A stretch of 64,000 nucleotides of DNA from Cryobacterium sp. Y50 (GTDB taxonomy: Bacteria; Actinomycetota; Actinomycetes; Actinomycetales; Microbacteriaceae). This document shows positions 1-64,000 of the stretch, piece after piece. Under the pieces are notes generated by a model, which saw only the letters and a program-made list of their open reading frames with translations, had not been told where the DNA came from and ran no database searches. Position numbers and translations under genes: made by a program. The stretch covers positions 1 to 64,000 of the forward strand of contig NZ_PJJM01000088.1 in the NCBI RefSeq assembly GCF_002929805.1, in the 5' to 3' direction. Position 1 is the first letter of the stretch, and the number at the start of each line of letters is the position of its first letter.

Positions 1-46
1 GCTCCGGGATTGAACCGGCTGCTGCGGGCGGGGCGGTGAGGGTCAT
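1..46 (-). CDS. 5' end of a gene running off the window
   Basis: A minus-strand ATG at 44-46 opens a frame (MTLTAPPAAAGSIPE) that leaves the window at base 1. It is preceded on the minus strand by a strong AAGGAGG about ten bases upstream and by a perfect TATAAT at 77-72. Only about 15 residues are visible, so the product cannot be named. The call rests on the ribosome site and promoter rather than on protein similarity. Confidence 0.5.
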   Translation of the reverse strand, partial: MTLTAPPAAAGSIPE

Positions 47-71
47 GGCGACGGCGCCTCCTTCACCCACA

Positions 72-77
72 ATTATA
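72..77 (-). promoter_or_regulatory. Candidate -10 box TATAAT
   Basis: The minus strand reads TATAAT at 77-72, about 26 bases before the ATG of the truncated gene at 46. The surrounding 60 bases are unusually AT-rich for this genome. No convincing -35 box is visible. Confidence 0.35.
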
Positions 78-285
78 GCGCGAATCGCCCCTAAACACGA
101 GAAAATATCATTAATATAGTGAGCTAGTATAAGAATTACTTACACCCCCGTGCCCCACAAGGGCCCGGCACAAACCGCAGCCGGTGACGCCGCGACCAAA
201 CCCGCGTCCCCGAAGGTGGAAGTGCCCACGCCGTGGAACAACGGATAAGTTCGTCTGGTTGTCGCAACACTGCCAGAGGAGCTCC

Positions 286-1569
<1,284 letters not shown>

Positions 1570-1706
1570 CTGACCAGGCTGGCCGAACCAGCCGTTATGG
1601 CGTGCGCACCCCCGACCATAGAGCGGATGCCGCCCCGCCGGTCTGCCAGGTAGCCTCCGCGTCGACGGCTACCGCAACCACCCGCTCAAAACCCGCGACC
1701 GCCCGC

Positions 1707-3413
1707 TCAGAACCCTCGGCGCCCTGCAAACAGCGCGTGCAGCAGGGGGACGACCGACGCGACCATCAGAACGGTACCCAGCACCGTGTCATCCGCTCGC
1801 AGCAGGACGCCGGCGATGAGCAGCGCAGCGAACAGCAGCGCCGATACCGCTTGCCGCATAGTGCGCTCGAGTCGGGCGACACGTTTCTCGAGACCCGGGC
1901 TGGCCACCGCCACAGAGCCGTCTTCGACGCGGGTGATGAGCGCATCGAGGCGCTTTGGCAGACGAAAGGCGATGCCGGCGGTCTCCATCGCCTGCTTCGC
2001 GAGGTCCTGCACCAGATTGCCGCTCTCATCGCGCAGCAGCTGTGCCGCGTAGGGCTCGACGGAGTCCCAGAGGTTGAAGGCCGGGTTGAGCGCGCTGGAT
2101 ACTCCGGAGGTGAGCGACATAGCCCGAATGATGAGCAGAAAGTTCTCGGGCAGCTGAAACGGCAACGAGCGCACAACGTCGCCGAACTGCACCGCGAAGT
2201 CGCGAAACTCCCGCGGGTCCACCTCGCGCAGCTCAGCGAAACCCATGCCGCCGAACCGGGCGAACAGAGTGGTCATGGCCCGTTCGAGCTCGGTCGTCTC
2301 GGCCGAGGGAAGGAGCACGCCGACGTCGTTCATCGCATTGACCAGGCCGCGCCCATCGCGCGAGGCGGCCGCGATGAGCATTTTGCGCAGGCCAGTGCGC
2401 GTACTGGTGGGCACCTCGCCCATCATGCCGAAGTCGATGAACGTCAACTTCCACCCACGCTCACTGTCGGCGACCGGGGTGACGAAGATGTTTCCGGGGT
2501 GCGGATCGGCGTGAAAGAACCCCATGGTGAACATCTGGTCGAACATGACCTCAGCAAAAACTGGGGCCACCCTAGTCGGGTCGATGCCCGCCTTGATCAG
2601 GGCTTCAACGTCGGTGATCTTGATCGCCGTGACGTCTTCGAGGGTGAGCACCTTTCGGGTGGTGCGCTCCCAGACGACACCGGGCACGCCGACTCGGTCG
2701 TCATCGGCAAAGGCCGCCGCGAAGCGTTCGGAGCTGCTCGCCTCGTGCAAGTAGTCAATCTCCTCGAGGCTCGTCTGAGCGAACTCTTCGACCAACGCCG
2801 GCATGTCGACCCGGTTGGAGACGAGTTTCACATGGCTGAGCCAGCCGCCCACCTTGCGCAGCGCTGCCAGGTCGACGTCGATGATTTCGTCGATTCCCGG
2901 ACGTTGCACCTTGATGATGACCCGGTCGAGCCCTGTGTCAGCAGCATCGAGCGAGATGAGCTGGGCTCGGTGCGCCTGCCCCAGAGATGCCGCCGCTACC
3001 GGCGTCTCGTCGACCGACGTAAAGGCCCGTTCGAGCGGCATGCCCAGCTCCGCCTCGATAGCAGCGCGAATGGCCACAAACGATACCGGAGCCACTTCAT
3101 CCTGCAGCCCCTCGAGCTCTTTGGTGATCTCGGGCGGCAGCACGTCGAGTCGCGACGACATGAACTGCCCGACCTTGATCATGAGACCGCCAAGGTCGGC
3201 CGCGAGCACGTGAAAACCCTTTGCGAAGCGCTGCATCCGCTTAGAGCGGGTGCGCTCTGCGACTTTCACCAGCCCGATGCGAGGCAGGAACAACTCGAAC
3301 CACCACGTTATGGCGAGATACCAGCTGGCAAAACGCAGAATGCGGCGGTAACGGGCGCGCATGTCGCCCGCGCCCGAATTCGAATCGTAGCTACCTCGAC
3401 GAGCCAGTGGCAC
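1707..3413 (-). CDS. ABC1/AarF/UbiB-family atypical kinase
   Basis: This is an ABC1 (UbiB/AarF) protein kinase-like ATPase. Visible family marks, in order: the KxGQ motif (LMIKVGQFMSSR), an Ala-rich loop (AAASLGQAH), the nucleotide-binding lysine (VIIKVQRPG), the ExD-type helix (SLEEIDYLHEA), FHADPHPGN with the catalytic and metal residues, and FIDFGMMGEV in the DFG position. Two hydrophobic helices at the C-terminus anchor it to the membrane. Family members act in quinone or lipid homeostasis, but the substrate in Actinobacteria is not settled. It sits directly downstream of the padR gene. A GTG at 3413 falls five bases after the padR stop, which suggests coupling; ATG 3362 is the alternative start. 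Confidence 0.85.
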   Translation of the reverse strand: MPLARRGSYDSNSGAGDMRARYRRILRFASWYLAITWWFELFLPRIGLVKVAERTRSKRMQRFAKGFHVLAADLGGLMIKVGQFMSSRLDVLPPEITKELEGLQDEVAPVSFVAIRAAIEAELGMPLERAFTSVDETPVAAASLGQAHRAQLISLDAADTGLDRVIIKVQRPGIDEIIDVDLAALRKVGGWLSHVKLVSNRVDMPALVEEFAQTSLEEIDYLHEASSSERFAAAFADDDRVGVPGVVWERTTRKVLTLEDVTAIKITDVEALIKAGIDPTRVAPVFAEVMFDQMFTMGFFHADPHPGNIFVTPVADSERGWKLTFIDFGMMGEVPTSTRTGLRKMLIAAASRDGRGLVNAMNDVGVLLPSAETTELERAMTTLFARFGGMGFAELREVDPREFRDFAVQFGDVVRSLPFQLPENFLLIIRAMSLTSGVSSALNPAFNLWDSVEPYAAQLLRDESGNLVQDLAKQAMETAGIAFRLPKRLDALITRVEDGSVAVASPGLEKRVARLERTMRQAVSALLFAALLIAGVLLRADDTVLGTVLMVASVVPLLHALFAGRRGF

Positions 3414-3417
3414 CCCG

Positions 3418-3966
3418 TCAGTCCTGGGCGAGGATCGAGTAGAGCTTGCGACGCGCGTCGTCGAGTACCGCGACGGCCTCTTTAACCTGCTCGGGCGAGC
3501 CGGTGCGGCCCACCTGCGCCGCCGCCTGGGCGAGCTCGATGCCGGCCTTCGGTAGTGCCGCATGGCGGTGGCCAGACGTCGACGCGGTAGATTCCCACGG
3601 CGCACTCGTGTCGGCGTCAGCGACAGCTGCGCGACCCTCTTCGGTCAGCGAATAGATCTTGCGCCCGTTGCTCTCTTCGGCGCTGATCAGGCCCTCATCG
3701 GCCAGCAGCTGCAGGGTCGGGTAAACCGAGCCGGCGCTGGGCTTCCAGCTGCCGCCACTGCGTTCCTCGATTTCGTGAATGATCTGGTAGCCGTGCATCG
3801 GTTGCTCGGCGAGTAGCGCCAGCACTGCCGTGCGCACCTCGCCACGACCGGCGCGGGTACCCGTGCCCGCTTGCTTCTCGAACCGAGAGCGGAACTGCTC
3901 CATCGCCTGCCAGATGCCGTCGATGTTGCCAGCGTTGAACCCGCCGGTTGGGAATGAATTGCCCAT
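3418..3966 (-). CDS. PadR-family transcriptional regulator
   Basis: The 182-residue product has a PadR winged helix at residues about 47-120 (VRTAVLALLAEQPMHGYQII, then SAGSVYPTLQLLADEGLI and GRKIYSLTEEG) and a C-terminal helical dimerisation tail. The first 40 residues are a Gly/Phe-rich extension often seen in actinobacterial PadR proteins. GAGGAGGC lies just before the ATG. The gene probably forms an operon with the AarF-like gene. Repeated GTATCGTT elements in the promoter suggest autoregulation. The ligand is unknown. Confidence 0.88.
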   Translation of the reverse strand: MGNSFPTGGFNAGNIDGIWQAMEQFRSRFEKQAGTGTRAGRGEVRTAVLALLAEQPMHGYQIIHEIEERSGGSWKPSAGSVYPTLQLLADEGLISAEESNGRKIYSLTEEGRAAVADADTSAPWESTASTSGHRHAALPKAGIELAQAAAQVGRTGSPEQVKEAVAVLDDARRKLYSILAQD

Positions 3967-3991
3967 GATTGCCTCCTCAGTGTGACGTACG

Positions 3992-4032
3992 AACGATACT
4001 CAACGATACCCAGCGATGCGTCCGAACGATAC
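3992..4032 (-). promoter_or_regulatory. Repeated GTATCGTT elements before padR
   Basis: AACGATAC (minus strand GTATCGTT) occurs at 3992-3999, 4002-4009 and 4025-4032. The first two are exactly ten bases apart, one helical turn, and a degenerate version (CAGCGATGC) lies between the second and third. The cluster is 26-66 bases upstream of the padR start, where an operator or promoter is expected. Binding by this PadR is inference. Confidence 0.45.
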
Positions 4033-4091
4033 ATACAAACGGATGCTCAGGGCTGGCTCCCAGACACAACAGTCGGGTCTAGCGTTGAACC

Positions 4092-4418
4092 ATGGAAGAG
4101 ACAACGTCGCCCCTCACCCACATCGCCGACGTTCGAGCCGATGCCAGGGTCGAATTTGGCCGCCTCGGTCACAGCACGGTCCTAGCCTCCCCCGGCGTGC
4201 GTGTGATCGTACTCACTTTCGAGGCCGGCTTTACCCTCAAGAAGCACTCTGCTCCCAAGATTCTGCTCATGCAAGCCCTCGACGGACTCCTGCGCGTCAC
4301 CGCCGGTGGCCAGATCACCGATCTCATACCCGGCGCCCTATTGAGGCTCGATGCCAACCTTGAGCATGAGGTCGAAGCGCTTGAGGAATCACGGCTGATG
4401 CTCACCCTGATCGGTTAG
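4092..4418 (+). CDS. Small cupin-fold protein
   Basis: The 108-residue protein has a single-domain cupin pattern: alternating beta strands, FEAGFTLKKHSAPKILLMQALDGLLRVTAGG (first cupin motif with a His, Gly turn), then GALLRLDANLEHEVEALEESRLMLTLIG (second motif with His). This is typical of stand-alone cupins in actinobacteria. It has few metal-ligand histidines, so a binding or sensing role is as likely as catalysis. It is transcribed divergently from padR and followed immediately by the decayed duplicate segment at 4427-4721. No substrate can be named. Confidence 0.7.
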   Translation: MEETTSPLTHIADVRADARVEFGRLGHSTVLASPGVRVIVLTFEAGFTLKKHSAPKILLMQALDGLLRVTAGGQITDLIPGALLRLDANLEHEVEALEESRLMLTLIG

Positions 4419-4426
4419 TCGCCACC

Positions 4427-4456
4427 ATAAAAACCCTCCTCAACTTCATCTGGCGC
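4427..4456 (+). pseudogene. 5' remnant of a yccF copy
   Basis: The sequence starting ATAAAAACCCTCCTCAAC matches the first ten codons of the intact yccF gene at 10660 (ATGAAAACCCTCCTCAAC) with only a few changes, one of which destroys the start codon. The rest of the gene is absent. It is followed within 40 bases by the remnant of the DUF2256/DUF3253 gene, matching the order and orientation of the intact pair near 10.7-12.3 kb. Confidence 0.6.
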
Positions 4457-4492
4457 GGTGGCAATCACCCGACCCGCACCTTCTGTCGCGCC

Positions 4493-4721
4493 CTACCGCA
4501 ACCGCCGCAACCGAATCGCACCCTTCGCCGTCGACAGATTGACCACGACCTCACCCTGTCTGATCGGCAGTTTACCGCGGGCGACCATGCGGCGTGCAGC
4601 TCATCAGGCCAGCTCCATGACTTCACGCCATCCCCCGCCGCCGCCCACACGAGGCGCACGTCTTATCCGTCTTGCCCGGTGCAAGGTCGGCATCGGCGGG
4701 TTTTCGCTGACGGTGGACCAT
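4493..4721 (-). pseudogene. Decayed copy of the DUF2256/DUF3253 gene
   Basis: Read on the minus strand, this 229-base stretch is close to the intact gene at 11891-12301. The start (ATG at 4721), the CASCGRR-coding piece, the RRMVARGELQI-coding piece and the C-terminal GAIRLR plus stop are recognisable. About 180 bases covering the middle are missing, the spacing is out of frame and several codons differ. It is a dead duplicate. Confidence 0.7.
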
Positions 4722-4797
4722 ACCTACTATTTTGTGCGATAGCGCTGCTCGCGCGCGTGGCCTGCTTCTTGGCCGAGCGCCACTTTCGCCGGCCCAA

Positions 4798-5721
4798 TCA
4801 CATTACCCAGTCGAACGCCTTCGCGGGTGAGCGGGCGCCCTGGGCGGCTTTCGAACGATTCGGCTCGTCGAGCTCCATCAGCAACGCTTCCGATACGCGC
4901 ACGAGCGACCCGAAAACGTCGGGCGTCAGCCACGGCGGGCGTGTGGCAAAGAGGATATCCTCGCTCGCGGTGTTGCCGCTGGCTCCCGGCGCGAAAGGGC
5001 ATCCGCCCAGACCACCGAGTGCTCCATCCACCATCGTGGCCCCGGCGGAAATAGCCGCGAGCGTGTTCGCCACACCCAGCCCCCACGTGTCGTGCCCGTG
5101 AAAAACGATCTCGCGGGCCGGCGTCTCGAGGCGCACACGCGTAATGAGCGATGACACCTGAGCCGGAACCGCCTGCCCGAGCGTGTCACAGATCACCACG
5201 TGCGAAGCCCCGACTGCGCGTTCGTCTTGCGCAATCTCCACTACCCGCGACGGGTCGACCTGGCCGTCGAACGGGCAGGTGAACGAGGTCGCGATGCACA
5301 GCTGGATCTGCCCATCCACGTCACGGCTGATCTCCACGGCCACCGGCATGGCGGCGAGGCTCGCCTCTGTGGTGCGACCAATGTTGGCCTGGTTGTGGGC
5401 ATCCGTTGCGGAGAAGCAGTATTGAAAGTTGCGGGCACCGGCGGCGGCGGCGCGCTCCACGTGCCGCGGCGTGGCGACCCACACCCAGCACCGCGCAAGC
5501 TCAGCGGGCGTGAGCTCCGCGAGTACCTCGAGAGTGTTCGCCATCGGCGGCACGAGGTCGGGCCGGGCCATCGACCCGATCTCCAGCGACTCCACCCCAA
5601 GCGCGAGCAATGACCGAATGGTCGAGAGTTTGCGTTCGGTAGAGAGCATGCCGCCGGTGAGTTGCAGGCCGTCGCGCAGGGTAACGTCGCGCAGCACCGC
5701 GGCGGGTTCGAGGGTGAACAT
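4798..5721 (-). CDS. Hydroxymethylglutaryl-CoA lyase-family protein
   Basis: This DRE-TIM metallolyase has 307 residues, the usual size for HMG-CoA lyases. It starts with the family mark RDVTLRDGLQ (residues about 11-20). It continues with ESLEIGSMARPDLVPPMANT, CPFDGQVDP, VVICDTLGQAVPAQV, FHGHDTWGLGVANTLAA (metal His pair) and the GGLGGCPFAPGASGNTASED signature containing the active-site Cys. The expected reaction is cleavage of a 3-hydroxy-3-alkylacyl-CoA to acetyl-CoA plus a ketoacid. The start codon overlaps the stop of the CoA-transferase gene (ATGA), so the two are translationally coupled and the lyase probably cleaves the CoA ester that the transferase makes. The exact substrate (HMG-CoA or a relative) is not proven. 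Confidence 0.85.
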   Translation of the reverse strand: MFTLEPAAVLRDVTLRDGLQLTGGMLSTERKLSTIRSLLALGVESLEIGSMARPDLVPPMANTLEVLAELTPAELARCWVWVATPRHVERAAAAGARNFQYCFSATDAHNQANIGRTTEASLAAMPVAVEISRDVDGQIQLCIATSFTCPFDGQVDPSRVVEIAQDERAVGASHVVICDTLGQAVPAQVSSLITRVRLETPAREIVFHGHDTWGLGVANTLAAISAGATMVDGALGGLGGCPFAPGASGNTASEDILFATRPPWLTPDVFGSLVRVSEALLMELDEPNRSKAAQGARSPAKAFDWVM

Positions 5722-6959
5722 CAGGCGGGCTGCAATTCGCTCAAAATGTGGTCTATCTCGGCAGAGGTCTTGCCCAAAACCCTAGACAGCACCTCTCGAG
5801 TGTGTTCCCCGAGGTCTGGCCCGAGGGTCTTTATATCGAGCGAGCGTTCGCCGATCACCGGCACAATGCCAGGGAAACCCACGCCAGGCAAAACCTGTGA
5901 CCCGTCTGAGACATCGAAGCGCTGGATCATGTTGCGCGCCTCGTACTGCGAGTCCGCGCAGATGTCGGCCGCCGTATATATAGGACCAGACGGAACCCCC
6001 GCCTCTTCCAAGACGGCCAAAGCCGCGGCTGCCGAAAGCCCCAACGTCCACGCCCCGATGGCGGCGTCAAGCTCATCCCGCCGCAGCCACCGCGCCGCGT
6101 TGTTCTGCAACCCCGGGTCGCACCCGAGGTCGTCGCGGCCGATCACGTGCATGTAGCGCTGGTAGATTGCATCCGCGTTGCCGGCGATCACGATGCTGGC
6201 GCCGTCACTGCAGAGGTAGGCGTTGGTGGGGGCGATGCCGTCCATCCGCCCGCCGACACGTTCCCGCGTTACGCCATACGCCGAATAGTCGGGTATCAGC
6301 GATTCCATCATCGACAGCATCGATTCGTTGAGCGCCACGTCGATGACGCGTTCGTGCAACTCGATCGCAGCATCCGTTCGCCCCTGACGTACCTCGCGCT
6401 GAAACAGGGCCATTACCGAGCCGAAGGCCGCATAGAGCCCGGCGATCGAGTCGCCGATCGACACGCCGACCCGAACGGGAGGCCGGTCGGGGTCGCCCAC
6501 GAGCTCTCGAAAGCCGCCCATCGCCTCGGCGACCGCGGCGAATCCGGGGCGCTGCGAGAGCGGCCCGGTCTGCCCGAACGCCGACACCCGGGTGAGAATG
6601 AGGTTGGGATTCACCGCGTTCAACTCGGCAGGCCCAAGCCCCCACTTCTCCAACGTGCCCGGCCGAAAATTCTCGAGCACCACGTCGCAGTGCGCCACGA
6701 GTTCAAGCACAGTGTCGCGCCCCAGCGCGGTCTTGAGATCGAGCACGATCGACTTCTTGTTGCGGTTGATCGTACGAAACAGCATTGACGTGCTGCCGGC
6801 GTGCAGCCGCCAATTGCGCAACTCATCTCCGGTTCCGGGGCGTTCCACCTTGATCACCTCTGCGCCGAAATCGGCCAGCATGCGCCCGGCCGTGGGCGCG
6901 GCGATGAAGTTACCGAGTTCGAGTACACGCACTCCGGCGAGCGGGGCCACGTTGGTCAT
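5721..6959 (-). CDS. Class III (CaiB/BaiF) CoA-transferase
   Basis: The 412-residue family III CoA-transferase shows GVRVLELGNFIAAPTAGRMLADFGAEVIKVE at the N-terminus, NRNKKSIVLDL, VLENFRPGTLEKWGLG with the region that carries the catalytic Asp/Glu environment, and SAFGQTGPL. AAAGGA precedes the ATG at 6959. It lies 30 bases after the ABC binding-protein gene and overlaps the HMG-CoA-lyase-like gene. The likely job is to load CoA onto the imported acid. Human SUGCT, a family III enzyme that acts on glutarate and HMG, is a useful functional parallel. Which acid is used here is inference. Confidence 0.85.
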   Translation of the reverse strand: MTNVAPLAGVRVLELGNFIAAPTAGRMLADFGAEVIKVERPGTGDELRNWRLHAGSTSMLFRTINRNKKSIVLDLKTALGRDTVLELVAHCDVVLENFRPGTLEKWGLGPAELNAVNPNLILTRVSAFGQTGPLSQRPGFAAVAEAMGGFRELVGDPDRPPVRVGVSIGDSIAGLYAAFGSVMALFQREVRQGRTDAAIELHERVIDVALNESMLSMMESLIPDYSAYGVTRERVGGRMDGIAPTNAYLCSDGASIVIAGNADAIYQRYMHVIGRDDLGCDPGLQNNAARWLRRDELDAAIGAWTLGLSAAAALAVLEEAGVPSGPIYTAADICADSQYEARNMIQRFDVSDGSQVLPGVGFPGIVPVIGERSLDIKTLGPDLGEHTREVLSRVLGKTSAEIDHILSELQPA

Positions 6960-6989
6960 ATCAAGTCCTTTCGAGCGGATGCCGTGCGC

Positions 6990-8030
6990 CTATTTGCCGC
7001 CAACGAACTCGTTCGTGAAGGTGGTCGCCAGGTCGATCTCGGCGTCTCCGACCTCAGGGTTCGCGATGCGCTGCGTGTCGAGCACGGCCTTGGCACCGGC
7101 TTCTGAGTTGCGTCCGTCTTCGGTGAGCTGCGGCTTGAGCTGCTCAATGAGCGCGGCGTAGCGTTCGAGGTCTCCGCCGCTGAAGGTCTCCGGCATCTCG
7201 GCCGCGATCTCGGTGCCGGTGTGCTCGGCAATGTAGGCGAGCGTCTTGGTGAGCACGTTCGCGAGCTTCTGCGCGGTTTCGGGGTTCTTCTTGAGCCAGT
7301 CGCTCTGCGCGTAGAACGACGACGATGGCCACATGTCGGTGTCGTAATGCTCCTCCACGCCGGCGGGCGAGCGCAGGTCGGCGAGGCTCACGGTCTCGGC
7401 GCCGGTGCGCTCTGCGAGCACCGACACGTCGGGCTCGAGCATCACGCCGGCCACAACTCCACCCGACTCCATGGCGGCCACAGCGGATGCCCCGGCGCCC
7501 ATCGCGACGACACTGACGCCATCGGGATTCAACCCCGCCTCCTCGAGCAAAAAGCGCAGCATGGTGTGGGTGGAGGAGCCCGGCGCGGTGACGCCAACGC
7601 TCTTGCCGATGAGGTCGTCGAGGGACTTGATCTCGGAAGTTGATCCTGGAGCCACGACGAGGGCAATGGCGGGCGACTTGCCCATCTGCACAAACGAGGT
7701 GATGCTCTGGTTCTTGGCCTGCATCTGAATGGTGTGCTCATAGTAGCCGCTCACCACGTTCACGCTGCCGCCGAGCAGCGCGGTGAGGGCCTTCGACCCG
7801 CCCTGCAGATCTTGCAGATCAACGTCGAGCCCCTCCTCCTCGTAGTAGCCGAGTTGCTCGGCGAGGGTGGTGGGCAGGTAGGTGAGCAGAGTCTGGCCGC
7901 CGATGCCGATGGTGACTTTGGGAATGGCTGCGGCATCCGCTCCCCTGCCTGCGGTACTACTGCAGCCGGCGAACAGGGTGGCGGTGAGCAACGCTGCGGC
8001 GGCCACTATGATTTTCTTGCGTAAGGACAC
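6990..8030 (-). CDS. ABC transporter substrate-binding lipoprotein (NMT1/SsuA type)
   Basis: The product is an extracytoplasmic binding protein of the NrtA/SsuA/ThiY class. From GTG 8030 it begins MSLRKKIIVAAAALLTATLFAGC, a standard lipoprotein signal with lipobox LFAGC. The body holds LLTYLPTTLAEQLGYYEEEGLDV and LQGGSKALTALLGGSVNVVSG, typical for this family. An ATG at 8060, directly after the permease stop, is an alternative start but would give an unusually long polar leader. It is the third gene of the operon ATPase-permease-binding protein-CoA-transferase-lyase. The ligand is probably a small organic acid, judging from the enzymes downstream. Confidence 0.85.
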   Translation of the reverse strand: MSLRKKIIVAAAALLTATLFAGCSSTAGRGADAAAIPKVTIGIGGQTLLTYLPTTLAEQLGYYEEEGLDVDLQDLQGGSKALTALLGGSVNVVSGYYEHTIQMQAKNQSITSFVQMGKSPAIALVVAPGSTSEIKSLDDLIGKSVGVTAPGSSTHTMLRFLLEEAGLNPDGVSVVAMGAGASAVAAMESGGVVAGVMLEPDVSVLAERTGAETVSLADLRSPAGVEEHYDTDMWPSSSFYAQSDWLKKNPETAQKLANVLTKTLAYIAEHTGTEIAAEMPETFSGGDLERYAALIEQLKPQLTEDGRNSEAGAKAVLDTQRIANPEVGDAEIDLATTFTNEFVGGK

Positions 8031-8060
8031 GATGTTCTCTTTCTGTCGGAAGATCAGCAT

Positions 8061-8924
8061 TTAGGCACCTGGAACCGGGCGCCAGCGCAGCAGGTAGCGT
8101 TCGATTCGGTTTACGCCGAGGTCGACGAAGAGCACCACGATCATGAGGATGAACATGCCCGCGAACACGCCTTCGGTGTCAAACACGCCCTGGGCCTGAG
8201 CGATCACGTAGCCGACCCCGGCGGCGGCACCGAGGTATTCGCCCACGACAGCGCCCACGATGGCGAAGCCCACGCTGATGTGCAGGCTGGAGAAGATCCA
8301 GGTGAGGGCGCTCGGCAGCACGACGTGCTGAATGAGGTGGCGTTCGGTGGCGCCGAGCATGCGGGCGTTGTCGAGCAGCACCTTGTCGACGCTTTTCACA
8401 CCCTGCAGCACGTTGAAGAACACAATGAAGAACACCAGGGTGACGCCGAAAGCTACCTTGGATTCGATGCCGAGCCCGAACCACAACAGAAAGATGGGGG
8501 CAAGTACCACCCGGGGCAGGGCGTTAAACATCTGTACGAATGGTTCGAACAGCCGCTCGAGAAAGCGCACTCGGGCAAGTAGAAACCCGAGCACCAGGCC
8601 GAGCCCGGTGCCGATAATGAAGGCGTACAGGGCTTCCTGAAGCGTGATCCACAAGTGCGGAAAGATGAAGCCCGTGACGATCCAGTCCCACACGGCCTCG
8701 CCGATGGCACTCGGCAAGGAGAAGAAGAACGTGTCAATTATTCCCGCGCGTCCGAGAATCTCCCAGGCGCCAAGCACCAACGCGGTCAGCAGCAGCTGGT
8801 ACACGCGCATCAGGGTTGCGGGGGTTTCGCTGCGGGAGTGGGCCGAGCCGCGGCGGGGCGTGCGAGGAGCGGATGCGGCGGACGCGGCGGACGCGGCATG
8901 TGCTCGAGTGGTCGTCGTTGACAT
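8061..8924 (-). CDS. ABC transporter permease (SsuC/TauC type)
   Basis: The 287-residue inner-membrane permease has a Ser/Thr/Ala-rich cytoplasmic leader (about residues 1-35), six predicted membrane helices and the EAA loop LGATERHLIQHVVLPSALTWIFSSL that docks on the ATPase. The start at 8924 is chosen because its ATG follows the ATPase stop by one base (TGACATG). The longer frame upstream merely reads through the ATPase gene. It is the partner of the binding protein downstream and the ATPase upstream. Confidence 0.88.
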   Translation of the reverse strand: MSTTTTRAHAASAASAASAPRTPRRGSAHSRSETPATLMRVYQLLLTALVLGAWEILGRAGIIDTFFFSLPSAIGEAVWDWIVTGFIFPHLWITLQEALYAFIIGTGLGLVLGFLLARVRFLERLFEPFVQMFNALPRVVLAPIFLLWFGLGIESKVAFGVTLVFFIVFFNVLQGVKSVDKVLLDNARMLGATERHLIQHVVLPSALTWIFSSLHISVGFAIVGAVVGEYLGAAAGVGYVIAQAQGVFDTEGVFAGMFILMIVVLFVDLGVNRIERYLLRWRPVPGA

Positions 8925-8925
8925 G

Positions 8926-9750
8926 TCAGGCCGCCTTCGCCGCGTAGGTTTTGGCCACTTCGTCGCGCAGCCTGCCCCAGATCTCGCGGTGCAGCTCCAC
9001 GAACCGCGGGTCGTCGCGAATTTCAAGCAGGTTGCGCGGGCGCGGCAGGGTGATGTCGTATCGGGCCACCACGTGGCTCGCGGGGCCGGCGCTGAGTAGC
9101 ACGACCTCGTCGCTGAGGGCGATGGCTTCGTCGAGGTCATGGGTGATGAAAATCACGGCCTTGCCCGATTCCTGCCAGATATCAAGCAGCTCGTTCTCCA
9201 TGATCTGCCGGGTCTGCACGTCGAGGGCGGAGAAGGGTTCGTCCATCAGCAGAATGTCGGGGTTCACGATCCAGGCCTGCGCGATAGACGTGCGCTTGCG
9301 CATGCCGCCGCTCAGCTGGTGCGGGTAGCGGTCTTCGAAGTTGGACAAGCCAACCTTGGCGAGCCAGCGGCGAGCCTCGGCGGCCGCTTCCTTCTTACCA
9401 ACGCCACGCATGATGAGGCCGAGCGACACGTTGTCGAGCACGGTCTTCCACGGCAGCAGGGCGTCCTGCTGAAACATGTACGAGGCCCGGCGGTTGACGC
9501 CCACCACCGGGGCACCGAAGCTACGCGCCTCGCCCTCGCTCGGCGCCATCAGCCCAGCGGCCATGTTGAGCACCGTGGACTTGCCGCATCCTGTCGGGCC
9601 CACGATCGACACGAACTTGCCCGGCATCACCGTGAGGTCGATGCCCTTCACCGCGAAATACGAGCCGCCCTGGGGCGTCACGAACTCCTTGGTGCAGGCA
9701 TCGAGTTGTACCGCCGGTACGTGCGCTGTTTCTGTTGACGTCATCGTCAT
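8926..9750 (-). CDS. ABC transporter ATP-binding protein (SsuB/NrtD type)
   Basis: The 274-residue ATPase has Walker A GPTGCGKST (about residues 51-59), a Q-loop FQQDALLPW, the signature LSGGMRKRTSIAQA, Walker B ILLMDEPFSALD and the switch ITHDLDEA. The signature has MRKR instead of the common MRQR. AAGGAATGC precedes the ATG. It is the first gene of the five-gene importer/CoA-activation operon and faces the IclR gene across an intergenic region with a 29-bp palindrome. Confidence 0.92.
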   Translation of the reverse strand: MTMTSTETAHVPAVQLDACTKEFVTPQGGSYFAVKGIDLTVMPGKFVSIVGPTGCGKSTVLNMAAGLMAPSEGEARSFGAPVVGVNRRASYMFQQDALLPWKTVLDNVSLGLIMRGVGKKEAAAEARRWLAKVGLSNFEDRYPHQLSGGMRKRTSIAQAWIVNPDILLMDEPFSALDVQTRQIMENELLDIWQESGKAVIFITHDLDEAIALSDEVVLLSAGPASHVVARYDITLPRPRNLLEIRDDPRFVELHREIWGRLRDEVAKTYAAKAA

Positions 9751-9785
9751 GCATTCCTTACAGGCAGAGCGTGAGGTTTATCGCT

Positions 9786-9814
9786 CACATTGTGAGTGAG
9801 TCACTCACAATGTG
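9786..9814. promoter_or_regulatory. 29-bp palindromic operator between ABC operon and iclR
   Basis: The left half CACATTGTGAGTGA (9786-9799) and right half TCACTCACAATGTG (9801-9814) are perfect reverse complements around one central base at 9800. Each arm also contains the inner inverted unit CTCACA/TGTGAG. It lies 36 bases upstream of the ATPase ATG and 99 bases upstream of the IclR GTG. That is an ideal place for the divergent IclR protein to bind. Confidence 0.75.
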
Positions 9815-9913
9815 GTTACATGAACCCTAGTGGCGTTATGTGCCCGACCGCAATGGATAATGGCGCTGTGACAAACGGATGCTTCGCTCGCCCCGCGCAG
9901 ACAAGGACACCTC

Positions 9914-10663
9914 GTGACAGAAACAGCTGGTAATCGCATTCTGGTGCTGGGCAAGATTCGCCAGATCATGGATTGCTTCACCGTGGAGGAACCCACCCTG
10001 TCGCTCACCGCGATTCGCAAGCGCGCCGGACTACCCGAAAGCACCACGCAGCGTCTCGTGCAGAACCTGGTGTCGGAAGGATTTCTCGACCGTGACGGCA
10101 GCGGATACCGCATCGGACTGGCCGTGGCCCGCTGGGCCATCAATGCTACTCACGGCCTCGACGTGATTCAAGCCTCCCGCCCGGTTCTGCAAACCCTCCG
10201 CGAGCAGACGCAGGAGTCGTCGGTGCTCTACGTGCGATGGCGGCAGTACCGAACCGTGGTGGCCACGGCCCGCTCGCCGCGCGCCATCTCGCGCGTGCTC
10301 GAGGTGGGCACAGTCATGCCGCTGCACCTGGGCTCGGCCGGCAAGGTGTTTCTCGCTTTCGACGAGTTCGCTCGGCAGGAGCTGCTAACCGTTGCGCCGG
10401 AGGAGGCACTGCCCGCCCAGCTGCTGGATCAGATTCGCAACCAGGGCTGGGCGTCATCGTTTGAGGAGCGCGAGCCCGAAGTTGCCTCGGTGAGCTCCCC
10501 CGTATTCGACCACCATGGCAACGTGGTGGCTGTGGTGGGCATCGTGGCCCCGTTCTCTAGGCTCAACGAGGCGACCGCGATTCCAGGGTATACGGAGCCG
10601 GTCGTGGACGCCGCGGCGCTGATCTCGGAGGCGCTCGGGTTTGAGAGACTAGAACAATCATGA
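9914..10663 (+). CDS. IclR-family transcriptional regulator
   Basis: The 249-residue product has an N-terminal winged helix (LSLTAIRKRAGLPESTTQRLVQNLVSEGFLDRDG, residues about 28-62) and an IclR effector domain (LREQTQESSVLYVRW, MPLHLGSAGKVFLAF, VSSPVFDHHGNVVAVVGIV). The start is GTG 9914, with AAGGA upstream. It is divergent from the importer operon and most likely controls it through the palindrome at 9786-9814, with the imported acid or its CoA derivative as effector. Its stop overlaps the yccF start (ATGA). Confidence 0.9.
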   Translation: MTETAGNRILVLGKIRQIMDCFTVEEPTLSLTAIRKRAGLPESTTQRLVQNLVSEGFLDRDGSGYRIGLAVARWAINATHGLDVIQASRPVLQTLREQTQESSVLYVRWRQYRTVVATARSPRAISRVLEVGTVMPLHLGSAGKVFLAFDEFARQELLTVAPEEALPAQLLDQIRNQGWASSFEEREPEVASVSSPVFDHHGNVVAVVGIVAPFSRLNEATAIPGYTEPVVDAAALISEALGFERLEQS

Positions 10664-11034
10664 AAACCCTCCTCAACATCATCTGGCTCGTATTCTCGGG
10701 CTTCTGGCTGTTCCTCGGCTACATGTTCGCCGCGCTCATCATGTGCGTACTCATCGTCACGATCCCTTGGGGAATCGCAGCAGCACGCATCGGCGTCTAC
10801 GCGCTCTGGCCGTTCGGCAAAACCGTGATTGAGACACCGAACGCCGGCATTGCGTCGTTGCTCGGCAACGTCGTCTGGGTCGTTCTGGCCGGCTGGTGGA
10901 TCGCCCTCGAGCACCTGCTCTCGGGCATCGCGCTTTGCATCACCATCATCGGCATCCCCTTCGGAATCGCCAACTTCAAACTGATCCCGGTCGCGCTCAT
11001 GCCGCTCGGCAAGCAGATCGTCGACACGCCCTAA
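10660..11034 (+). CDS. YccF-domain inner-membrane protein
   Basis: The 124-residue membrane protein consists of two repeats of the YccF (DUF307) domain, each containing a hydrophobic hairpin and the IPWGIA / GIPFGIANFKLIPVALMPLGK type motif. YccF proteins are widespread; their function is not established. The ATG overlaps the iclR stop, so it is co-translated with the regulator, which may be positional rather than functional. A 30-base remnant of a second copy lies at 4427. Confidence 0.85.
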   Translation: MKTLLNIIWLVFSGFWLFLGYMFAALIMCVLIVTIPWGIAAARIGVYALWPFGKTVIETPNAGIASLLGNVVWVVLAGWWIALEHLLSGIALCITIIGIPFGIANFKLIPVALMPLGKQIVDTP

Positions 11035-11046
11035 CGCTTGTAGGGG

Positions 11047-11502
11047 TCAGACAGTCGGCGCTGAAGCGCTGCGCGCGTGCGCGCGTTCCGCCATCCGCTT
11101 TGCGCGTGCACGTCGAAACAGAACGAGAAAGAGCGCGAGCGCCACGGCACCAACGCCGCTGGCGACCCACATGTACCAGGTCTGCCCGGCCATGGCGAAG
11201 AGCACTGCGCCAACCGTGACCACGAAAGCGAGAAAAGCTAGGGTGAGATAGCGGTCGTCGGCCCTCGCAAACGGATTCCGCACCTCAAGTGGCGGCTCAG
11301 TCACCGGCTCCCAGACCACGATGAAGAACGTGGCGACGGGCCCGAGAAACAGAGAAAGCACGAACCAGGTCCAGCGGGAACGGTTTTTCTGTTCGGCCAG
11401 GCCCGCATTGACGAGGGCCAGCACGAACCAGCCGCCGCCGTTGAGCCACCAGCTGTTCTGTTGGGGAGCCTGGTTGACTATCTCGCTCATGAAGTTGTGC
11501 AT
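11047..11502 (-). CDS. Hypothetical four-helix membrane protein
   Basis: The 151-residue protein is not recognised. It has about four hydrophobic segments (GGWFVLALVNAGLAE; WTWFVLSLFLGPVATFFIVVW; YLTLAFLAFVVTVGAVLF; MWVASGVGAVALALFLVLF) and a basic C-terminal tail (RRARAKRMAERAHARS). GGGAG lies about ten bases before ATG 11502. It is convergent with yccF, with 12 bases between the stops. No function can be assigned. Confidence 0.6.
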   Translation of the reverse strand: MHNFMSEIVNQAPQQNSWWLNGGGWFVLALVNAGLAEQKNRSRWTWFVLSLFLGPVATFFIVVWEPVTEPPLEVRNPFARADDRYLTLAFLAFVVTVGAVLFAMAGQTWYMWVASGVGAVALALFLVLFRRARAKRMAERAHARSASAPTV

Positions 11503-11519
11503 GCGTCATGCTCCCACGA

Positions 11520-11669
11520 ATGGCGCGTGCAGGTACTCGTGAAGCAGCCGACCTGCGCTATCTCACCGTCCTGCGCACTGAACGCCTCGGCCAGCTCGTG
11601 GGCCATGTCAGCCGCAAGGAACTCGACGGCATCGATGATGCCCTACGTATCGCCCCGCAACTGGACTGA
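11520..11669 (+). pseudogene. C-terminal remnant of a MazF/PemK-like toxin gene
   Basis: A short frame encodes DLRYLTVLRTERLGQL followed by VGHVSRKELDGIDDALRIA and LD-stop. This resembles the C-terminus of MazF toxins (conserved pattern vRtv...RLg..vG.ls..el..id.AL...L.L). The N-terminal two thirds, including the beta-barrel with the catalytic Arg, is missing. There is no cognate antitoxin next to it. Identification is by pattern only. Confidence 0.45.
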
Positions 11670-11738
11670 TGATTCAGCCGCACACGACTCGTTCCGTGCG
11701 CAACCCGGTAAGTGACGTGCGTGACGCACTGCCGCTCG

Positions 11739-11819
11739 ACCGAGCGGATGCTGCAGACCTTGATTCACGCCGGCCGCGTAGCCGTCTCCCGAGACCAGTG
11801 AGTCGCAGGTCACTGTCAT
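11739..11819 (-). pseudogene. N-terminal remnant of a RibD/DHFR-like reductase gene
   Basis: After GGGGAG and an ATG at 11819 the minus strand encodes MTVTCDSLVSGDGYAAGVNQ then GLQHPLG. This is the start typical of the small dihydrofolate-reductase-like (RibD C-terminal) proteins of Actinobacteria (MtVTaD.SvSlDGyvAGpnQsl.hPLG). The similarity stops after HPLG, leaving about 27 of the usual 180-200 codons. The ribosome site is still intact. Confidence 0.55.
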
Positions 11820-11890
11820 GTCGATCTCCCCTGTCTCCGCCGCCACTGTGATTTGACACCCAGATCTGGCGCACGGCAAGTGGTGACCAT

Positions 11891-12301
11891 TTACCGCGGT
11901 GTTCGCAACCGAATCGCACCCTTCGCGGTCGACGGATCGACCACGATTCCGCCCTGCGTGATCTGCAATTCGCCGCGGGCGACCATGCGGCGTGCAGCTC
12001 GGCGGGCCGGCTCCATCAGGTCGCGCCATTTTTCGCCGCCGATGGCTCGCGCCGCGTCAGACGGGCAGAAAGTGGAATCGTGCGCCCGGGCCTGGAGCAG
12101 TGTCACGATCGTCGCTTCGAGTTGCTGGTCTGTCGCGTTGACTCCGTGTGACCGGCACGCCGCCGAGCAATACTTCACCGAATCCCAGTTGTTGGCCCAC
12201 TTCGCGCGCCACTCGATGCGACGCCCACACGAGGCGCACGTCTTATCCGCTCGGGCAACTGCGGGGTCAGCATCGGAGGGCTTTGGTTGACGGTGCGCCA
12301 T
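11891..12301 (-). CDS. DUF2256/DUF3253 fusion protein
   Basis: The 136-residue protein fuses two small domains. Residues about 18-50 form a DUF2256 zinc-ribbon-like segment (KTCASCGRRIEWRAKW, then VKYCSAACR; Cys pairs 4 and 3 apart). Residues about 58-130 form a DUF3253 domain (ATIVTLLQARAHDSTFCPSDAARAIGG, RRMVARGELQITQGG). AGAGGG precedes ATG 12301. The function is unknown; the fold of DUF3253 suggests a winged helix. A truncated duplicate lies at 4493-4721. Confidence 0.85.
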   Translation of the reverse strand: MAHRQPKPSDADPAVARADKTCASCGRRIEWRAKWANNWDSVKYCSAACRSHGVNATDQQLEATIVTLLQARAHDSTFCPSDAARAIGGEKWRDLMEPARRAARRMVARGELQITQGGIVVDPSTAKGAIRLRTPR

Positions 12302-12502
12302 GCCCTCTATCTTGCCGCGCGACCGGAGATAGTTGACACAAATTTCCGCATAAATGCTTCTCTCCGCTGCGCGCAACTATTTACCGGCAACCGGAGCAAG
12401 CGATCCCCGCATCGTGGTCTCGGTAAACGGACACGACGTCGTGGTCGATCTCAAGGCCGTCGCCTAATCCGCAAGAATTCCACGGCCAACAATGCTTTCC
12501 GC

Positions 12503-12664
12503 TCAGCGCGAGGGTGGCGCCTGACCTGCGAGCGGGAGAACCTCCGGCCGTGGTTTCTGCTTTTCGTTCCAAAGGTCGTAGGCAGTCTGCATTCCCCGCC
12601 AGAGTTCCGCGCTCGTCCCCAGAAGCAAGCCCAGCCGCACTGCCATGTCCGCGGCCGGTGATTT
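12503..12664 (-). pseudogene. HigA/VapI-like antitoxin C-terminal remnant
   Basis: The minus strand encodes SPAADMAVRLGLLLGTSAE then LWRGMQTAYDLWNEKQ. This is the fourth and fifth helix pattern of HigA-type Xre antitoxins (ADMAlRLgralGtSaelWl.lQ.aYDL). The preceding helix-turn-helix is not found in frame. No HigB toxin is seen nearby. About 90 bases separate this piece from the helicase fragment upstream. Confidence 0.5.
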
Positions 12665-12749
12665 CGGGCAGAAAAAAGCGGATGTCGACGGCGGCACTGT
12701 GGGGCACAATGACGCGGTCGTGGCCTCCCGAGCGAGACAGTAAAGCCGT

Positions 12750-13085
12750 TCAGTCAAGGCTCGCTCGGTGGGCCGCCGCATCGAACCCCGCGGTGCGCTG
12801 CCTGAGTTTGAGCGACTTTAGGGACGCTGCGAAGGCTCGTTCAAACGCGGCAGCGTCCTTCGAGCGGATACCGTAGAGCCGACTCACCCACTCACCCACC
12901 TCGATCCGGATATGACTCCAGAACAGGCCGCGGGTGACGACGACAGCCTCAACATCCGCAATCGCGGTCACGATAGCGACGCCACCCAGGGTGACCGTGA
13001 CGGAGTCACCGTGAAGTGCGAGTTTCCAGTCGCCTGCGCTGGTGAGGGCCTTGCCCCAGGCGGATGGCTGCCAAGTCGGCGGCAT
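12750..13085 (-). pseudogene. Stand-alone N-terminal domain of the helicase-IV-like protein (fragment)
   Basis: The 111-residue frame matches the first 110 residues of the full helicase at 15754-18540 along its whole length. Shared stretches include PSAWGKALT, AGDW, LALH, TRGLFWS, GIRSKDAAAF and FDAAA. It ends in a stop where the full protein continues into its helicase core. The start is ATG 13085. It could be a truncated duplicate or a retained free N-terminal domain. The decayed genes on both sides favour decay, but the reading frame itself is clean. Confidence 0.65.
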
Positions 13086-13181
13086 GCTGGTTGTCCTCTC
13101 GCTAGCTCGGCAAGTTCGATCCGGTTGCAGGACCCACGGCTGAATGGCCGTGTATTCCAACAATTGTCCTGAGTGCGCGAG

Positions 13182-13255
13182 GCGGGCTTCAGCCCGCACT
13201 CCGCACTCTAGTCAACACGTAGCCCGCCCACGGCCCTCAGACAGGGCTATTTTAT
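13182..13255 (+). terminator. Two hairpins, the second terminator-like
   Basis: GCGGGC-TTCA-GCCCGC forms a perfect hairpin at 13182-13197. A second hairpin, GCCCT-cagac-AGGGC at 13233-13247, is followed by TATTTTAT, as in a rho-independent terminator reading rightwards. A similar GCCCT-cggac-GGGGC-GTTTTT lies at about 18709-18730, upstream of the full helicase gene. No plus-strand gene clearly ends here. Confidence 0.35.
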
Positions 13256-13357
13256 GGAGGTTCTGGCAAATCAGAGCGCCATGGCCTTGATCGCCGCCGG
13301 CCGGCCCGCAGGCCGCTCATCGCGGAACGGCGCTGGCGCTCACGTGGCAGAGTGGAC

Positions 13358-13410
13358 TACTTGGTCACCGCATTTTTCCGGGTGAAGCCGCTGGCGCGGC
13401 TCTGATTCCA
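13358..13410 (-). pseudogene. BRCT-coding remnant
   Basis: About 53 bases match the BRCT-coding region at 15341-15395. The minus strand reads RASGFTRKNAVTK-stop, compared with LLARGFAPKSAVTKK in the longer remnant. It is part of the graveyard between 11.5 and 13.4 kb. The rest of 13256-13576 shows no gene. Confidence 0.5.
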
Positions 13411-13576
13411 TTGTCGTTCCGCCCAGCCCTCCCCGAGATAGTCCTCAATGAACAGGCCTGGGCGAGGAGATACATTTCGATCATCTTCCAGGTTCTCTTT
13501 TGAATTCAATGAGTAGTATTCCGCTCATTATCCGTCTCAATGTGTAGAATACTGGTCATACAGAGGGTTGACTATC

Positions 13577-13909
13577 ATGGCTGAAAAACGAATGACACCG
13601 ATTCCTGTTCGGCGAGCCATCCGCGAACTCGGAAACGACACTCAAACCTGGCGCAAGCTTTTGGGATTGACTATGGAGCAAGTCGCAGACCGCGCCGACA
13701 TAAGCCGCAGTACCCTCGCAAAATTGGAGTCCGGTAACGGCGGCGTCCGCCTCGAGACCGCGCTGCGCGTCTTCCGAGCCCTCGGAATTATGGACACGGT
13801 CGTCAACAGTGCCGACCCGTACCGCAGCGATGTGGGCCGGCTCCGATCCGAAGAGATTCTGCCGCAGCGCGTGCGTCAGAGCACGCCGAAGCGCGTGTCG
13901 GATGCCTGA
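13577..13909 (+). CDS. HipB-like Xre-family antitoxin
   Basis: The 110-residue Xre-type DNA-binding protein has its helix-turn-helix at residues about 25-65 (WRKLLGLTMEQVADRADISRSTLAKLESGNGGVRLETALRVFRALGI). AGAGGG lies nine bases before ATG 13577. The gene overlaps hipA by eight bases, the standard hipBA arrangement, so it should encode the antitoxin and autorepressor. The AT-rich stretch at 13500-13565 with repeated AATGAGTAG/AATGTGTAG-like units (about 13507 and 13538) may be its operator. Confidence 0.85.
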   Translation: MAEKRMTPIPVRRAIRELGNDTQTWRKLLGLTMEQVADRADISRSTLAKLESGNGGVRLETALRVFRALGIMDTVVNSADPYRSDVGRLRSEEILPQRVRQSTPKRVSDA

Positions 13910-15127
13910 CGCCGAAGTCTGGGTGCAGCTGGGCGGCATAGATGTGCGCGCCGGAACCGTCTACTCACACCGTCGGCGTGGCTCCGTGAGCGCTACGTTT
14001 ACGTACGCGCCTGAGTATCTGGCGCGGCCAGCCTCCTACGCTCTCGACCCAGCCCTTCCACTGTCGTCTGGCGCGTTCAATACAGCAGATGGGCATCACC
14101 TGTTCGGCGCGTTCACCGACTGCGCCCCTGACCGGTGGGGGCGCAGACTCCTCGAACGGTCTGAACGCCGTCGAGCTTCCCGAATTGGTGTTACCGAGCG
14201 CAGCTCTGGCGAACTTGACTTCACCCTCGGAGTCAGGGATGACCTACGCCAAGGAGCCATTCGGTTTCGCACGCCTGGCTCCGATGAATGGCAGGCCGAA
14301 GCGGCCGGAAGTGTGCCGCACCTCGTTGACCTGTCGCGGCTCCTTCGTGCCGTCGAATCGGTGGAGAGCGAAAACCCTGATGACGACGCCCTGCGCTTGC
14401 TGCTGGGAGCCGGAAGCTCGATCGGAGGTGCACGCCCGAAGGCGGCCGTGGTAAACGGCCAGGGTGATCTATTGATGGCAAAATTCCCGCGTGTGAGCAG
14501 TGACGAATGGGATGTCATGGCTTGGGAGCACCTATCCCTCACCCTCGCCTCCCGCGCCGGCATCAGCACTCCCCGCAACGAGTTGATGTCCGTGGCCGGT
14601 CGAAATGTCCTTCTCCTCAATCGGTTCGATCGGCAGGGCTCGCGCCGAATCGGGTACGCGAGTGCCATGACCATGCTCGAAGCGGTCGACGGTGAGCGGC
14701 GCAGCTATCTGGAAATCGCCGAGATCATCGAGCAGACATCGCCGTCGGCCACGAATGAGCTCAATGAGCTCTGGCGGCGAATTGCATTTTCCGTCCTTAT
14801 TTCCAATACCGACGACCATCTCCGTAATCATGGTTTTCTGCGCTCAGACTCCGAAGGCAGTTGGAATCTGTCGCCAGTTTTTGACCTCAATCCCAATCCG
14901 GCACCGGGACCCAAAACTTGTCGACAGCCATCGACTTCGACACCTACGCCGCCAACACCGACACACTTCTTGAAGTGGCTCCCTATTTTCGTGTGCGCAG
15001 CCCCAAGACCGTGCTCGCAGAAATAGCCCATGCGGTCTCGGGATGGGTAGCCGAAGCACGCCGTCTGGGCATCACCGAGGGCGAGATTGACCTGATGTCC
15101 GGAGCTTTTGCACCGGGAAGCCGATAG
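13902..15127 (+). pseudogene. HipA-family Ser/Thr kinase toxin, frameshifted near the C-terminus
   Basis: The frame from ATG 13902 holds the HipA N-terminal subdomain, the ATP-site lysine (LLMAKFPRV), LLLNRFDR, the catalytic loop SNTDDHLRNHGF and the metal site SPVFDLNPNP. It then runs into unrelated residues and stops at 15026 (374 residues). The expected end, STAIDFDTYAANTDTLLEV through the stop at 15127, is found in another frame from about 14918. Adding one base in the AAAA run at 14913-14916 joins them as GPKN-LSTAID. All catalytic motifs precede the break, so a truncated kinase could still be made. Either real decay or a homopolymer sequencing error is possible. Confidence 0.8.
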
Positions 15128-15197
15128 GGCAGAGCGATTGCCCCAGCCGTCAGCAGATTCCCGTCGCCACCAAGCGGAGCGGCACCGATGGGCATCC

Positions 15198-15652
15198 TCA
15201 CTCCGGAGAACAGAGCAGAGGAAACGCACCCGCCAGCCCGATGAGGGCCGCCTCCCCCACGATTGGAATGCCGTAGTCGCGGGCCTTGCGCGCCTTGCCC
15301 GAGAGGGAGTGCGGGTCGGCGGCCACGAGCAGTATGACCTTCTTGGTCACCGCACTCTTCGGGGCGAAGCCGCGGGCCAGCAGCTCCGATTCCCAGTCGC
15401 TGCGGGGTCGGTTCATCTCACCAGGCCGAGCTCCTCGGCCAGCTGTACAAGCGCCTGCGCTTCGTGCGCGGAGAGCTGCCGGTCGAGCAGGCAGCGGTCG
15501 AGCAGGACCAGGTAGTTCTGGTGTTCGGCCGGCCCGGTGATTTCGGGCAGGCGAAGGCTGATACGTTCCAGAAAAGCGGATGCCCTCTGCTCGGTCGCGA
15601 AATCCGGCCGCGCGTACCACGGGCGCTCCAAAAACAAGATCGTGGTCCACAC
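15198..15652 (-). pseudogene. Remnants of an exonuclease/BRCT protein in two overlapping frames
   Basis: Two short frames overlap by ATGA at 15413-15416. The upstream one (15413-15652, 79 residues) has SLRLPEITGPAEHQNYLVLL and DRQLSAHEAQALVQLAEELG, resembling the linker region of actinobacterial DnaQ-like exonucleases. The downstream one (15198-15416, 72 residues) is the end of a BRCT domain (GFAPKSAVTKKVILLVAADP, SGKARKARDYGIPIVGEAAL). The exonuclease domain and the start of the BRCT are missing. It is probably a decayed single gene. A further BRCT piece lies at 13358. Confidence 0.55.
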
Positions 15653-15753
15653 GCGACTCTGCCTACGCGACCCAACAATCCCGTTGATCGAGCCTGCCGA
15701 GATCTCGATACGCCCACGGGATTTTGTCTGCGGGCAATTCTCTGGCAGCGGCG

Positions 15754-18540
15754 TCAGCGGTTGCGGCGGTACGGGGTGAATGGTTTGCGGTACCCGCCGG
15801 CCGGCTTCACAACCGGCATCGACGGGCTGCCATCGAGGGCGAGCGTGGTCTTGCAGCGCGGGTAACGCCGACAGCCGAGAAAAGCTCCGCGTTTGCTGGT
15901 GCGCTCGACCATGAACCCGAGGCCGCAGCGCGGGCAGACGATCGAGTGCAGCACCTCGCCGATGGCGTTCGTGCGCAACATGGCCTGGTCGCGGATGAGT
16001 TCCATCACGAAGCGCGATTCGCGATTGTTGATGGTGACCAGAAGCACGCCGCGGCGAGCTCGAGTGAGCGCCACGTAGAACAGACGACGCTCTTCGGCTT
16101 TCGGAAATTTTTCAGCGGCCGGCATAGCGAGCCGCAATACCGGGTCGTTGGGAATGGTGCTCGGAAATCCCCATTTTCCCGACACCATGCCGGGTATCAC
16201 GATGTAGTCGGCCTCTCCTCCTTTCGACGCGTGGATCGTCATGAACGAGATGTCGAGCAGGTCAGCGAGGGTCTTGCAGCCCTCCAAGTAACTGCTCTGG
16301 TAGCGATACCGGCCGAGTACGAGCACCGATAGCTTGCGCCCCTGGACGCTCGGGATCTCGCCACTCGCCACGCGGGTATGCAGAGTCGTCAATCGATGGC
16401 GTACGGCTGCTGCCACGGCATTGTCCGTGTCGACCGTCATGATCTCCATCGTTGGCGCATACTCGGCGGTCGACGAAACGACGCTCTTCGTGATCTGCCC
16501 AGGGTTCTGCATGACGAAGGCGCTCGAGACATCCGCTATTGATTGTGGAAAACGAAAGGTGCGCTCGAGACGCATGGTCTCACTCGAGCCGAACCGGTTC
16601 TCGAAACCGGTCATGACTGAGACATCAGCGCCGGCGAAGCGGTTGATACTCTGCCAGTCGTCGCCGACCGCGAACAGATGGCGTCCGGGTGCGTCAACGA
16701 GCGCACGAGCCAGGCGGGCACGGGCAAAGCTGGCGTCCTGAAATTCGTCGACCATTACGAGGTCATATGGGCTTTCCCAGTCACCATCTTCAAGGTGCTG
16801 CGCCGACAGCGTCAGCATGTCCTCGAAGTCGATGCAGTCGTCAGCCGCCAGCTGCTCATTCCATTCCCGACGGATGGCCGTGAACAGTCTCAGGAACGAC
16901 GCGTCCCGGTAGCGCACGGGGCCGTGGGCGAGCGCTGCGAGGTTCTCGCTCAGCTGCTCTTCGGTGAGGCAGTTGCTTTTGGCGTGGATGAGGAAGGTGC
17001 GAAATGTGCCCAGCAGGAGTGCGTTCTCGATCGGCTTCTGGCCGACGGCGAGCCGATCGGCGTTGGGCTGCAGGGAGATGCCCCGTTCGGTGAGCTCGAC
17101 GCCCAGGCGGGTAAGGTCTCGTCCACCCCACAGCTCAGACGTCGTGGTCTCGAGCAGAGTAGTGCCGTTTTTGTGGTGGATTTTGCGCTTCCATGCAACG
17201 CCCTCGAGATAGCCTTCGAAGGGCGACGAGCCATCCGCATCAATCGCCCAATGCTCGTGGTAAACGTTGATCGCCGGGTAGAAGAAATCAGGGTGGTATT
17301 GCCCGTGCGTGGGGTCAGCGGTCTCAACTTCATAGCGCTTCTCGTAAATGTAGTCGACGCCATTGAAGAACAGCCAGTCAGCGATCATCCGCTCGCCAGC
17401 GCTCTTGACGGTTTCGCCGCGCGACGTCTGAAACCCCTCGCTCGCGTCGGCCTTCTCCCCGTTATCGTCAGGGTAGTCACGGGCCAGCACCGCGCGAAAA
17501 AAGTCCCACTCCGAGCGGAACATGACATCAGTAGCCCGAAGTCGGTCAACGATCCGACCGAGTTGCTCGATGTCCTTGCCACCCTCAAGCCACGGCGCCA
17601 GCGACGGCTTCTTGCCGGTGGCCTGACCGATGATGTCGAGGCCGAAGGCGTGAAACGTGCGGGCAACGACCTTGTCTGCGTCAAGCCCCAGCGGGGTGAG
17701 GCGGTCGCGAGTGCGCTGCTGCAGCTGTTTGGCTGCAGCCGAGTTGAAGGCGAGCATGAGTATTTTGTCGGCCGGAATGAGCTTGCGATGCAACGCGTAG
17801 CCGGCTTTGGCGACCATCGTGGACGTCTTGCCGGAGCCTGCGGATGCGATGACGAGCATGCGGTTGTCGAAACAGATCACGGCGCGCGTCTGCTCTGGGG
17901 TCAGCGGCGCGGATTCCACATTGTCGAAGAATTCGCGGCACTCATCCGATTCTCGCTCGAGATGGTTTTGGTTTTCACGTGCAATTACAGCCTGCAGGTC
18001 TTTCGACCAGTGGGCAATCATATCGGCGATGTCAGCCGGCTGGGCACCAATATGAGTTTGCAAGGCTTCGTCGTCGAGGAGGTGACTGAAGCCCACGACG
18101 GCCTTACGAGCGGCCCAATCCGTGCCGAATTCGGTTGTGATCCAGCCTTTGACCTGTAGGTGTTCGGTGAGCGCGTCAGTAAAGCTATTCAACCAGAGCG
18201 TCGCCTGGCGGGCTGCCGCATCGAACTCCGCAGTGAGCTGCAGCAGCTGCAACGACTGACGCGACACGGTGAAAGCGTGTTTAAAGGCAGCAGCGTCTTT
18301 CGAGCGGATGCCGCGGAACCGGCTCGCCCGCGCTCCCACTTGCAGCTCGATCCGACTCCAGAACAGGCCGCGGGTGACGATCACCGTCGCGACATCCTCG
18401 ACCGCGGTCGAGGCAGCAGTACCTTCTATGGTGACCGTGACGATGTCGTCGTGGAGGGCAAGTTGCCAATCGCCCGCGTTGGTGAGGGCCTTGCCCCACG
18501 CGGAGGGCCGCCACGTGGGGAGGACGTGTCTGGTCTTCAA
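15754..18540 (-). CDS. UvrD/Rep-family helicase of the helicase IV type with nuclease-like insert and zinc finger
   Basis: The 928-residue SF1A helicase has a helicase-IV-like N-terminal domain at residues 1-110. Walker A ASAGSGKT lies near 233, MVDEFQDAS (motif II) near 597, GDDWQSINRFAGAD near 630, TIHASKGGEAD near 767 and YVALTRARRG near 820. A PD-(D/E)xK-like insert lies around 400-435 (YEKRYEVE, QYHPDFFYP, EHWAIDADG). At the C-terminus is a topoisomerase-type zinc finger CPRCG...CRRYPRC (about 870-895). No ATG fits: an in-frame stop lies 12 codons upstream, so TTG 18540 is the likely start. It may act in repair of DNA ends; the location in a defence-like region is suggestive only. Confidence 0.85.
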   Translation of the reverse strand: MKTRHVLPTWRPSAWGKALTNAGDWQLALHDDIVTVTIEGTAASTAVEDVATVIVTRGLFWSRIELQVGARASRFRGIRSKDAAAFKHAFTVSRQSLQLLQLTAEFDAAARQATLWLNSFTDALTEHLQVKGWITTEFGTDWAARKAVVGFSHLLDDEALQTHIGAQPADIADMIAHWSKDLQAVIARENQNHLERESDECREFFDNVESAPLTPEQTRAVICFDNRMLVIASAGSGKTSTMVAKAGYALHRKLIPADKILMLAFNSAAAKQLQQRTRDRLTPLGLDADKVVARTFHAFGLDIIGQATGKKPSLAPWLEGGKDIEQLGRIVDRLRATDVMFRSEWDFFRAVLARDYPDDNGEKADASEGFQTSRGETVKSAGERMIADWLFFNGVDYIYEKRYEVETADPTHGQYHPDFFYPAINVYHEHWAIDADGSSPFEGYLEGVAWKRKIHHKNGTTLLETTTSELWGGRDLTRLGVELTERGISLQPNADRLAVGQKPIENALLLGTFRTFLIHAKSNCLTEEQLSENLAALAHGPVRYRDASFLRLFTAIRREWNEQLAADDCIDFEDMLTLSAQHLEDGDWESPYDLVMVDEFQDASFARARLARALVDAPGRHLFAVGDDWQSINRFAGADVSVMTGFENRFGSSETMRLERTFRFPQSIADVSSAFVMQNPGQITKSVVSSTAEYAPTMEIMTVDTDNAVAAAVRHRLTTLHTRVASGEIPSVQGRKLSVLVLGRYRYQSSYLEGCKTLADLLDISFMTIHASKGGEADYIVIPGMVSGKWGFPSTIPNDPVLRLAMPAAEKFPKAEERRLFYVALTRARRGVLLVTINNRESRFVMELIRDQAMLRTNAIGEVLHSIVCPRCGLGFMVERTSKRGAFLGCRRYPRCKTTLALDGSPSMPVVKPAGGYRKPFTPYRRNR

Positions 18541-18858
18541 GAAGTGCTTCTTGAACTCATGGTTGGCCCCCGGTTAGGTCGTCCCGTAAGAGCTGATGGA
18601 CGAGTAGCTATGAAGTACGCCTCATCGGATCCGCATTCCCATGAAGCAAACCGCGCTCGCGAGAAACTAATATATATGTCGCAATGTAGCGATACGCCGG
18701 CTAAGCTCGCGGCCCTCGGACGGGGCGTTTTTGCGGACAAGTGACCGATAGTTCGATTGTAGAAGACGATACGGCAATAATTGAGACACGAGGACGCGAG
18801 TCTTTCTCGACCGCTCCCTCGAGACGCCGGCGGCGAGCTGTGATGCTCCGATGGCGCG
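18541..18858. other. Intergenic region between two helicase genes
   Basis: No convincing gene is present. It contains an AT-rich patch (AATATATATGTCG, about 18668) and a terminator-like GCCCT-cggac-GGGGC followed by GTTTTT at about 18709-18730, similar to the hairpin at 13233. The upstream promoter of the 15754-18540 helicase should lie here. Confidence 0.4.
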
Positions 18859-21756
18859 CTAGGACTCTAAAGCGCGAGCCGCGAAGTACTCATAAAGACT
18901 CGACTCAATAGGAATCGCCAGCCCCAACGTCATTGACACCACATCGTGGCCACCGACGCCCGACATCTTTGTCTGACGGGCGTCCTGAGATGTCGCTTGT
19001 CCGAGATAGTAGAAATCGGTTCCTTCTGCGTCATCCTTCTTTGCGAAAACATGAAGGGGAAGACTGTTTTCAACAATCGCTTTCACCTCACCGCTTGCAA
19101 GGGTGCGCCTACTTCGGGTGAACCAGGTCAACGTCGAAGGGTTGAGAAACTCGTCTCCATAGTTGGTGCTTTCGGACACCTCAGACCCCTTGTGGTACGT
19201 GACAAATATTGGGCAGGTGTTTGAGACAAAATCGACCTTGTAGCCGTATATCGTGCTTTGTTCGTTGGACTTCCAATTCAGCAGACGGCAAGCGTCCTTG
19301 CGGGAATAGCGTTGGCCCACCTCCAGACGTCCGGTCCAATTGTGTCGATGGCGCGCGAGGTATAGCCCGGTCTCTACAACGTCGTTAACGTGCTCTTGGA
19401 ACACCAGATCAGCGTTCCAAACCGCGGCGAACTTTTCGCTGAGGTCGTACACGCCATCACTTACAGTGATGACCGGTGCGGCGCCGTACTTTTCGGCTTC
19501 TGCCGCGGTAAAGAATTCCAAACTCAAGATGCCCAGTACGGAGGCAAGTGTTGCCGGATCGGTTGCCAGAGCACTTTTCTCAAGCAGTCGCGTGAAGGCT
19601 TGCACCTCTAGACCGTCCGCGCTGGACAAAAGCTCCTTGAGCAGCAGTAGCTCATGAGGCCGCTTACCATTCAGTAATTCGCCGGAAAGAAAGGTCAAAA
19701 CTCCGTCTGCGTACTCTCCGACCGGAACGTTCATGGCACCGACCTTTTGGAGAAACCGCCAATAATTCTTTGCTTTTGTTGCAATGACGGTGGGATCCAC
19801 TAAGTCGAAACGCGCAAAGTCGATTAGTAAAGGCACTCGGCCTAGGCGGTTCTGCACCTCGAGGAAGGACTTCTTAAGGTTCGACATGCTGTCGAGAGTC
19901 GTCGTTGCAAGGGATGCAAAAATTCGCTCTCTTGCAATAGCGTCAAAGTTGACGCTGGAAAGGCCGGCTATGGCACCGGCCTCTTGTGCGTCGATGATTT
20001 TCTTGCGGATCGAATCCTTGTTCAGGCTGCTGTCTCCGAAGAGTGCTATGGGAATCAGATAGTTATTTTCATAGTTGCCGATGAAGTCGATAACTACTAG
20101 GTGATCTTTGCCCGCGGCCTTCCGAAGTCCCCGTCCGAGCTGCTGGGTAAACACGATACTTGATTGTGTCTGACGCAGCATAACGACCTGATTGACTGAG
20201 GGAATGTCGATCCCCTCATTGAAAATGTCGACAGTGGCTATGTAGTCAAGCTCGCCGCGCTCGAGCATCTGCACGACCGCCTCTCGTTCGTCCACCGAGT
20301 CGGACCCGCTCAGCGCGCGCGTTCGGAGATGCTTTCCATGAACCTCGCGCAAGTTGAGAAGTGCCGAAAGGGCCATCGCCTCATCGTTCCTGCTACAGAA
20401 GATTAGGCCGCGTACCGGTGCGCCCGCGTGTCCATACTTTTCGATCGAGGCCACGAGGTAGTCAATGCGTTCAGAGGCGACAAGGTGCTTGAGGTCCGAG
20501 AGCTTGTCTATTACCTCGCCGTCTTTGACGTAGTCGGTTACGCCGTAGTAGTGAAAGGGTGCCAGCATGTCTGCCTCTAGGGCCTTTTGCAATCGGATTT
20601 CGTATGGCACATTGAAATCGAACAGCTCAAAGACGTTGAAATCGTCGGTTCGCTCGGGCGTCGCTGTCATTCCGAGCAAAAATTCTGGCTGGAGGTGTTC
20701 GATCACACTCCGATAGCTCTCGGCGCCCGCCCGGTGGACCTCGTCGATCAGAACGTAGTCAAATGCATCGGGCTCAATCCCAGCGAGATTCGCCGGCCTC
20801 GATAGGGATTGAATCGTAGCGAACACATAACGACGATCGAGTTCCCTTTTCGTTCCCACAAATTTGCCAAAGTCGCTGTCCGGAGCTCCCAAGACGCGCT
20901 TGAATTCAAATATGGCACGGTCCAAGATCTGCTCACGATGCACCACGAACAACATCCGTTTCGGTGCGCATGCCCGCACGTCGAGCGCCGAGAGGATCGT
21001 CTTTCCAGTTCCCGTCGCAGAAATAACAACCGCGCGTTTCTCCCCATTATCACGCAGTGCTGCAATCTCAGCGAGTGCTTCGACTTGCATTTCGTTGGGC
21101 TGAATGACTCCGCTGACTGGCAGATCAGTCACCGGCTCAATCGGGCCGATTGCAGCTGACGATGCGCGTATGGGTGCGATCCACGTCAGCGCGTACGCGT
21201 CAATCCAGTCTTTGGTAAGGGGAATCGAGGCATCAATATGAACCTGCGCGGCGCGATTAAGCTGCTGGACGATGTCCCCGTTAGGCAGAGCCGAAAAGCG
21301 CAGATTCCACTCGTGGTTGTTCAGGAGTGCGCGATCCGTCAGGTTCGAGCTACCTACGATCGCCGTGGTACTCGCCTCCTGCTCAAAAATGTATCCCTTG
21401 GCATGAAAGCCGGCAGAGGAATCTGGGTGCACGAAAACGTTGATTCCATCGAGATTGACGAGTTCCCGAAAGGCTGCAGGCGAGTTGAATCCTAAGTACG
21501 TGGATGTAATGATCGTGCCCGAACCTCGAAAATCGATAATTGCCTGCTTGAGCAGGGCTATCGCGCTTGGTGTGACGAAAGCCACACTAAAGATAAAGCG
21601 ACGCGAGCGCTTTAGCTCTTCACGAATCGCTCGAAGCATCGTGTTGCCGGCCGAATTTGAGACGAGCGTCGGGTTAAAGACTTGATCGGCCTTTACTTGC
21701 GAGTTAAGAAATCCAAAGTTGTTGTCGATGGTCAGTTGACGGCTAGTCGCGCTCAC
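18859..21756 (-). CDS. PLD-nuclease/SF2-helicase/DUF3427 protein
   Basis: The 965-residue multidomain protein starts with a phospholipase-D-type nuclease domain (FHAKGYIFEQ with HxK near residue 122, then GSSNLTDRAL). The SF2 helicase core follows: TGTGKT near 245, LIDEVHRA near 335, GMTATPERTD near 360, DIFNEGIDIP near 508 and QQLGRGLRKAAGK near 540. A DUF3427-type C-terminal region completes it. GTG 21756 overlaps the NUDIX stop (GTGA), so the two are made together. The domain set points to recognition and cutting of DNA. Such helicases are frequently found in defence islands, but I cannot tie this one to a named, tested system. Base composition is lower in GC than in neighbours (long AT-richer stretches), hinting at transfer. 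Confidence 0.85.
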   Translation of the reverse strand: MSATSRQLTIDNNFGFLNSQVKADQVFNPTLVSNSAGNTMLRAIREELKRSRRFIFSVAFVTPSAIALLKQAIIDFRGSGTIITSTYLGFNSPAAFRELVNLDGINVFVHPDSSAGFHAKGYIFEQEASTTAIVGSSNLTDRALLNNHEWNLRFSALPNGDIVQQLNRAAQVHIDASIPLTKDWIDAYALTWIAPIRASSAAIGPIEPVTDLPVSGVIQPNEMQVEALAEIAALRDNGEKRAVVISATGTGKTILSALDVRACAPKRMLFVVHREQILDRAIFEFKRVLGAPDSDFGKFVGTKRELDRRYVFATIQSLSRPANLAGIEPDAFDYVLIDEVHRAGAESYRSVIEHLQPEFLLGMTATPERTDDFNVFELFDFNVPYEIRLQKALEADMLAPFHYYGVTDYVKDGEVIDKLSDLKHLVASERIDYLVASIEKYGHAGAPVRGLIFCSRNDEAMALSALLNLREVHGKHLRTRALSGSDSVDEREAVVQMLERGELDYIATVDIFNEGIDIPSVNQVVMLRQTQSSIVFTQQLGRGLRKAAGKDHLVVIDFIGNYENNYLIPIALFGDSSLNKDSIRKKIIDAQEAGAIAGLSSVNFDAIARERIFASLATTTLDSMSNLKKSFLEVQNRLGRVPLLIDFARFDLVDPTVIATKAKNYWRFLQKVGAMNVPVGEYADGVLTFLSGELLNGKRPHELLLLKELLSSADGLEVQAFTRLLEKSALATDPATLASVLGILSLEFFTAAEAEKYGAAPVITVSDGVYDLSEKFAAVWNADLVFQEHVNDVVETGLYLARHRHNWTGRLEVGQRYSRKDACRLLNWKSNEQSTIYGYKVDFVSNTCPIFVTYHKGSEVSESTNYGDEFLNPSTLTWFTRSRRTLASGEVKAIVENSLPLHVFAKKDDAEGTDFYYLGQATSQDARQTKMSGVGGHDVVSMTLGLAIPIESSLYEYFAARALES

Positions 21757-22151
21757 TCGCGAAAGTCTTTCATTACCTGCACGACTGCCGGAATGTCAGC
21801 AGGTGCCCAATCAAGCTGGTCCAGATCGGCAGCCTGAACCCACCGAATTTCTGAGTGCTCGGTAAGTCGAGGCTCTTCGCCGGTTAGGGAGCAGTAGTAA
21901 GTCGTCAAGATAACGATCCCGAAGTCGTACTCGTGCTCGGTGGTTTCGATGCGCGCTCCGATCTCTGCTGCACAGAGCAACTCTTCTTCGAGTTCGCGGA
22001 GCAAAGCCTGCTCGGGTGATTCGTTCGCCTCTATCTTGCCCCCGGGAAACTCCCACATATCGGGTAGGGACATTGTCGAACTACGACGTGCTGCGAGAAT
22101 TGTCTGGCCTCGAGTGAGGACGGCGCCGACGACATTGATTCTCTTCTTCAC
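21753..22151 (-). CDS. NUDIX (deoxy)nucleoside triphosphate pyrophosphohydrolase, MutT type
   Basis: The 132-residue NUDIX hydrolase carries the full box GGKIEANESPEQALLRELEEEL (the G(5)E(7)REUxEExGU pattern, with EEELLC at the end) preceded by LPDMWEFPGG. It resembles MutT/NudG enzymes that hydrolyse modified nucleotides. GTG 22151 is chosen because GGAG lies eight bases upstream and the protein then starts at the first beta strand. It is coupled to the PLD/helicase/DUF3427 gene, so it may work with that system rather than in general nucleotide sanitation. Confidence 0.85.
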   Translation of the reverse strand: MKKRINVVGAVLTRGQTILAARRSSTMSLPDMWEFPGGKIEANESPEQALLRELEEELLCAAEIGARIETTEHEYDFGIVILTTYYCSLTGEEPRLTEHSEIRWVQAADLDQLDWAPADIPAVVQVMKDFRE

Positions 22152-22236
22152 AGGTGAACTCCGATGCCTAGCCGTCAATCCGTAACGCCAGCTTAGCCAG
22201 CGCGGTCCGCTGGTGATCAAAGCAGCCGCAGGAGCT

Positions 22237-22971
22237 TCAAAGACCGCCGATGACTCCGAGGACCAACTTGTTGTAAAGAGGCAAGCCCACGAACACCCCG
22301 AGTGTCGCAGCTAACGCGAAACTGAGCAGGGTCCATGAGACTCGCCGCACGCGCGCTGTCTTTACATGGCTGTCGATTACAGCGAATTTCGCCATCAGAC
22401 TCGGAGTCGGTAGCGATGTGAGTGCAGTCCAAGTCGCTGACGCGTCAACTATCGCTGCAAGCTCAACCAGATCGCCTTCGACGAGAGAAACTGGTTGTTT
22501 TAGAAGCCAACGGCGCAAACCGACCGCATCCATCACAGTGACGATGGCGGGCCTCTTCTTGATCGTGATCGGCCCGGGGCTGACCAGCGCGATCACGGCC
22601 TGCGCTGCCGGGAGCTGAGGCATCCGCTCTCGCAGCATTTTGGTGACGCGGGTGGCTTCAAATATGGAGTTGCGAAGGTAGGGCTGTTTCTGTCCATTGA
22701 CCATAATCGTCCGCTCGGCGACCCAGATCTTTTTGCCGCGGTGATGTTTGGTGTTGATGGTGCAAATTCCGCCGGGGCCCACTACGAGGTGGTCGATGGC
22801 GGCGCCGGCTTTGCCGATCGGGAGGGCGTGGAAGACTCGCCACTCGGGCGGGAGCCGGCGGAGAATCCTGCCAACCTTGATCTCGCCCTGGGCACCGCGG
22901 TACCAGGCGAGGCTGTCGGCGGCCAGCGGGGAGATTCCCCAGAACCGGGCGAAACGTGTGCGCGCTGGCAC
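22237..22971 (-). CDS. NERD-domain protein with C-terminal membrane anchor
   Basis: The 244-residue protein has a NERD (nuclease-related) domain: GAQGEIKVGRIL, AAIDHLVVGPGGICTINTKHH (PD-(D/E)xK-like Asp and Lys) and MVNGQ. Two hydrophobic C-terminal helices follow (WTLLSFALAATLGVFVGLPL, LVLGVIGGL). Its GTG start abuts a Phd-antitoxin remnant with no obvious ribosome site, so the true start is uncertain. NERD proteins are thought to act on DNA; a precise role is unknown. A piece of a second copy lies at 29540-29626 in the same orientation. Confidence 0.75.
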   Translation of the reverse strand: MPARTRFARFWGISPLAADSLAWYRGAQGEIKVGRILRRLPPEWRVFHALPIGKAGAAIDHLVVGPGGICTINTKHHRGKKIWVAERTIMVNGQKQPYLRNSIFEATRVTKMLRERMPQLPAAQAVIALVSPGPITIKKRPAIVTVMDAVGLRRWLLKQPVSLVEGDLVELAAIVDASATWTALTSLPTPSLMAKFAVIDSHVKTARVRRVSWTLLSFALAATLGVFVGLPLYNKLVLGVIGGL

Positions 22972-23057
22972 CGACAGGTGATGACCACGCCGTCATGGGT
23001 CGCCTCGACGCTGTCGACAAGAGTGGAGAGTTTGTCCTTCGCTTCACTCACTGCCAT
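22972..23057 (-). pseudogene. N-terminal remnant of a Phd/YefM-like antitoxin
   Basis: The minus strand from ATG 23057 encodes MAVSEAKDKLSTLVDSVEAT then HDGVVITC, the start of a Phd/YefM antitoxin (vSeArnkL.eLvd.v..th..v.IT). It then merges into the NERD gene. Only about 28 of about 80-90 codons remain and no toxin follows. The junction falls at the NERD start codon. Confidence 0.6.
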
Positions 23058-23412
23058 GGTTTGCAGGGGACGATTCTAGCCTGACCGCGAATGTAGCCGG
23101 GTGAGCATCGTCTATCGAAGCAGCTTCTCGCGATCCGTTTCGCCGCGGTCGAAGATACTGCTGTCGCGATCGAGCACTGCCGAAAGGGCCGCCAGGCTGG
23201 CTCCGGCGTTACTCCGCTCGAATTTATCGTCCCGTTCCAAGGAAGGGCCAACGCCCGCGCCGGGATTTCGCTGCTGGAGCTGCGCAGGTGCAGTGCCGCC
23301 AGCAGGTGTGGGCCGTCCAGGTGGGAGAGCGTATAGACTTCTGCGGTCCCAAACGAGCCTCCGTCGACGCGTAGTCTGACTTTATACACGGCCGTGGTCA
23401 CAGGGGGAAGTA
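23058..23412. other. Intergenic region before the DUF6361 operon
   Basis: No gene can be supported. Short open frames on both strands lack recognisable motifs and ribosome sites. The promoter of the operon at 23413 should lie in the right part; GGGGGAAG at about 23403-23410 is its ribosome site. Confidence 0.4.
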
Positions 23413-24615
23413 ATGCCATCACTCGTTGCATGGCTCGATGCATCGAGCGAAGACCAGCGTCGCATGCGGGAAATCGTCAACCTCTTCAGCGAGCGCGATA
23501 GCCGCGACGAGCTCGGGTTCGGTCAGGTTCGAGACGCACTAAGCGATTCCCTCTTTCCTGGCACGTCGACGCTGCTCACCCGTGCCCGCTACATGCTCCT
23601 CATACCCTGGTGCTTCACTGCGGCACAGTCGACCGGTCGGTCCGCGGATGACATCAGCGTTGCCGTCACCGCCAACGAGCGCGACTTGATCTTGGCGCTC
23701 AGGACGGGCGGCGACGAGCAGGGGCTGCTCGGAAGGGTGGCTGGCGCGAATCTCAAGACTCTGCCGTCTAGCGTGTACTGGGCGGCGCTTCGCAAGTACG
23801 GCATTCTCAGCTCGCCGTCGATGGACCGCCAAGACGCGATCGCCTTTGATTCGGCGAGCTCGGTGAGCGACGGGGAGATCGACAACGACCGGATCGGCGC
23901 CTGGTCTCCGACCCTTCCCGTAGCGCCGAAGGGATTCCCGTCTGAATCAGCGGGCAATTTCGATCTGTCGCCGTCAGAGGCGAACTGGCTGCGCGACCGC
24001 ATGGCCGAAGGCAGCGAAGGAACGCTTCTTGGCCATCTGGTGGAATATCGACCCGAGGCTGCGAGCATCACCCCCTGGGACGATCCAACTTCACGTGAAG
24101 TGACCGGTGCCCCGCAACAGGTCTTGCAACACGCCAAGCTGTTTTCGTTCGCAGCGCACGGCGCGGCCCTGCTCTACAACCTGATGCTGGCCGAACAGTA
24201 CGAATGCGCCGGGTACAACCAGATCGTTGCGCCGGTGGACCGATACAGCGACAAGCTCAGGGAATGGCAGCAGGAACGTGATCTCCTTGCCGATGAACTG
24301 AGCTCGTGGGACCGAACCGACTTCTGGACCAACATCGACGCGGGAAGCGGCTCGGTGGCGCCGCGATCACGAATGTTCGTCAATGACTGGTTGGATGCGT
24401 CGCTCGTCCTGGACACTCACGACCTCTCCGGTGGTCGAGACATGATTCGGTCCCGCGAGCGCCAGCACAAAGGCGCCCAGTCACGGCTCACCAATCACAA
24501 GCTTCTGCAGTCCTGGCAAGGGGCATCCGGAGCGGGCCGATTAGCGTTTCGCTGGCCCCAGGTAAATCGGATTCTCACCGACCTGCACGACGGATTGGAA
24601 CGAACGGATGCTTGA
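23413..24615 (+). CDS. DUF6361-family protein, first gene of a PLD-helicase operon
   Basis: The 400-residue protein fits the DUF6361 family by its start (SLVAWLDASSEDQRRMREIV...DSRDELGFGQVRDALSDSLFPGTSTLLTRARY) and by its neighbours. It has no recognised catalytic motif. The N-terminal part resembles a DNA-association module (the TRARYMLLIPW stretch) and the rest is alpha-helical. It overlaps the PLD gene by eight bases and belongs to a three-gene operon with a PLD protein and a large SF2 helicase. The operon layout suggests a dedicated complex, most likely in defence against foreign DNA. That role is inference. Confidence 0.75.
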   Translation: MPSLVAWLDASSEDQRRMREIVNLFSERDSRDELGFGQVRDALSDSLFPGTSTLLTRARYMLLIPWCFTAAQSTGRSADDISVAVTANERDLILALRTGGDEQGLLGRVAGANLKTLPSSVYWAALRKYGILSSPSMDRQDAIAFDSASSVSDGEIDNDRIGAWSPTLPVAPKGFPSESAGNFDLSPSEANWLRDRMAEGSEGTLLGHLVEYRPEAASITPWDDPTSREVTGAPQQVLQHAKLFSFAAHGAALLYNLMLAEQYECAGYNQIVAPVDRYSDKLREWQQERDLLADELSSWDRTDFWTNIDAGSGSVAPRSRMFVNDWLDASLVLDTHDLSGGRDMIRSRERQHKGAQSRLTNHKLLQSWQGASGAGRLAFRWPQVNRILTDLHDGLERTDA

Positions 24616-26363
24616 ACCCGACGCGCGCGCCGCCCTCACTGAGCAGCTCCGCCCACCCGCCGGGTATGAGCTGCTCCACGCTGTCGGTACCACGTTCACG
24701 CTCGACCTCACCAGTGCTCTGGCCAGCCCCCTGTCGTTTGCGGCGCACCGTGTGCGCGAGAGCGACGATCCCATTGCAATTCTCGACGCGGTGCGGCGAG
24801 CCGCCGATCGGGTAGATATCTTTGCCCAGGCCGGCCAGATCGTCGCCCCCCGACAGGCCTCTGATCTAGTCGCCTTCCTCGAGCCGATGCTGCATCCGGT
24901 CACCGCACGGTGCCCCGGTGGGCTCTTCCACCCGAAAGTGTGGATTCTTGAGTATGGCCGCGGCAGCGACCGCGCGTACCGGCTGCTGTGCTCGAGTAGA
25001 AACCTCACCGCTGACCGCAGCTGGGACATGGTCGTGCGCCTCGCACGGTACCCCCACCAACGTAGATCAGCCGGCGAGTGCCCCGGCACGCGACTTCCTT
25101 ACCGCGCTCCCCCGGCTTGCTGTCACTCCCTTGACTGAAAACCGAACGCTCCACATAGCGGACTTAGCGCACCGCGTCAGCCGCGTGCGCTGGGAGGCCC
25201 CTGGTGACGTGCGCGAGGTCGTGCTGCATGCCCTGGGCATCGGGCGCCCGACGACGGCAGACTTCGACGGTAAGCGCCACCTGATTGTTTCGCCGTTCCT
25301 GTCCGATGACGGCATCGCCCGGCTCGCCCCCGCCAGATCGACCAAGGTGCACGTCGTCTCCCGAGCAGAAAGCCTGGACCGACTCCGGCCGGAGACGCTG
25401 AAGCGGATCGTCCCCTATGTGCTCGACGACGCGGCCCGCGACACGGCAGAGGTCGACGGTGACCCACTCGAAGGCCTGCACGCCAAGACGTTCGTTCTCG
25501 ACAGACGCGACGGGTCCCACGTCTTTATCGGGTCCGCGAATGCGACCAACGCTGCTTTCACGCAGAACGTCGAGTTCATGATCGAGTTGATCGGCCCCCT
25601 GCCCCGCATCGGCGTCGAGGCCGTCTTCGGCGAGAAATCGGCTCTGTTCCAACTGGTCGTGCCGTATCCGGCCACCGGCGGCGTAGAGCACAGCGACGAC
25701 GACAAGGCTGATCATGCGTTGGAGTCGGCGATCCGGTCTCTCGCCACCTCGCGCCTGCGCAATACTGTGGTCGCATGCGACGAGTCGAACTTCGACATCC
25801 TCGTCGAGTCGCTCGATTCGACGCACCCACCGGCCGATCTCCAAATTTACGTACGTTTGCTGACGAGGCCGGGGAATTCGCATCCACTCCCGGTGGTCAC
25901 TGGCGAGAGCGTACGGTTCGAGGCCATGCCGCTTACCGACGTGACCCCGTTTCTTGTGATTCGAGTCGTCGACACCCGCGGCGAAGAGCGCAGCACCGTC
26001 GTGCGGGTCGAGCTCGTCGGCGATCTCCCTGGGCGGCGGGACGCCGTGCTCGCGCGGCAGATCGACACTCCGGAGAAGTTCCTTCGCTTCTTGATGCTGC
26101 TGCTCGCCCAGGACAGCGATGATGGGGCGCTTTTCACTGCGGGTGGCGGGGGTAGTTTCGGTGACTGGGGCGCCGACGGTGTCGGTCTCTTCGAGGCGCT
26201 GGTGCGCTCGGTGGGCGCTCGCAACTCCGGACTTGACGACCTCGGTCATCTGATCGAGCGCCTCCAAGCGGATGCCGCGGCGACCGTTCTTCCCGCGGGT
26301 TTCGACGAACTCTGGGCTTCTGTCTGGTCGGCACATCTCACTTTGCAGGGCGCCCGGCTGTGA
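24608..26363 (+). pseudogene. Phospholipase-D-like protein interrupted by a frameshift
   Basis: The frame from ATG 24608 reads a PLD protein with a first HKD-like motif (LFHPKVWILEY, then LLCSSRNLTADRSWD) and stops at 25138 after about 145 good residues. The remainder (DFLTALPRLAV through LHAKTFVLDRRDGSHVFIGS, NATNAAF and on to stop 26363) continues in another frame. Removing one base at about 25043-25055, where there is a CCCCC run, restores a protein of about 585 residues. Both halves keep PLD residues, so the gene was functional recently. It overlaps DUF6361 upstream and the helicase downstream (GTGA). Real decay and sequencing error cannot be told apart here. Confidence 0.8.
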
Positions 26364-29300
26364 CTGTGTTCAATGCTGAGGCTGTGCTCAGCGAGCTCAA
26401 AGGATTTCAGCGCGACGCCGTCGACCACGTCATTCATCGGTTCTATGGTTCTGCCGATGCGAGCCGCCGATTTCTCGTCGCCGACGAGACGGGGCTTGGT
26501 AAGAGCGTGGTGGCTCGCGGTGTGATTGCGCGAACCATCGAACAGCTACAACACGATGACACCGTCGACCGGATTGACGTGGTCTATATCTGTTCGAATA
26601 CTGACCTGGCACAGCAGAATCTTCAGCGGCTCAACGTGACCGGCAACCCGCATCTCGCGTTCACCAGTCGGCTGACGCTGCTGGCTTTGGAGTCCCGACG
26701 TCTCGGCGGTACCGCGATCGACGGCAAGGTTGTGAATCTGGTGTCGTTCACTCCGGGAACGTCCTTCAACAACTCAAGTTGGCGCACCGGGTCGAAGGAA
26801 GAGCGTGCCCTGCTGCATGTGATTCTGAACGATGAGCTGCAGCACAATCTCGCTCAGAGTCACGCCTCACGGCTCTTCTTTCAAGGCACGGTGCGCACGG
26901 AGAAATCGTTCTCATACTGCGTGGAGTGGATCCGACGAGTGCTCGACGGCCCGGTTCACGAGCCGATCCTCACTGCGTTTCGCAGTAACGCGTCCAGCCT
27001 CGGCTTGCTAGCTCGGTACCAGCGCATCGTCGACGACATCGTGCAGAACGGGCTGCCGACGGAGATGAACGTCATCAAGGAAATCACCGCTGAGCTACGG
27101 GGGGCTCTTGCGCGTGCCAGTGTTGAGACACTGGAGCCCGACCTCGTCATTCTTGATGAGTTTCAGCGCTTCAGCCACTTGCTCGATCCGGAGACGGGAG
27201 GCGACGCCGCCGAGCTTGCGCATCACCTTTTTGACTACGGCCAAGCCAAGGTCCTGTTGTTGTCGGCGACGCCGTATAAGGCGTACACAGCCCCAACAGA
27301 TGACTCCGACGACGACCACTACACCGATTTCATTGCCGTCCTGAGCTTTCTCGCGGGAGGAGCGACGGCGGATCTGTCCGAGGTGAAACGGCTCTTCGAA
27401 GAATATCGTGCCGGCATTGCGGCAGGCGCGTTGGTGGCGGACATCGCGGCATCCCTGCGCATTCGCCTACTGCGCTGGATGAGTCGTACCGAACGTCCGC
27501 AGCTCGGCGCTGACGGAATGCTGCGGGAGCGCCACATTACCTCGGCGTTGCCGTCGCCGGCGAACCTCATCGGCTTCGCCGGGCTGCAGCGTCTGGCCCA
27601 GGAGCTCGACGCGCCGATCTCCGTTGAGTATTGGAAGTCGATCCCCTATTTCGGCAACTTCATGGAGAACTACCAGGTCTCCAGGGCGCTCGACAAACGA
27701 CTCGAGGACGCGGAATCTGCACAAGCGATCGAGCCCTATTTGGCGGGTTTGGATACGCTCGATGCCGAGGCATTGTGCTCTTACGAGCCCGTCCGGATTG
27801 GGTACGGACACATAGGTAGCCTCGCTGAGGACATGCTCGAGTCCGGGCTGTGGAAGCTGCTGTGGCTGCCTCCGTCGATGCCGTACTTTGAGCCGGGCGG
27901 GCCCTTCGCAGAGCGTGGTGTCGTGTCGGCCACAAAACGGCTCGTGTTCTCGACGTGGACTGCGACACCTACAGCGATTGCGAGTTTGCTCAGCTACGAA
28001 GCGGAACGACTGACAGCGTTCGGTTCGACCCGCCTGACCCGAAACACGGCCGAGGCACGCAAGAATCTGGCGTCCCGTCTCAACTGGGCGACCGTGGATG
28101 GGAGGGCCAACGCCATGTCGACGCTGGCACTTTTTTGGCCCCACCCCGCGCTCGCACTGCAGGCCGACCCGCTGGATGTCGCTCGTCGCCATGCCGGGAT
28201 GCCGGTGCGAGTGCCAGCGCTTGCTGCGGAAGCTGATGTGCAGGCCTCCTTTGACGGCGAGGCGGTCGCTGGTCAGGCTTGGCAGGCGTATTTCAGCACG
28301 CCTGGCATGGTGCCGACCGGCCTGACTGCTGCTCGCGTGACGTCCGCCATGGAGAGTCGCGGAGCTGAGCTGCCTGACGATGAATCACAAACGAGCGCAG
28401 GCCTACGCATCCACGTCGATGCAGCGTTCGATGCCGGTCAGGCCGGAGATGACGTGTCGCACGAGCATTTGGCGCGACTCGCGCTTCATTCCCCGGGCAA
28501 CATCGCCTATCGGGCGCTGTCCAGGCTCCGGACCATAGCGGATGCCACCACCGACGCAGGATTGTGGAGTGCTGCAGCGCTGCTGTCGAACGGACTCCGA
28601 AGTCTGTTCAACCGACTGGAGACCACGCTGCTGCTCGATCAGCTCTACTCGACCGGGGAGGCCTACTGGCTCGTCGTGCTCCGGTATTGCGCGGACGGCA
28701 ACCTGCAGGCATCCATGGATGAGTACCTATTCCAGCTGCGCAGCGAAACCGGGGGCACTGCCCTCACCGACGAAGTACTCCTCCAGCTCGCCGGGCGCGC
28801 TTACGACGCAGTTACATTGCGGCCGTCTACCTACCGCGCTCGAGATCTCGCGGACCCCACCACCAGTATCCCCTTCACAGCCCGATTTGCCCTGCGGTAC
28901 GGAGGCAAGCAACAGGAGACCGAAAGTGCTCGCCAGCCGGAGATTCGAAACGCCTTCAACAGCCCATTCTGGCCGTTCGTGTTGGCGTCCACCAGCGTCG
29001 GCCAAGAGGGCATCGACTTTCACTGGTGGAGCCATGAAGTGCTGCACTGGAACCTGCCGTCGAACCCGGTGGACTTCGAACAACGCGAAGGCCGCGTCAA
29101 CCGCTTCGCCGGCCACGCAGTGCGCAAGAACATTGCAGCCGAGCACTGGCGGGATGTTGTTGCGTCAAGCGAGTCAAACCCCTGGAAGGTTGCATTTGAC
29201 GCCGCCCAGACGGCTCACCCCGAACTCGGGGAGTTCGCCCCGTACTGGCTCTACCCCGGTGCGTCCAAGGTGGAGCGGCAGATCATCACCTATCCCCTCA

Positions 29301-29467
29301 GCCGCGATATCGAGAAGGTCGAGCGCCTCAAGGACGCACTAACTCTGTACCGGCTCACTCTCGGACAGCCCCGCCAGCAGGACATGCTCGAGATGATGCA
29401 GCGGCGTGGGGTCAACCCGTCGCAGGTCGCGAAACTGGACTTGAGCCCTCCAGTGCGGGATCGCTGA
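26360..29467 (+). CDS. Large SF2 helicase of the DUF6361-PLD operon
   Basis: The 1035-residue protein has an SNF2-like SF2 core: ADETGLGKS (Walker A, residues about 40-48), LVILDEFQRF (motif II near 266, DEFQ rather than DEAH) and LLLSATPYK (motif III near 300). A long helical insert follows, then the second RecA fold with STSVGQEGIDFHWW and FEQREGRVNRFAGHAVRKN (motif VI near 907). GTG 26360 overlaps the PLD stop. ATP-driven movement on DNA is expected, with the PLD protein as nuclease and DUF6361 as possible targeting partner. This one is intact and in frame throughout. Confidence 0.85.
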   Translation: MTVFNAEAVLSELKGFQRDAVDHVIHRFYGSADASRRFLVADETGLGKSVVARGVIARTIEQLQHDDTVDRIDVVYICSNTDLAQQNLQRLNVTGNPHLAFTSRLTLLALESRRLGGTAIDGKVVNLVSFTPGTSFNNSSWRTGSKEERALLHVILNDELQHNLAQSHASRLFFQGTVRTEKSFSYCVEWIRRVLDGPVHEPILTAFRSNASSLGLLARYQRIVDDIVQNGLPTEMNVIKEITAELRGALARASVETLEPDLVILDEFQRFSHLLDPETGGDAAELAHHLFDYGQAKVLLLSATPYKAYTAPTDDSDDDHYTDFIAVLSFLAGGATADLSEVKRLFEEYRAGIAAGALVADIAASLRIRLLRWMSRTERPQLGADGMLRERHITSALPSPANLIGFAGLQRLAQELDAPISVEYWKSIPYFGNFMENYQVSRALDKRLEDAESAQAIEPYLAGLDTLDAEALCSYEPVRIGYGHIGSLAEDMLESGLWKLLWLPPSMPYFEPGGPFAERGVVSATKRLVFSTWTATPTAIASLLSYEAERLTAFGSTRLTRNTAEARKNLASRLNWATVDGRANAMSTLALFWPHPALALQADPLDVARRHAGMPVRVPALAAEADVQASFDGEAVAGQAWQAYFSTPGMVPTGLTAARVTSAMESRGAELPDDESQTSAGLRIHVDAAFDAGQAGDDVSHEHLARLALHSPGNIAYRALSRLRTIADATTDAGLWSAAALLSNGLRSLFNRLETTLLLDQLYSTGEAYWLVVLRYCADGNLQASMDEYLFQLRSETGGTALTDEVLLQLAGRAYDAVTLRPSTYRARDLADPTTSIPFTARFALRYGGKQQETESARQPEIRNAFNSPFWPFVLASTSVGQEGIDFHWWSHEVLHWNLPSNPVDFEQREGRVNRFAGHAVRKNIAAEHWRDVVASSESNPWKVAFDAAQTAHPELGEFAPYWLYPGASKVERQIITYPLSRDIEKVERLKDALTLYRLTLGQPRQQDMLEMMQRRGVNPSQVAKLDLSPPVRDR

Positions 29468-29539
29468 CCTGAAGGCGCGGCGTCGGTTCGGTCAGGCCTC
29501 GAGAGGTTTTTCGACACTTTGGTTCTGCCAGCTGCCATA

Positions 29540-29626
29540 GCTGACGTCGGCCTGCTTCTTAATCGTTGTCGATGCGGGGCTGACCACGACGATCACAGTC
29601 TGCGCGGGCGGGACCCGCGGCATCCG
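29540..29626 (-). pseudogene. Remnant of a second NERD gene
   Basis: The minus strand encodes RMPRVPPAQTVIVVVSPAST then TIKKQADVS, matching RMPQLPAAQAVIALVSPGP-ITIKKRP of the NERD protein at 22237-22971. Only this stretch of about 29 codons remains. It lies in the same orientation as the intact gene, on the other side of the DUF6361-PLD-helicase operon. The remainder of 29468-29757 shows no gene. Confidence 0.65.
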
Positions 29627-29757
29627 ATGACGCCTAGCGGCGAATGCCGTGCCGCTCGGCGCCGGAGTGTTTGTCGCCAGAAAGCGGGGCGGCTGGGAGG
29701 CTTTGCTCAGGAGCGGCTGGACACAATAGAAACCCCAGCCAAACCGAAGGGCCCCCT

Positions 29758-30585
29758 ATGAGCAATTTCCAGCGCATTCTGAGCATGGCAGCAAAAGCCC
29801 TTGAACAGAAAGGGCAGCCGTCGTCGGGCGGGTCAGGCAAGACGGATTGGCGCGAGATGGTGCGCACCGCAGCCGACAAGGTCACCGGAGACAGCAAGCC
29901 CCCGGCGAACAACGTGCAGCGCAGCGCCGCTCCCCTCTCTGGTTCGAACGTGAGCGCCCAAGACCGCGCGGCCATCGCCCGCTACGACTATCTGTTGCAG
30001 ACCGCGCAGCCCCAGCAGCTTGAGCAGGTTCACCGCGACGCCTTCGCGCGGCTCACGCCGGCGCAACGCGACGAGGTCAACGCCCAGCTGCGCGCAGAGC
30101 TGCCCTCCAACGAATATCCGGCATCGACCAGTCCGGACGACCTGGCCCGATCGGCCACCCGCGGCGAAGCCCAGAATCCCGGCTTCCTGAAGAAACTGTT
30201 CGCCAAACCGTCCGGCCGAGGAGCCGCCAGCGCACTTGCCGGAGCGGGTGTCGCCGCTGCCGGGATCGGTGCTGTCGGGATCGGTGCCGGCGGACTACTT
30301 GCCGCCGTCGCCGGTGGCGCGGTGCTCAGCACTGTGGCCGGGCCCCTCCTGGAACAGGCTGCGGGACTGGGCGTCGATTTTGAGAGCCTCGCCGGCGGTC
30401 TCGAAGGAATCACCCAGGGCGTCGATGTCGAAAACCTCGCCGGCGGTCTCGAGGGAGTCACCCAGGGCTTCACCGACGGCGCGGGCGAGTACGCGACCGG
30501 ACTGGGCGAGCAGGTGTCTGATTTGGGATCGAACTTTGAGATCCCCGGCCTCTCGGCACTCGGCAACTTGTTTGGCCGCGACTAG
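29758..30585 (+). CDS. Hypothetical alanine/glycine-rich protein with internal repeat
   Basis: The 275-residue protein is not recognised by family. Residues 1-130 are charged and helical (MSNFQRILSMAAKALEQKG; ARYDYLLQTAQPQQLEQVHRDAFARLTPAQRDEV). A Gly/Ala-rich hydrophobic stretch (ASALAGAGVAAAGIGAVGIGAGGLLAAVAGG) could insert into a membrane. Two tandem copies of an about 14-residue unit follow (FESLAGGLEGITQGVD / VENLAGGLEGVTQGFT). AAGGG lies before ATG 29758. No function is proposed. Confidence 0.65.
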   Translation: MSNFQRILSMAAKALEQKGQPSSGGSGKTDWREMVRTAADKVTGDSKPPANNVQRSAAPLSGSNVSAQDRAAIARYDYLLQTAQPQQLEQVHRDAFARLTPAQRDEVNAQLRAELPSNEYPASTSPDDLARSATRGEAQNPGFLKKLFAKPSGRGAASALAGAGVAAAGIGAVGIGAGGLLAAVAGGAVLSTVAGPLLEQAAGLGVDFESLAGGLEGITQGVDVENLAGGLEGVTQGFTDGAGEYATGLGEQVSDLGSNFEIPGLSALGNLFGRD

Positions 30586-30681
30586 ACAATACCGACGAAG
30601 GCGGCTTCGCTAGCAGCCGGCCGGGACTCGGCCGGGGTCTGTGTCGCCATCGGCACGATGGCACTCGCGCTACGCTAACGT

Positions 30682-31305
30682 GTGCAACTTTCCCTCTGGC
30701 TGGCCCTCGTGGGCGCCGGCGTGCTAATCAGCTTCACCCCCGGCGCCGGTGCGATCAACACCATGAACAACTCGCTCACCAGCGGATTTCGCCGTTCGAT
30801 CTGGGGAATTTTCGGGCAGCAGGCTGCACTAATCGTGCACATCATCGTGGTGGCACTCGGCGTCGGGGTACTCGTCTCCGGCTCACCCATACTCTTCAAC
30901 GTCATCCGCTACGCCGGAGCCGCCTACCTGGTGTTTCTGGGCATCCGTTTAATTCTGCAAAAACCCGACCCGTCTCGCGATACAACCGTGACGTTGACCC
31001 GGGAGCCAGCCTGGTCAATGTTTCGCCGCGGCCTATGGGTCAACCTGCTCAACCCCAAGGCTCTCGTGTTCTTTCTCGCGTTCATGCCGCAGTTCATCCA
31101 GCCGGAACAGCCGCTGCTCCCCCAATATCTCGTACTGACCGTCACCGTAGTACTGATCGACATCGTCGTGATGTGGCTGTTCTTCGCGATCGCGGCCAAA
31201 TCGTTTCAGCGCTTCACGAACACCACTCGCGGCCAGCTCATTCTCAACCGCACCTTCGGCCTGCTGTTCATAGCCGTCGCGCTGCTGCTGGCGCTGGTGC
31301 ACTGA
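30682..31305 (+). CDS. LysE/RhtB-family amino-acid exporter
   Basis: The 207-residue LysE-family translocator has about six membrane helices. It opens QLSLWLALVGAGVLISFTPGAGAINTM (the PGP-like turn FTPGAG is characteristic) and has GAAYLVFLGIRLI and FRRGLWVNLLNPKALVFFLAFMPQF. The start is GTG 30682 (GCTAACGTGTGCAA), a context conserved in the dead copy at 49465, which supports it. It probably exports an amino acid or related metabolite; the substrate is unknown. Confidence 0.88.
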   Translation: MQLSLWLALVGAGVLISFTPGAGAINTMNNSLTSGFRRSIWGIFGQQAALIVHIIVVALGVGVLVSGSPILFNVIRYAGAAYLVFLGIRLILQKPDPSRDTTVTLTREPAWSMFRRGLWVNLLNPKALVFFLAFMPQFIQPEQPLLPQYLVLTVTVVLIDIVVMWLFFAIAAKSFQRFTNTTRGQLILNRTFGLLFIAVALLLALVH

Positions 31306-31413
31306 GCGGGTAAACCCAGGCGCGCCTGACCATCAGCGCTCTCGGAATGAGCCAGCCGGTCGTCGTCGGGTCCCCGCGCGGATCGCGGAGCAAACCTCCG
31401 CCCGACCGGTTCC

Positions 31414-32595
31414 CTACAACGCGAGCGCCGGCTCCCCCAGCGCCCGCATGACCGAGTACAGGTCGGCTTTTCCCTCGAAGCCGATCCCGGGCAGGTTCGG
31501 CATCGTGATGAAGCCGTTCACCACCTCTGATCCATCGGGAAAACCTCCGAAGGGCTGGAACAGGTCGGGATAGCTCTCGTTACCACCGAGGCCGAGGCCG
31601 GCCGCGATGTTGAGGGACATCTGGTGGCCGCCGTGCGGGATACAGCGCGAGCGGGACCATCCGTTCTGCTCGAGCATATTGAGGGTGCGCAGGTATTCCA
31701 CGAGCCCGTAACTGAGCGCGCAGTCGAACTGCAGCCAGTCTTTCTCGGGTCGCAGGCCTCCGTAGCGAATGAGGTTGCGGGCGTCCTGCATGGAGAACAG
31801 GTTCTCGCCGGTAGCGATGGGCTTGTCGTAGGCGGCGGCAACCGCCGCCTGCGCTTCGAAGTCCAGGGGATCGACGGGCTCTTCATACCAGAACAGGTCG
31901 TACTGCGAGAGCGCCCGAGCGTATTCCACGGCGGTCGCCTGGTCGAAACGACCGTTGGCGTCTACGGCCAGTCGCTGATGCGGTTCAAGCATGCCCAGCA
32001 CGGCTTCGATGCGCTGCAGGTCGTCGGCAAGCGGCGCTCCACCGATCTTGGCCTTCACCACGGTGTAGCCGCGGTCGAAATAGCTCTGCATCTCATCGGT
32101 CAGGCCGGTGAGGCCGCGCTCGGGCTGGTAGTAGCCGCCGGCGGCGTAGACGAAGACCTCACGGTTAGGCGTTCCCGTACCGAAACGCTCGGCCAGCAGC
32201 TGAAACAGCGGCTTTTCCTCGATCTTGGCCAAGGCATCCCAGACAGCCATGTCAACCGCGCCCACCGCGACGGATCGCTCACCATGCCCGCCGGGCTTTT
32301 CGTTGGTCATCATGGTGTTCCAGATGCGTTCCGGGTCGAAGTTGTCGCGCACCGGGTCGAGCAGGTCGACCGGGTCGGCTTCGAGCAGGCGCGGCAACAG
32401 ACGCTCGCGAATGATGGCACCCTGGCCGTAACGCCCGTTGGAGTTGAAGCCATAGCCCACGACCGGGCGGCCATCGCGCACGACGTCAGTGACAACGGCG
32501 ACCACGCTCAGGGTCATCTTGCTGAAATCGATAAAGGCGTTGCGAATCGGCGAGCTGATCGGCATGGTCTGCTCGCGCACATCAACGATTCTCAT
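31414..32595 (-). CDS. tarD: D(-)-tartrate dehydratase (enolase superfamily)
   Basis: The 393-residue protein closely follows characterised D-tartrate dehydratase. It opens RIVDVREQTMPISSPIRNA and has NEKPGGHGERSVAVGAVDMA and FVYAAGGYYQP. The first catalytic Lys lies in VVKAKIGG (about 185) and the metal ligands in AVDANGRF, WYEEP and TGEN. Further marks are RCIPHGGHQMSLNIAAGLGL, with the catalytic His near 322, and GGFPDGSEV. The reaction is D-tartrate to oxaloacetate plus water, with Mg2+. It is the last gene of the eight-gene operon and its ATG overlaps the preceding stop (ATGA). Substrate assignment rests on remembered sequence similarity, which is strong over the whole length. Confidence 0.85.
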   Translation of the reverse strand: MRIVDVREQTMPISSPIRNAFIDFSKMTLSVVAVVTDVVRDGRPVVGYGFNSNGRYGQGAIIRERLLPRLLEADPVDLLDPVRDNFDPERIWNTMMTNEKPGGHGERSVAVGAVDMAVWDALAKIEEKPLFQLLAERFGTGTPNREVFVYAAGGYYQPERGLTGLTDEMQSYFDRGYTVVKAKIGGAPLADDLQRIEAVLGMLEPHQRLAVDANGRFDQATAVEYARALSQYDLFWYEEPVDPLDFEAQAAVAAAYDKPIATGENLFSMQDARNLIRYGGLRPEKDWLQFDCALSYGLVEYLRTLNMLEQNGWSRSRCIPHGGHQMSLNIAAGLGLGGNESYPDLFQPFGGFPDGSEVVNGFITMPNLPGIGFEGKADLYSVMRALGEPALAL

Positions 32596-33701
32596 CGCAG
32601 AACAGCCTCGGCCGTCACTGTCGCGAAGGCGGCGGCGAGGGCATCGGAGACCTCTTCGGTGGTGGCGCGTCCGCCGAGATCGGGGGTGCGCACATCCGTT
32701 TCGAGCAGCACGTGGCCCATGGTGTCGACGAGCGCGGCGCCCGCTTCGGGGTGGCCGAGGTGGTCGAGCATCATCGACGCCGCCCAGACTTGACCAAGCG
32801 GGTTGGCCTTTCCTTGACCGGCAATGTCGGGTGCCGAGCCGTGCACCGGCTCGAACATCGAGGGGAACTCGCCCTCGGGGTTGAGGTTGGCCGAGGGCGC
32901 GATGCCGATGCTGCCGATGATGGCCGCGCCGAGGTCCGTGAGAATGTCGCCGAACAGGTTGGAGGCCACAATTACGTCGAAGCGGCCCGGGTCCAGTACG
33001 AACAAGGCTGCGAGGGCGTCAATGTGATATTCCGAGATCTCCAGAAGCGGATGCTCCTGCCCCAGTTCGCGCAGAATCTCGTCCCAGAACGGCATGGTGT
33101 GAATGATGCCGTTGGACTTGGTGGCGCTGGCCAGGCGGCCCTCGCGCTGTTCGGCGAGGTTGATGGCATAGTTCATGGCCCTGGTAACGCCAAAGCGGGT
33201 GAAAATCGATTCTTGGATGGCGACTTCCTGCGGTAACCCGCGATAGAGACGTCCGCCGCTCTCGGAGTATTCGCCCTCGTTGTTTTCGCGCACGACCTGA
33301 AAGTCGATGCCGCCAGCCGGCACCTTGCGCAGCGGGCTTTCGATTCCGGGGAGGAGCTTGATCGGTCGCAGGTTGATGTATTGCTGGAACGCGCGCCGGA
33401 TGGGAATCAGCAGGCCCCACAGCGATACGTGGTCAGGAACGCCGGGAAACCCGACCGCGCCGAGCAAAATCTGGTCACACTCGGCGAGCTGTTCGATGCC
33501 GTCGGCGGGCATCATGGCCCCGGTGCGAGCGTAGTACTCGCAGCTCCAGTCAAAATTTTGCCATTCAAAAGCGAACCCGAAACGGTGGCCGGCCAGCTCG
33601 AGCAGGCGCTGTGCCGGGGGCATCACTTCGGTGCCGATTCCGTCGCCGGGAATGACGGCAATGCGGTGGGTGGGAATGGTCAGGTGGGTGGGAATGGTCA
33701 T
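32592..33701 (-). CDS. ttuC: Tartrate dehydrogenase/decarboxylase-like (isocitrate/isopropylmalate dehydrogenase family)
   Basis: The 369-residue beta-decarboxylating dehydrogenase has IAVIPGDGIGTEVMPPAQRLL, LWGLLIPIRRAFQQYINLRP, FQVVRENNEGEYS, SNLFGDILTDLGAAIIGSIG and FEPVHGSAPDIAG. NNEGEYS and the Trp-containing LWGLLIPIR segment are those of the TtuC/DmlA branch. It acts on tartrate, meso-tartrate or D-malate, giving oxaloglycolate/glycerate or pyruvate. The start at 33701 follows TTGGAGGTAACCCC. The first codons contain a short tandem duplication (TIPTHLTIPTHR). The neighbouring tarD supports the tartrate reading; D-malate is the main alternative. Confidence 0.8.
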   Translation of the reverse strand: MTIPTHLTIPTHRIAVIPGDGIGTEVMPPAQRLLELAGHRFGFAFEWQNFDWSCEYYARTGAMMPADGIEQLAECDQILLGAVGFPGVPDHVSLWGLLIPIRRAFQQYINLRPIKLLPGIESPLRKVPAGGIDFQVVRENNEGEYSESGGRLYRGLPQEVAIQESIFTRFGVTRAMNYAINLAEQREGRLASATKSNGIIHTMPFWDEILRELGQEHPLLEISEYHIDALAALFVLDPGRFDVIVASNLFGDILTDLGAAIIGSIGIAPSANLNPEGEFPSMFEPVHGSAPDIAGQGKANPLGQVWAASMMLDHLGHPEAGAALVDTMGHVLLETDVRTPDLGGRATTEEVSDALAAAFATVTAEAVLR

Positions 33702-33765
33702 GGGGTTACCTCCAAGTTTGGATAGTTCGTTTGGGAAGGGTGAAGATCTGAATGCGCCACATTTC

Positions 33766-34182
33766 CTACGCGCCGGTGCCCGAACCACCCTCGTGCACGC
33801 TCACGGTCGGCTCGATGCCATCGGCACCGACAACCTCTCGCCAAGCCTCGAACCCACCCTGGAACGCTACGATGCCAGCCTCGGGCAGCGAGATCTCGAT
33901 CGCTTCCAGAATCTCGGTCGCCGACACCCCAAGGTCCAGAGCCACCCGGATATGGCTTTGGATGTGCCCCTTCGACGCGCGCATCACCGTGAGGCTCACG
34001 ATGAAGATGAGCTCCTTGGTACGCCGGTCCAGGGTGCGCTGGTCGAGGTACGCGGCCGACACCAGGTGATTCGCGGCCTGCAGCACCGGAAAATCCTGTT
34101 TCGCCATCACCTTGTGGTAATCGAGCACATAACCACGCTTGCGGGCCATCTCGTCGATGTAGTCCTGCGGGTTCTCAGACAT
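33766..34182 (-). CDS. Carboxymuconolactone-decarboxylase-family protein
   Basis: The 138-residue protein has the CMD/AhpD helical fold pattern: LDRRTKELIFIVSLTVMRASKGHIQSHIRVALDLGVSATEILEAIEIS. The CxxC redox pair of AhpD is absent (ASKGHIQSH stands in its place, keeping the second His), so it is unlikely to be a peroxidase. A lactonase or decarboxylase-type or accessory role is more likely. It overlaps the dehydrogenase gene upstream by eight bases. The substrate in this operon is unknown. Confidence 0.78.
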   Translation of the reverse strand: MSENPQDYIDEMARKRGYVLDYHKVMAKQDFPVLQAANHLVSAAYLDQRTLDRRTKELIFIVSLTVMRASKGHIQSHIRVALDLGVSATEILEAIEISLPEAGIVAFQGGFEAWREVVGADGIEPTVSVHEGGSGTGA

Positions 34183-35092
34183 GAACTGCTCCTTCTGATT
34201 CGGATCGAATTGCTAGGGATCGAAGCTCGAACTGGTTGACGACTTCGACATAGCGCACGACCTCGGTATGGTCTAACAGCACGGTGTTCCCGAGCACCCG
34301 ACGGGCCTCGGCGAGCACCCCCACGGTCGTGTCCGTGATCGGCGTGCTCATTCCGGCACCGAGCGCCTGAGCGATCGCCACGTCCTTGAGCATGAGGTCG
34401 AGCGAGAAACCGGAATCGAACGTGCCGTTCAGCACGTGTTTGGCGTACTTCACCTCGGTGGCCTGGCTGCGCCCGGTCGACGAATTCACTACGTCCAGCA
34501 TTACCGCAGCGTCGATGCCAAAGCTGCGCGCCACCGTGAAGATCTCGGCCGCAGCCGCGAGATTGGTGGCCGACAACAAATTATTGAGCGCCTTCGCGGC
34601 GTGCCCGGACCCGCTCGGCCCCACCACGGTGATGCGGGTGCCGAGCGGAGCCAGGTGTTCCATCGCCCGCTCCCGATCAGCCGCGAGCCCGCCCACCATG
34701 ATCGACAGCTCCCCGATGCTGGCCTTTGCCACCCCGCCGGACACCGGGGCATCCACGAACGCGATCCCGGCGGAAGCGGCCTGGGCGGCTAGCCGCTGCG
34801 TGCTCGCCGGCTCCGACGAGCCCATATCGATCACGAGGCCACCGGGCTCGAGCTGGGCGAGCAGCGCTACCACGACGGATTCGACGATACGGCTGTTGGG
34901 GAGCATCAGGATCACCGTGCGGATGCCTGCCGGAAGCTCCTCGAGCCCGGCCAGTGTCCGACCGCCCACCGCGGCGGCGAGCGTGGCGCTCGCCGCCGCA
35001 TCCACGTCGTAGAGCAGCACGTCACGACCGGGCGCATAGCGGCGAACCATCGGGTCGCCCATTTTGCCGAGGCCGATGAACAGTGTGGTCAT
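34175..35092 (-). CDS. 3-hydroxyisobutyrate/tartronate-semialdehyde reductase-family dehydrogenase
   Basis: The 305-residue beta-hydroxyacid dehydrogenase has an N-terminal NAD(P) fold TTLFIGLGKMGDPMVRRYA, the substrate signature VDAPVSGGVAKASIGELSIMVGG, the catalytic Lys in GHAAKALNNLLSA (about residue 170) and FSLDLMLKDVAIA. AAAGGAGACATT precedes ATG 35092; the long frame upstream is only read-through of the MFS gene. In a tartrate operon, tartronate-semialdehyde or a similar reductase activity is a natural fit, since oxaloglycolate decarboxylates to tartronate semialdehyde/hydroxypyruvate. This is inference. Confidence 0.85.
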   Translation of the reverse strand: MTTLFIGLGKMGDPMVRRYAPGRDVLLYDVDAAASATLAAAVGGRTLAGLEELPAGIRTVILMLPNSRIVESVVVALLAQLEPGGLVIDMGSSEPASTQRLAAQAASAGIAFVDAPVSGGVAKASIGELSIMVGGLAADRERAMEHLAPLGTRITVVGPSGSGHAAKALNNLLSATNLAAAAEIFTVARSFGIDAAVMLDVVNSSTGRSQATEVKYAKHVLNGTFDSGFSLDLMLKDVAIAQALGAGMSTPITDTTVGVLAEARRVLGNTVLLDHTEVVRYVEVVNQFELRSLAIRSESEGAVHV

Positions 35093-35127
35093 AATGTCTC
35101 CTTTGACAGTGTGGAAAAGTACAGTGC

Positions 35128-36312
35128 TCAGGCCACGGGCACCGGGGGCGGAGTAGTTCGAGCCAGCACCACGGCGATGTATCCGGCCACGATCTGCACC
35201 GCACCCACAATGATCCACAGCGCTACCTCGGGCACCGCCGCATAGAGCAAGCCGAATGCGAGCGGGCCGGCACCGCTGCCGATGTAGGTACCGATCTGCA
35301 TGATGCCCGTCGCGCTTGGCGTAGCCGGACCGGCCACGCGGGACACCACAAAGTGGGTGAGTCCGGGCCAGCCCCAGCCAATGCCGAGAGCCAGCAGCAT
35401 GCCCACCACGAAGGTCCACTGGGTGTCGACGGCCATGAGCAGCACCCCAACGCCGCCGACGCACATCATGGTGGCCACGGTCGCGAGGGCGAATTTGCTG
35501 TTTGCCCGATCGGCGATCCGTCCCACGATGACGCGCACGGTGACGCTGAGCAAACCGCCTACGCTCAAGAGGGTGCCCGCCCACGCTAGCGGCAGGCCGC
35601 GCTCGATGCCGGTGATCACCGCATACGCGGTGACGGCACCGGTGGCCGCGGCCGAGAGCGTGGTGACGCTCGTCATCAGCAGCAGGTACTTCATCAGCGC
35701 CGGTGTCAGCGGCACGTGTGAGCCGCCCTGCCGATGGCGCGAGAGTTCCCCGCGCGGTACCGACCACCAGAACAGCACGCCCACCGCGAGCGCGAACAAG
35801 CTCGCCAGACCGAAACCCCAATGCCACCCCAGGGTGAGCGCGAGCGCGGGCACGGCCAGCCCGGCCAGGAACGCGGAGAACGGGATCGCCGATTGCTTAA
35901 TACCGAACGCGGTCGCGAGCATACCGCGCCGCACCCGCAGGTTGATCAGCTGATTCGCCGCCGGGTGACTGATGCCATTGGACACCCCACCCACTCCAGC
36001 CCACACCAGCAGCCAAGCCCACGACGGCACCAAGAATGCGGCGCCCGCGAGGCTCAGCGCGCCGACGACCACCCCGAGGAGGGTTGCCGAGCGAATGCCC
36101 GACCACGACACGAGCCGGCCGGCCAGCAGGGACATCACCGCGGCCGAACCCCAGTAGCTGGCCACCGCCGCGCCGAGCACCCACTGTGGCGCCGGCACAT
36201 CGCGCTGGATCTGCACGAACAGGGCGCCAAGCAAGAATACCGGCAGCCCGCCAGTGATGGTGGCGCCCACCGCGAGCACCACCGCACGGGAGCCCGACTC
36301 GCGCCGGCGCAT
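35128..36312 (-). CDS. Major facilitator superfamily transporter
   Basis: The product of about 394 residues has 12 hydrophobic segments and MFS loop motifs (AGRLVSWSGIRSATLLG between helices 2 and 3; VGRIADRANSKFALATV in the second half). It sits in the middle of the tartrate-type operon, so it is probably the uptake carrier for the substrate. A GTG at 36315, directly after the MmgE/PrpD stop, is an equally possible start. Confidence 0.85.
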   Translation of the reverse strand: MRRRESGSRAVVLAVGATITGGLPVFLLGALFVQIQRDVPAPQWVLGAAVASYWGSAAVMSLLAGRLVSWSGIRSATLLGVVVGALSLAGAAFLVPSWAWLLVWAGVGGVSNGISHPAANQLINLRVRRGMLATAFGIKQSAIPFSAFLAGLAVPALALTLGWHWGFGLASLFALAVGVLFWWSVPRGELSRHRQGGSHVPLTPALMKYLLLMTSVTTLSAAATGAVTAYAVITGIERGLPLAWAGTLLSVGGLLSVTVRVIVGRIADRANSKFALATVATMMCVGGVGVLLMAVDTQWTFVVGMLLALGIGWGWPGLTHFVVSRVAGPATPSATGIMQIGTYIGSGAGPLAFGLLYAAVPEVALWIIVGAVQIVAGYIAVVLARTTPPPVPVA

Positions 36313-36315
36313 CAC

Positions 36316-37719
36316 TTACGCACGAGAGGCAGTGACAGTATCTCTGGGCACTGCTACGCCTCCACCGAGCACTGTGGAGTCGTCGAGCTCGGACACGCTT
36401 GCGGCCAGTGCCTTCGCCGCGGGCGCCCCGATCAGCCCTTCCGCCTTCTGCACGATGTCGGCCCAGGTTGCCCGGTCGCCCGGCGCCCCACGGAAGGAAT
36501 TTTCGCTCTTCTCGATCACGGTTCCGTTTCGGAGCACAACCTGCACTTCGGCCTGCCACCGAGCCGGGAATGCGGCCTCGAGCGAGTCGCTGCGATAGCA
36601 CTCGACTTTTTCCATCCACTCCATTAACTCCGCGGCCACGGCAGGTGCGTCGTCGAACTGGTCGACAGTGGCGCGCCCGGTTGCGAGCGCGACCGCCGCG
36701 CCGAACGGCATATTGAACTGGGCGTCCACCGGCGTGTTGACCACGAGTTTGCGTGCCGCGGGCTCAGACACGAGCGAGGCACCGGCCCGGATCACGCCGA
36801 CCCGGATGCGTGCGACATCGTCGATGCCGAGCTTGGGGTTCTGCTTGCGAATGTCGCGCAGCAGGTCAATGTTGCCGTGCATATAGCGGCAGCAGGGGTA
36901 GAACTTGATCGAGGTATCGAGCGCGCTGCGGCCGAATTCGAGCGCCAACTGTCGGCCCTCGACCACGCCCGCGCCGTACTGCACGAGAAAGCCGTCTCGG
37001 CCCTCGATGGCCGTGGCCGGTGCGGTGAATCCGGCGGCGGCGAGCTTCGCGGCGCGAATACCCGTGGCCGCGGCATGCCCGGCGTTGAGCCGTTTGGTCC
37101 AGGAGCCGTCGGCCAGAAATTCGAGCGAACCAGACGCCATGTTCGCCGCCAGTCCGAGGGCATGCGCCGTCTGCTCCACCGTGAGACCGAGCAGCCGGGC
37201 CGCCGCCGCCGCGGCACCGAGGCAGCCGGCCACCCCCGTGGGGTGAAAGCCGCGCCCGTAGCTCTCGCGGGCACCGAGCAGCACGCCCACCGTGCACATC
37301 ACGTCGTAGCCCACGATGGCGGCTTGCAGTACCTCACCGGTGAGCGACTGCCGCGTGCTGGCGAGAGCGAGCACTGCCGGGAAGATGACGACGCCGGGGT
37401 GCAGCGAGGACTCCTCGAAGGTGTCATCGAGTTCGAGGCCGTGTGCGGTGATGCCGTTCACCAGGGCGGCGCTTTCCACCGTGGCAAAGCCGCTCGTACC
37501 AGCTCCATCCACTCCGTGCAGGGCGGCCGGAAAGAAGGCCGTCGGCTGCTGCGATATTTCGACGGCGGCACGGGCAGCCACCGCCGAGTCGCGGTGAAAC
37601 CCGCCGCCGGTGATGGCGTGGTAGTCGAGCAGTAGCAGCCGCATCCACTCTGCAAGCTCGGGCGACACTGTGTGGTCGGCCACGGCGTGGGCGGCGAGAC
37701 GGTGTGAGACGGTACTCAT
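36316..37719 (-). CDS. MmgE/PrpD-family protein
   Basis: The 467-residue protein carries family marks ALVNGITAHGLELDDTFEESSLHPGVVIFPAVLAL, GYDVMCTVGVLLG, GFHPTGVAGCLGAAAAAARLLGL, FYPCCRYMHGNIDLL and RVGVI. The family contains 2-methylcitrate dehydratase, cis-aconitate decarboxylase and several epimerases/dehydratases of dicarboxylic and tricarboxylic acids. The context (fumarase/mesaconase, CoA-transferase, CitE nearby) suits a C4-C6 di- or tricarboxylate. ATG 37719 is preferred because AAAGG lies seven bases upstream; ATG 37734 is possible. Confidence 0.82.
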   Translation of the reverse strand: MSTVSHRLAAHAVADHTVSPELAEWMRLLLLDYHAITGGGFHRDSAVAARAAVEISQQPTAFFPAALHGVDGAGTSGFATVESAALVNGITAHGLELDDTFEESSLHPGVVIFPAVLALASTRQSLTGEVLQAAIVGYDVMCTVGVLLGARESYGRGFHPTGVAGCLGAAAAAARLLGLTVEQTAHALGLAANMASGSLEFLADGSWTKRLNAGHAAATGIRAAKLAAAGFTAPATAIEGRDGFLVQYGAGVVEGRQLALEFGRSALDTSIKFYPCCRYMHGNIDLLRDIRKQNPKLGIDDVARIRVGVIRAGASLVSEPAARKLVVNTPVDAQFNMPFGAAVALATGRATVDQFDDAPAVAAELMEWMEKVECYRSDSLEAAFPARWQAEVQVVLRNGTVIEKSENSFRGAPGDRATWADIVQKAEGLIGAPAAKALAASVSELDDSTVLGGGVAVPRDTVTASRA

Positions 37720-37739
37720 GTCGGTGCCTTTCATAGCAA

Positions 37740-39398
37740 TCACGGCAGCAGGCGCGTGGGGCTGAGTCCCACGAAGGTGCGGTCGTCTTTCTGGAAGAAG
37801 TCGTTTCCTTTGTCGTCGACCACCAGGAAGGCGGGAAAGTTCTCGACCTCCACGCGGAAGACGGCTTCCATGCCGAGCTCGGCGTAGTCGATGACCTCGA
37901 CCGAGCGGATGCAGTCCTGCGCCAGCCACGCGGCCGGGCCGCCAACTGAGCCGAGGTAGAACCCGCCGTTGGCCTGGCAGGAGGCGGTGACTGCGGCGGA
38001 GCGGTTACCCTTGGCGAGCATCACCAGCGAGGCCCCGAGCGCCTGAAATTCGGCCACGTAGCCGTCCATGCGGCCGGCCGTCGTTGGCCCAAACGACCCC
38101 GACGGCATTCCCTCCGGCGTCTTGGCTGGGCCGGCGTAATAGATGGGGTGTTTGAGTAGGTAGTCGGGCACGCCCTCGCCGCGCGCAATCCGCTCGCGAA
38201 TCTTCGCGTGCACGATGTCGCGACCCACGATGAGTGTGCCCGTAAGTGAGAGCCGCATGCTCACCGTGCAGGCACTGAGCTGGGCGCGAATCTCCGCCAT
38301 GGGCACAGTGAGGTCGATGGCAACGGATGCCGACGCATCCGTTATTTCTGCCAGCCCGGTACTCGGGATGAACCGGGCCGGGTCGCGTTCGAGTTCTTCG
38401 AGGAACACCCCCTCCGGGGTGATACGGCCGAGCACCTGACGGTCGGCCGAGCATGACACCGCGATCGCAATGGGCAGCGAGCCGCCGTGGCGAGGCAGAC
38501 GCACCACCCGCACGTCGTGGCAGAAGTACTTTCCGCCGAACTGGGCGCCGAAACCGAGCTGGGTCGTGAGCTCGAACACCTTCTGCTCGAAGTCTTGGTC
38601 GCGATAGCCGTGTCCAGCGTCGCTGCCCTGCTCGGGCAGGGTGTCGAGGTAGTGGGCCGAGGCGAGCTTGGCGGTTTTCAGGGCGAATTCTGCGCTGGTT
38701 CCGCCGATCACGATGGCGAGATGGTAGGGCGGGCAGGCTGCGGTTCCGATGCTTTCGATCTTCGCCTTCAGGAACTCGAGCATTCTCTTTTCGTCGAGGA
38801 TCGACTTGGTCTCCTGATACAGGAAGGACTTGTTGGCGCTGCCGCCACCCTTCGCCATGAAGAGAAACTCGTACTCCAGCCCCTGCCCGAGGCCGATCTC
38901 GATCTGCGCGGGCAGGTTGTTCTGCGTATTCGCCTCGGTCCACATATCGACCGGGGACATCTGGGAGTAGCGCAGGTTGAGGTCCTGGTACGCCTGATAG
39001 ACGCCGTGGCTGAGGCTGCGAGCATCCGTTCCGTCGGTCTGGATGCGGTGGCCCCGCTTGGCGGAGATGATGGCCGTTCCGGTGTCCTGGCACATGGGCA
39101 GCACTCCGCCGGAGGCGACGTTGGCGTTCTGCAGCAGGTCGAGTGCCACATATCGGTCGTTCGCCGAGGACTCTGGGTCGTCGATAATACGGCGCAGCTG
39201 GGCCAGGTGGGTGGGACGCAGAAAGTGGGCCAGGTCGCGAAAGGCCGCATCGGCGAGGGCCTCGATCGCGGACTGGTCTACCTCGAGCACGGCCTCCTCT
39301 CCACTGCCGCGCACCCTGTAGCCGGCCACGTCGAGGCGGCGCATCGGGGTGTCGGTGGGGCCGAGCGGCAACTGGTCGACATAGCTGAACTCAGCCAT
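37740..39398 (-). CDS. Class I fumarate hydratase / mesaconase family, [4Fe-4S] enzyme
   Basis: The 552-residue two-domain class I hydro-lyase has the FumA/FumB size. Cluster Cys are expected in [10 protein letters not shown] (about 104), [16 protein letters not shown] (about 221) and VSCSADRQ (about 318). Other marks are [48 protein letters not shown] and the beta-domain end. Family members hydrate fumarate, mesaconate or dehydrate tartrate. Lying in a catabolic operon rather than with TCA genes, mesaconase or tartrate dehydratase activity is more likely than housekeeping fumarase. Its ATG overlaps the CoA-transferase stop (TGATG). Confidence 0.88.
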
Positions 39399-40585
39399 CA
39401 CAGCACGCCCGCGCCGGTGAGCTCGTCGATGGCTGCGGCGCTGTAGCCGAGGGCCCCAAGGATAGACCGGGTGTCGGCACCCACGTCGGGCACCCGGTCC
39501 ATACGCACGGCCTGCCCCACCACGGTCACGGCCGGGAGCAAAGCCCGCACCGGTCCAGCCGAAGTCTCGACGGTGCGCCAGCGGTTTCGCGCGCTGAGCT
39601 GCGGGTGGGTGAGGACGTCTTTCACCTCGCGCTGACGTGCAAACGCCACCGTTGACTCGGCGAGGCGGCGTTCCATCTCCGGACCATCGTGGACGGCAAA
39701 GACCGCATCGACCACGGCATGCAGCTCGGTGCGGTGCGTCAAGCGCACACTGCTGGTGGCGAAGCGCTCGTCGTTAATCAGATCCGGTCGTTCCAGTACA
39801 CCGGTGCAGAACGACGCCCACTCGCGGTCGTTCTGCACCGAGAGCACGACGTCCACGCCGTCTCCGGCCCGGAACGTGCCGTAGGGGGCGATCGAGGCAT
39901 GGCTGGTGCCGGCACGGGCCGGAGCGGTTCCGCCGTATTCGGTGTAGTAGAGGGGAAAGCCCATCCACTCGACCACGGAATCGAAGAGGCTCACCTCGAC
40001 CTCTGACCCTTCACCGGTGCGCTCGCGGTGAAACAGGGCGGTGAGAATTCCGGAGAGGGCGTACATGCCAGCGCCAATATCCGCCGTAGGAATACCAGTC
40101 TTGGCGGGAGCCTCCGCGGTGCCCGTGATCGCCACGAGTCCGGCCTCGCTTTGAATCAGCAGGTCATAGGCCTTGGCGTCTCGGTACGGGCCACTACTGC
40201 CATATCCGCTGATGGAACAGGTAATCAGGGTCGGGTAGCGCTCGCGCAATTCGGCGGCGCCGAGACCGAGGCGAGCCGCCGCATCCGGTGCCAGATTCTG
40301 CACGAAGACGTCGGCGGTGGCAAGCAGCTCGTGCATAATCGCCAGGGCCTCTGGCCGTTTCAGGTCGAGGGCGAGACTCTCCTTGTTGCGGTTGAGCCAG
40401 ACGAAGTGGCTGGAGAGCCCGTTCACCGTCTCGTCGTAGCCGCGGGCGAAATCGCCTGTGCCTGGACGTTCGATCTTGATCACTCTGGCGCCCTGGTCGG
40501 CGAGGTGTCGGGTGGCCAGGGGTGCAGCTACGGCGTGTTCGCAGGAGATCACCGTGATGCCCTCGAGGGGCAGAGTCTGGGACAT
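39398..40585 (-). CDS. Class III CoA-transferase, first gene of the tartrate/dicarboxylate operon
   Basis: The 395-residue CaiB/BaiF enzyme has [65 protein letters not shown] and [17 protein letters not shown]. It is a clear paralogue of the gene at 44318-45460; both share [20 protein letters not shown] and WLNR.KES. The [11 protein letters not shown] block is common in mesaconyl/itaconate/citramalate-type transferases and formyl-CoA-like enzymes. GAAGG precedes ATG 40585; TTG 40591 is an alternative. Palindromes at 40611-40640 mark the operon promoter. Confidence 0.87.
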
Positions 40586-40610
40586 ATTCAACCTTCAACA
40601 CTGACGATAA

Positions 40611-40640
40611 AATGCATGATTCTCTAAACAATGTATCATT
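40611..40640. promoter_or_regulatory. Paired AATGCAT-type operators between operon and gntR
   Basis: AATGCATGATT (40611-40621) and AATGTATCATT (40630-40640) are imperfect palindromes, with centres about 19 bases apart. They lie between the divergent starts 40585 and 40735. The same AATGCATT core, again as a pair about 20 bases apart, precedes the TRAP operon at 49287-49317. Binding by the GntR/FCD protein at 40735 is likely but inferred. Confidence 0.6.
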
Positions 40641-40734
40641 TTGAAACGGAGGCATCTACCCCTCGTCCAGTGGATGCGGTTCGGATAGAGTGAGGCCTTT
40701 GACCGCCACCCCGCGAAAAATGCAAGGAAATCCG

Positions 40735-41418
40735 ATGGGAATAACCGAGGCGCCCCCCACAAAGCGGGATCAGATCGTCGACGAACTGCGACGCCTGATT
40801 CTCAGCGGCAATCTGCCCCGCGGCGCGAAGCTGCCCCAAGATGAACTAGCCCGCCAGTTCAGCAGCAGCATCACCCCGGTGCGCGAGGCCCTGCGCGCCC
40901 TCGAAGCCGAGAACCTCGTGGTGAGCGAACCTCGGCGCGGAGTTCGGGTAGCCGGTATCAATTTCGAGCGGGCCAAAGCGACTTATATTATTCGCCGGCT
41001 CACCGAGAGCTACGCTATGCGGCGTGCGGCTATCCGACTCTCCCCGCTCGAACTGCGCCAGGCCGAAGTGCTGCTCGACGAGCTGAACGCGGCCACCGCC
41101 CGCCACGATTCGGATGCCGTCCGCCAATTGAATAAGCGCTTCCACTTCTTCTTCTACGAGCGCTGCGGCATTCCCAGCCTGGTCGAAGAGATCGATGCTC
41201 TCTGGAGAGTATTCCCGTGGGACTTGCTGCTCGACTCCCCCGAACCGGCCGAAGACTCCGAGGCCGAGCACCGAGCGATGCTCGAAGCCGTGCGCGCCGG
41301 AGACGCCGAAGCGGCGGGGCTGGCCCTCGAGCATCACGTGTCGCGCAGCTTCATTGCGCTGAACGCGCGCTACACCGGCAAGCCGCCCGCCGACCCTTTC
41401 GACATCGCCAACGACTGA
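40735..41418 (+). CDS. GntR-family (FCD) transcriptional regulator
   Basis: The 227-residue product has an N-terminal GntR winged helix (RDQIVDELRRLILSGNLPRGAKLPQDELARQFSSSITPVREALRALEAENLVVSEPRRGVRV) and an all-helical FCD effector domain with metal/ligand residues (RFHFFFYERCGIPSL, HRAMLEAVRAGDAEAAGLALEHHVSRS). AAGGAAATCCG precedes ATG 40735. It is divergent from the tartrate-type operon and presumably controls it, with a dicarboxylate as effector. Confidence 0.9.
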   Translation: MGITEAPPTKRDQIVDELRRLILSGNLPRGAKLPQDELARQFSSSITPVREALRALEAENLVVSEPRRGVRVAGINFERAKATYIIRRLTESYAMRRAAIRLSPLELRQAEVLLDELNAATARHDSDAVRQLNKRFHFFFYERCGIPSLVEEIDALWRVFPWDLLLDSPEPAEDSEAEHRAMLEAVRAGDAEAAGLALEHHVSRSFIALNARYTGKPPADPFDIAND

Positions 41419-41483
41419 CGCGCGGTTCGTTGGCCAGGGCGACGGATGCCGTACGTTGTGCTGGGCGCACCGCCCGGACACGT

Positions 41484-42344
41484 TCACGCTTGCGCGGCCT
41501 CTGCCCCACGGCGGGCGAGGATGCGCTCGGCCCGTACGGTGACCGGGCGGTCGATCATCTGTCCGTTCACCTGAGCTGCACCCCCGGTGGCGCCGATCAC
41601 GCTGCGTGCCCAGTCGATCTCGGCCGGCGTGGGGCGGAACGCGGCCGCCACCGGTTCGAGCTGGGCGGGGTGAATGCAGAGCTTGCCGCCGAAGCCGAAC
41701 TGCCGGGCGAGGGCAGCCGAATCGGTCACTGCCCCGGTGTCACTAATTTGCACGCTCGGCGAGTCAAGCGGCGCTTCGAGGCCGGCCGCGCGCGAGGCGA
41801 CGACGATAGCCGACCGGGCGTAGTCGAGCACGCGGTCGCCAGCACCGGCGTTGATATCGAGGGCGTAGTCGATGGCGCCGAAGGCCAACCGAGTCACGCC
41901 CGGCACCCGGGCCAGCTCGGGCGCGTTCTGCACGCCGGCGGCGGACTCAATCAGCGCCACGAGCGCGAGCGGCGGTCCGGCAACCCCGGCAAACGCGGCC
42001 GCGACCTCGCGGAGCAGTTCGGGGTTTTCGGCCTTGGGCACGACGAGACCGAGCAACCCGTGGCCGGGCCGCGCGGCGAGGTCACGGAGAGCTGCGAGCT
42101 CCGCGGGCAAGCTCACAGCCCCCGCGGCGTTGACGCGCACGAGGGCGCGAACCGGGTCGGGGCCGGCGGCAAGGTGCTCGAGGATGGCAACCAGGGCATC
42201 CGCTTTAAACTCGGACGCGACGGCGTCTTCAAGGTCGATAATCACGACGTCGGCCGCTGAACCGGTGGCCTTGCGAAAGCGCTCTGGCCGGTCGCCGGGC
42301 ACGAACAGGGCGGTCACGACGCTGGCCGTGGTGGTACGGGACAT
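41484..42344 (-). CDS. CitE-like CoA lyase (HpcH/HpaI superfamily)
   Basis: The 286-residue protein has the citE pattern TALFVPGDRPERFRKA, VIIDLEDAVASEFKADA, ALVRVNAAG, VPKAENPELL, LVALIESAAGVQNAPELA, FGAIDYALDIN and GFGGKLCIHPAQLEPV. Metal-binding Glu and Asp are present. Stand-alone CitE proteins cleave malyl-, beta-methylmalyl- or (S)-citramalyl-CoA. With MaoC, CoA-transferase and acyl-CoA dehydrogenase genes beside it, citramalyl-CoA to acetyl-CoA plus pyruvate is the best guess. AGGAGACACC precedes ATG 42344. Confidence 0.85.
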   Translation of the reverse strand: MSRTTTASVVTALFVPGDRPERFRKATGSAADVVIIDLEDAVASEFKADALVAILEHLAAGPDPVRALVRVNAAGAVSLPAELAALRDLAARPGHGLLGLVVPKAENPELLREVAAAFAGVAGPPLALVALIESAAGVQNAPELARVPGVTRLAFGAIDYALDINAGAGDRVLDYARSAIVVASRAAGLEAPLDSPSVQISDTGAVTDSAALARQFGFGGKLCIHPAQLEPVAAAFRPTPAEIDWARSVIGATGGAAQVNGQMIDRPVTVRAERILARRGAEAAQA

Positions 42345-42382
42345 GGTGTCTCCTGGCTTGATCGGCACGAGATCGGTGACGC

Positions 42383-43582
42383 TCAGTATGAGCGGGGCAG
42401 GCCGAGCACCTTGGTGGCCACGAAACTCTTGATGAGGTTATTGCTCACCGGAGCGGTCTGGAACATGCGTGTCTCGCGAAACTTGCGCTCCACGTCGTAC
42501 TCGTCCACGAAGCCGTAGCCGCCGTGGGTGTCGAGGCACGCATTGGCAGCGGCCCAGCTGGCCTCCGAGGAGAGGTGCTTGGCCATGTTGGCCTCGGCGC
42601 CACACGGCGCGCCAGCGTCGAAGAGGCGGGCTGCTTCGTAACGCATCAGGTCGGCCGCACGTACCTTCATGTAGGCGTCGGCAATGGGAAACTGCACGCC
42701 CTGGTTGCTGCCGATCGGGCGGCCGAAGACCTCGCGGCTGTTCGCATAAGCGCTGGCTCGGGCACTGAACCAGTAGCCGTCGCCGATGGCCTCGGCCGAC
42801 AGCAGAATGCGCTCGGCGTTCCAGCCGTCCAGTACGTAGCGGAAACCGCGGTCGACTTCGCCGATCACCGCGCTTTTGGGCACCCGCATGCCGCGGTAGT
42901 GCACCTGGTTGGTGGCGTAGTTGAACATTGTGCGCACTGGGATGGTTTCAAGAGTGTGCGGCTGCTCGGCACGAACCTTGCGCAGGTCGACGAGGAACAG
43001 GGTGAGGCCCACGGTCTTGTCGGCGCCCCGGTCGCTCGTGCGGGCCAGCACCATGGCCAGGTCGGAGTCGTTGATGCGGCTGGTCCAGTTCTTGTGGCCG
43101 GTGATCACGAAATCATCGCCATCGGCCTCGGCGCGGGTGCGGATGCTCGTGGTGTCCAGGCCAGCGACATCCTCGGTGACCGAGAACGCCTGCAGGCGCA
43201 GCCGGCCGGCCGCGATTTCCGGCAGATATATGGCCTTCTGGGCTGCTGTGCCGTGGCGTAGTAGCGCGCCCATGATGTACATCTGGGCGTGACAGGCGGC
43301 GGAATGACCGCCGGAGCGGTTGATCTCCTCCATGATCACGCTGGCCTGGGTGAGGGAGTAGCCGAGGCCGCCGTACTCGGTGGGGATGAGGGCGCTGAGC
43401 AGGCGGGCTCGGGTGAGGGTCTCCACGAATTCCTGCGGGTAGCTGCGGTCGCGGTCGCTCTGGCGCCAATACTCATCAGGGAAGCCGGCGCAGAGGTCCC
43501 TGGTGAACTGTCGGATCTCCTGCACCGAGAGCGTGGCCGAAGCCTGCGGAGTGGCCGGTGCAATGTCGAGCAGGTTTGGCAT
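42383..43582 (-). CDS. Acyl-CoA dehydrogenase family protein
   Basis: The 399-residue FAD enzyme has AFSVTEDVAGLDTTSIRTRAE, VITGHKNWTSRI (FAD/substrate contact), GRPIGSNQGVQFPIAD and the C-terminal DTHGGYGFVDEYDVERKFRE. The usual YEG(T) loop carrying the catalytic Glu is replaced by MFQTAPVSNNLI. The base must therefore come from elsewhere, as in other subfamilies with this ending. It forms a minus-strand pair with citE. AAGGAGCTCTC precedes ATG 43582. A branched C5 substrate such as methylsuccinyl-CoA would fit the neighbours; this is inference. Confidence 0.85.
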   Translation of the reverse strand: MPNLLDIAPATPQASATLSVQEIRQFTRDLCAGFPDEYWRQSDRDRSYPQEFVETLTRARLLSALIPTEYGGLGYSLTQASVIMEEINRSGGHSAACHAQMYIMGALLRHGTAAQKAIYLPEIAAGRLRLQAFSVTEDVAGLDTTSIRTRAEADGDDFVITGHKNWTSRINDSDLAMVLARTSDRGADKTVGLTLFLVDLRKVRAEQPHTLETIPVRTMFNYATNQVHYRGMRVPKSAVIGEVDRGFRYVLDGWNAERILLSAEAIGDGYWFSARASAYANSREVFGRPIGSNQGVQFPIADAYMKVRAADLMRYEAARLFDAGAPCGAEANMAKHLSSEASWAAANACLDTHGGYGFVDEYDVERKFRETRMFQTAPVSNNLIKSFVATKVLGLPRSY

Positions 43583-43629
43583 GAGAGCTCCTTAACGAGT
43601 GCTGGACGAACGGATCGATACGAGACTAC

Positions 43630-43731
43630 ATAATATATTATCGACACACTAGCCCCGTTTATGTCCGCGGGTTCCACTTGACTTTGCCTTATTCTTCGCG
43701 GAAACTGGCCACCGGCAGACAATATATTCTG
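43630..43731. promoter_or_regulatory. Two AATATATT palindromes in the divergent promoter region
   Basis: ATAATATATTAT is a perfect 12-base palindrome at 43630-43641. A related dyad, CAGACAATATATTCTG, lies at 43716-43731, just upstream of the MaoC start at 43751. One site is close to each divergent gene (acyl-CoA dehydrogenase start 43582, MaoC start 43751). They differ from the AATGCATT sites, so a second regulator, probably the GntR protein at 45509, is likely. Confidence 0.55.
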
Positions 43732-43750
43732 CGCACGAGGAGACCCACTC

Positions 43751-44314
43751 ATGACCGAGCACACCCTGTCCCGCGATTCCACCGACCGCGTCGTCGCGGG
43801 ATGGACCGGACGCCTCTGGGAAGACTTCGCCGTCGGCGATATCTACTACCACCCGCTGGGCAAGACCGTCACCGAGGGTGACAATCAAATGTTCACGTTG
43901 ATGACGCAAAACGTGGCCAAGACGCACATCGACAGCAACTTCGCGCTGCGCACGGAGTACAAGCTACCGCTCGTGAACTCCACCTTCATCCTCGCGCTCG
44001 TTACCGGGCAGTCCACCATCGACCTGTCGATGAACGTCTTCGCCAACCTCGGCTGGGACAAGGTACGCATGCCCAGCCCGGTCTTCGAGGGCGACACCAT
44101 CTACTCGCGCTCCAAGGTGCTGGCCACCCGGGCCTCGAAGTCGCGTCCCACCCTGGGCCTCGTGACCGTGGCGACCGAGGGGTACAACCAGAACAGTGTC
44201 ATCGTGATGAGCTACCAGCGCACGTTCATGGTCTACCGCGAGGGGCACCTGCCCGACTTGGAGGACACCCGCCCGAACGAGGCGAGCCTGCCTGCGACGT
44301 TCGAAAAGAGCTAG
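43751..44314 (+). CDS. MaoC-family hydratase
   Basis: The 187-residue hot-dog hydratase starts WTGRLWEDFAVGDIYYHPLGKTVTEGDNQMFTLMTQN, with the catalytic-type THID near residue 57, and has PSPVFEGDTIYSRSKVLATRASKSR. This is the MaoC subclass that includes itaconyl-CoA and mesaconyl-CoA hydratases. It is followed after three bases by the CoA-transferase gene. ACGAGGAGA precedes ATG 43751. Confidence 0.85.
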   Translation: MTEHTLSRDSTDRVVAGWTGRLWEDFAVGDIYYHPLGKTVTEGDNQMFTLMTQNVAKTHIDSNFALRTEYKLPLVNSTFILALVTGQSTIDLSMNVFANLGWDKVRMPSPVFEGDTIYSRSKVLATRASKSRPTLGLVTVATEGYNQNSVIVMSYQRTFMVYREGHLPDLEDTRPNEASLPATFEKS

Positions 44315-44317
44315 AGG

Positions 44318-45460
44318 ATGGGCGCATTGCCGTTGGCCGGGCTTACGGTCGTCTCCCTTGAGCAAGCCGTCGCCGCGCCGTTCGCTACCCGGCAGCTCGC
44401 CGACCTCGGCGCGCGGGTGATCAAGGTGGAGCGGGACACCGGCGATTTCGCCCGAGGTTACGACGAGACCGTGCACGGCATGTCGAGCTACTTCGTGTGG
44501 CTCAACCGCAGTAAGGAAAGCATCGTGCTCGACCTGAAGAGCGACTCGGGCCTGGCCGTGCTGCGAGAAATGGTCAGCCGCGCCGACGTGCTGGTGCAAA
44601 ATCTCGCACCGGGGGCTGTGGAACGGCTCGGTCTCGGACCCGACGATGCCCTCGCCTTCAACCCGCGGCTCATCCACGCGTCTATCTCGGGCTACGGCCG
44701 CGGCGGCAGCTATGAGCAGAAGAAAGCCTACGACCTGCTCGTGCAGTGCGAAGCCGGCTTGCTGAGCGTCACTGGCACACCCGAGGACCCTGCTAAGGTC
44801 GGCGTCTCCATCGCGGATATCTGCGCCGGCATGTACACCTTCTCGGGAATCCTCACCTCGCTGCTGCAGCGCGCCACGACCGGGCGCGGCGACGTGCTCG
44901 AGGTATCGATGCTCGAGGCGCTCGGCGAGTGGATGCACCAGCCTTACTTCTTCGCCGAGTACGGCGGTACTCCCCCGCAGCGCAACGGCGCACAGCACGC
45001 GTCGATCGCGCCCTACGGCCCGTTCGATACCGCGGACGGCACGGTCTTCTTCGGTATCCAGAACGAGCGAGAATGGGCGACGTTCTGCACGGATGTGCTG
45101 GGCCGCCCCCTTCTCGGGATGCAGCCGGATTTTCGGGGCAACGCCCTGCGGGTGCAAAACCGGCCAGCGCTGCACGCGGTGATCCTCGATGTGCTCAGCG
45201 CCCTCACCTCCGTGGAGGTGCTCGCTCGACTGGACCGCGCGAACATCGCCAACGCGCAACTGCGCAGCATGCACGATTTTTCGGCGCACCCGCAGCTGGC
45301 CGAACGCGGGCGATGGCAGAATGTCGACTCACCGGTGGGGCCGGTGCGCAGCCTGATTCCGCCGGTGACGAGCCGTGAGACCGGGTTTCGCATGGACCCG
45401 GTGCCGGCGATCGGGCAGCACACCGAGCAGATCCTGGCTGAGCTCGGGCTCACGCTGTAG
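44318..45460 (+). CDS. Class III CoA-transferase (itaconate/mesaconate type candidate)
   Basis: The 380-residue CaiB/BaiF enzyme has [77 protein letters not shown] and SISGYGRGGSYEQKKAYDLLVQCEAGLLSVTG. It is a paralogue of the product at 39398-40585. Together with MaoC, CitE and the acyl-CoA dehydrogenase it matches the gene content of itaconate degradation (Ict-Ich-Ccl). It is tightly linked between the MaoC and GntR genes. Confidence 0.87.
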   Translation: MGALPLAGLTVVSLEQAVAAPFATRQLADLGARVIKVERDTGDFARGYDETVHGMSSYFVWLNRSKESIVLDLKSDSGLAVLREMVSRADVLVQNLAPGAVERLGLGPDDALAFNPRLIHASISGYGRGGSYEQKKAYDLLVQCEAGLLSVTGTPEDPAKVGVSIADICAGMYTFSGILTSLLQRATTGRGDVLEVSMLEALGEWMHQPYFFAEYGGTPPQRNGAQHASIAPYGPFDTADGTVFFGIQNEREWATFCTDVLGRPLLGMQPDFRGNALRVQNRPALHAVILDVLSALTSVEVLARLDRANIANAQLRSMHDFSAHPQLAERGRWQNVDSPVGPVRSLIPPVTSRETGFRMDPVPAIGQHTEQILAELGLTL

Positions 45461-45508
45461 CTGCGCTGCCGTAAATTAGGAGTTATCCTGCCCGAGAAAG
45501 GACCCGCG

Positions 45509-46213
45509 ATGGCCTCCCGCCGCCCTTCGACGCGCGCCCGCCCCCAGCTGAGCGATGAGGCCTCGGGCTACGTGCGCGGCATGATCATGTCCGGTGAGCT
45601 GCCGCCCGGCACGGCCGTGCGCGCCGAGACCATCGGCGCGGCACTGGGCATCTCCACCACACCGGCGCGCGAGGCGCTGCAGGCGTTGCGGGTAGAGGGA
45701 TTTCTGGAGCTGGTGCCGCGGCGCGGATTCCAGGTGGCTGTGCTTACCGGGCAAGACGTGCGAGACCTCTTCACCGTGCAAGCGTTGATCGCCGGCGAAC
45801 TCGCCGCCCGGGCCGCCGTGGCCGCCACTCCCGAGGATCTCTCCGAGCTCGAAGCGCTGCATCACGAACTGATCGCAGCCTCCGCGCGCGGCAACCTTGA
45901 GCTGCTCGAGGAGAAAAATCACGCTTTCCACCGGGAGATCAACCTGATCGCCGGTGCGCCCAAGATCATCTGGGCGCTCGGCTTGATGACGCGGTATGTG
46001 CCCCGGAAGTTCTATTCCAGCATTGCGGGCTGGCCCGAGGCCACTGCGAACGATCACGCCCAGCTGCTGGCGGACATCCGTTCCCATGACGCACAGGCCT
46101 CACGTGTGGACATGCAGGCGCACGTCGAGCACGCCGGCGAGCTGCTCGCCGTACACTTCGACGAGCGAACAAGCGCGGCGGCAGTTGACGTGACAGCTGG
46201 GCCGCCCGACTGA
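45509..46213 (+). CDS. GntR-family (FCD) transcriptional regulator
   Basis: The 234-residue product has a GntR winged helix (LSDEASGYVRGMIMSGELPPGTAVRAETIGAALGISTTPAREALQALRVEGFLELVPRRGFQV) and an FCD domain (ELAARAAVAATPEDLSELEALHHELIAA, HREINLIAGAPKII). AAAGGACCCGCG precedes ATG 45509. It is the third gene after MaoC and the CoA-transferase, so it may sense an intermediate of that pathway and act at the AATATATT sites near 43.6-43.7 kb. Confidence 0.88.
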   Translation: MASRRPSTRARPQLSDEASGYVRGMIMSGELPPGTAVRAETIGAALGISTTPAREALQALRVEGFLELVPRRGFQVAVLTGQDVRDLFTVQALIAGELAARAAVAATPEDLSELEALHHELIAASARGNLELLEEKNHAFHREINLIAGAPKIIWALGLMTRYVPRKFYSSIAGWPEATANDHAQLLADIRSHDAQASRVDMQAHVEHAGELLAVHFDERTSAAAVDVTAGPPD

Positions 46214-46235
46214 GTCGGGTGGCCCAGACGTCAAC

Positions 46236-47516
46236 TTAGAGCGCGAAGGTCGAGAGCTGCGGTACAAAGGTCACGATGACCAGGGCGATCAACAACACGC
46301 CGACGCTCGGCAGAGCCGCCTTCGCAACTCGGAGGATGTTCATTCCCGTGAGCCCACTCGCGACAAACAGGTTGAGTCCGAGCGGTGGAGTCATCATGCC
46401 GATCTCCAGGTTGAGTACCATGATGATGCCGAAGTGGATCGGGTCGACGCCGAGTTCCATCGCCACCGGCAGCAGCACCGGGGCGAGGATGAGGATGGCG
46501 CTCGAGGTCTCCATGAACATGCCCACTACGATGAGCAGCAGGTTCACGATGAGCAGGAACATCACGGGGGTGAGATTTGATCCCAGCAGCGCCTCGCTCA
46601 CCTGACCTGGGATGCGCTCGGCCGTGAGCACGAAGGAGAACAGGATTCCGGAGGCCACAATGAACATGATCATCGACGAGGTACGCGCGGAGCCCATGAG
46701 AATCGAGACCAGGTCCTTCACCTTAATCTCCCGGTAAACGAAGATCGACACCACGAGGGCGTAGAAGACGGCCATGGCCGCCGCCTCGGTCGGGGTGAAG
46801 AAGCCCGCGTAGATGCCGCCAAGCACGAAAACCGGCAGGAACAGGCTCAGCGCAGCGTCGCGCAGAGCACGGAACCGCTCCCCGTTAGTCATGCGGATCG
46901 CGTTCTCGCCCATGCCGTACTTGCGGCGGCGCGAGATGACCACGGCCAGGATCAGCAGCCCGATGCCGGCCATGATGCCCGGTCCGATGCCTGCCACGAA
47001 CAGGTCGCCGATGGACTGCTCAGTCGAGATGCCGTAGACGATCAGCGGGATCGACGGCGGGATCAGGATACCTAGCGAGCCCGAGGTGGTGACCAGGCCT
47101 GTGGAGAAGTCTTTGCCGTACCCGTTCTTGATCATCGCCGGGATGATCAGCGTTCCGACAGCGACCACGGTGGCCGGGCTGGATCCGCTGATCGCGGCGA
47201 AAAACATGCAGGCCAGCACGGCGGTCATGGCGAGTCCGCCACGGAAATGGCCGACCAGCGCGTTGGACGCGTTAATGAGCCGCTTACTGATGCCGCCCCT
47301 GCTCATTAGGTTGGCCGCCAACACGAAGAACGGTATGGCCATCAACGGGAAGGTATTGAGCGAGTTGAACAGCCGCTCCGGCACCTGGGTAAGCGGGATG
47401 CTGGTGAAGAAATAAAAGTAGAGGAACGACGTTAGCCCCATGGCCACAGCGATGGGCGTCGAGGTGAGCAGCAGGCCGAAGAGCAGAATGAGCAAGACGA
47501 GCAGGCCTTCGATCAC
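46236..47516 (-). CDS. dctM: TRAP transporter large permease (DctM)
   Basis: The 426-residue protein has about 12-13 membrane helices and DctM family blocks: LLTSTPIAVAMGLTS, FVLAANLMSRGGISKRLINASNALVGHFRGGLAMTAVLACMFFAAISGSSPATVVAVG, TSGSLGILIPPSIPLIVYG, GFFTPTEAAAMAVFYAL and NLEIGMMTPPLGLNLFVASGL. GTG 47516 overlaps the dctQ stop (GTGA). It works with DctQ and DctP in sodium-driven uptake of a carboxylate. Confidence 0.92.
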   Translation of the reverse strand: MIEGLLVLLILLFGLLLTSTPIAVAMGLTSFLYFYFFTSIPLTQVPERLFNSLNTFPLMAIPFFVLAANLMSRGGISKRLINASNALVGHFRGGLAMTAVLACMFFAAISGSSPATVVAVGTLIIPAMIKNGYGKDFSTGLVTTSGSLGILIPPSIPLIVYGISTEQSIGDLFVAGIGPGIMAGIGLLILAVVISRRRKYGMGENAIRMTNGERFRALRDAALSLFLPVFVLGGIYAGFFTPTEAAAMAVFYALVVSIFVYREIKVKDLVSILMGSARTSSMIMFIVASGILFSFVLTAERIPGQVSEALLGSNLTPVMFLLIVNLLLIVVGMFMETSSAILILAPVLLPVAMELGVDPIHFGIIMVLNLEIGMMTPPLGLNLFVASGLTGMNILRVAKAALPSVGVLLIALVIVTFVPQLSTFAL

Positions 47517-48034
47517 AGTGTTCCCTCATCCTTCGTCATACCGGCCTCTTCTTCGGCGCGCTGGAATTCACTCTTGTCGCCGTCGACGGATGCTGACAGG
47601 CCGCGAATGAGACGTACCAGGATTTCCACGGCACGCAGCAGCATAAGCGTGAAGCCCAGTGGCACCGCTAACTCGACCACCCAGAGCGGAAGTTTAAGCG
47701 TGGGTGTCACGGTCGCCACTGAGAACGGCTCGAACAGCAGCAACCAGGCGAAATAGCCCACGATGGCGAGGTAGACGATGGTGACCAGGATGCCGAGAAT
47801 GTCCATGCGGCGTCGGCCGATCTTGCCGAGGAACGGTTCGAAGACCTTGACGGCGATGTGCTCGTTGTAGCGCAGTGTCACGACGGCGCCGAGGAAGGTG
47901 GAGTAGATGATGAGATAAATGACCGTCTCCTCACTCCACCAGAGATGGATGTTAAAGATCGACCTGAGTAGCACCTGGGCGATGGCGACGAGCGCCGCGA
48001 CAGCGAGGCAAGTGCAGACCAGGAAGTTCTCCAC
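47513..48034 (-). CDS. dctQ: TRAP transporter small permease (DctQ)
   Basis: The 173-residue protein has four membrane helices typical of DctQ (FLVCTCLAVAALVAIAQVLLRSIFN, WWSEETVIYLIIYSTFLGAVVTLRYNEHIAV). GTG 48034 has no good ribosome site. AAGGA does lie about 40 bases upstream, in front of an in-frame ATT (ILRFSSVLTRVENFLV). The family usually has a few more residues before the first helix, so the real start may be a rare codon upstream. Confidence 0.85.
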   Translation of the reverse strand: MENFLVCTCLAVAALVAIAQVLLRSIFNIHLWWSEETVIYLIIYSTFLGAVVTLRYNEHIAVKVFEPFLGKIGRRRMDILGILVTIVYLAIVGYFAWLLLFEPFSVATVTPTLKLPLWVVELAVPLGFTLMLLRAVEILVRLIRGLSASVDGDKSEFQRAEEEAGMTKDEGTL

Positions 48035-48131
48035 CCGAGTCAGGACGGAACTGAATCGAAGAATGGGGAGTCCTTACGTTGGAAGGGCAGCACGACGAAA
48101 CCCGTGCCGACGGGGAAAACGAGGGCGGTGG

Positions 48132-49187
48132 CTAGTCGCGGTTGGCGAGGAGTTCTGCGATGATCTCTGGGCCCAGCACTTCGGAGTACTCTTCCCAGAC
48201 GCTTGGGATTACCGTTGCCATCAGGGCATCGCGCTCCGCGTCGGTCAGCTGAATGATCTCGGTGGATCCTTCGGCGATGATCGCCTGCTTGGCCTCTTCG
48301 TTCACCTCGGCCGCGATCTCCCGGTTGTAGACACTGGATTCGTCGACGGCGTCGAGAACGAGCTGCTGCAGGTCATCGGGCAGCGACTCGAAGAAGTCAT
48401 TGTTGATAGCCGGAATGTAGCCGATGTAGCCGTGGTTGGACTCGGTGATGAAGTCCTGAACCGTGTGCATGCTCTGCGTTTCCATGTTCGACCAGGTGTT
48501 CTCCTGACCGTTAATGACGCCCTGTTCAAGCGCGCTGTAGACTTCGGCGAAGGCGAGGATCGAGGGGATGGCGTTCCAGGTTTCGAACTGACTCACCAGC
48601 ACATCGGCCGGCTGGATGCGAAAGCTCAGCCCGGCCATGTCCGCTGCGGCTCGGATCGGAACGTTGGCCCCCATCTGTTTGAAGCCGTTGTCCCAGAGGC
48701 CGAGCGGCTTAATTTTCGCCGCGCGCAGGTCCTCGTTATCGAAGATCGCCTTGCCCACTACGGAGTCACGAGAGGCGATCTCTGCGATGTCCTCGCTGCT
48801 CTCAAACAGGAATGGCAGGTCGAGCAGCTGCAGCTGCGGGGCGAGAGTGGTGAACTTGGCACTCGCCGGGGCGATCATCTGGATGCTGTTGGACTGCAAT
48901 GCCTGAAGCTCGTCCTTGTCGCCGTACAACGAAGAGTTGGGGTACAGCTCGACCTCGATGCGGCCATCCGAGGATGCTTCGAGGATCTCCTTGAATTTCT
49001 CGGCGGCGGCGCCCTTGGGCGTGTTCGTCGTCGTCACATGGGAGAAGCCGATCGTGTAGACCTTGTCCGCGTCTCCGCCTGATGCGCCAGACCCGCGGGC
49101 TGATGAACACGATCCGAGAACGAGGACGGCTCCGAGGGCGATGGCCGTGGCCCCGATCAGGCGGGATTTACGGGTATGTTGTTGCAT
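48132..49187 (-). CDS. dctP: TRAP transporter substrate-binding lipoprotein (DctP)
   Basis: The 351-residue DctP-type binding protein has a signal MQQHTRKSRLIGATAIALG then AVLVLGSCSS (lipobox LGSC), followed by YTIGFSHVTTTNTPKGAAAEKFKEILEASSDGRIEVELYP, NGFKQMGANVPIR and GQENTWSNMETQSMHTVQDFI. AAGGAAGAAACA precedes ATG 49187. Likely ligands are C4/C5 dicarboxylates, given the operon 32-45 kb and shared operator motif. It is the first gene of dctPQM. Confidence 0.9.
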   Translation of the reverse strand: MQQHTRKSRLIGATAIALGAVLVLGSCSSARGSGASGGDADKVYTIGFSHVTTTNTPKGAAAEKFKEILEASSDGRIEVELYPNSSLYGDKDELQALQSNSIQMIAPASAKFTTLAPQLQLLDLPFLFESSEDIAEIASRDSVVGKAIFDNEDLRAAKIKPLGLWDNGFKQMGANVPIRAAADMAGLSFRIQPADVLVSQFETWNAIPSILAFAEVYSALEQGVINGQENTWSNMETQSMHTVQDFITESNHGYIGYIPAINNDFFESLPDDLQQLVLDAVDESSVYNREIAAEVNEEAKQAIIAEGSTEIIQLTDAERDALMATVIPSVWEEYSEVLGPEIIAELLANRD

Positions 49188-49286
49188 TGTTTCTTCCTTA
49201 TCGTCATTGATTAGGCGGTACGTGACGAGCGTTGCGTCAGGTTCATCCAGAACGACGCTACCAAAAAAAAATATGCTCTGAACCAA

Positions 49287-49317
49287 AATAATGCATTATT
49301 TTTATAACGAATGCATT
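49287..49317. promoter_or_regulatory. Paired AATGCATT palindromes upstream of the TRAP operon
   Basis: AATAATGCATTATT at 49287-49300 is a perfect 14-base palindrome. A second core, AATGCATT, lies at 49310-49317, with centres exactly 20 bases apart. Together they sit about 100-130 bases before the dctP start. The core matches the sites near 40611-40640, linking transporter and catabolic operon. Confidence 0.6.
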
Positions 49318-49464
49318 GCTGCGGCTATCGAGTGGTGTGCGCCTGTCAGGCGTTCCCTGCTGTTTTGACAGCATCAGGTGAGGTTCCGCCCGTACCGACC
49401 TGGGCCAGAATCTTCGCTGGTGACGCAAGCGGAGGCATCCGCCGTGCGCGCGCTACGCTAACGT

Positions 49465-49861
49465 GTGCAACTTTCCCTCTGACTGGCCCTAGTGGGCGCC
49501 GGCGTGCTAATCAGCTTCACCCCCGGCGCCGGCGCGATCAACACCATGAACAACTCGCTCACCAGCGGATTTCGCCGCTCGATCTGGGGAATTTTTGGGC
49601 AGCAGGCTGCACTAATCGTGCACATCATCGTAGTGGCACTCGGCGTCGGGGTACTCGTGGCCGGCACACCCATACTCTTCAACGTCATCCGCTACGCCGG
49701 AGCCGCCTACCTGGTATTTCTGGGCATCCGCTTAATTCTGCAAAAACCCGACCCGTCTCGCGATACGACCGTGACGCTGACCCGGGAGCCAGCTCATTCT
49801 CAACCGCACCTTCGGCCTGCTATTCATATCCGTCGCCCTGCTGCTGGCGCTCGTGCACTGA
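49465..49861 (+). pseudogene. Dead duplicate of the LysE-family exporter gene
   Basis: From the sequence just before GTG 49465 (GCTACGCTAACGTGTGCAA) to the TGA at 49861, this is a near-identical copy of 30682-31305. Two lesions kill it. Codon 7, TGG in the intact gene, is TGA. In addition, 227 bases are deleted exactly between two GCCAGC hexamers (31005 and 31232 in the intact copy), which shifts the frame. The rest differs by only scattered changes, so the duplication is recent. Confidence 0.9.
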
Positions 49862-49921
49862 GGCGGCTCAGGGCACCACGAGCGGGCGGCTTGCCCAGCC
49901 TGGGCGAGGCAGAATAGACAG

Positions 49922-50413
49922 ATGAGCGACCCTGGCGATTTCGTGGATCGCACGCTGCAGTACGAGGCCACCTGGGAACGCGCAGCCGAGTCGCGGGCTC
50001 GGTTCGGGACCAAGCTTGAGTTCTACGGCGCCTCGGTCGGCGCCGTGCGCGGCACCATTCGTGATCTGGCCCGCCGGTGCAAGAACATGACGCACAATGA
50101 GGTAACGGCGCTGAGCTCTGAATTGTGGAAGGTTCCGGTCTTCGAGCGCCGCCTCGCCGCGATCGTGCTGCTGCAATCCAACGTGATCCGACTCGACAAC
50201 ACCGATCTCACCCGCATTGAGGGGTTTCTACGTGACGCGGTGCTGCCGGAACTGGTCGATCCGCTCACCCTCGACGTAGTGCTCCCCCTGGTGCGAGCGC
50301 TCAACGGGCCGAGTCGTTTGAGAGCGGATGCCACCCTCGAGCGTTGGACCCGCGACGGCGACCCCTGGCTGCGCCACGCCGCCAGCGGTGTTGCCGCGAG
50401 AATCACGCCATAG
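49922..50413 (+). CDS. DNA-alkylation-repair (AlkD-like) HEAT-repeat protein, C-terminally short
   Basis: The 163-residue protein follows AlkD-like glycosylases in TKLEFYGASVGAVRGTIRDLARR (the YGV..P..R.....L pattern), LSSELWKVPVFERRLAAIVLLQ and RWTRDGDPWLRHAASGVAARI. Usual length is about 220-240, so the last HEAT repeats are missing. The protein stops soon after the WLRHAA motif. It may be partly functional or in decay. It lies immediately after the dead LysE copy. Confidence 0.65.
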   Translation: MSDPGDFVDRTLQYEATWERAAESRARFGTKLEFYGASVGAVRGTIRDLARRCKNMTHNEVTALSSELWKVPVFERRLAAIVLLQSNVIRLDNTDLTRIEGFLRDAVLPELVDPLTLDVVLPLVRALNGPSRLRADATLERWTRDGDPWLRHAASGVAARITP

Positions 50414-50631
50414 GTCCAGCCGAGTGCACGGATTCCCCAGACGTCGAAGACGATGGCGCAGCCGCCGCACCGCGGCGCACTTCGGCATCCACTGGCATCG
50501 GTTTTATGATTGAGGCCGAAAGTCATCATCTGCCTCTGACATTTTATGATTCCCCGAAGTCTTCTCGTGAAGTGCTGCACGCGCACAACGGATGCCGCCA
50601 CCTACTGACGGCATCCGCTCAATTACTGCAG

Positions 50632-51345
50632 TTAGCGCGCGGAATAGCCGCCGTCGACCAGCAAAAACAAGACGAGCGCGGCAACCTCGGCGCTCGTGCC
50701 GAGGCGGCCCGTCGCGTGCTGGGCTTCGAGGGCAGAAATCGCCTCGGCGTTGAGCGAGGAACGCACCAGCGGAGTGTCGATGAAGCCAGGGCCGACGGCG
50801 TTGGTGCGCACGTTTCGGGCCGAGTATTCGAGCGCGGCGACCTTGGTCAGGCCGACGAGCGCGTGTTTGCTGGCCACGTACGCCGCGTTCTGGGCAATGC
50901 CGACGGACCCGAGCACGCTGCTCATGTTGACCACGGCACCGCCGCCGGCGGCGACCATCGCGGGCAGCTGATAGCGCATGCCGTAGAACACGCCGCTGAG
51001 GTCCACGCCGATGACGCGGTCCCAGGCGTCGATCTCGTAGTCGCCGATGTCGGCGGGGGCAGCGCCGATGCCCGCGTTATTCACGGCCAGGTGCAGGGCA
51101 CCGTAGGTTGCCACGGCGAAGTCCACCGCGGCTTCTGACTCGGCGGCGATCGATGTGTTCTGCTGAAAGGCGGAGGCAGTTCCCTCGGCAGCGATGATCT
51201 CATCGGCGACGCGACGCGCTGCCTCGAGATTAATATCGGTGATCACAACGGATGCGCCCTCGCTCGCGAGTGCCTTGGCGATGGCCTCGCCAATGCCGCT
51301 TCCGCCGCCGGTGGCGATAGCGACCTTGTCAGTGAATGTACTCAT
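50632..51345 (-). CDS. Short-chain dehydrogenase/reductase with a small C-terminal deletion
   Basis: The 237-residue SDR has the NAD(P) site ATGGGSGIGEAIAKAL (ATGGGSG in place of the usual TGxxxGxG), NNAGIGA, catalytic Ser in NMSSVLGS, YxxxK as YVASKHAL, and RTNAVGPGFIDTPL. Near the end the family's usual LFLLSD.ASFvTG..y.VDGGY is shortened here to ALVLFLLVDGGYSAR. About 12-13 residues of the SDR C-terminal loop appear to be lost in frame. Substrate unknown. The start is chosen at ATG 51345 (MSTFTDKVAIATGG); GGAGGCACGGC lies upstream. Confidence 0.82.
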   Translation of the reverse strand: MSTFTDKVAIATGGGSGIGEAIAKALASEGASVVITDINLEAARRVADEIIAAEGTASAFQQNTSIAAESEAAVDFAVATYGALHLAVNNAGIGAAPADIGDYEIDAWDRVIGVDLSGVFYGMRYQLPAMVAAGGGAVVNMSSVLGSVGIAQNAAYVASKHALVGLTKVAALEYSARNVRTNAVGPGFIDTPLVRSSLNAEAISALEAQHATGRLGTSAEVAALVLFLLVDGGYSAR

Positions 51346-51491
51346 GCCGTGCCTCCTTATTTCAGGCCGAAGCGCCTGCGACCGCGCAAACCACGCGGCG
51401 GTCAAAACTATCCCCTATCAAGAGAGTCCACGAGGGGCGCATGAGTTTGTAAACATCTGAGGGCAGGCGACCGGGGGCTAGGCTGCAACGT

Positions 51492-52661
51492 GTGAAATCT
51501 GCAGCGCTGTCCCCCGCCACGGAACGGCTGCCGGAACGTGCGGCCGTGATCGACCTCGACGCGATCAGGTACAACGTTCGCCACCTCGTTCAGCTTGTCG
51601 CCCCGGCCGGACTGATGGCGGTCGTTAAAGCGGATGCCTACGGCCACGGGATCCTCCCTGTCGCCCGCGCTGCGCTCGAGGCTGGAGCGCACTGGCTCGG
51701 CGTCGCGCACATTTCGGAGGCACTCCCGCTTCGAGCTGCGGCCATCCAGGTGCCGGTGCTGGCCTGGCTACACACCACGGACAGCGACTTTCACGCCGCA
51801 ATCGCCGCGGACATTGATCTCGGATGCTCGGGCTGGGAGTTGCCGCTCATCGTCGCGGCCGCGCAGCAGCTGCGAAAGACCGCACGCATCCACTTGAAAA
51901 TCGACACCGGTCTGGGCCGCAACGGCAGCACTCCCGAGGACTGGGCCAACCTCGTGCATCTCGCCCGTCGCGCTGAAATTACCGGCGACGTGACGGTCGT
52001 GGGAATCTTCTCGCACCTCGCGGTGGCCGACGAGCCTTGGCGCGTGGAGACCGACGAACAGATTGCGGCCTTCACGACGGCCGTGGCACAGGCGCAGGCA
52101 GCGGGGCTCCGACCGCTGGTACGACACCTCGCCAACAGTGCCGGCGTGCTGTCTCGCCCCGACACACACTTCGATCTGGTGCGCGCGGGACTGGCCATCT
52201 ACGGCTTGTCGCCGTTTGCCGATCAGACCCCGACCGAACTCGGATTACGGCCGGCAATGACCCTGCGCACGCTGGTCTCAGTGTGCAAAGAAGTGCCCGC
52301 CGAGCAGGGCGTGTCTTATGGTCTCAACTACCGCACGGCCGCCCCGACCACGCTCGCTCTGATCCCGCTGGGCTACGCCGACGGCATTCCGCGCATCGCG
52401 ACCGGAGGTCCGGTTCGAATCGACGGCGTGACCTATCCCGTGGTCGGGCGCATCGCCATGGACCAGATGGTCATCGACCTCGGCCAGGCCGGGCTCGTGG
52501 CCGCGGGCAGGTCGGTTATCGGAGCCGAAGCGGTGTTGTTCGGGCCGGGAGACGACGGCGAGGCATCCGTTGACGAATGGGCGGCGGCGGCTGGCACCAT
52601 CAATTACGAGGTGGTCACCCGCATCAGCCCGCGCGTTCCCCGCGTCTACCGCAACGCCTGA
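51492..52661 (+). CDS. alr: Alanine racemase
   Basis: The 389-residue PLP enzyme has the PLP lysine in MAVVKADAYGHG (about residue 46), IDTGLGRNG, HLANSAGVL, DLVRAGLAIYGLSP, the second catalytic Tyr in GVSYGLNYRT and the RIAMDQMVIDL block. It interconverts L- and D-alanine for peptidoglycan or, in this setting, for alanine catabolism. The start is GTG 51492. It is convergent with the PucR-type gene and belongs to an alr-regulator-ald-cycA group. Confidence 0.92.
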   Translation: MKSAALSPATERLPERAAVIDLDAIRYNVRHLVQLVAPAGLMAVVKADAYGHGILPVARAALEAGAHWLGVAHISEALPLRAAAIQVPVLAWLHTTDSDFHAAIAADIDLGCSGWELPLIVAAAQQLRKTARIHLKIDTGLGRNGSTPEDWANLVHLARRAEITGDVTVVGIFSHLAVADEPWRVETDEQIAAFTTAVAQAQAAGLRPLVRHLANSAGVLSRPDTHFDLVRAGLAIYGLSPFADQTPTELGLRPAMTLRTLVSVCKEVPAEQGVSYGLNYRTAAPTTLALIPLGYADGIPRIATGGPVRIDGVTYPVVGRIAMDQMVIDLGQAGLVAAGRSVIGAEAVLFGPGDDGEASVDEWAAAAGTINYEVVTRISPRVPRVYRNA

Positions 52662-52676
52662 GACCGCGCCAGGCCG

Positions 52677-53885
52677 CTACAGGCGGGGTCGGCCGGCCCA
52701 GCGGTCCGCTTTGAGGGCCAGGTGCAGTTCGAGACGAGTGCGCCCACCAAGTGGGTCAACACCCAGCAGAGAACGGATACGCCCCAGTCGGTTGTAAACG
52801 CTGGTTCGATGCAGGTGCAGGTGCTCGGCGACCTCGGCCACGGACCCGTCCTTGTCGTAGAGCAGCTCGAGCACGGGCAGCAGTTCCCCGTTACGATCGA
52901 GGTCCCGCAGCTCCGAGAACAGCGATGATTCGAACGCCGACACGTCTCGACCCTCGACGGCTAGAAATTGATAGACCCCCAGAGCACGAAACGAGACGAG
53001 CCTGCCCAGTTGGGTATCTACCCTGGCTGCCTGCACGGCGCTCCGCGCCTCGGTATAGGCGCTGGGCAACCCGCGCAGGTCGGTGAAGGGTTCGCTCAGC
53101 CCAAGCAGAGCGGGCGCCGCCAATTGGCCACCACGACGCGCAACTTCGAGCTCGAAACGTCGCAGGACCTCGGACTGGTCGAAGCCGTCGATCTCGTCGT
53201 GCAGCAGCAGAACGGCATGCGTTTCGGTGCCGGCCGAGAACAGCACGGTATCGATGCCGAGCGTGGCATGAAGTGCGGAGAGCCGGTGCAGCAGGCTACT
53301 CTCGGCGGGGTCGCGCTGGGCGGTGTCACCGTGCCCAAGCAGTGTGGCGAGCCGCCAGGGTCCGCGCCCGTACACGCACGGCCAACCACCCACCGCCACG
53401 ACGGCATCGCGGTCGCCCAAACAGGCGGCGAGAAATTGCGCTTCACTGGCGATACGCCCGTCAGGATCCGCGTTCGAGCGGTTGAGAAGCATCTCCGCGA
53501 GGGCGTCCAGCTCCGAACGGATGATGCGCAACTCACGCAGAATCGACTCCGGCGTCTGCTCGTCGTCGAGCTGGAGGATCCACAGATAGCCCACCCGGAA
53601 TCCACGCGCCAGCAGCGGCACGCACACGCGGCCTAGCATTCCAAGATCGGCATTGGCCGGAACGGGAACCGGTTTTACCGCTGTGGCGATACCATGGCTC
53701 AGCTGCCAAGCGCTGACGTCGGGCGGAACGAGCTTGCTCAGCAGAAAATTCGTGCGCACACGGTCAGCCGTAGGTCGATGCGCGCTATACGCCAGCAGCC
53801 CGCCGTCGAGGTCTTCCAGCGAGAGAGCACGGCCCAGATGCGCGGCGATAATGACTACCGCCTGGTCGATATCGGCCGCTTCCAT
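52677..53885 (-). CDS. PucR-family (CdaR-type helix-turn-helix) regulator
   Basis: The 402-residue regulator has a C-terminal PucR helix-turn-helix (LLPVLELLYDKDGSVAEVAEHLHLHRTSVYNRLGRIRSLLGVDP) and a central GGDEF-like CdaR region (ALLGLSEPFTDLRGLPSAYTEARSAVQAAR). The N-terminal part is probably a sensor domain. The start at ATG 53885 (MEAADIDQ) is preferred over the long read-through upstream. It is divergent from ald and so the likely regulator of alanine dehydrogenase. Confidence 0.82.
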   Translation of the reverse strand: MEAADIDQAVVIIAAHLGRALSLEDLDGGLLAYSAHRPTADRVRTNFLLSKLVPPDVSAWQLSHGIATAVKPVPVPANADLGMLGRVCVPLLARGFRVGYLWILQLDDEQTPESILRELRIIRSELDALAEMLLNRSNADPDGRIASEAQFLAACLGDRDAVVAVGGWPCVYGRGPWRLATLLGHGDTAQRDPAESSLLHRLSALHATLGIDTVLFSAGTETHAVLLLHDEIDGFDQSEVLRRFELEVARRGGQLAAPALLGLSEPFTDLRGLPSAYTEARSAVQAARVDTQLGRLVSFRALGVYQFLAVEGRDVSAFESSLFSELRDLDRNGELLPVLELLYDKDGSVAEVAEHLHLHRTSVYNRLGRIRSLLGVDPLGGRTRLELHLALKADRWAGRPRL

Positions 53886-54177
53886 AGCTTCAATTCTACG
53901 GAGCCGTGTGGACGTCTGGCGACAATCAACGAGCCGTGACGCTACAAATGTCGAGTCGGCCACGGGATGGCTGCCGGGTGGGACACACCGGGCTCCGACG
54001 TTGGCAGCGAAGAATCCCTGAAAAAGCGGCAAATTCGGGGTGGTGAGGCGTGCTGCGGCGCAGCCCGCGGCATCCGCTGCCCGTCTGTCGAGCGGGAGAG
54101 CCGCGAAAACCCGGGTTTATCGTTTTCACGCCGACCAAAGTCGATCGGCATGCGCCTACCAGGAACAGGAGTTCCCC

Positions 54178-55314
54178 ATGATCATTGGTGTTCCCACCGA
54201 AGTTAAAAACAACGAATTCCGAGTGGCTATCACCGCCGCCGGAGTACACGAAGCCAAGCTGCACGGCCACGCCGTGCTGGTGCAGGCCGGCGCCGGTATC
54301 GCCTCCGGCTTCGCCGACGCCGACTACGAGGCTGCCGGTGCCGTGATCGTCGAGACCGCCTTCGAGGTGTGGGCAAGCGCCGACATGATCCTCAAGGTGA
54401 AAGAGCCGATCACCGCCGAGTACGCATATTTTCGTGAGGGCCTGATCCTCTTCACCTACCTGCACCTCGCCGCAGAGCCCGCCCTCGCCGACGCGCTGCT
54501 CGAAGCGGGCGTCACCGCCATCGCCTACGAGACCGTGCAGAAGGCCGACCGTTCGCTACCTCTGCTCGCACCGATGAGCGAGGTCGCCGGACGCCTGGCC
54601 GTTCAGGTCGGCGCCGCATCGATGACCCGTCCCGGCGGCGGCCCCGGCATTCTGATGGGCGGCGTACCCGGAGTGCGCGCCGCCAAGGTGACCGTCATCG
54701 GCGCCGGCGTCGCAGGCTCCAACGCCGCCGCCATGGCGCTCGGCATGGGCGCGGACGTCACCATCCTGGACATCAACATTGACCGCCTACGCGAGCTCGA
54801 CGCCCTGTACGCCGGACGTCTCAAGACCATCGCATCGAACGCCTACGAGATCGACCACTCCGTGACCGAGGCCGACCTCGTGATCGGCTCCGTGCTGATC
54901 CCCGGAGCCAAAGCCCCCAAGCTCGTCACCAACGAACTCGTGTCGCGCATGAAGCCGGGCTCCGTGCTAGTCGACATCGCCGTGGACCAGGGGGGTTGCT
55001 TTGAAGACACCCACGCCACCACCCACGAGGACCCCACCTTCCCCGTGCACGGCTCGATCTTCTACTGCGTCGCCAACATGCCCGGCGCCGTTCCGCAGAC
55101 CTCGACCCTCGCGCTGACGAACGTCACCCTGCCCTACGCCCTGTCAATCGCCGACCGGGGCGTGCGCGCCGCGTTCGAGCGTGACGCCGCCCTCGCCGGC
55201 GGTCTGAACATCGCCGCCGGAAAGATCGCGAACCGCTCGGTGAGCGTCGCCCTCAACCTGCCGCTCGCGGACTGGACCAACCTGGTCAGTCAGATTGAAC
55301 CCGCGCTGGTCTGA
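54178..55314 (+). CDS. ald: Alanine dehydrogenase
   Basis: The 378-residue protein opens [23 protein letters not shown] and contains [26 protein letters not shown] (with catalytic Lys and His of the family), [45 protein letters not shown] (NAD fold) and [19 protein letters not shown]. It catalyses L-alanine + NAD to pyruvate + NH4+. AGGAG lies seven bases before ATG 54178. The 290-base gap to the divergent PucR-type gene carries the promoters. Confidence 0.95.
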
Positions 55315-55332
55315 TAGCACTGTTTTCGAAGC

Positions 55333-55373
55333 GCTCTAGCAGCGCTGTTCTAAAGTGCTGCTCTAGCAGCGCT
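55333..55373. repeat. Direct repeat GCTCTAGCAGCGCT
   Basis: The 14-base word occurs at 55333-55346 and 55360-55373, 27 bases apart, between ald and the permease gene. Each copy includes AGCGCT, itself a palindrome, and GCTGCTCTAGCAGC at 55357-55370 can form a small hairpin. No T-run follows, so a terminator is not clear. Confidence 0.5.
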
Positions 55374-55493
55374 ACGTAGCGGATGCCGGTCGCAGGCTTA
55401 TCGGCCGGCCCCGGCATCTGCTGCCCACCTTTTCTCAGAGCTCGAAAGACCCGACGCCCTGTCAATCGCCTGGACTACAAGGAAGTAACTCCG

Positions 55494-56960
55494 ATGTCGC
55501 AATTGAAAACCAACACTCGACCCGCCCCGAACGCGCAACCACACCTGGCCCGATCACTGTCGAACCGTCATATCCAGCTGATCGCCATCGGGGGCGCGAT
55601 CGGAACGGGCCTGTTCATGGGGTCAGGGAAGACTATCTCCCTCGCCGGGCCGTCCGTGATCTTCGTCTATATGATCATCGGCTTCATGCTGTTCTTCGTC
55701 ATGCGGGCCATGGGCGAGTTGTTGCTCTCCAACCTCGACTACAAGTCATTCAGCGACTTCGCCGGTGATTTGCTCGGGCCGTGGGCCGGCTTCTTCACGA
55801 GCTGGACGTACTGGCTCTGCTGGATCGTGACCGCCATCGCTGAGCTGATCGCCATTGCGCTGTATACGAGCTTCTGGTGGCCAGATCTACCACTCTGGAT
55901 ACCGGCCCTCGGTGCCGTGTTGATTCTGCTTGGCTTCAACCTCACGAGCGTCAAGGCGTTCGGCGAGACCGAGTTCTGGTTCGCGCTGATCAAGATCGTC
56001 GCGATCGTCACGCTCATCATCGTGGGGCTCGTGATGGTGTTCACGAAGTTTCAGTCCCCCGGCGGCGCTGCGGCGAGTCTCAGCAACCTATGGAACGACG
56101 GTGGGATGTTTCCGACCGGTCCGATGGGGTTCATCGCCGGCTTCCAGCTCTCCGTGTTCGCGTTCCTCGGGGTCGAGCTCGTGGGCACGACGGCCGCCGA
56201 AGCGCAGCACCCGGAGAAGAACCTTCCCAAGGCCATCAACTCGATTCCCATTCGCATCATGCTGTTCTACGTTCTGGCCCTGATCGTGATCATGGCGGTC
56301 ACTCCGTGGCGTGAGGTCACCGCCGATGTGAGCCCGTTCGTGGCGATGTTCGCCCTCGCGGGGCTCGGCGCAGCCGCGGCCGTGATCAACTTCGTCGTGC
56401 TCACAAGCGCGACATCCTCGGCGAATTCCGGGCTGTATTCCACATCGAGAATGCTCTTCGGCCTGTCGGTCGAGGGTACGGCACCGGGGCGTTTTCAACG
56501 CCTGAGCCGCCACCGGGTACCGGCCAACGCGCTGTTGTTCTCGTGCATGTTTCTGCTCGTATCCGCTGTTCTGCTGTATGCGAGCTCGTCGATCATCGCC
56601 GTGTTCACCGTGGTGACGACCATGGCGTCGGTACTGTTCATCTTCGTGTGGACCATCATCGTGGTGAGCTATATCGTGTACCGCAGGCGCCGCCCGGCAA
56701 TGCACGCGGCCTCCAAGTTCAAAATGCCCGGCGGCGTATACATGTGTTACCTGCTGCTCGCGTTCTTCGTCTTCCTGATCTGGGCACTCACCCAGAAGGC
56801 CGACACCCTGCAGGCGCTGCTCGTGACGCCGGTGTGGTTCATCGGGCTTAGCGTCGTATGGCTGATCATTCGCCGTCGCCCCGAACTGGCTACCCATCAG
56901 GAACTTCACCGGGCCAGCGTGCAGGCCGATCGGTCCGCGGCACTCGCCTTCCGGAGCTGA
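55494..56960 (+). CDS. cycA: Amino-acid permease of the CycA (D-serine/D-alanine/glycine) type
   Basis: The 488-residue APC-superfamily permease has 12 membrane helices and AAT-family blocks: LSNRHIQLIAIGGAIGTGLFMGSGKTISLAGPS, GELLLSNLDYKSFSDFA, FWWPDLPLWIPAL, ELVGTTAAEAQHPEKNLPKAINSIP and SATSSANSGLYSTSRMLFGLS. The similarity and the neighbours (alr, ald) suit uptake of D-/L-alanine or glycine. AAGGAAG lies before ATG 55494. The specific substrate is not proven. Confidence 0.87.
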   Translation: MSQLKTNTRPAPNAQPHLARSLSNRHIQLIAIGGAIGTGLFMGSGKTISLAGPSVIFVYMIIGFMLFFVMRAMGELLLSNLDYKSFSDFAGDLLGPWAGFFTSWTYWLCWIVTAIAELIAIALYTSFWWPDLPLWIPALGAVLILLGFNLTSVKAFGETEFWFALIKIVAIVTLIIVGLVMVFTKFQSPGGAAASLSNLWNDGGMFPTGPMGFIAGFQLSVFAFLGVELVGTTAAEAQHPEKNLPKAINSIPIRIMLFYVLALIVIMAVTPWREVTADVSPFVAMFALAGLGAAAAVINFVVLTSATSSANSGLYSTSRMLFGLSVEGTAPGRFQRLSRHRVPANALLFSCMFLLVSAVLLYASSSIIAVFTVVTTMASVLFIFVWTIIVVSYIVYRRRRPAMHAASKFKMPGGVYMCYLLLAFFVFLIWALTQKADTLQALLVTPVWFIGLSVVWLIIRRRPELATHQELHRASVQADRSAALAFRS

Positions 56961-57038
56961 TACCGCCGGAGCGGGGTCGTCTTCCGTCAACGAAATCGCA
57001 GGGTCGGGCCACGCTCGAATGATCGGTACGCTGGCGGC

Positions 57039-57551
57039 ATGGAGAACACCGAGAAACCGCAACCGCGCCGCGCCGTCGTGGCTGCTGCCGTGGGCTTCGC
57101 GGCCGTGGCCGCCTACGCGATTGTGGGGGCCCTGCAGATTCTGGTATGGAATCCGCTGGCGGCGGTTCCGGGGGTCACGCTCGGGAAGATCCGCGCTGAG
57201 ATGGCGCGCGCGGATGAGTCACTCACTGCGAACTGGGTGCTCGCCTGGGGCGCGATCGGGATTGTACTCGCCACCGTCGTTCTGCTGGTTGCGATCGTGC
57301 GGATGAACAGTCGGGTCGGCCCGGTGGTCGCGGCCTACCTGGTGCTGTTGGTCTTTGCAGCTCCCGGACACTTCTTTGTGGGCTTCAGGCCCGGCATGTC
57401 GCTCGCTGACACCTTTCTGATTTCGGGCGAGGACCATGCCCCGTGGGGCATGGCGCTCTACGTCGTCAGCGCCGCCAGCCTGCTCGCTTTGATCGTGCTG
57501 ATTATTCGGGCCGGGCGCTCCGCCACCGCTCGCGCCGTGAGGCACGGGTAG
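57039..57551 (+). CDS. Hypothetical four-helix membrane protein
   Basis: The 170-residue protein is not recognised. It has four hydrophobic segments (VVAAAVGFAAVAAYAIVGALQILVW; NWVLAWGAIGIVLATVVLLVAIV; VVAAYLVLLVFAAPGHFFVGF; MALYVVSAASLLALIVLIIRA) with short polar loops. No strong ribosome site is seen. It follows the permease by about 80 bases and could be co-transcribed. Confidence 0.6.
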   Translation: MENTEKPQPRRAVVAAAVGFAAVAAYAIVGALQILVWNPLAAVPGVTLGKIRAEMARADESLTANWVLAWGAIGIVLATVVLLVAIVRMNSRVGPVVAAYLVLLVFAAPGHFFVGFRPGMSLADTFLISGEDHAPWGMALYVVSAASLLALIVLIIRAGRSATARAVRHG

Positions 57552-58132
57552 TCCGCATCTTTCGCTTGCCGCCTTCCGCCGTACCAAATTAGCCGGAGTT
57601 TCGCACTGTCGAAAGCTGTTGGAGCCGCCACAATCTGCTCGCGCAGCCAGCAAGCCACACACGCGAGCAGACTTCGGTCGCGCGGGAGCGCTGAACGTGC
57701 TCGTGCTCGTGCTCGTGCCAAAGCCGTATTGCGGCAGGATCAACGGATGAGCAATGCTGGCACCGTTGTGAATCGAACGGTGCACGTGCGAGGCGGTACC
57801 GTACCGGGCATCCGACGGGTAGTCCCACCTGAGGATTGAGCTCGACCTCTGTGGCACGGCTGCGGGGAACCGCCCGCGATGCTGCTCGGAAATCGTCCGT
57901 GCACAGCGTACTTGCACCCGAGACGAGACGCGATACCGCCTAAGTCACACCGAGGGTGCGGCGCCCAAAGGCGTCTAAAACTTTGGGGTGTTGTCGTAGT
58001 TCACTAACACGTCATCGAACTCGCTTACAATAGCAACCGCTTATTCACTTGGCCTCACTAACTTCATCCTTGAGACCCACCCATTGACGTCCGACGTGAG
58101 GCAACCAGACCAGTGCACGAGATGAGAATCCG
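57552..58132. other. 581-base intergenic region before the ugp operon
   Basis: No gene is supported. It contains four tandem CGTGCT units at about 57697-57720 and, near the right end (57975-58060), an AT-richer stretch with TTCACTAACACG and TCACTAACTTC words. That stretch probably holds the promoter and operators of the ugp operon. Confidence 0.4.
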
Positions 58133-59101
58133 TTGAATTCCGCCACGGCCGTGCTGGAACAGCCTCCTGCGGAAGCCGCGACGACGCGCACGGAGACTGT
58201 TCCGCCACCTCGCCGGCCACAACGTCGTCGCAATCGCAGACATGACTTTACTGGGTACGCCTTCGTCCTCCCCGCCCTGGCAATTCTGGTCGCCTTTTCG
58301 GTCTTTCCTATTCTTTATAGCTTCGTTCTGAGCGTCTTTTCGTGGGATATGCTCACCAGCGGTCCGCGGTTCGTGGGCCTGGACAATTATTCCGACTTGC
58401 TGACGAGCGGCGAGCTATATCGCAGCCTCAGCCTCACGGCGGTCTACACCATCATCACTGTTGGACCCTCGATGGCGCTCGGATTAATTTTTGCCGTTCT
58501 GCTCGACCAGAACATTAACGCGATCAGCGTTTACCGATCATTCTTTTTCGCTCCGTTAATGACATCGACCGTCGCCATATCTGTCGTCTGGCTGTGGATT
58601 TACCATCCGGACTACGGTCTGATGAATGAGGCGCTGGGATTCCTCGGTGCCAGTCCGGTGAAATGGCTGAATGATCCGAACACAGCTCTGCTGGCACTAG
58701 CGATCATGTCGGTCTGGAAGAACATCGGGTTCTGCGTCGTGCTGTATCTTGCAGGACTTCAAAGCATCGCCCCGAACGTCGTTGAGGCTGCCACTATGGA
58801 CGGTGCTGGATTCTGGCGCGTGGTTCGGAGTATCAAGGTGCCATTACTCGGCCCGACGAGCTTTCTGCTGATTATTCTTCTGACGATCGATCAATTCCAG
58901 ACCTTTGCGCAGGTCGACGTAATGACCCAGGGTGGGCCAGCGGGAGCGACAACCCTAATCGTTCCACTGCTCTGGGAGCACGCCTTCGAGCTTTTCCAGA
59001 TGGGGTACGCGTCAGCTATTGCCGTAGTGCTCTTTGTTATCGTCATGCTGCTCACACTCGTGCAGATGTTCATCGTCGGACGCCGGGTGAATTACCAATG
59101 A
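58133..59101 (+). CDS. ugpA: ABC sugar/glycerol-3-phosphate permease, UgpA type
   Basis: The 322-residue permease has a basic N-terminal leader (PPPRRPQRRRNRRHDFTGYAFVLPAL), six membrane helices and an EAA loop VVEAATMDGAGFWRVVRSIKVPLLGPTSF. It starts at TTG 58133, with GAGATGAGAA upstream. It forms an importer with the UgpE- and UgpB-like products, overlapping ugpE by ATGA. Placement with a glycerophosphodiesterase supports a glycerol-phosphate or glycerophosphodiester substrate. Confidence 0.85.
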   Translation: MNSATAVLEQPPAEAATTRTETVPPPRRPQRRRNRRHDFTGYAFVLPALAILVAFSVFPILYSFVLSVFSWDMLTSGPRFVGLDNYSDLLTSGELYRSLSLTAVYTIITVGPSMALGLIFAVLLDQNINAISVYRSFFFAPLMTSTVAISVVWLWIYHPDYGLMNEALGFLGASPVKWLNDPNTALLALAIMSVWKNIGFCVVLYLAGLQSIAPNVVEAATMDGAGFWRVVRSIKVPLLGPTSFLLIILLTIDQFQTFAQVDVMTQGGPAGATTLIVPLLWEHAFELFQMGYASAIAVVLFVIVMLLTLVQMFIVGRRVNYQ

Positions 59102-59997
59102 GCGTCGTGTCGCAACTACTGCGCAGCGAACGGATGCTCCGCACGGCTCCAATCCAGATCCGCGGGCGACGCGCCCTCCACAGCCGAGCAACCCGTCTGA
59201 CACGGCACGTGGTACTCATCGCGCTGTCGCTCGTGATGGCCTTCCCCTTTCTCTGGATGATCCTCACATCTCTGAAAGGCGCAGAGGAGGTCTTCGCTCA
59301 GCCGCTGTCATTTCTGCCAAGAACGCTCGAATGGGGCAATTATCTTGAGGCGTGGAACGCGGCGCCGTTCGGCACATTCTTCTTGAACAGCCTTATCATG
59401 TCCCTTGGCATCGTGCTCGCTCAGCTGATTACATGTTCACTCGCCGCATACGCTTTTGCGTTGATCGATTTTCGCGGGAGCCGGCTGTTGTTTCTCGTCG
59501 TGCTGGCCACCATGATGGTGCCCTTTGAGGCCACCATGATCCCGTCATATCTGGTGATCAATGGGCTCGGACTCCTGAATTCGTTCCTCGGACTAATTCT
59601 TCCGAGCGCTACCAGCGTCTTCGGAATCTTTCTGCTTCGTCAGTTCTTTCTGACTATTCCAAAAGACATCCTCGAGGCTGCGGCAATCGATGGATGTTCG
59701 CACTTTGGTACTTTTATGCGCATCGTCTTGCCGCTGTCGAAGCCAGTGCTCGCGACCTTGGCGCTCTTCTCCTTTCTCGGGGCGTGGAACAACTACCTCT
59801 GGCCGCTGCTGATCACGACCGAGACGTCGATGCGCACCGTACAGGTGGGACTCAAGTATCTGGTCGATGAGGAGATCGGCACTCAATGGCCGCAACTGAT
59901 GGCTGCTTCGACTTTCGTGATCGTACCCGTGCTCGTACTCTTCCTCGTTCTGCAGCGGTTTTTCATCAAGGGTGTGATGCACACCGGAGATCACTGA
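59098..59997 (+). CDS. ugpE: ABC sugar/glycerol-3-phosphate permease, UgpE type
   Basis: The 299-residue permease of the MalG/UgpE family has FPFLWMILTSLKGAEEVFAQPLSFLP after the first helix, FRGSRLLFLVVLATMMVPFEATMIP and the EAA loop DILEAAAIDGCSHFGTFMRIVLPLSKPVLAT. It overlaps ugpA (ATGA) and pairs with it in the membrane. Confidence 0.88.
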   Translation: MSVVSQLLRSERMLRTAPIQIRGRRALHSRATRLTRHVVLIALSLVMAFPFLWMILTSLKGAEEVFAQPLSFLPRTLEWGNYLEAWNAAPFGTFFLNSLIMSLGIVLAQLITCSLAAYAFALIDFRGSRLLFLVVLATMMVPFEATMIPSYLVINGLGLLNSFLGLILPSATSVFGIFLLRQFFLTIPKDILEAAAIDGCSHFGTFMRIVLPLSKPVLATLALFSFLGAWNNYLWPLLITTETSMRTVQVGLKYLVDEEIGTQWPQLMAASTFVIVPVLVLFLVLQRFFIKGVMHTGDH

Positions 59998-60055
59998 TGC
60001 CCTGCGCCCCGTCTACCAACTGCCTCACAACCCAGCACCAATCGATTGGCAAATA

Positions 60056-61327
60056 ATGATTCGATCCCACCGCAAGTTCCGCCTGATCCGTTCTCTCGGA
60101 GTGATGGCCGTCGCAGCCCTGACCCTGACCTCGTGCGCAGCAACACCTACTGGCGAGGAATCCAAGACAGTTTCGATCGACTTTTGGACAACACAACAGG
60201 GCGAGTACAAAGACGAGCTCGCGGCATTCACTGCGCTCCATTCCGATATCACGGTCAACCCCTCATTTATGGGCGATTATGACGAGATGCAGCAGAAAGT
60301 GCTAGCCGGCATCGTCGGTGGAACCGTACCGCAGGTCGTTCAGTTGGGCCAGCGTTATGGCATCCCCCAGGTAGCTGACTCCGGCATGCTTCTCCCGATT
60401 GGGGACATCCTCGCTTCTGAAACGGTCGAGGATATCTTTCCGGCCTTCTTGGAACGCTTCACTTACAAAGAGAAGCTGTGGACCGTGCCATTCCAGAGCA
60501 GCACACCAGTTTTGTACTACAACAAGACGCTGTTTGACTCGAAGGGATTTGTGCCGCCGGAGACCTGGGACGAACTGGTCGCAACCGCGACGAACCTCAC
60601 TACGCCGGATGTGTGGGGCTTCAATACAGCAGCCGACATTCCCTGGTACTTTCAGCCGATGACTTGGAACCGGGGCGGGGAACTTCTCGATAACGACGGT
60701 GAGGTCAACCTCGACTCAGCTGAAGCGATCGAAACCCTGACATCATTCCAAAACCTCGTCTACAACAGTAAAGCCATGCCACAAAACCAGCACGCAACAG
60801 CCAAGGAAGACTTCATCGGCGGACGGCTGGCGATGTTGTTCGCTTCGGGATCAGGACTAGCAGGTACTCAGGAGCAGGTCGGCGACGCATTTGAGGTCGG
60901 AGTTGCCTACATCCCCGGAATCGTCGACGGTCAGGCGCGGTCGGTTCCGATTGGCGGAAACAGTCTCGGCATTTTCGCCTCAAGTCCCGCGCAGGAAGAG
61001 GCGTCGGCGGAGTTGGTTGAGTTTTTGACGAATACCGAGAACTCTGCAGCGGGGAGTATCGCCTCCGGGTACATCGCCATCCGATCGTCGTCATTGGAAC
61101 TTCCAAAATTTCAGAAGCACCTCGTGGAAAATCCAGAGTTCAAGGTGACCATCGACCAGTTGGAGTACCTGCGCGGACAGGGGATCAGCCCTGCTGATTC
61201 CCTCATCTGGAAGGGCATCATCGACGCGTTCGAGTCGATCGAGACGGATCCTGAGGCGGATGCCGCGGAGCTCCTGGGCGCGCTTCAAGTCGAAGTCTCC
61301 GACTACCTGGCAGACTATCGAAAATGA
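60056..61327 (+). CDS. ugpB: ABC extracellular binding lipoprotein, UgpB type
   Basis: The 423-residue family 1 binding protein has signal MIRSHRKFRLIRSLGVMAVA then ALTLTSC (lipobox LTSC near residue 27), followed by IDFWTTQQGEYKDELAAF, YDEMQQKVLAGIVGGTVPQVVQL, FQSSTPVLYYNKTLFDSKGFVPPETWDELVATATNL and FIGGRLAMLFASGSG. This matches UgpB-like proteins. Its stop overlaps the phosphodiesterase start. Confidence 0.87.
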   Translation: MIRSHRKFRLIRSLGVMAVAALTLTSCAATPTGEESKTVSIDFWTTQQGEYKDELAAFTALHSDITVNPSFMGDYDEMQQKVLAGIVGGTVPQVVQLGQRYGIPQVADSGMLLPIGDILASETVEDIFPAFLERFTYKEKLWTVPFQSSTPVLYYNKTLFDSKGFVPPETWDELVATATNLTTPDVWGFNTAADIPWYFQPMTWNRGGELLDNDGEVNLDSAEAIETLTSFQNLVYNSKAMPQNQHATAKEDFIGGRLAMLFASGSGLAGTQEQVGDAFEVGVAYIPGIVDGQARSVPIGGNSLGIFASSPAQEEASAELVEFLTNTENSAAGSIASGYIAIRSSSLELPKFQKHLVENPEFKVTIDQLEYLRGQGISPADSLIWKGIIDAFESIETDPEADAAELLGALQVEVSDYLADYRK

Positions 61328-62088
61328 TCATTTTAGCGCACCGCGGGGCATCCGGGCACGCCCCGGAGAATACGCTTTCTGCCTTCTATCGAGGCCTGGA
61401 CCTCGGGGCTCACGGTGTTGAATTTGACCTTCGTCGTTCGAGTGACGGGGAGATCGTGGTGTTCCACGATCTCACAGTTGACCGCACTACTGACGGTCAC
61501 GGTCCCCTAGCCGAGTACACCTGGCCCGAACTACGCCACCTTGACGCAGGAAGCTGGTTTTCGCCGCGATTCGCTGGGGAACGCATCGTACGATTTGTCG
61601 ACCTTCTCTACGCGTTCGGCGGGCGTCAGATCCATCTGGCTGTTGAGCTGAAAGCGAACCACATTGAGGAGGATGTCTGGGCCATGATCACGGAGACCAG
61701 CCGACATGCGACCATTACCGTCACCTCCTTCGACTTGACAAATCTGAAGAGAATGCGTGAGGTATCTTCCGAGGTACGTCTCGGATATCTGACCAAGACG
61801 CTCGATGAGCGCACCGTGGCCCAGGCTAGATCGGTGAGTGCTGAGCAAATATGCCCCGATGCATCCGCTCTGAGTGTTGAGCAAATGCAAATGGCCCGCC
61901 ACGCGGCTCTTGAAGTGCGCTGCTGGAACTCGCGGCCGGTGGGAGCGATGCAGAATGCAGCCGCTCTTGGGGCAGATGGGATGACTGTTGATTTTCCCGA
62001 CAGACTGGTCGACTATCTGGCGACCCACGGTGGATCGGGAGAATGGCCCGGCCACGAGGCCGCGCTAACAGTACAAACCCGAGGGTAG
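61324..62088 (+). CDS. ugpQ: Glycerophosphodiester phosphodiesterase
   Basis: The 254-residue GDPD TIM-barrel enzyme has ILAHRGASGHAPENTLSAFYRGLDLGAHGVEFDLRRSSDGEIVVFHDLTVDRTTDG. This contains the HRG, PENT, ExD and HD catalytic/metal motifs, followed by VELKAN. It has no signal peptide, so it acts in the cytoplasm on imported glycerophosphodiesters, giving sn-glycerol-3-phosphate and an alcohol. It is coupled to ugpB (ATGA). No ugpC ATPase is present in the operon. Confidence 0.9.
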   Translation: MIILAHRGASGHAPENTLSAFYRGLDLGAHGVEFDLRRSSDGEIVVFHDLTVDRTTDGHGPLAEYTWPELRHLDAGSWFSPRFAGERIVRFVDLLYAFGGRQIHLAVELKANHIEEDVWAMITETSRHATITVTSFDLTNLKRMREVSSEVRLGYLTKTLDERTVAQARSVSAEQICPDASALSVEQMQMARHAALEVRCWNSRPVGAMQNAAALGADGMTVDFPDRLVDYLATHGGSGEWPGHEAALTVQTRG

Positions 62089-62194
62089 CTGCTCGCTGCT
62101 GCAGGTAGGTCAGGGGGCAAAAGGACGGCCCGAAGGACCTTGCGGAGCGCATAGCGACCGCTGCCCTCTTCCGTCATCTCGCGCAGCGCGAGCG

Positions 62195-62410
62195 TCAGTC
62201 GACGACTTCGATTTGAGTGCGGATGTATTCCTTCTCACGATCGGAGAGTGTCGCCGGGCCTGGCTCGATAATCGAGTCACACAAGCGGGCGACTTCGGCC
62301 AGCGCCTTGGGACTCAAGGGGGCGTCCAAGTTCGCGAGGATCTCGTGCTTGAAGTCAATGTCAAGGTACGGCCACCAGCGATCGATTGGTGGCAGAACGA
62401 TCTCACTCAT
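62195..62410 (-). CDS. Small hypothetical protein (71 residues)
   Basis: The protein is not recognised. It opens MSEIVLPPIDRWWPYLDIDFKHEILANLD, contains LSPKALAEVARLCDSII, and ends LSDREKEYIRTQIEVVD. It is acidic, helical and without membrane segments. CAGGAGATTCTC before ATG 62410 supports this start over longer in-frame alternatives. It is divergent from the quinone oxidoreductase gene. Confidence 0.6.
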   Translation of the reverse strand: MSEIVLPPIDRWWPYLDIDFKHEILANLDAPLSPKALAEVARLCDSIIEPGPATLSDREKEYIRTQIEVVD

Positions 62411-62568
62411 GAGAATCTCCTGTTCAGCGGCCAGAGTCGAGAGCCACATCTCAATGATGCGCCGAGTTCGGCAGTGCCGATAGGGGCGACGCGTCGTTGA
62501 AACGAATGCCCGCCGGCTGACACCTCGACGCTGTTGGTCGTGTCGTACCCCGCGCGTAGGCTGCGGAC

Positions 62569-63546
62569 ATGCGCGCAATTATCGTGAACTCTCCTGGTGG
62601 TCCTGAATCCCTCACCCTGACGACGGTGCCCGATCTCGTTGTCGGGGCCCACGACATCCGTTTGGAGGTCGCAGCGGCGGGCGTGAACCGAGCGGATATC
62701 CTGCAACGGCAGGGCAATTATCCCTCACCGGCCGACGCGCCACAGTGGCCGGGGCTGGAGGTGTCTGGCGTGGTCATCGAGGTAGGCGACGACGTGACCC
62801 GGTTCGGCATCGGCGATCGGGTGTGTGCGCTGCTCGCCGGCGGCGGCTACGCCACTGAAGCCGTGGTGCACGAAGACCTGGCGTTACTGGTGCCACTGTC
62901 AATGGACCTCATCGACGCCGCAGCCCTGCCGGAAGCCCTGGCCACCGTGTGGTCGAACGTGTTCATGGACGCTGCGCTCCAGCCCGGAGAAACACTGCTC
63001 GTGCACGGCGGCGGGAGCGGAATCGGCACGACCGCCATCCAGCTCGGCCGCCTCATGGATGCCCATGTGGCCGTGACGGCCGGATCCGCCGAGAAACTCG
63101 CCGTGTGCGAAAGCCTGGGGGCGCAGATTCTGGTCAACTACCGGGAACAGGATTTCGTCGCCGAGATCAACACCGCCACCGACGGTCACGGTGCCGACGT
63201 GATCCTGGACATCATGGGTGGCGGCTATGCAGCCCGCAATATTGAGGCGGTCGCGGTGAACGGGCGCATCATGGTGCTCGCCAACCAGAGCGGCGAACCG
63301 GCCCGGTTCGACCCATTTCGCCTCATGCAGAAGCGCGCCCGCTATTGGGGCACCACCCTGCGGTCGCGGCCGCTGGCCGAAAAGGTCGCCATTCTGCGTT
63401 CCCTGGAATCGGCGGTCTGGCCGTGGATCGCGTCGGGTGAGTTTCGACCGGTGATCGACGGCCGGTTCTCGTTTGCGAGTGCAGCGGATGCGCATCGGCG
63501 GCTGGAATCATCGACTCACGTCGGCAAGATCGTGCTGGTGCCCTGA
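62569..63546 (+). CDS. NAD(P)H-quinone oxidoreductase, PIG3/QOR type (zinc-free MDR)
   Basis: The 325-residue medium-chain dehydrogenase/reductase opens MRAIIVNSPGGPESLTLTTVP and has AAAGVNRADILQRQGNYPSP, GDRVCALLAGGGYATEAVVH, the NADPH fold LVHGGGSGIGTTAIQLGRLM and FDPFRLMQKRARYWGTTLRSRP (PIG3-type). No zinc ligands are present. It reduces quinones or other activated carbonyls with NADPH. It ends ten bases before a 15-bp tandem repeat. Confidence 0.88.
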   Translation: MRAIIVNSPGGPESLTLTTVPDLVVGAHDIRLEVAAAGVNRADILQRQGNYPSPADAPQWPGLEVSGVVIEVGDDVTRFGIGDRVCALLAGGGYATEAVVHEDLALLVPLSMDLIDAAALPEALATVWSNVFMDAALQPGETLLVHGGGSGIGTTAIQLGRLMDAHVAVTAGSAEKLAVCESLGAQILVNYREQDFVAEINTATDGHGADVILDIMGGGYAARNIEAVAVNGRIMVLANQSGEPARFDPFRLMQKRARYWGTTLRSRPLAEKVAILRSLESAVWPWIASGEFRPVIDGRFSFASAADAHRRLESSTHVGKIVLVP

Positions 63547-63562
63547 ACCGACCGTGAAGTCA

Positions 63563-63637
63563 GCGCGAGCAGCCTTCGCGCGAGCAGCCTTCGCGCGAGC
63601 AGCCTTCGCGCGAGCAGCCTTCGCGCGAGCAGCCTTC
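63563..63637. repeat. Five perfect tandem copies of a 15-bp unit
   Basis: GCGCGAGCAGCCTTC occurs five times head-to-tail without change at 63563-63637, then continues as GCGCGC. A unit of 15 keeps any frame; read rightwards in one frame it gives A-R-A-A-F. It begins just after the quinone oxidoreductase stop and ends just before a terminator hairpin. Confidence 0.95.
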
Positions 63638-63653
63638 GCGCGCCGATATAAAA

Positions 63654-63687
63654 AAGGGGCCGCACCGACCGGTGCGACCCCCTCACT
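63654..63687 (-). terminator. Rho-independent terminator for the leftward gene
   Basis: On the minus strand GGGGGTCGCACCGGTCGGTG continues as CGGCCCC and then TTTTTT: a GC-rich stem (GCACC/GGTGC plus outer G-C pairs) followed by a T-run. It sits at the 3' end of the minus-strand frame at 63683-63955. Confidence 0.75.
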
Positions 63688-63955
63688 TCTCTGTCGAGCG
63701 GCTACGTCTGTTCGGCTGCAGCGGCGCGAGCCAGCTCGGTCCACGGCTGGGTGAAGGCGGGCGTGACCCCGTGATCACGCCGAGCAGGACACCGCCGATA
63801 ATTACGACGATCCAGCTGAGCTCCGAGCCGAAACCGACCGACAGCACGACGGCCAGCATCATGGCCATGGAGACCACGTGGTGACCGAGGCGACGACCAC
63901 TCCGGCGCCAGCGCCGAAAATAGGAAAGCCGAGGGCCACTTTTTGTCGACACCAC
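63683..63955 (-). CDS. Small hypothetical membrane protein
   Basis: The 90-residue frame from GTG 63955 has a basic start (RLSYFRRWRRSGRRLGHHV), two hydrophobic segments (MAMMLAVVLSVGFG; WIVVIIGGVLLGVITG) and a polar tail. AGGTGG lies just upstream of the GTG, and a terminator follows directly, both supporting a real gene. No family is recognised. The gene may begin farther right if GTG 63955 is not the start. Confidence 0.5.
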   Translation of the reverse strand: MVSTKSGPRLSYFRRWRRSGRRLGHHVVSMAMMLAVVLSVGFGSELSWIVVIIGGVLLGVITGSRPPSPSRGPSWLAPLQPNRRSRSTEK

Positions 63956-64000
63956 CTCGTGAGCTATCGCTGTGGCCTGTCTTGAGTGCTCGAGTCGGGT

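Follow-up and report, generated by a model that had tools for sequence, protein, structure and literature searches.

Within the 64,000-nucleotide window analysed here—the whole stretch of DNA taken from Cryobacterium sp. Y50—three genes follow one another head to tail on the forward strand, in the order zacA (23413–24615), zacB (24608–26363) and zacC (26360–29467). Overlaps of 8 nt between the 3' end of zacA and the 5' end of zacB (24608–24615), and of 4 nt between the 3' end of zacB and the 5' end of zacC (26360–26363), bear out the overlapping stop and start codons described in an earlier note on this sequence. The product of zacA is a DUF6361 protein of 400 amino acids, predicted to be all-helical, for which the Pfam match reached 203.5 bits (cut-off, 25) and the PADLOC ZacA model (PDLC03828) aligned over profile positions 1–395 of 396 (3.8e-129, 429.7 bits); its structure model (pLDDT 80.5, pTM 0.80) retrieved no PDB or viral structure at E ≤ 0.001 in a structure search. 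The zacC gene encodes an SF2 helicase/translocase of 1035 amino acids, with Pfam DEAD and Helicase_C both over their cut-offs and a 1055-bit match to the PADLOC ZacC model (PDLC03830) over positions 5–1016 of 1019. Its Walker A, DEFQ, SATP and motif V/VI residues are intact in the conserved columns of 32 sequences (L015, L019, L023, L025, L029, L078 and L083 were left out of this alignment, and L030, L078 and L085 out of that of ZacA), and a long insert separates its two RecA-like halves.

Pfam and PADLOC thus uphold the DUF6361 and helicase genes of the earlier note, whereas its PLD gene is read in two frames instead of one. The 5' piece of zacB (24608–25138, forward strand) holds the start codon and the first catalytic half-site (FHPK ... 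SRN), while an open frame on the same strand at 24918–26363 holds the second half-site (LHAK ... GSANAT ... NVE) and the C-terminal region. The PADLOC ZacB model (PDLC03829) matches these pieces in complementary fashion, with profile positions 1–158 of 586 on the first (1.8e-64) and 147–582 on the second (2.6e-104). The first match stops at 25069 and the second starts at 25035; these ends, together with comparison with C. levicorallinum (L014) and C. aureum (L015), place the loss of frame at 25035–25069 (forward strand), and the 5' piece can be aligned to residue 149 of the former and residue 159 of the latter.

With homologues of ZacA, ZacB and ZacC adjacent in the order A-B-C, and with the helicase motifs of ZacC intact, the locus is, almost certainly, a member of Azaca (ZacABC); since the ZacABC models match over near full length, the gene set is not new. 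Azaca is the system that Millman and colleagues reportedly tested against phages in 2022. Citing papers credit it to Millman et al. 2022; the earlier note had named no tested system with exactly this set. PMC12278908 names ZacC as the helicase of Azaca, PMC10952713 cites Millman et al. 2022 in placing the system with the PLD-like domain, and PMC10121019 counts it among known systems. An Actinobacteria survey and a 2026 review list it among systems of unknown mechanism.

The zacB frameshift

In both C. levicorallinum and C. aureum, zacB is a single 584-codon ORF; the two genes are 94% identical to each other, and the pieces in the window are 87–93% identical to them. Comparison of the window with these two loci gave dN/dS values of 0.096–0.134 for zacA and zacC and of 0.069–0.141 for the zacB pieces (over 142 codons in the 5' piece and 400 codons in the 3' piece). 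Because zacB behaves like its neighbours in this respect, the frameshift is either a recent event or an assembly error. The loss of frame falls between the first and second half-sites, so that neither piece alone carries both; with zacB split in this way, ZacB should be inactive in the window, save in the case of an assembly error, and if the sequence is right, the window copy of Azaca is probably inactive. That the three genes are not all open here bears on activity and leaves membership of the Azaca family unaffected. As read, the finding itself is an ordinary one: a further Azaca locus, split.

That the frameshift is an assembly or sequencing error, and that the living strain has an intact, functional operon, deserves serious consideration, even if we lean against it. 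The source is a draft assembly of 105 contigs, the stretches of both zacB pieces are under purifying selection like zacA and zacC, and zacA, zacC and both gene overlaps are kept in the window. However, a very recent true mutation would give an identical picture, and broken copies occur elsewhere: on A. fabrum pTiL-11 the annotation divides zacB in two, zacA lies in pieces on a Caballeronia plasmid, and both zacB and zacC are split in locus L029. We also considered whether zacB is in general decoded by programmed frameshifting and rejected this, as the gene is one ORF in 17 of 18 three-gene relatives (L029 being the split one).

Relatives, hotspot and genomic surroundings

A scan of genome contigs with ZacA returned 20 loci and, because it was seeded with six short peptide patterns of one ZacA, is biased towards close relatives. 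The genes zacA, zacB and zacC stand in this order in 18 of the 20. All three are full-length ORFs in 15 of the 18 (zacC is short in L025, zacB and zacC are split in L029, and zacA lies near a contig edge in L030). By record title, the 18 belong to Actinomycetota, Cyanobacteria, Alphaproteobacteria, Pseudomonadales, Hydrogenedentota and Chloroflexi, with L020 labelled Planococcus; the remaining two, L032 and L033, contain ZacA fragments alone. Among 396 genomes of the phylum, a domain search found DUF6361 in 8, adjoined by ZacB in five (the window's own, G200, G314, G096 and G169); one of the others ends at a contig edge and two are N-terminal fragments. Of 37 genomes of the genus, 2 show more of ZacB than a short PLD match, and the short matches in other Cryobacterium genomes are probably to the PLD part of the type of protein encoded at 18859–21756. 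Among plasmids, 43 records match ZacB, 16 of them over 80% or more; the 15 examined (all except H6) have ZacA, ZacB and ZacC without exception, and one zacABC plasmid is haloarchaeal. Four further loci found through ZacC are annotated as DUF6361, PLD (hypothetical in L090) and helicase. Moreover, actinobacterial loci L032, L033, L057 and L059 hold ZacA fragments, mostly N-terminal, with neither ZacB nor ZacC beside them in 3 to 20 kb of DNA, which is consistent with frequent decay of the system.

In Cryobacterium, the operon lies in a variable stretch bounded by yccF (10660–11034) on one side and by a gene plus lysE (29644–31305) on the other. Of 41 genomes, 11 (the window's among them) carry yccF and one or more of the right-hand genes on a single contig within 50 kb, at spacings of 3.5 to 47.7 kb; in the other 30, the markers are on different contigs, far apart, or one was not found. 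Nine of the ten other same-contig genomes entered the hotspot comparison. The slot occupied by zac is bordered on the left by a NERD-domain gene (22237–22971, reverse strand; Pfam NERD, 52 bits), which also borders it in genomes G029, G009 and G353, and on the right by a gene at 29644–30585 (forward strand) whose product matches no Pfam family at E ≤ 0.01. In G029, NERD adjoins the 29644-type gene, about 500 bp away and without zac, and G009 has the same helicase, type IV enzyme, MutT and NERD genes as the window but carries 2.9 kb of different DNA where zac would be. Against C. levicorallinum or C. aureum, the operon (about 23.3–29.5 kb) aligns as a single block at 93%, with the flanking matches broken up; zac is carried as one cassette.

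A 160-bp stretch just upstream of zac (23102–23261) matches L051:15349–15509, downstream of zac, at 79%, which suggests local shuffling of debris around the cassette. A lysE-type gene and a second site have a 345-bp tract in common (30666–31010 and 49449–49793) at 96% identity; in G352, the 18-kb block between the tracts (about 31.3–49.3 kb) is found on the opposite side of the first lysE, as if the two tract copies had recombined.

The 93 hotspot ORFs examined match 44 PADLOC families at E ≤ 1e-25, compared with 6 for 93 control ORFs; in this and the scan of zac neighbours described below, as in the control, the counts are of families and not of proteins hit, and related models can match one protein. 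The hotspot set covers 9 of the 11 loci (L045 and L048 were left out) and includes the zac genes of L051, while the control comprises 93 of 118 ORFs of at least 150 amino acids, taken from 15-kb stretches at 11 arbitrary places in Cryobacterium genomes, a single long ORF and everything from L069 and L070 being left out. The window itself encodes at 18859–21756, on the reverse strand, a 965-residue PLD-SF2-DUF3427 protein that PADLOC assigns to mREase_IV (773 bits, nearly whole length); Pfam finds DUF3427 (276 bits), ResIII and PLDc_2, a layout that we take to be SauUSI-like. With it, the zac island has a further PLD-plus-helicase defence protein of a different kind. A UvrD-family (helicase IV-like) protein of 928 amino acids (15754–18540, reverse strand; Pfam) carries a topoisomerase-type zinc ribbon at its C terminus and a long insertion within its helicase domain, and its DNA is conserved in the same hotspot of G009 and G018. 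An intact HipA_C protein is encoded at 13809–15026. The NERD protein and two other helicases of the earlier note are thus confirmed by Pfam, but the sole support found for its toxin-antitoxin remnants is an N-terminal Phd-like match at 22782–23057, short and below both curated cut-offs.

Beyond the window, the ORFs that neighbour zac at 16 other loci (103 of 104 of at least 200 amino acids, one long ORF having been dropped) match 113 PADLOC families, as opposed to 6 for the 93 control ORFs, all of which come from Cryobacterium genomes. This contrast, together with the near full-length ZacABC matches (ZacB in two pieces), speaks for the earlier note's reading of the operon as a defence system. 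Type I restriction subunits lead the neighbour families (best 25 of 113), and HsdR is near zac in L020 and L022. On a Haliscomenobacter plasmid (L076), zac is flanked by genes annotated as type I S and R. In MT835621 (L071), a gut scaffold filed as 'Bacteriophage sp.', zacABC directly follows an HsdR gene; with an integrase between two HsdS-like genes, this scaffold looks like a bacterial mobile element, where HsdR alone is Pfam-confirmed and HsdM, HsdS and the integrase are our own reading of the ORFs.

An AddB/AddA-like pair—a PD-(D/E)XK gene and a UvrD gene with a C-terminal PD-(D/E)XK—immediately precedes zacA in 9 of 15 plasmid loci (L074, L075 and L078–L084; alphaproteobacterial), with 14 nt between them in L075 (Bradyrhizobium), and also in the cyanobacterial L026:96–5655. 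The pair's first gene is found at an identity of at least 60% in 21 plasmid records, 10 of which are in the complete ZacC list of 53. We rejected the pair as a fixed part of Azaca because it also occurs without zac; it is a frequent neighbour instead. Type I restriction and the AddAB-like pair are two natural partner contexts of the system.

Predicted ZacB fold and a proposed mechanism

Structure prediction and comparison gave ZacB a Tdp1-like, two-lobed PLD fold. Tdp1 active sites are of the H-x-K...N kind, and the conserved residues of ZacB likewise form two H-x-K...N half-sites, with the Asp not conserved (the alignment was made without the window, L029 and L082, all split, and L078, which is not annotated). 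The 'two-HKD' description in the earlier note therefore holds for the two half-sites and not for a full HKD; PMC7762302 labels Tdp1 sites HKD as well.

Taking the computed family identity, conserved order, catalytic residues, predicted ZacB fold and defence context together, we consider it likely that the locus is a ZacABC cassette in a Cryobacterium defence hotspot, frameshifted in zacB, with a translocase, a composite-site phosphodiesterase and a helical coupler as its proposed parts. On balance we favour a DNA-cleaving translocase-nuclease. ZacC would be an SF2 translocase (SNF2/RapA-like) that uses ATP to engage invading DNA and to move along it or remodel it. ZacB would be a phosphodiesterase of the PLD superfamily, built like Tdp1/PLD3 as one chain with two lobes, and would cut the DNA, its half-sites H108/K110/N132 and H291/K293/N311 (L014 numbering) presumably joining as one composite active site. 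ZacA, all-helical, may act as sensor or coupler of the two; as a protein without a clear structural match, it is the likely specificity or coupling factor. The predicted fold and the ZacB and ZacC motifs support these putative activities. Gene order and overlaps conserved in relatives agree with the 'one machine' of the earlier note. We infer a three-protein complex with DNA as its substrate, a trigger for its action, roles for translocation and for ZacA, and some means of sparing host DNA. The core has no methyltransferase, and methylation-based self/non-self discrimination of its own is therefore unlikely. With named residues in a predicted Tdp1-like site, and with ZacC motifs intact, the mechanism is now testable.

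Two other modes of action were weighed. Azaca could be abortive, with ZacB attacking host nucleic acid or membrane lipid after sensing by ZacC and ZacA, so that the cell dies; we find this unlikely, though tenable. That many genomic neighbours are restriction systems acting on DNA is context and no direct evidence against it. Less probable still is an end-directed system, in which ZacC would drive the Tdp1/PLD3-type ZacB to DNA ends or protein-capped ends of invading genomes as a second stage after other systems. Such second-stage action would explain why type I restriction genes and AddAB-like pairs repeatedly adjoin zac, and why the core is without a methyltransferase. Phages with covalently protected ends would then be a preferred target or test case, and ZacB would offer an unusual means for a helicase-nuclease system to distinguish invading from own DNA.

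Comparison with known systems

ZacB is 10–16% identical to Tdp1 and PLD3-PLD4 in the rows compared and, unlike them, has an extra C-terminal region (about 363–584) and is operon-linked to a helicase. A Tdp1-like fold would also suit the repair of protein-DNA adducts, but a chromosomal DNA-repair module outside defence is very improbable given the sporadic triad (2 of 37 genomes in the genus with more of ZacB than a short PLD match, DUF6361 in 8 of 396 of the phylum), which is often plasmid-borne, in a variable slot and beside restriction genes. A new system merely resembling Azaca can be dismissed: window ZacA shares 31–36% identity with the seven relatives furthest from it in an alignment of 18, and 22–24% with ZacA of L076 and L071—so that Azaca subtypes may exist—but gene content and full-length homology, the models covering 395 of 396, 582 of 586 (two pieces) and 1012 of 1019 positions, contradict it.

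The PADLOC candidate PDC-M27 resembles Azaca locally: PDC-M27C matches ZacC over 858–919 (3.1e-17), and PDC-M27B matches 4 of 17 ZacB proteins, its best match across 296 genomes of the phylum covering 79–325 of 635 positions. SauUSI-type enzymes likewise combine PLD with an SF2 helicase, and the ZacB profile matches 7clg ('Putative helicase'), presumably SauUSI itself, over positions 290–348 (E 4e-4). Those enzymes carry PLD, helicase and DUF3427 in one chain, whereas the PLD and helicase of zac are separate genes, without a DUF3427 match and with ZacA in addition.

DISARM shares the pairing of a PLD nuclease with an SF2 helicase, and short cross-matches link ZacB to DrmC and ZacC to DrmD and DrmA. 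It has, however, DrmB and a methyltransferase, neither of which was matched in the operon, as the earlier note had stated: the Drm matches listed there are short and include no DrmB, and Pfam found no methyltransferase domain in the nine ORFs scanned between 15754 and 29467 (two fused restriction-methyltransferase models weakly match the protein at 18859–21756, over its helicase part). The DISARM-like logic seen by the earlier note thus amounts to a resemblance. ZacA matches no Drm model, ZacB is, unlike its DISARM counterpart, a full two-lobed PLD protein, and all three proteins match best to the Zac models, ZacA, ZacB and ZacC.
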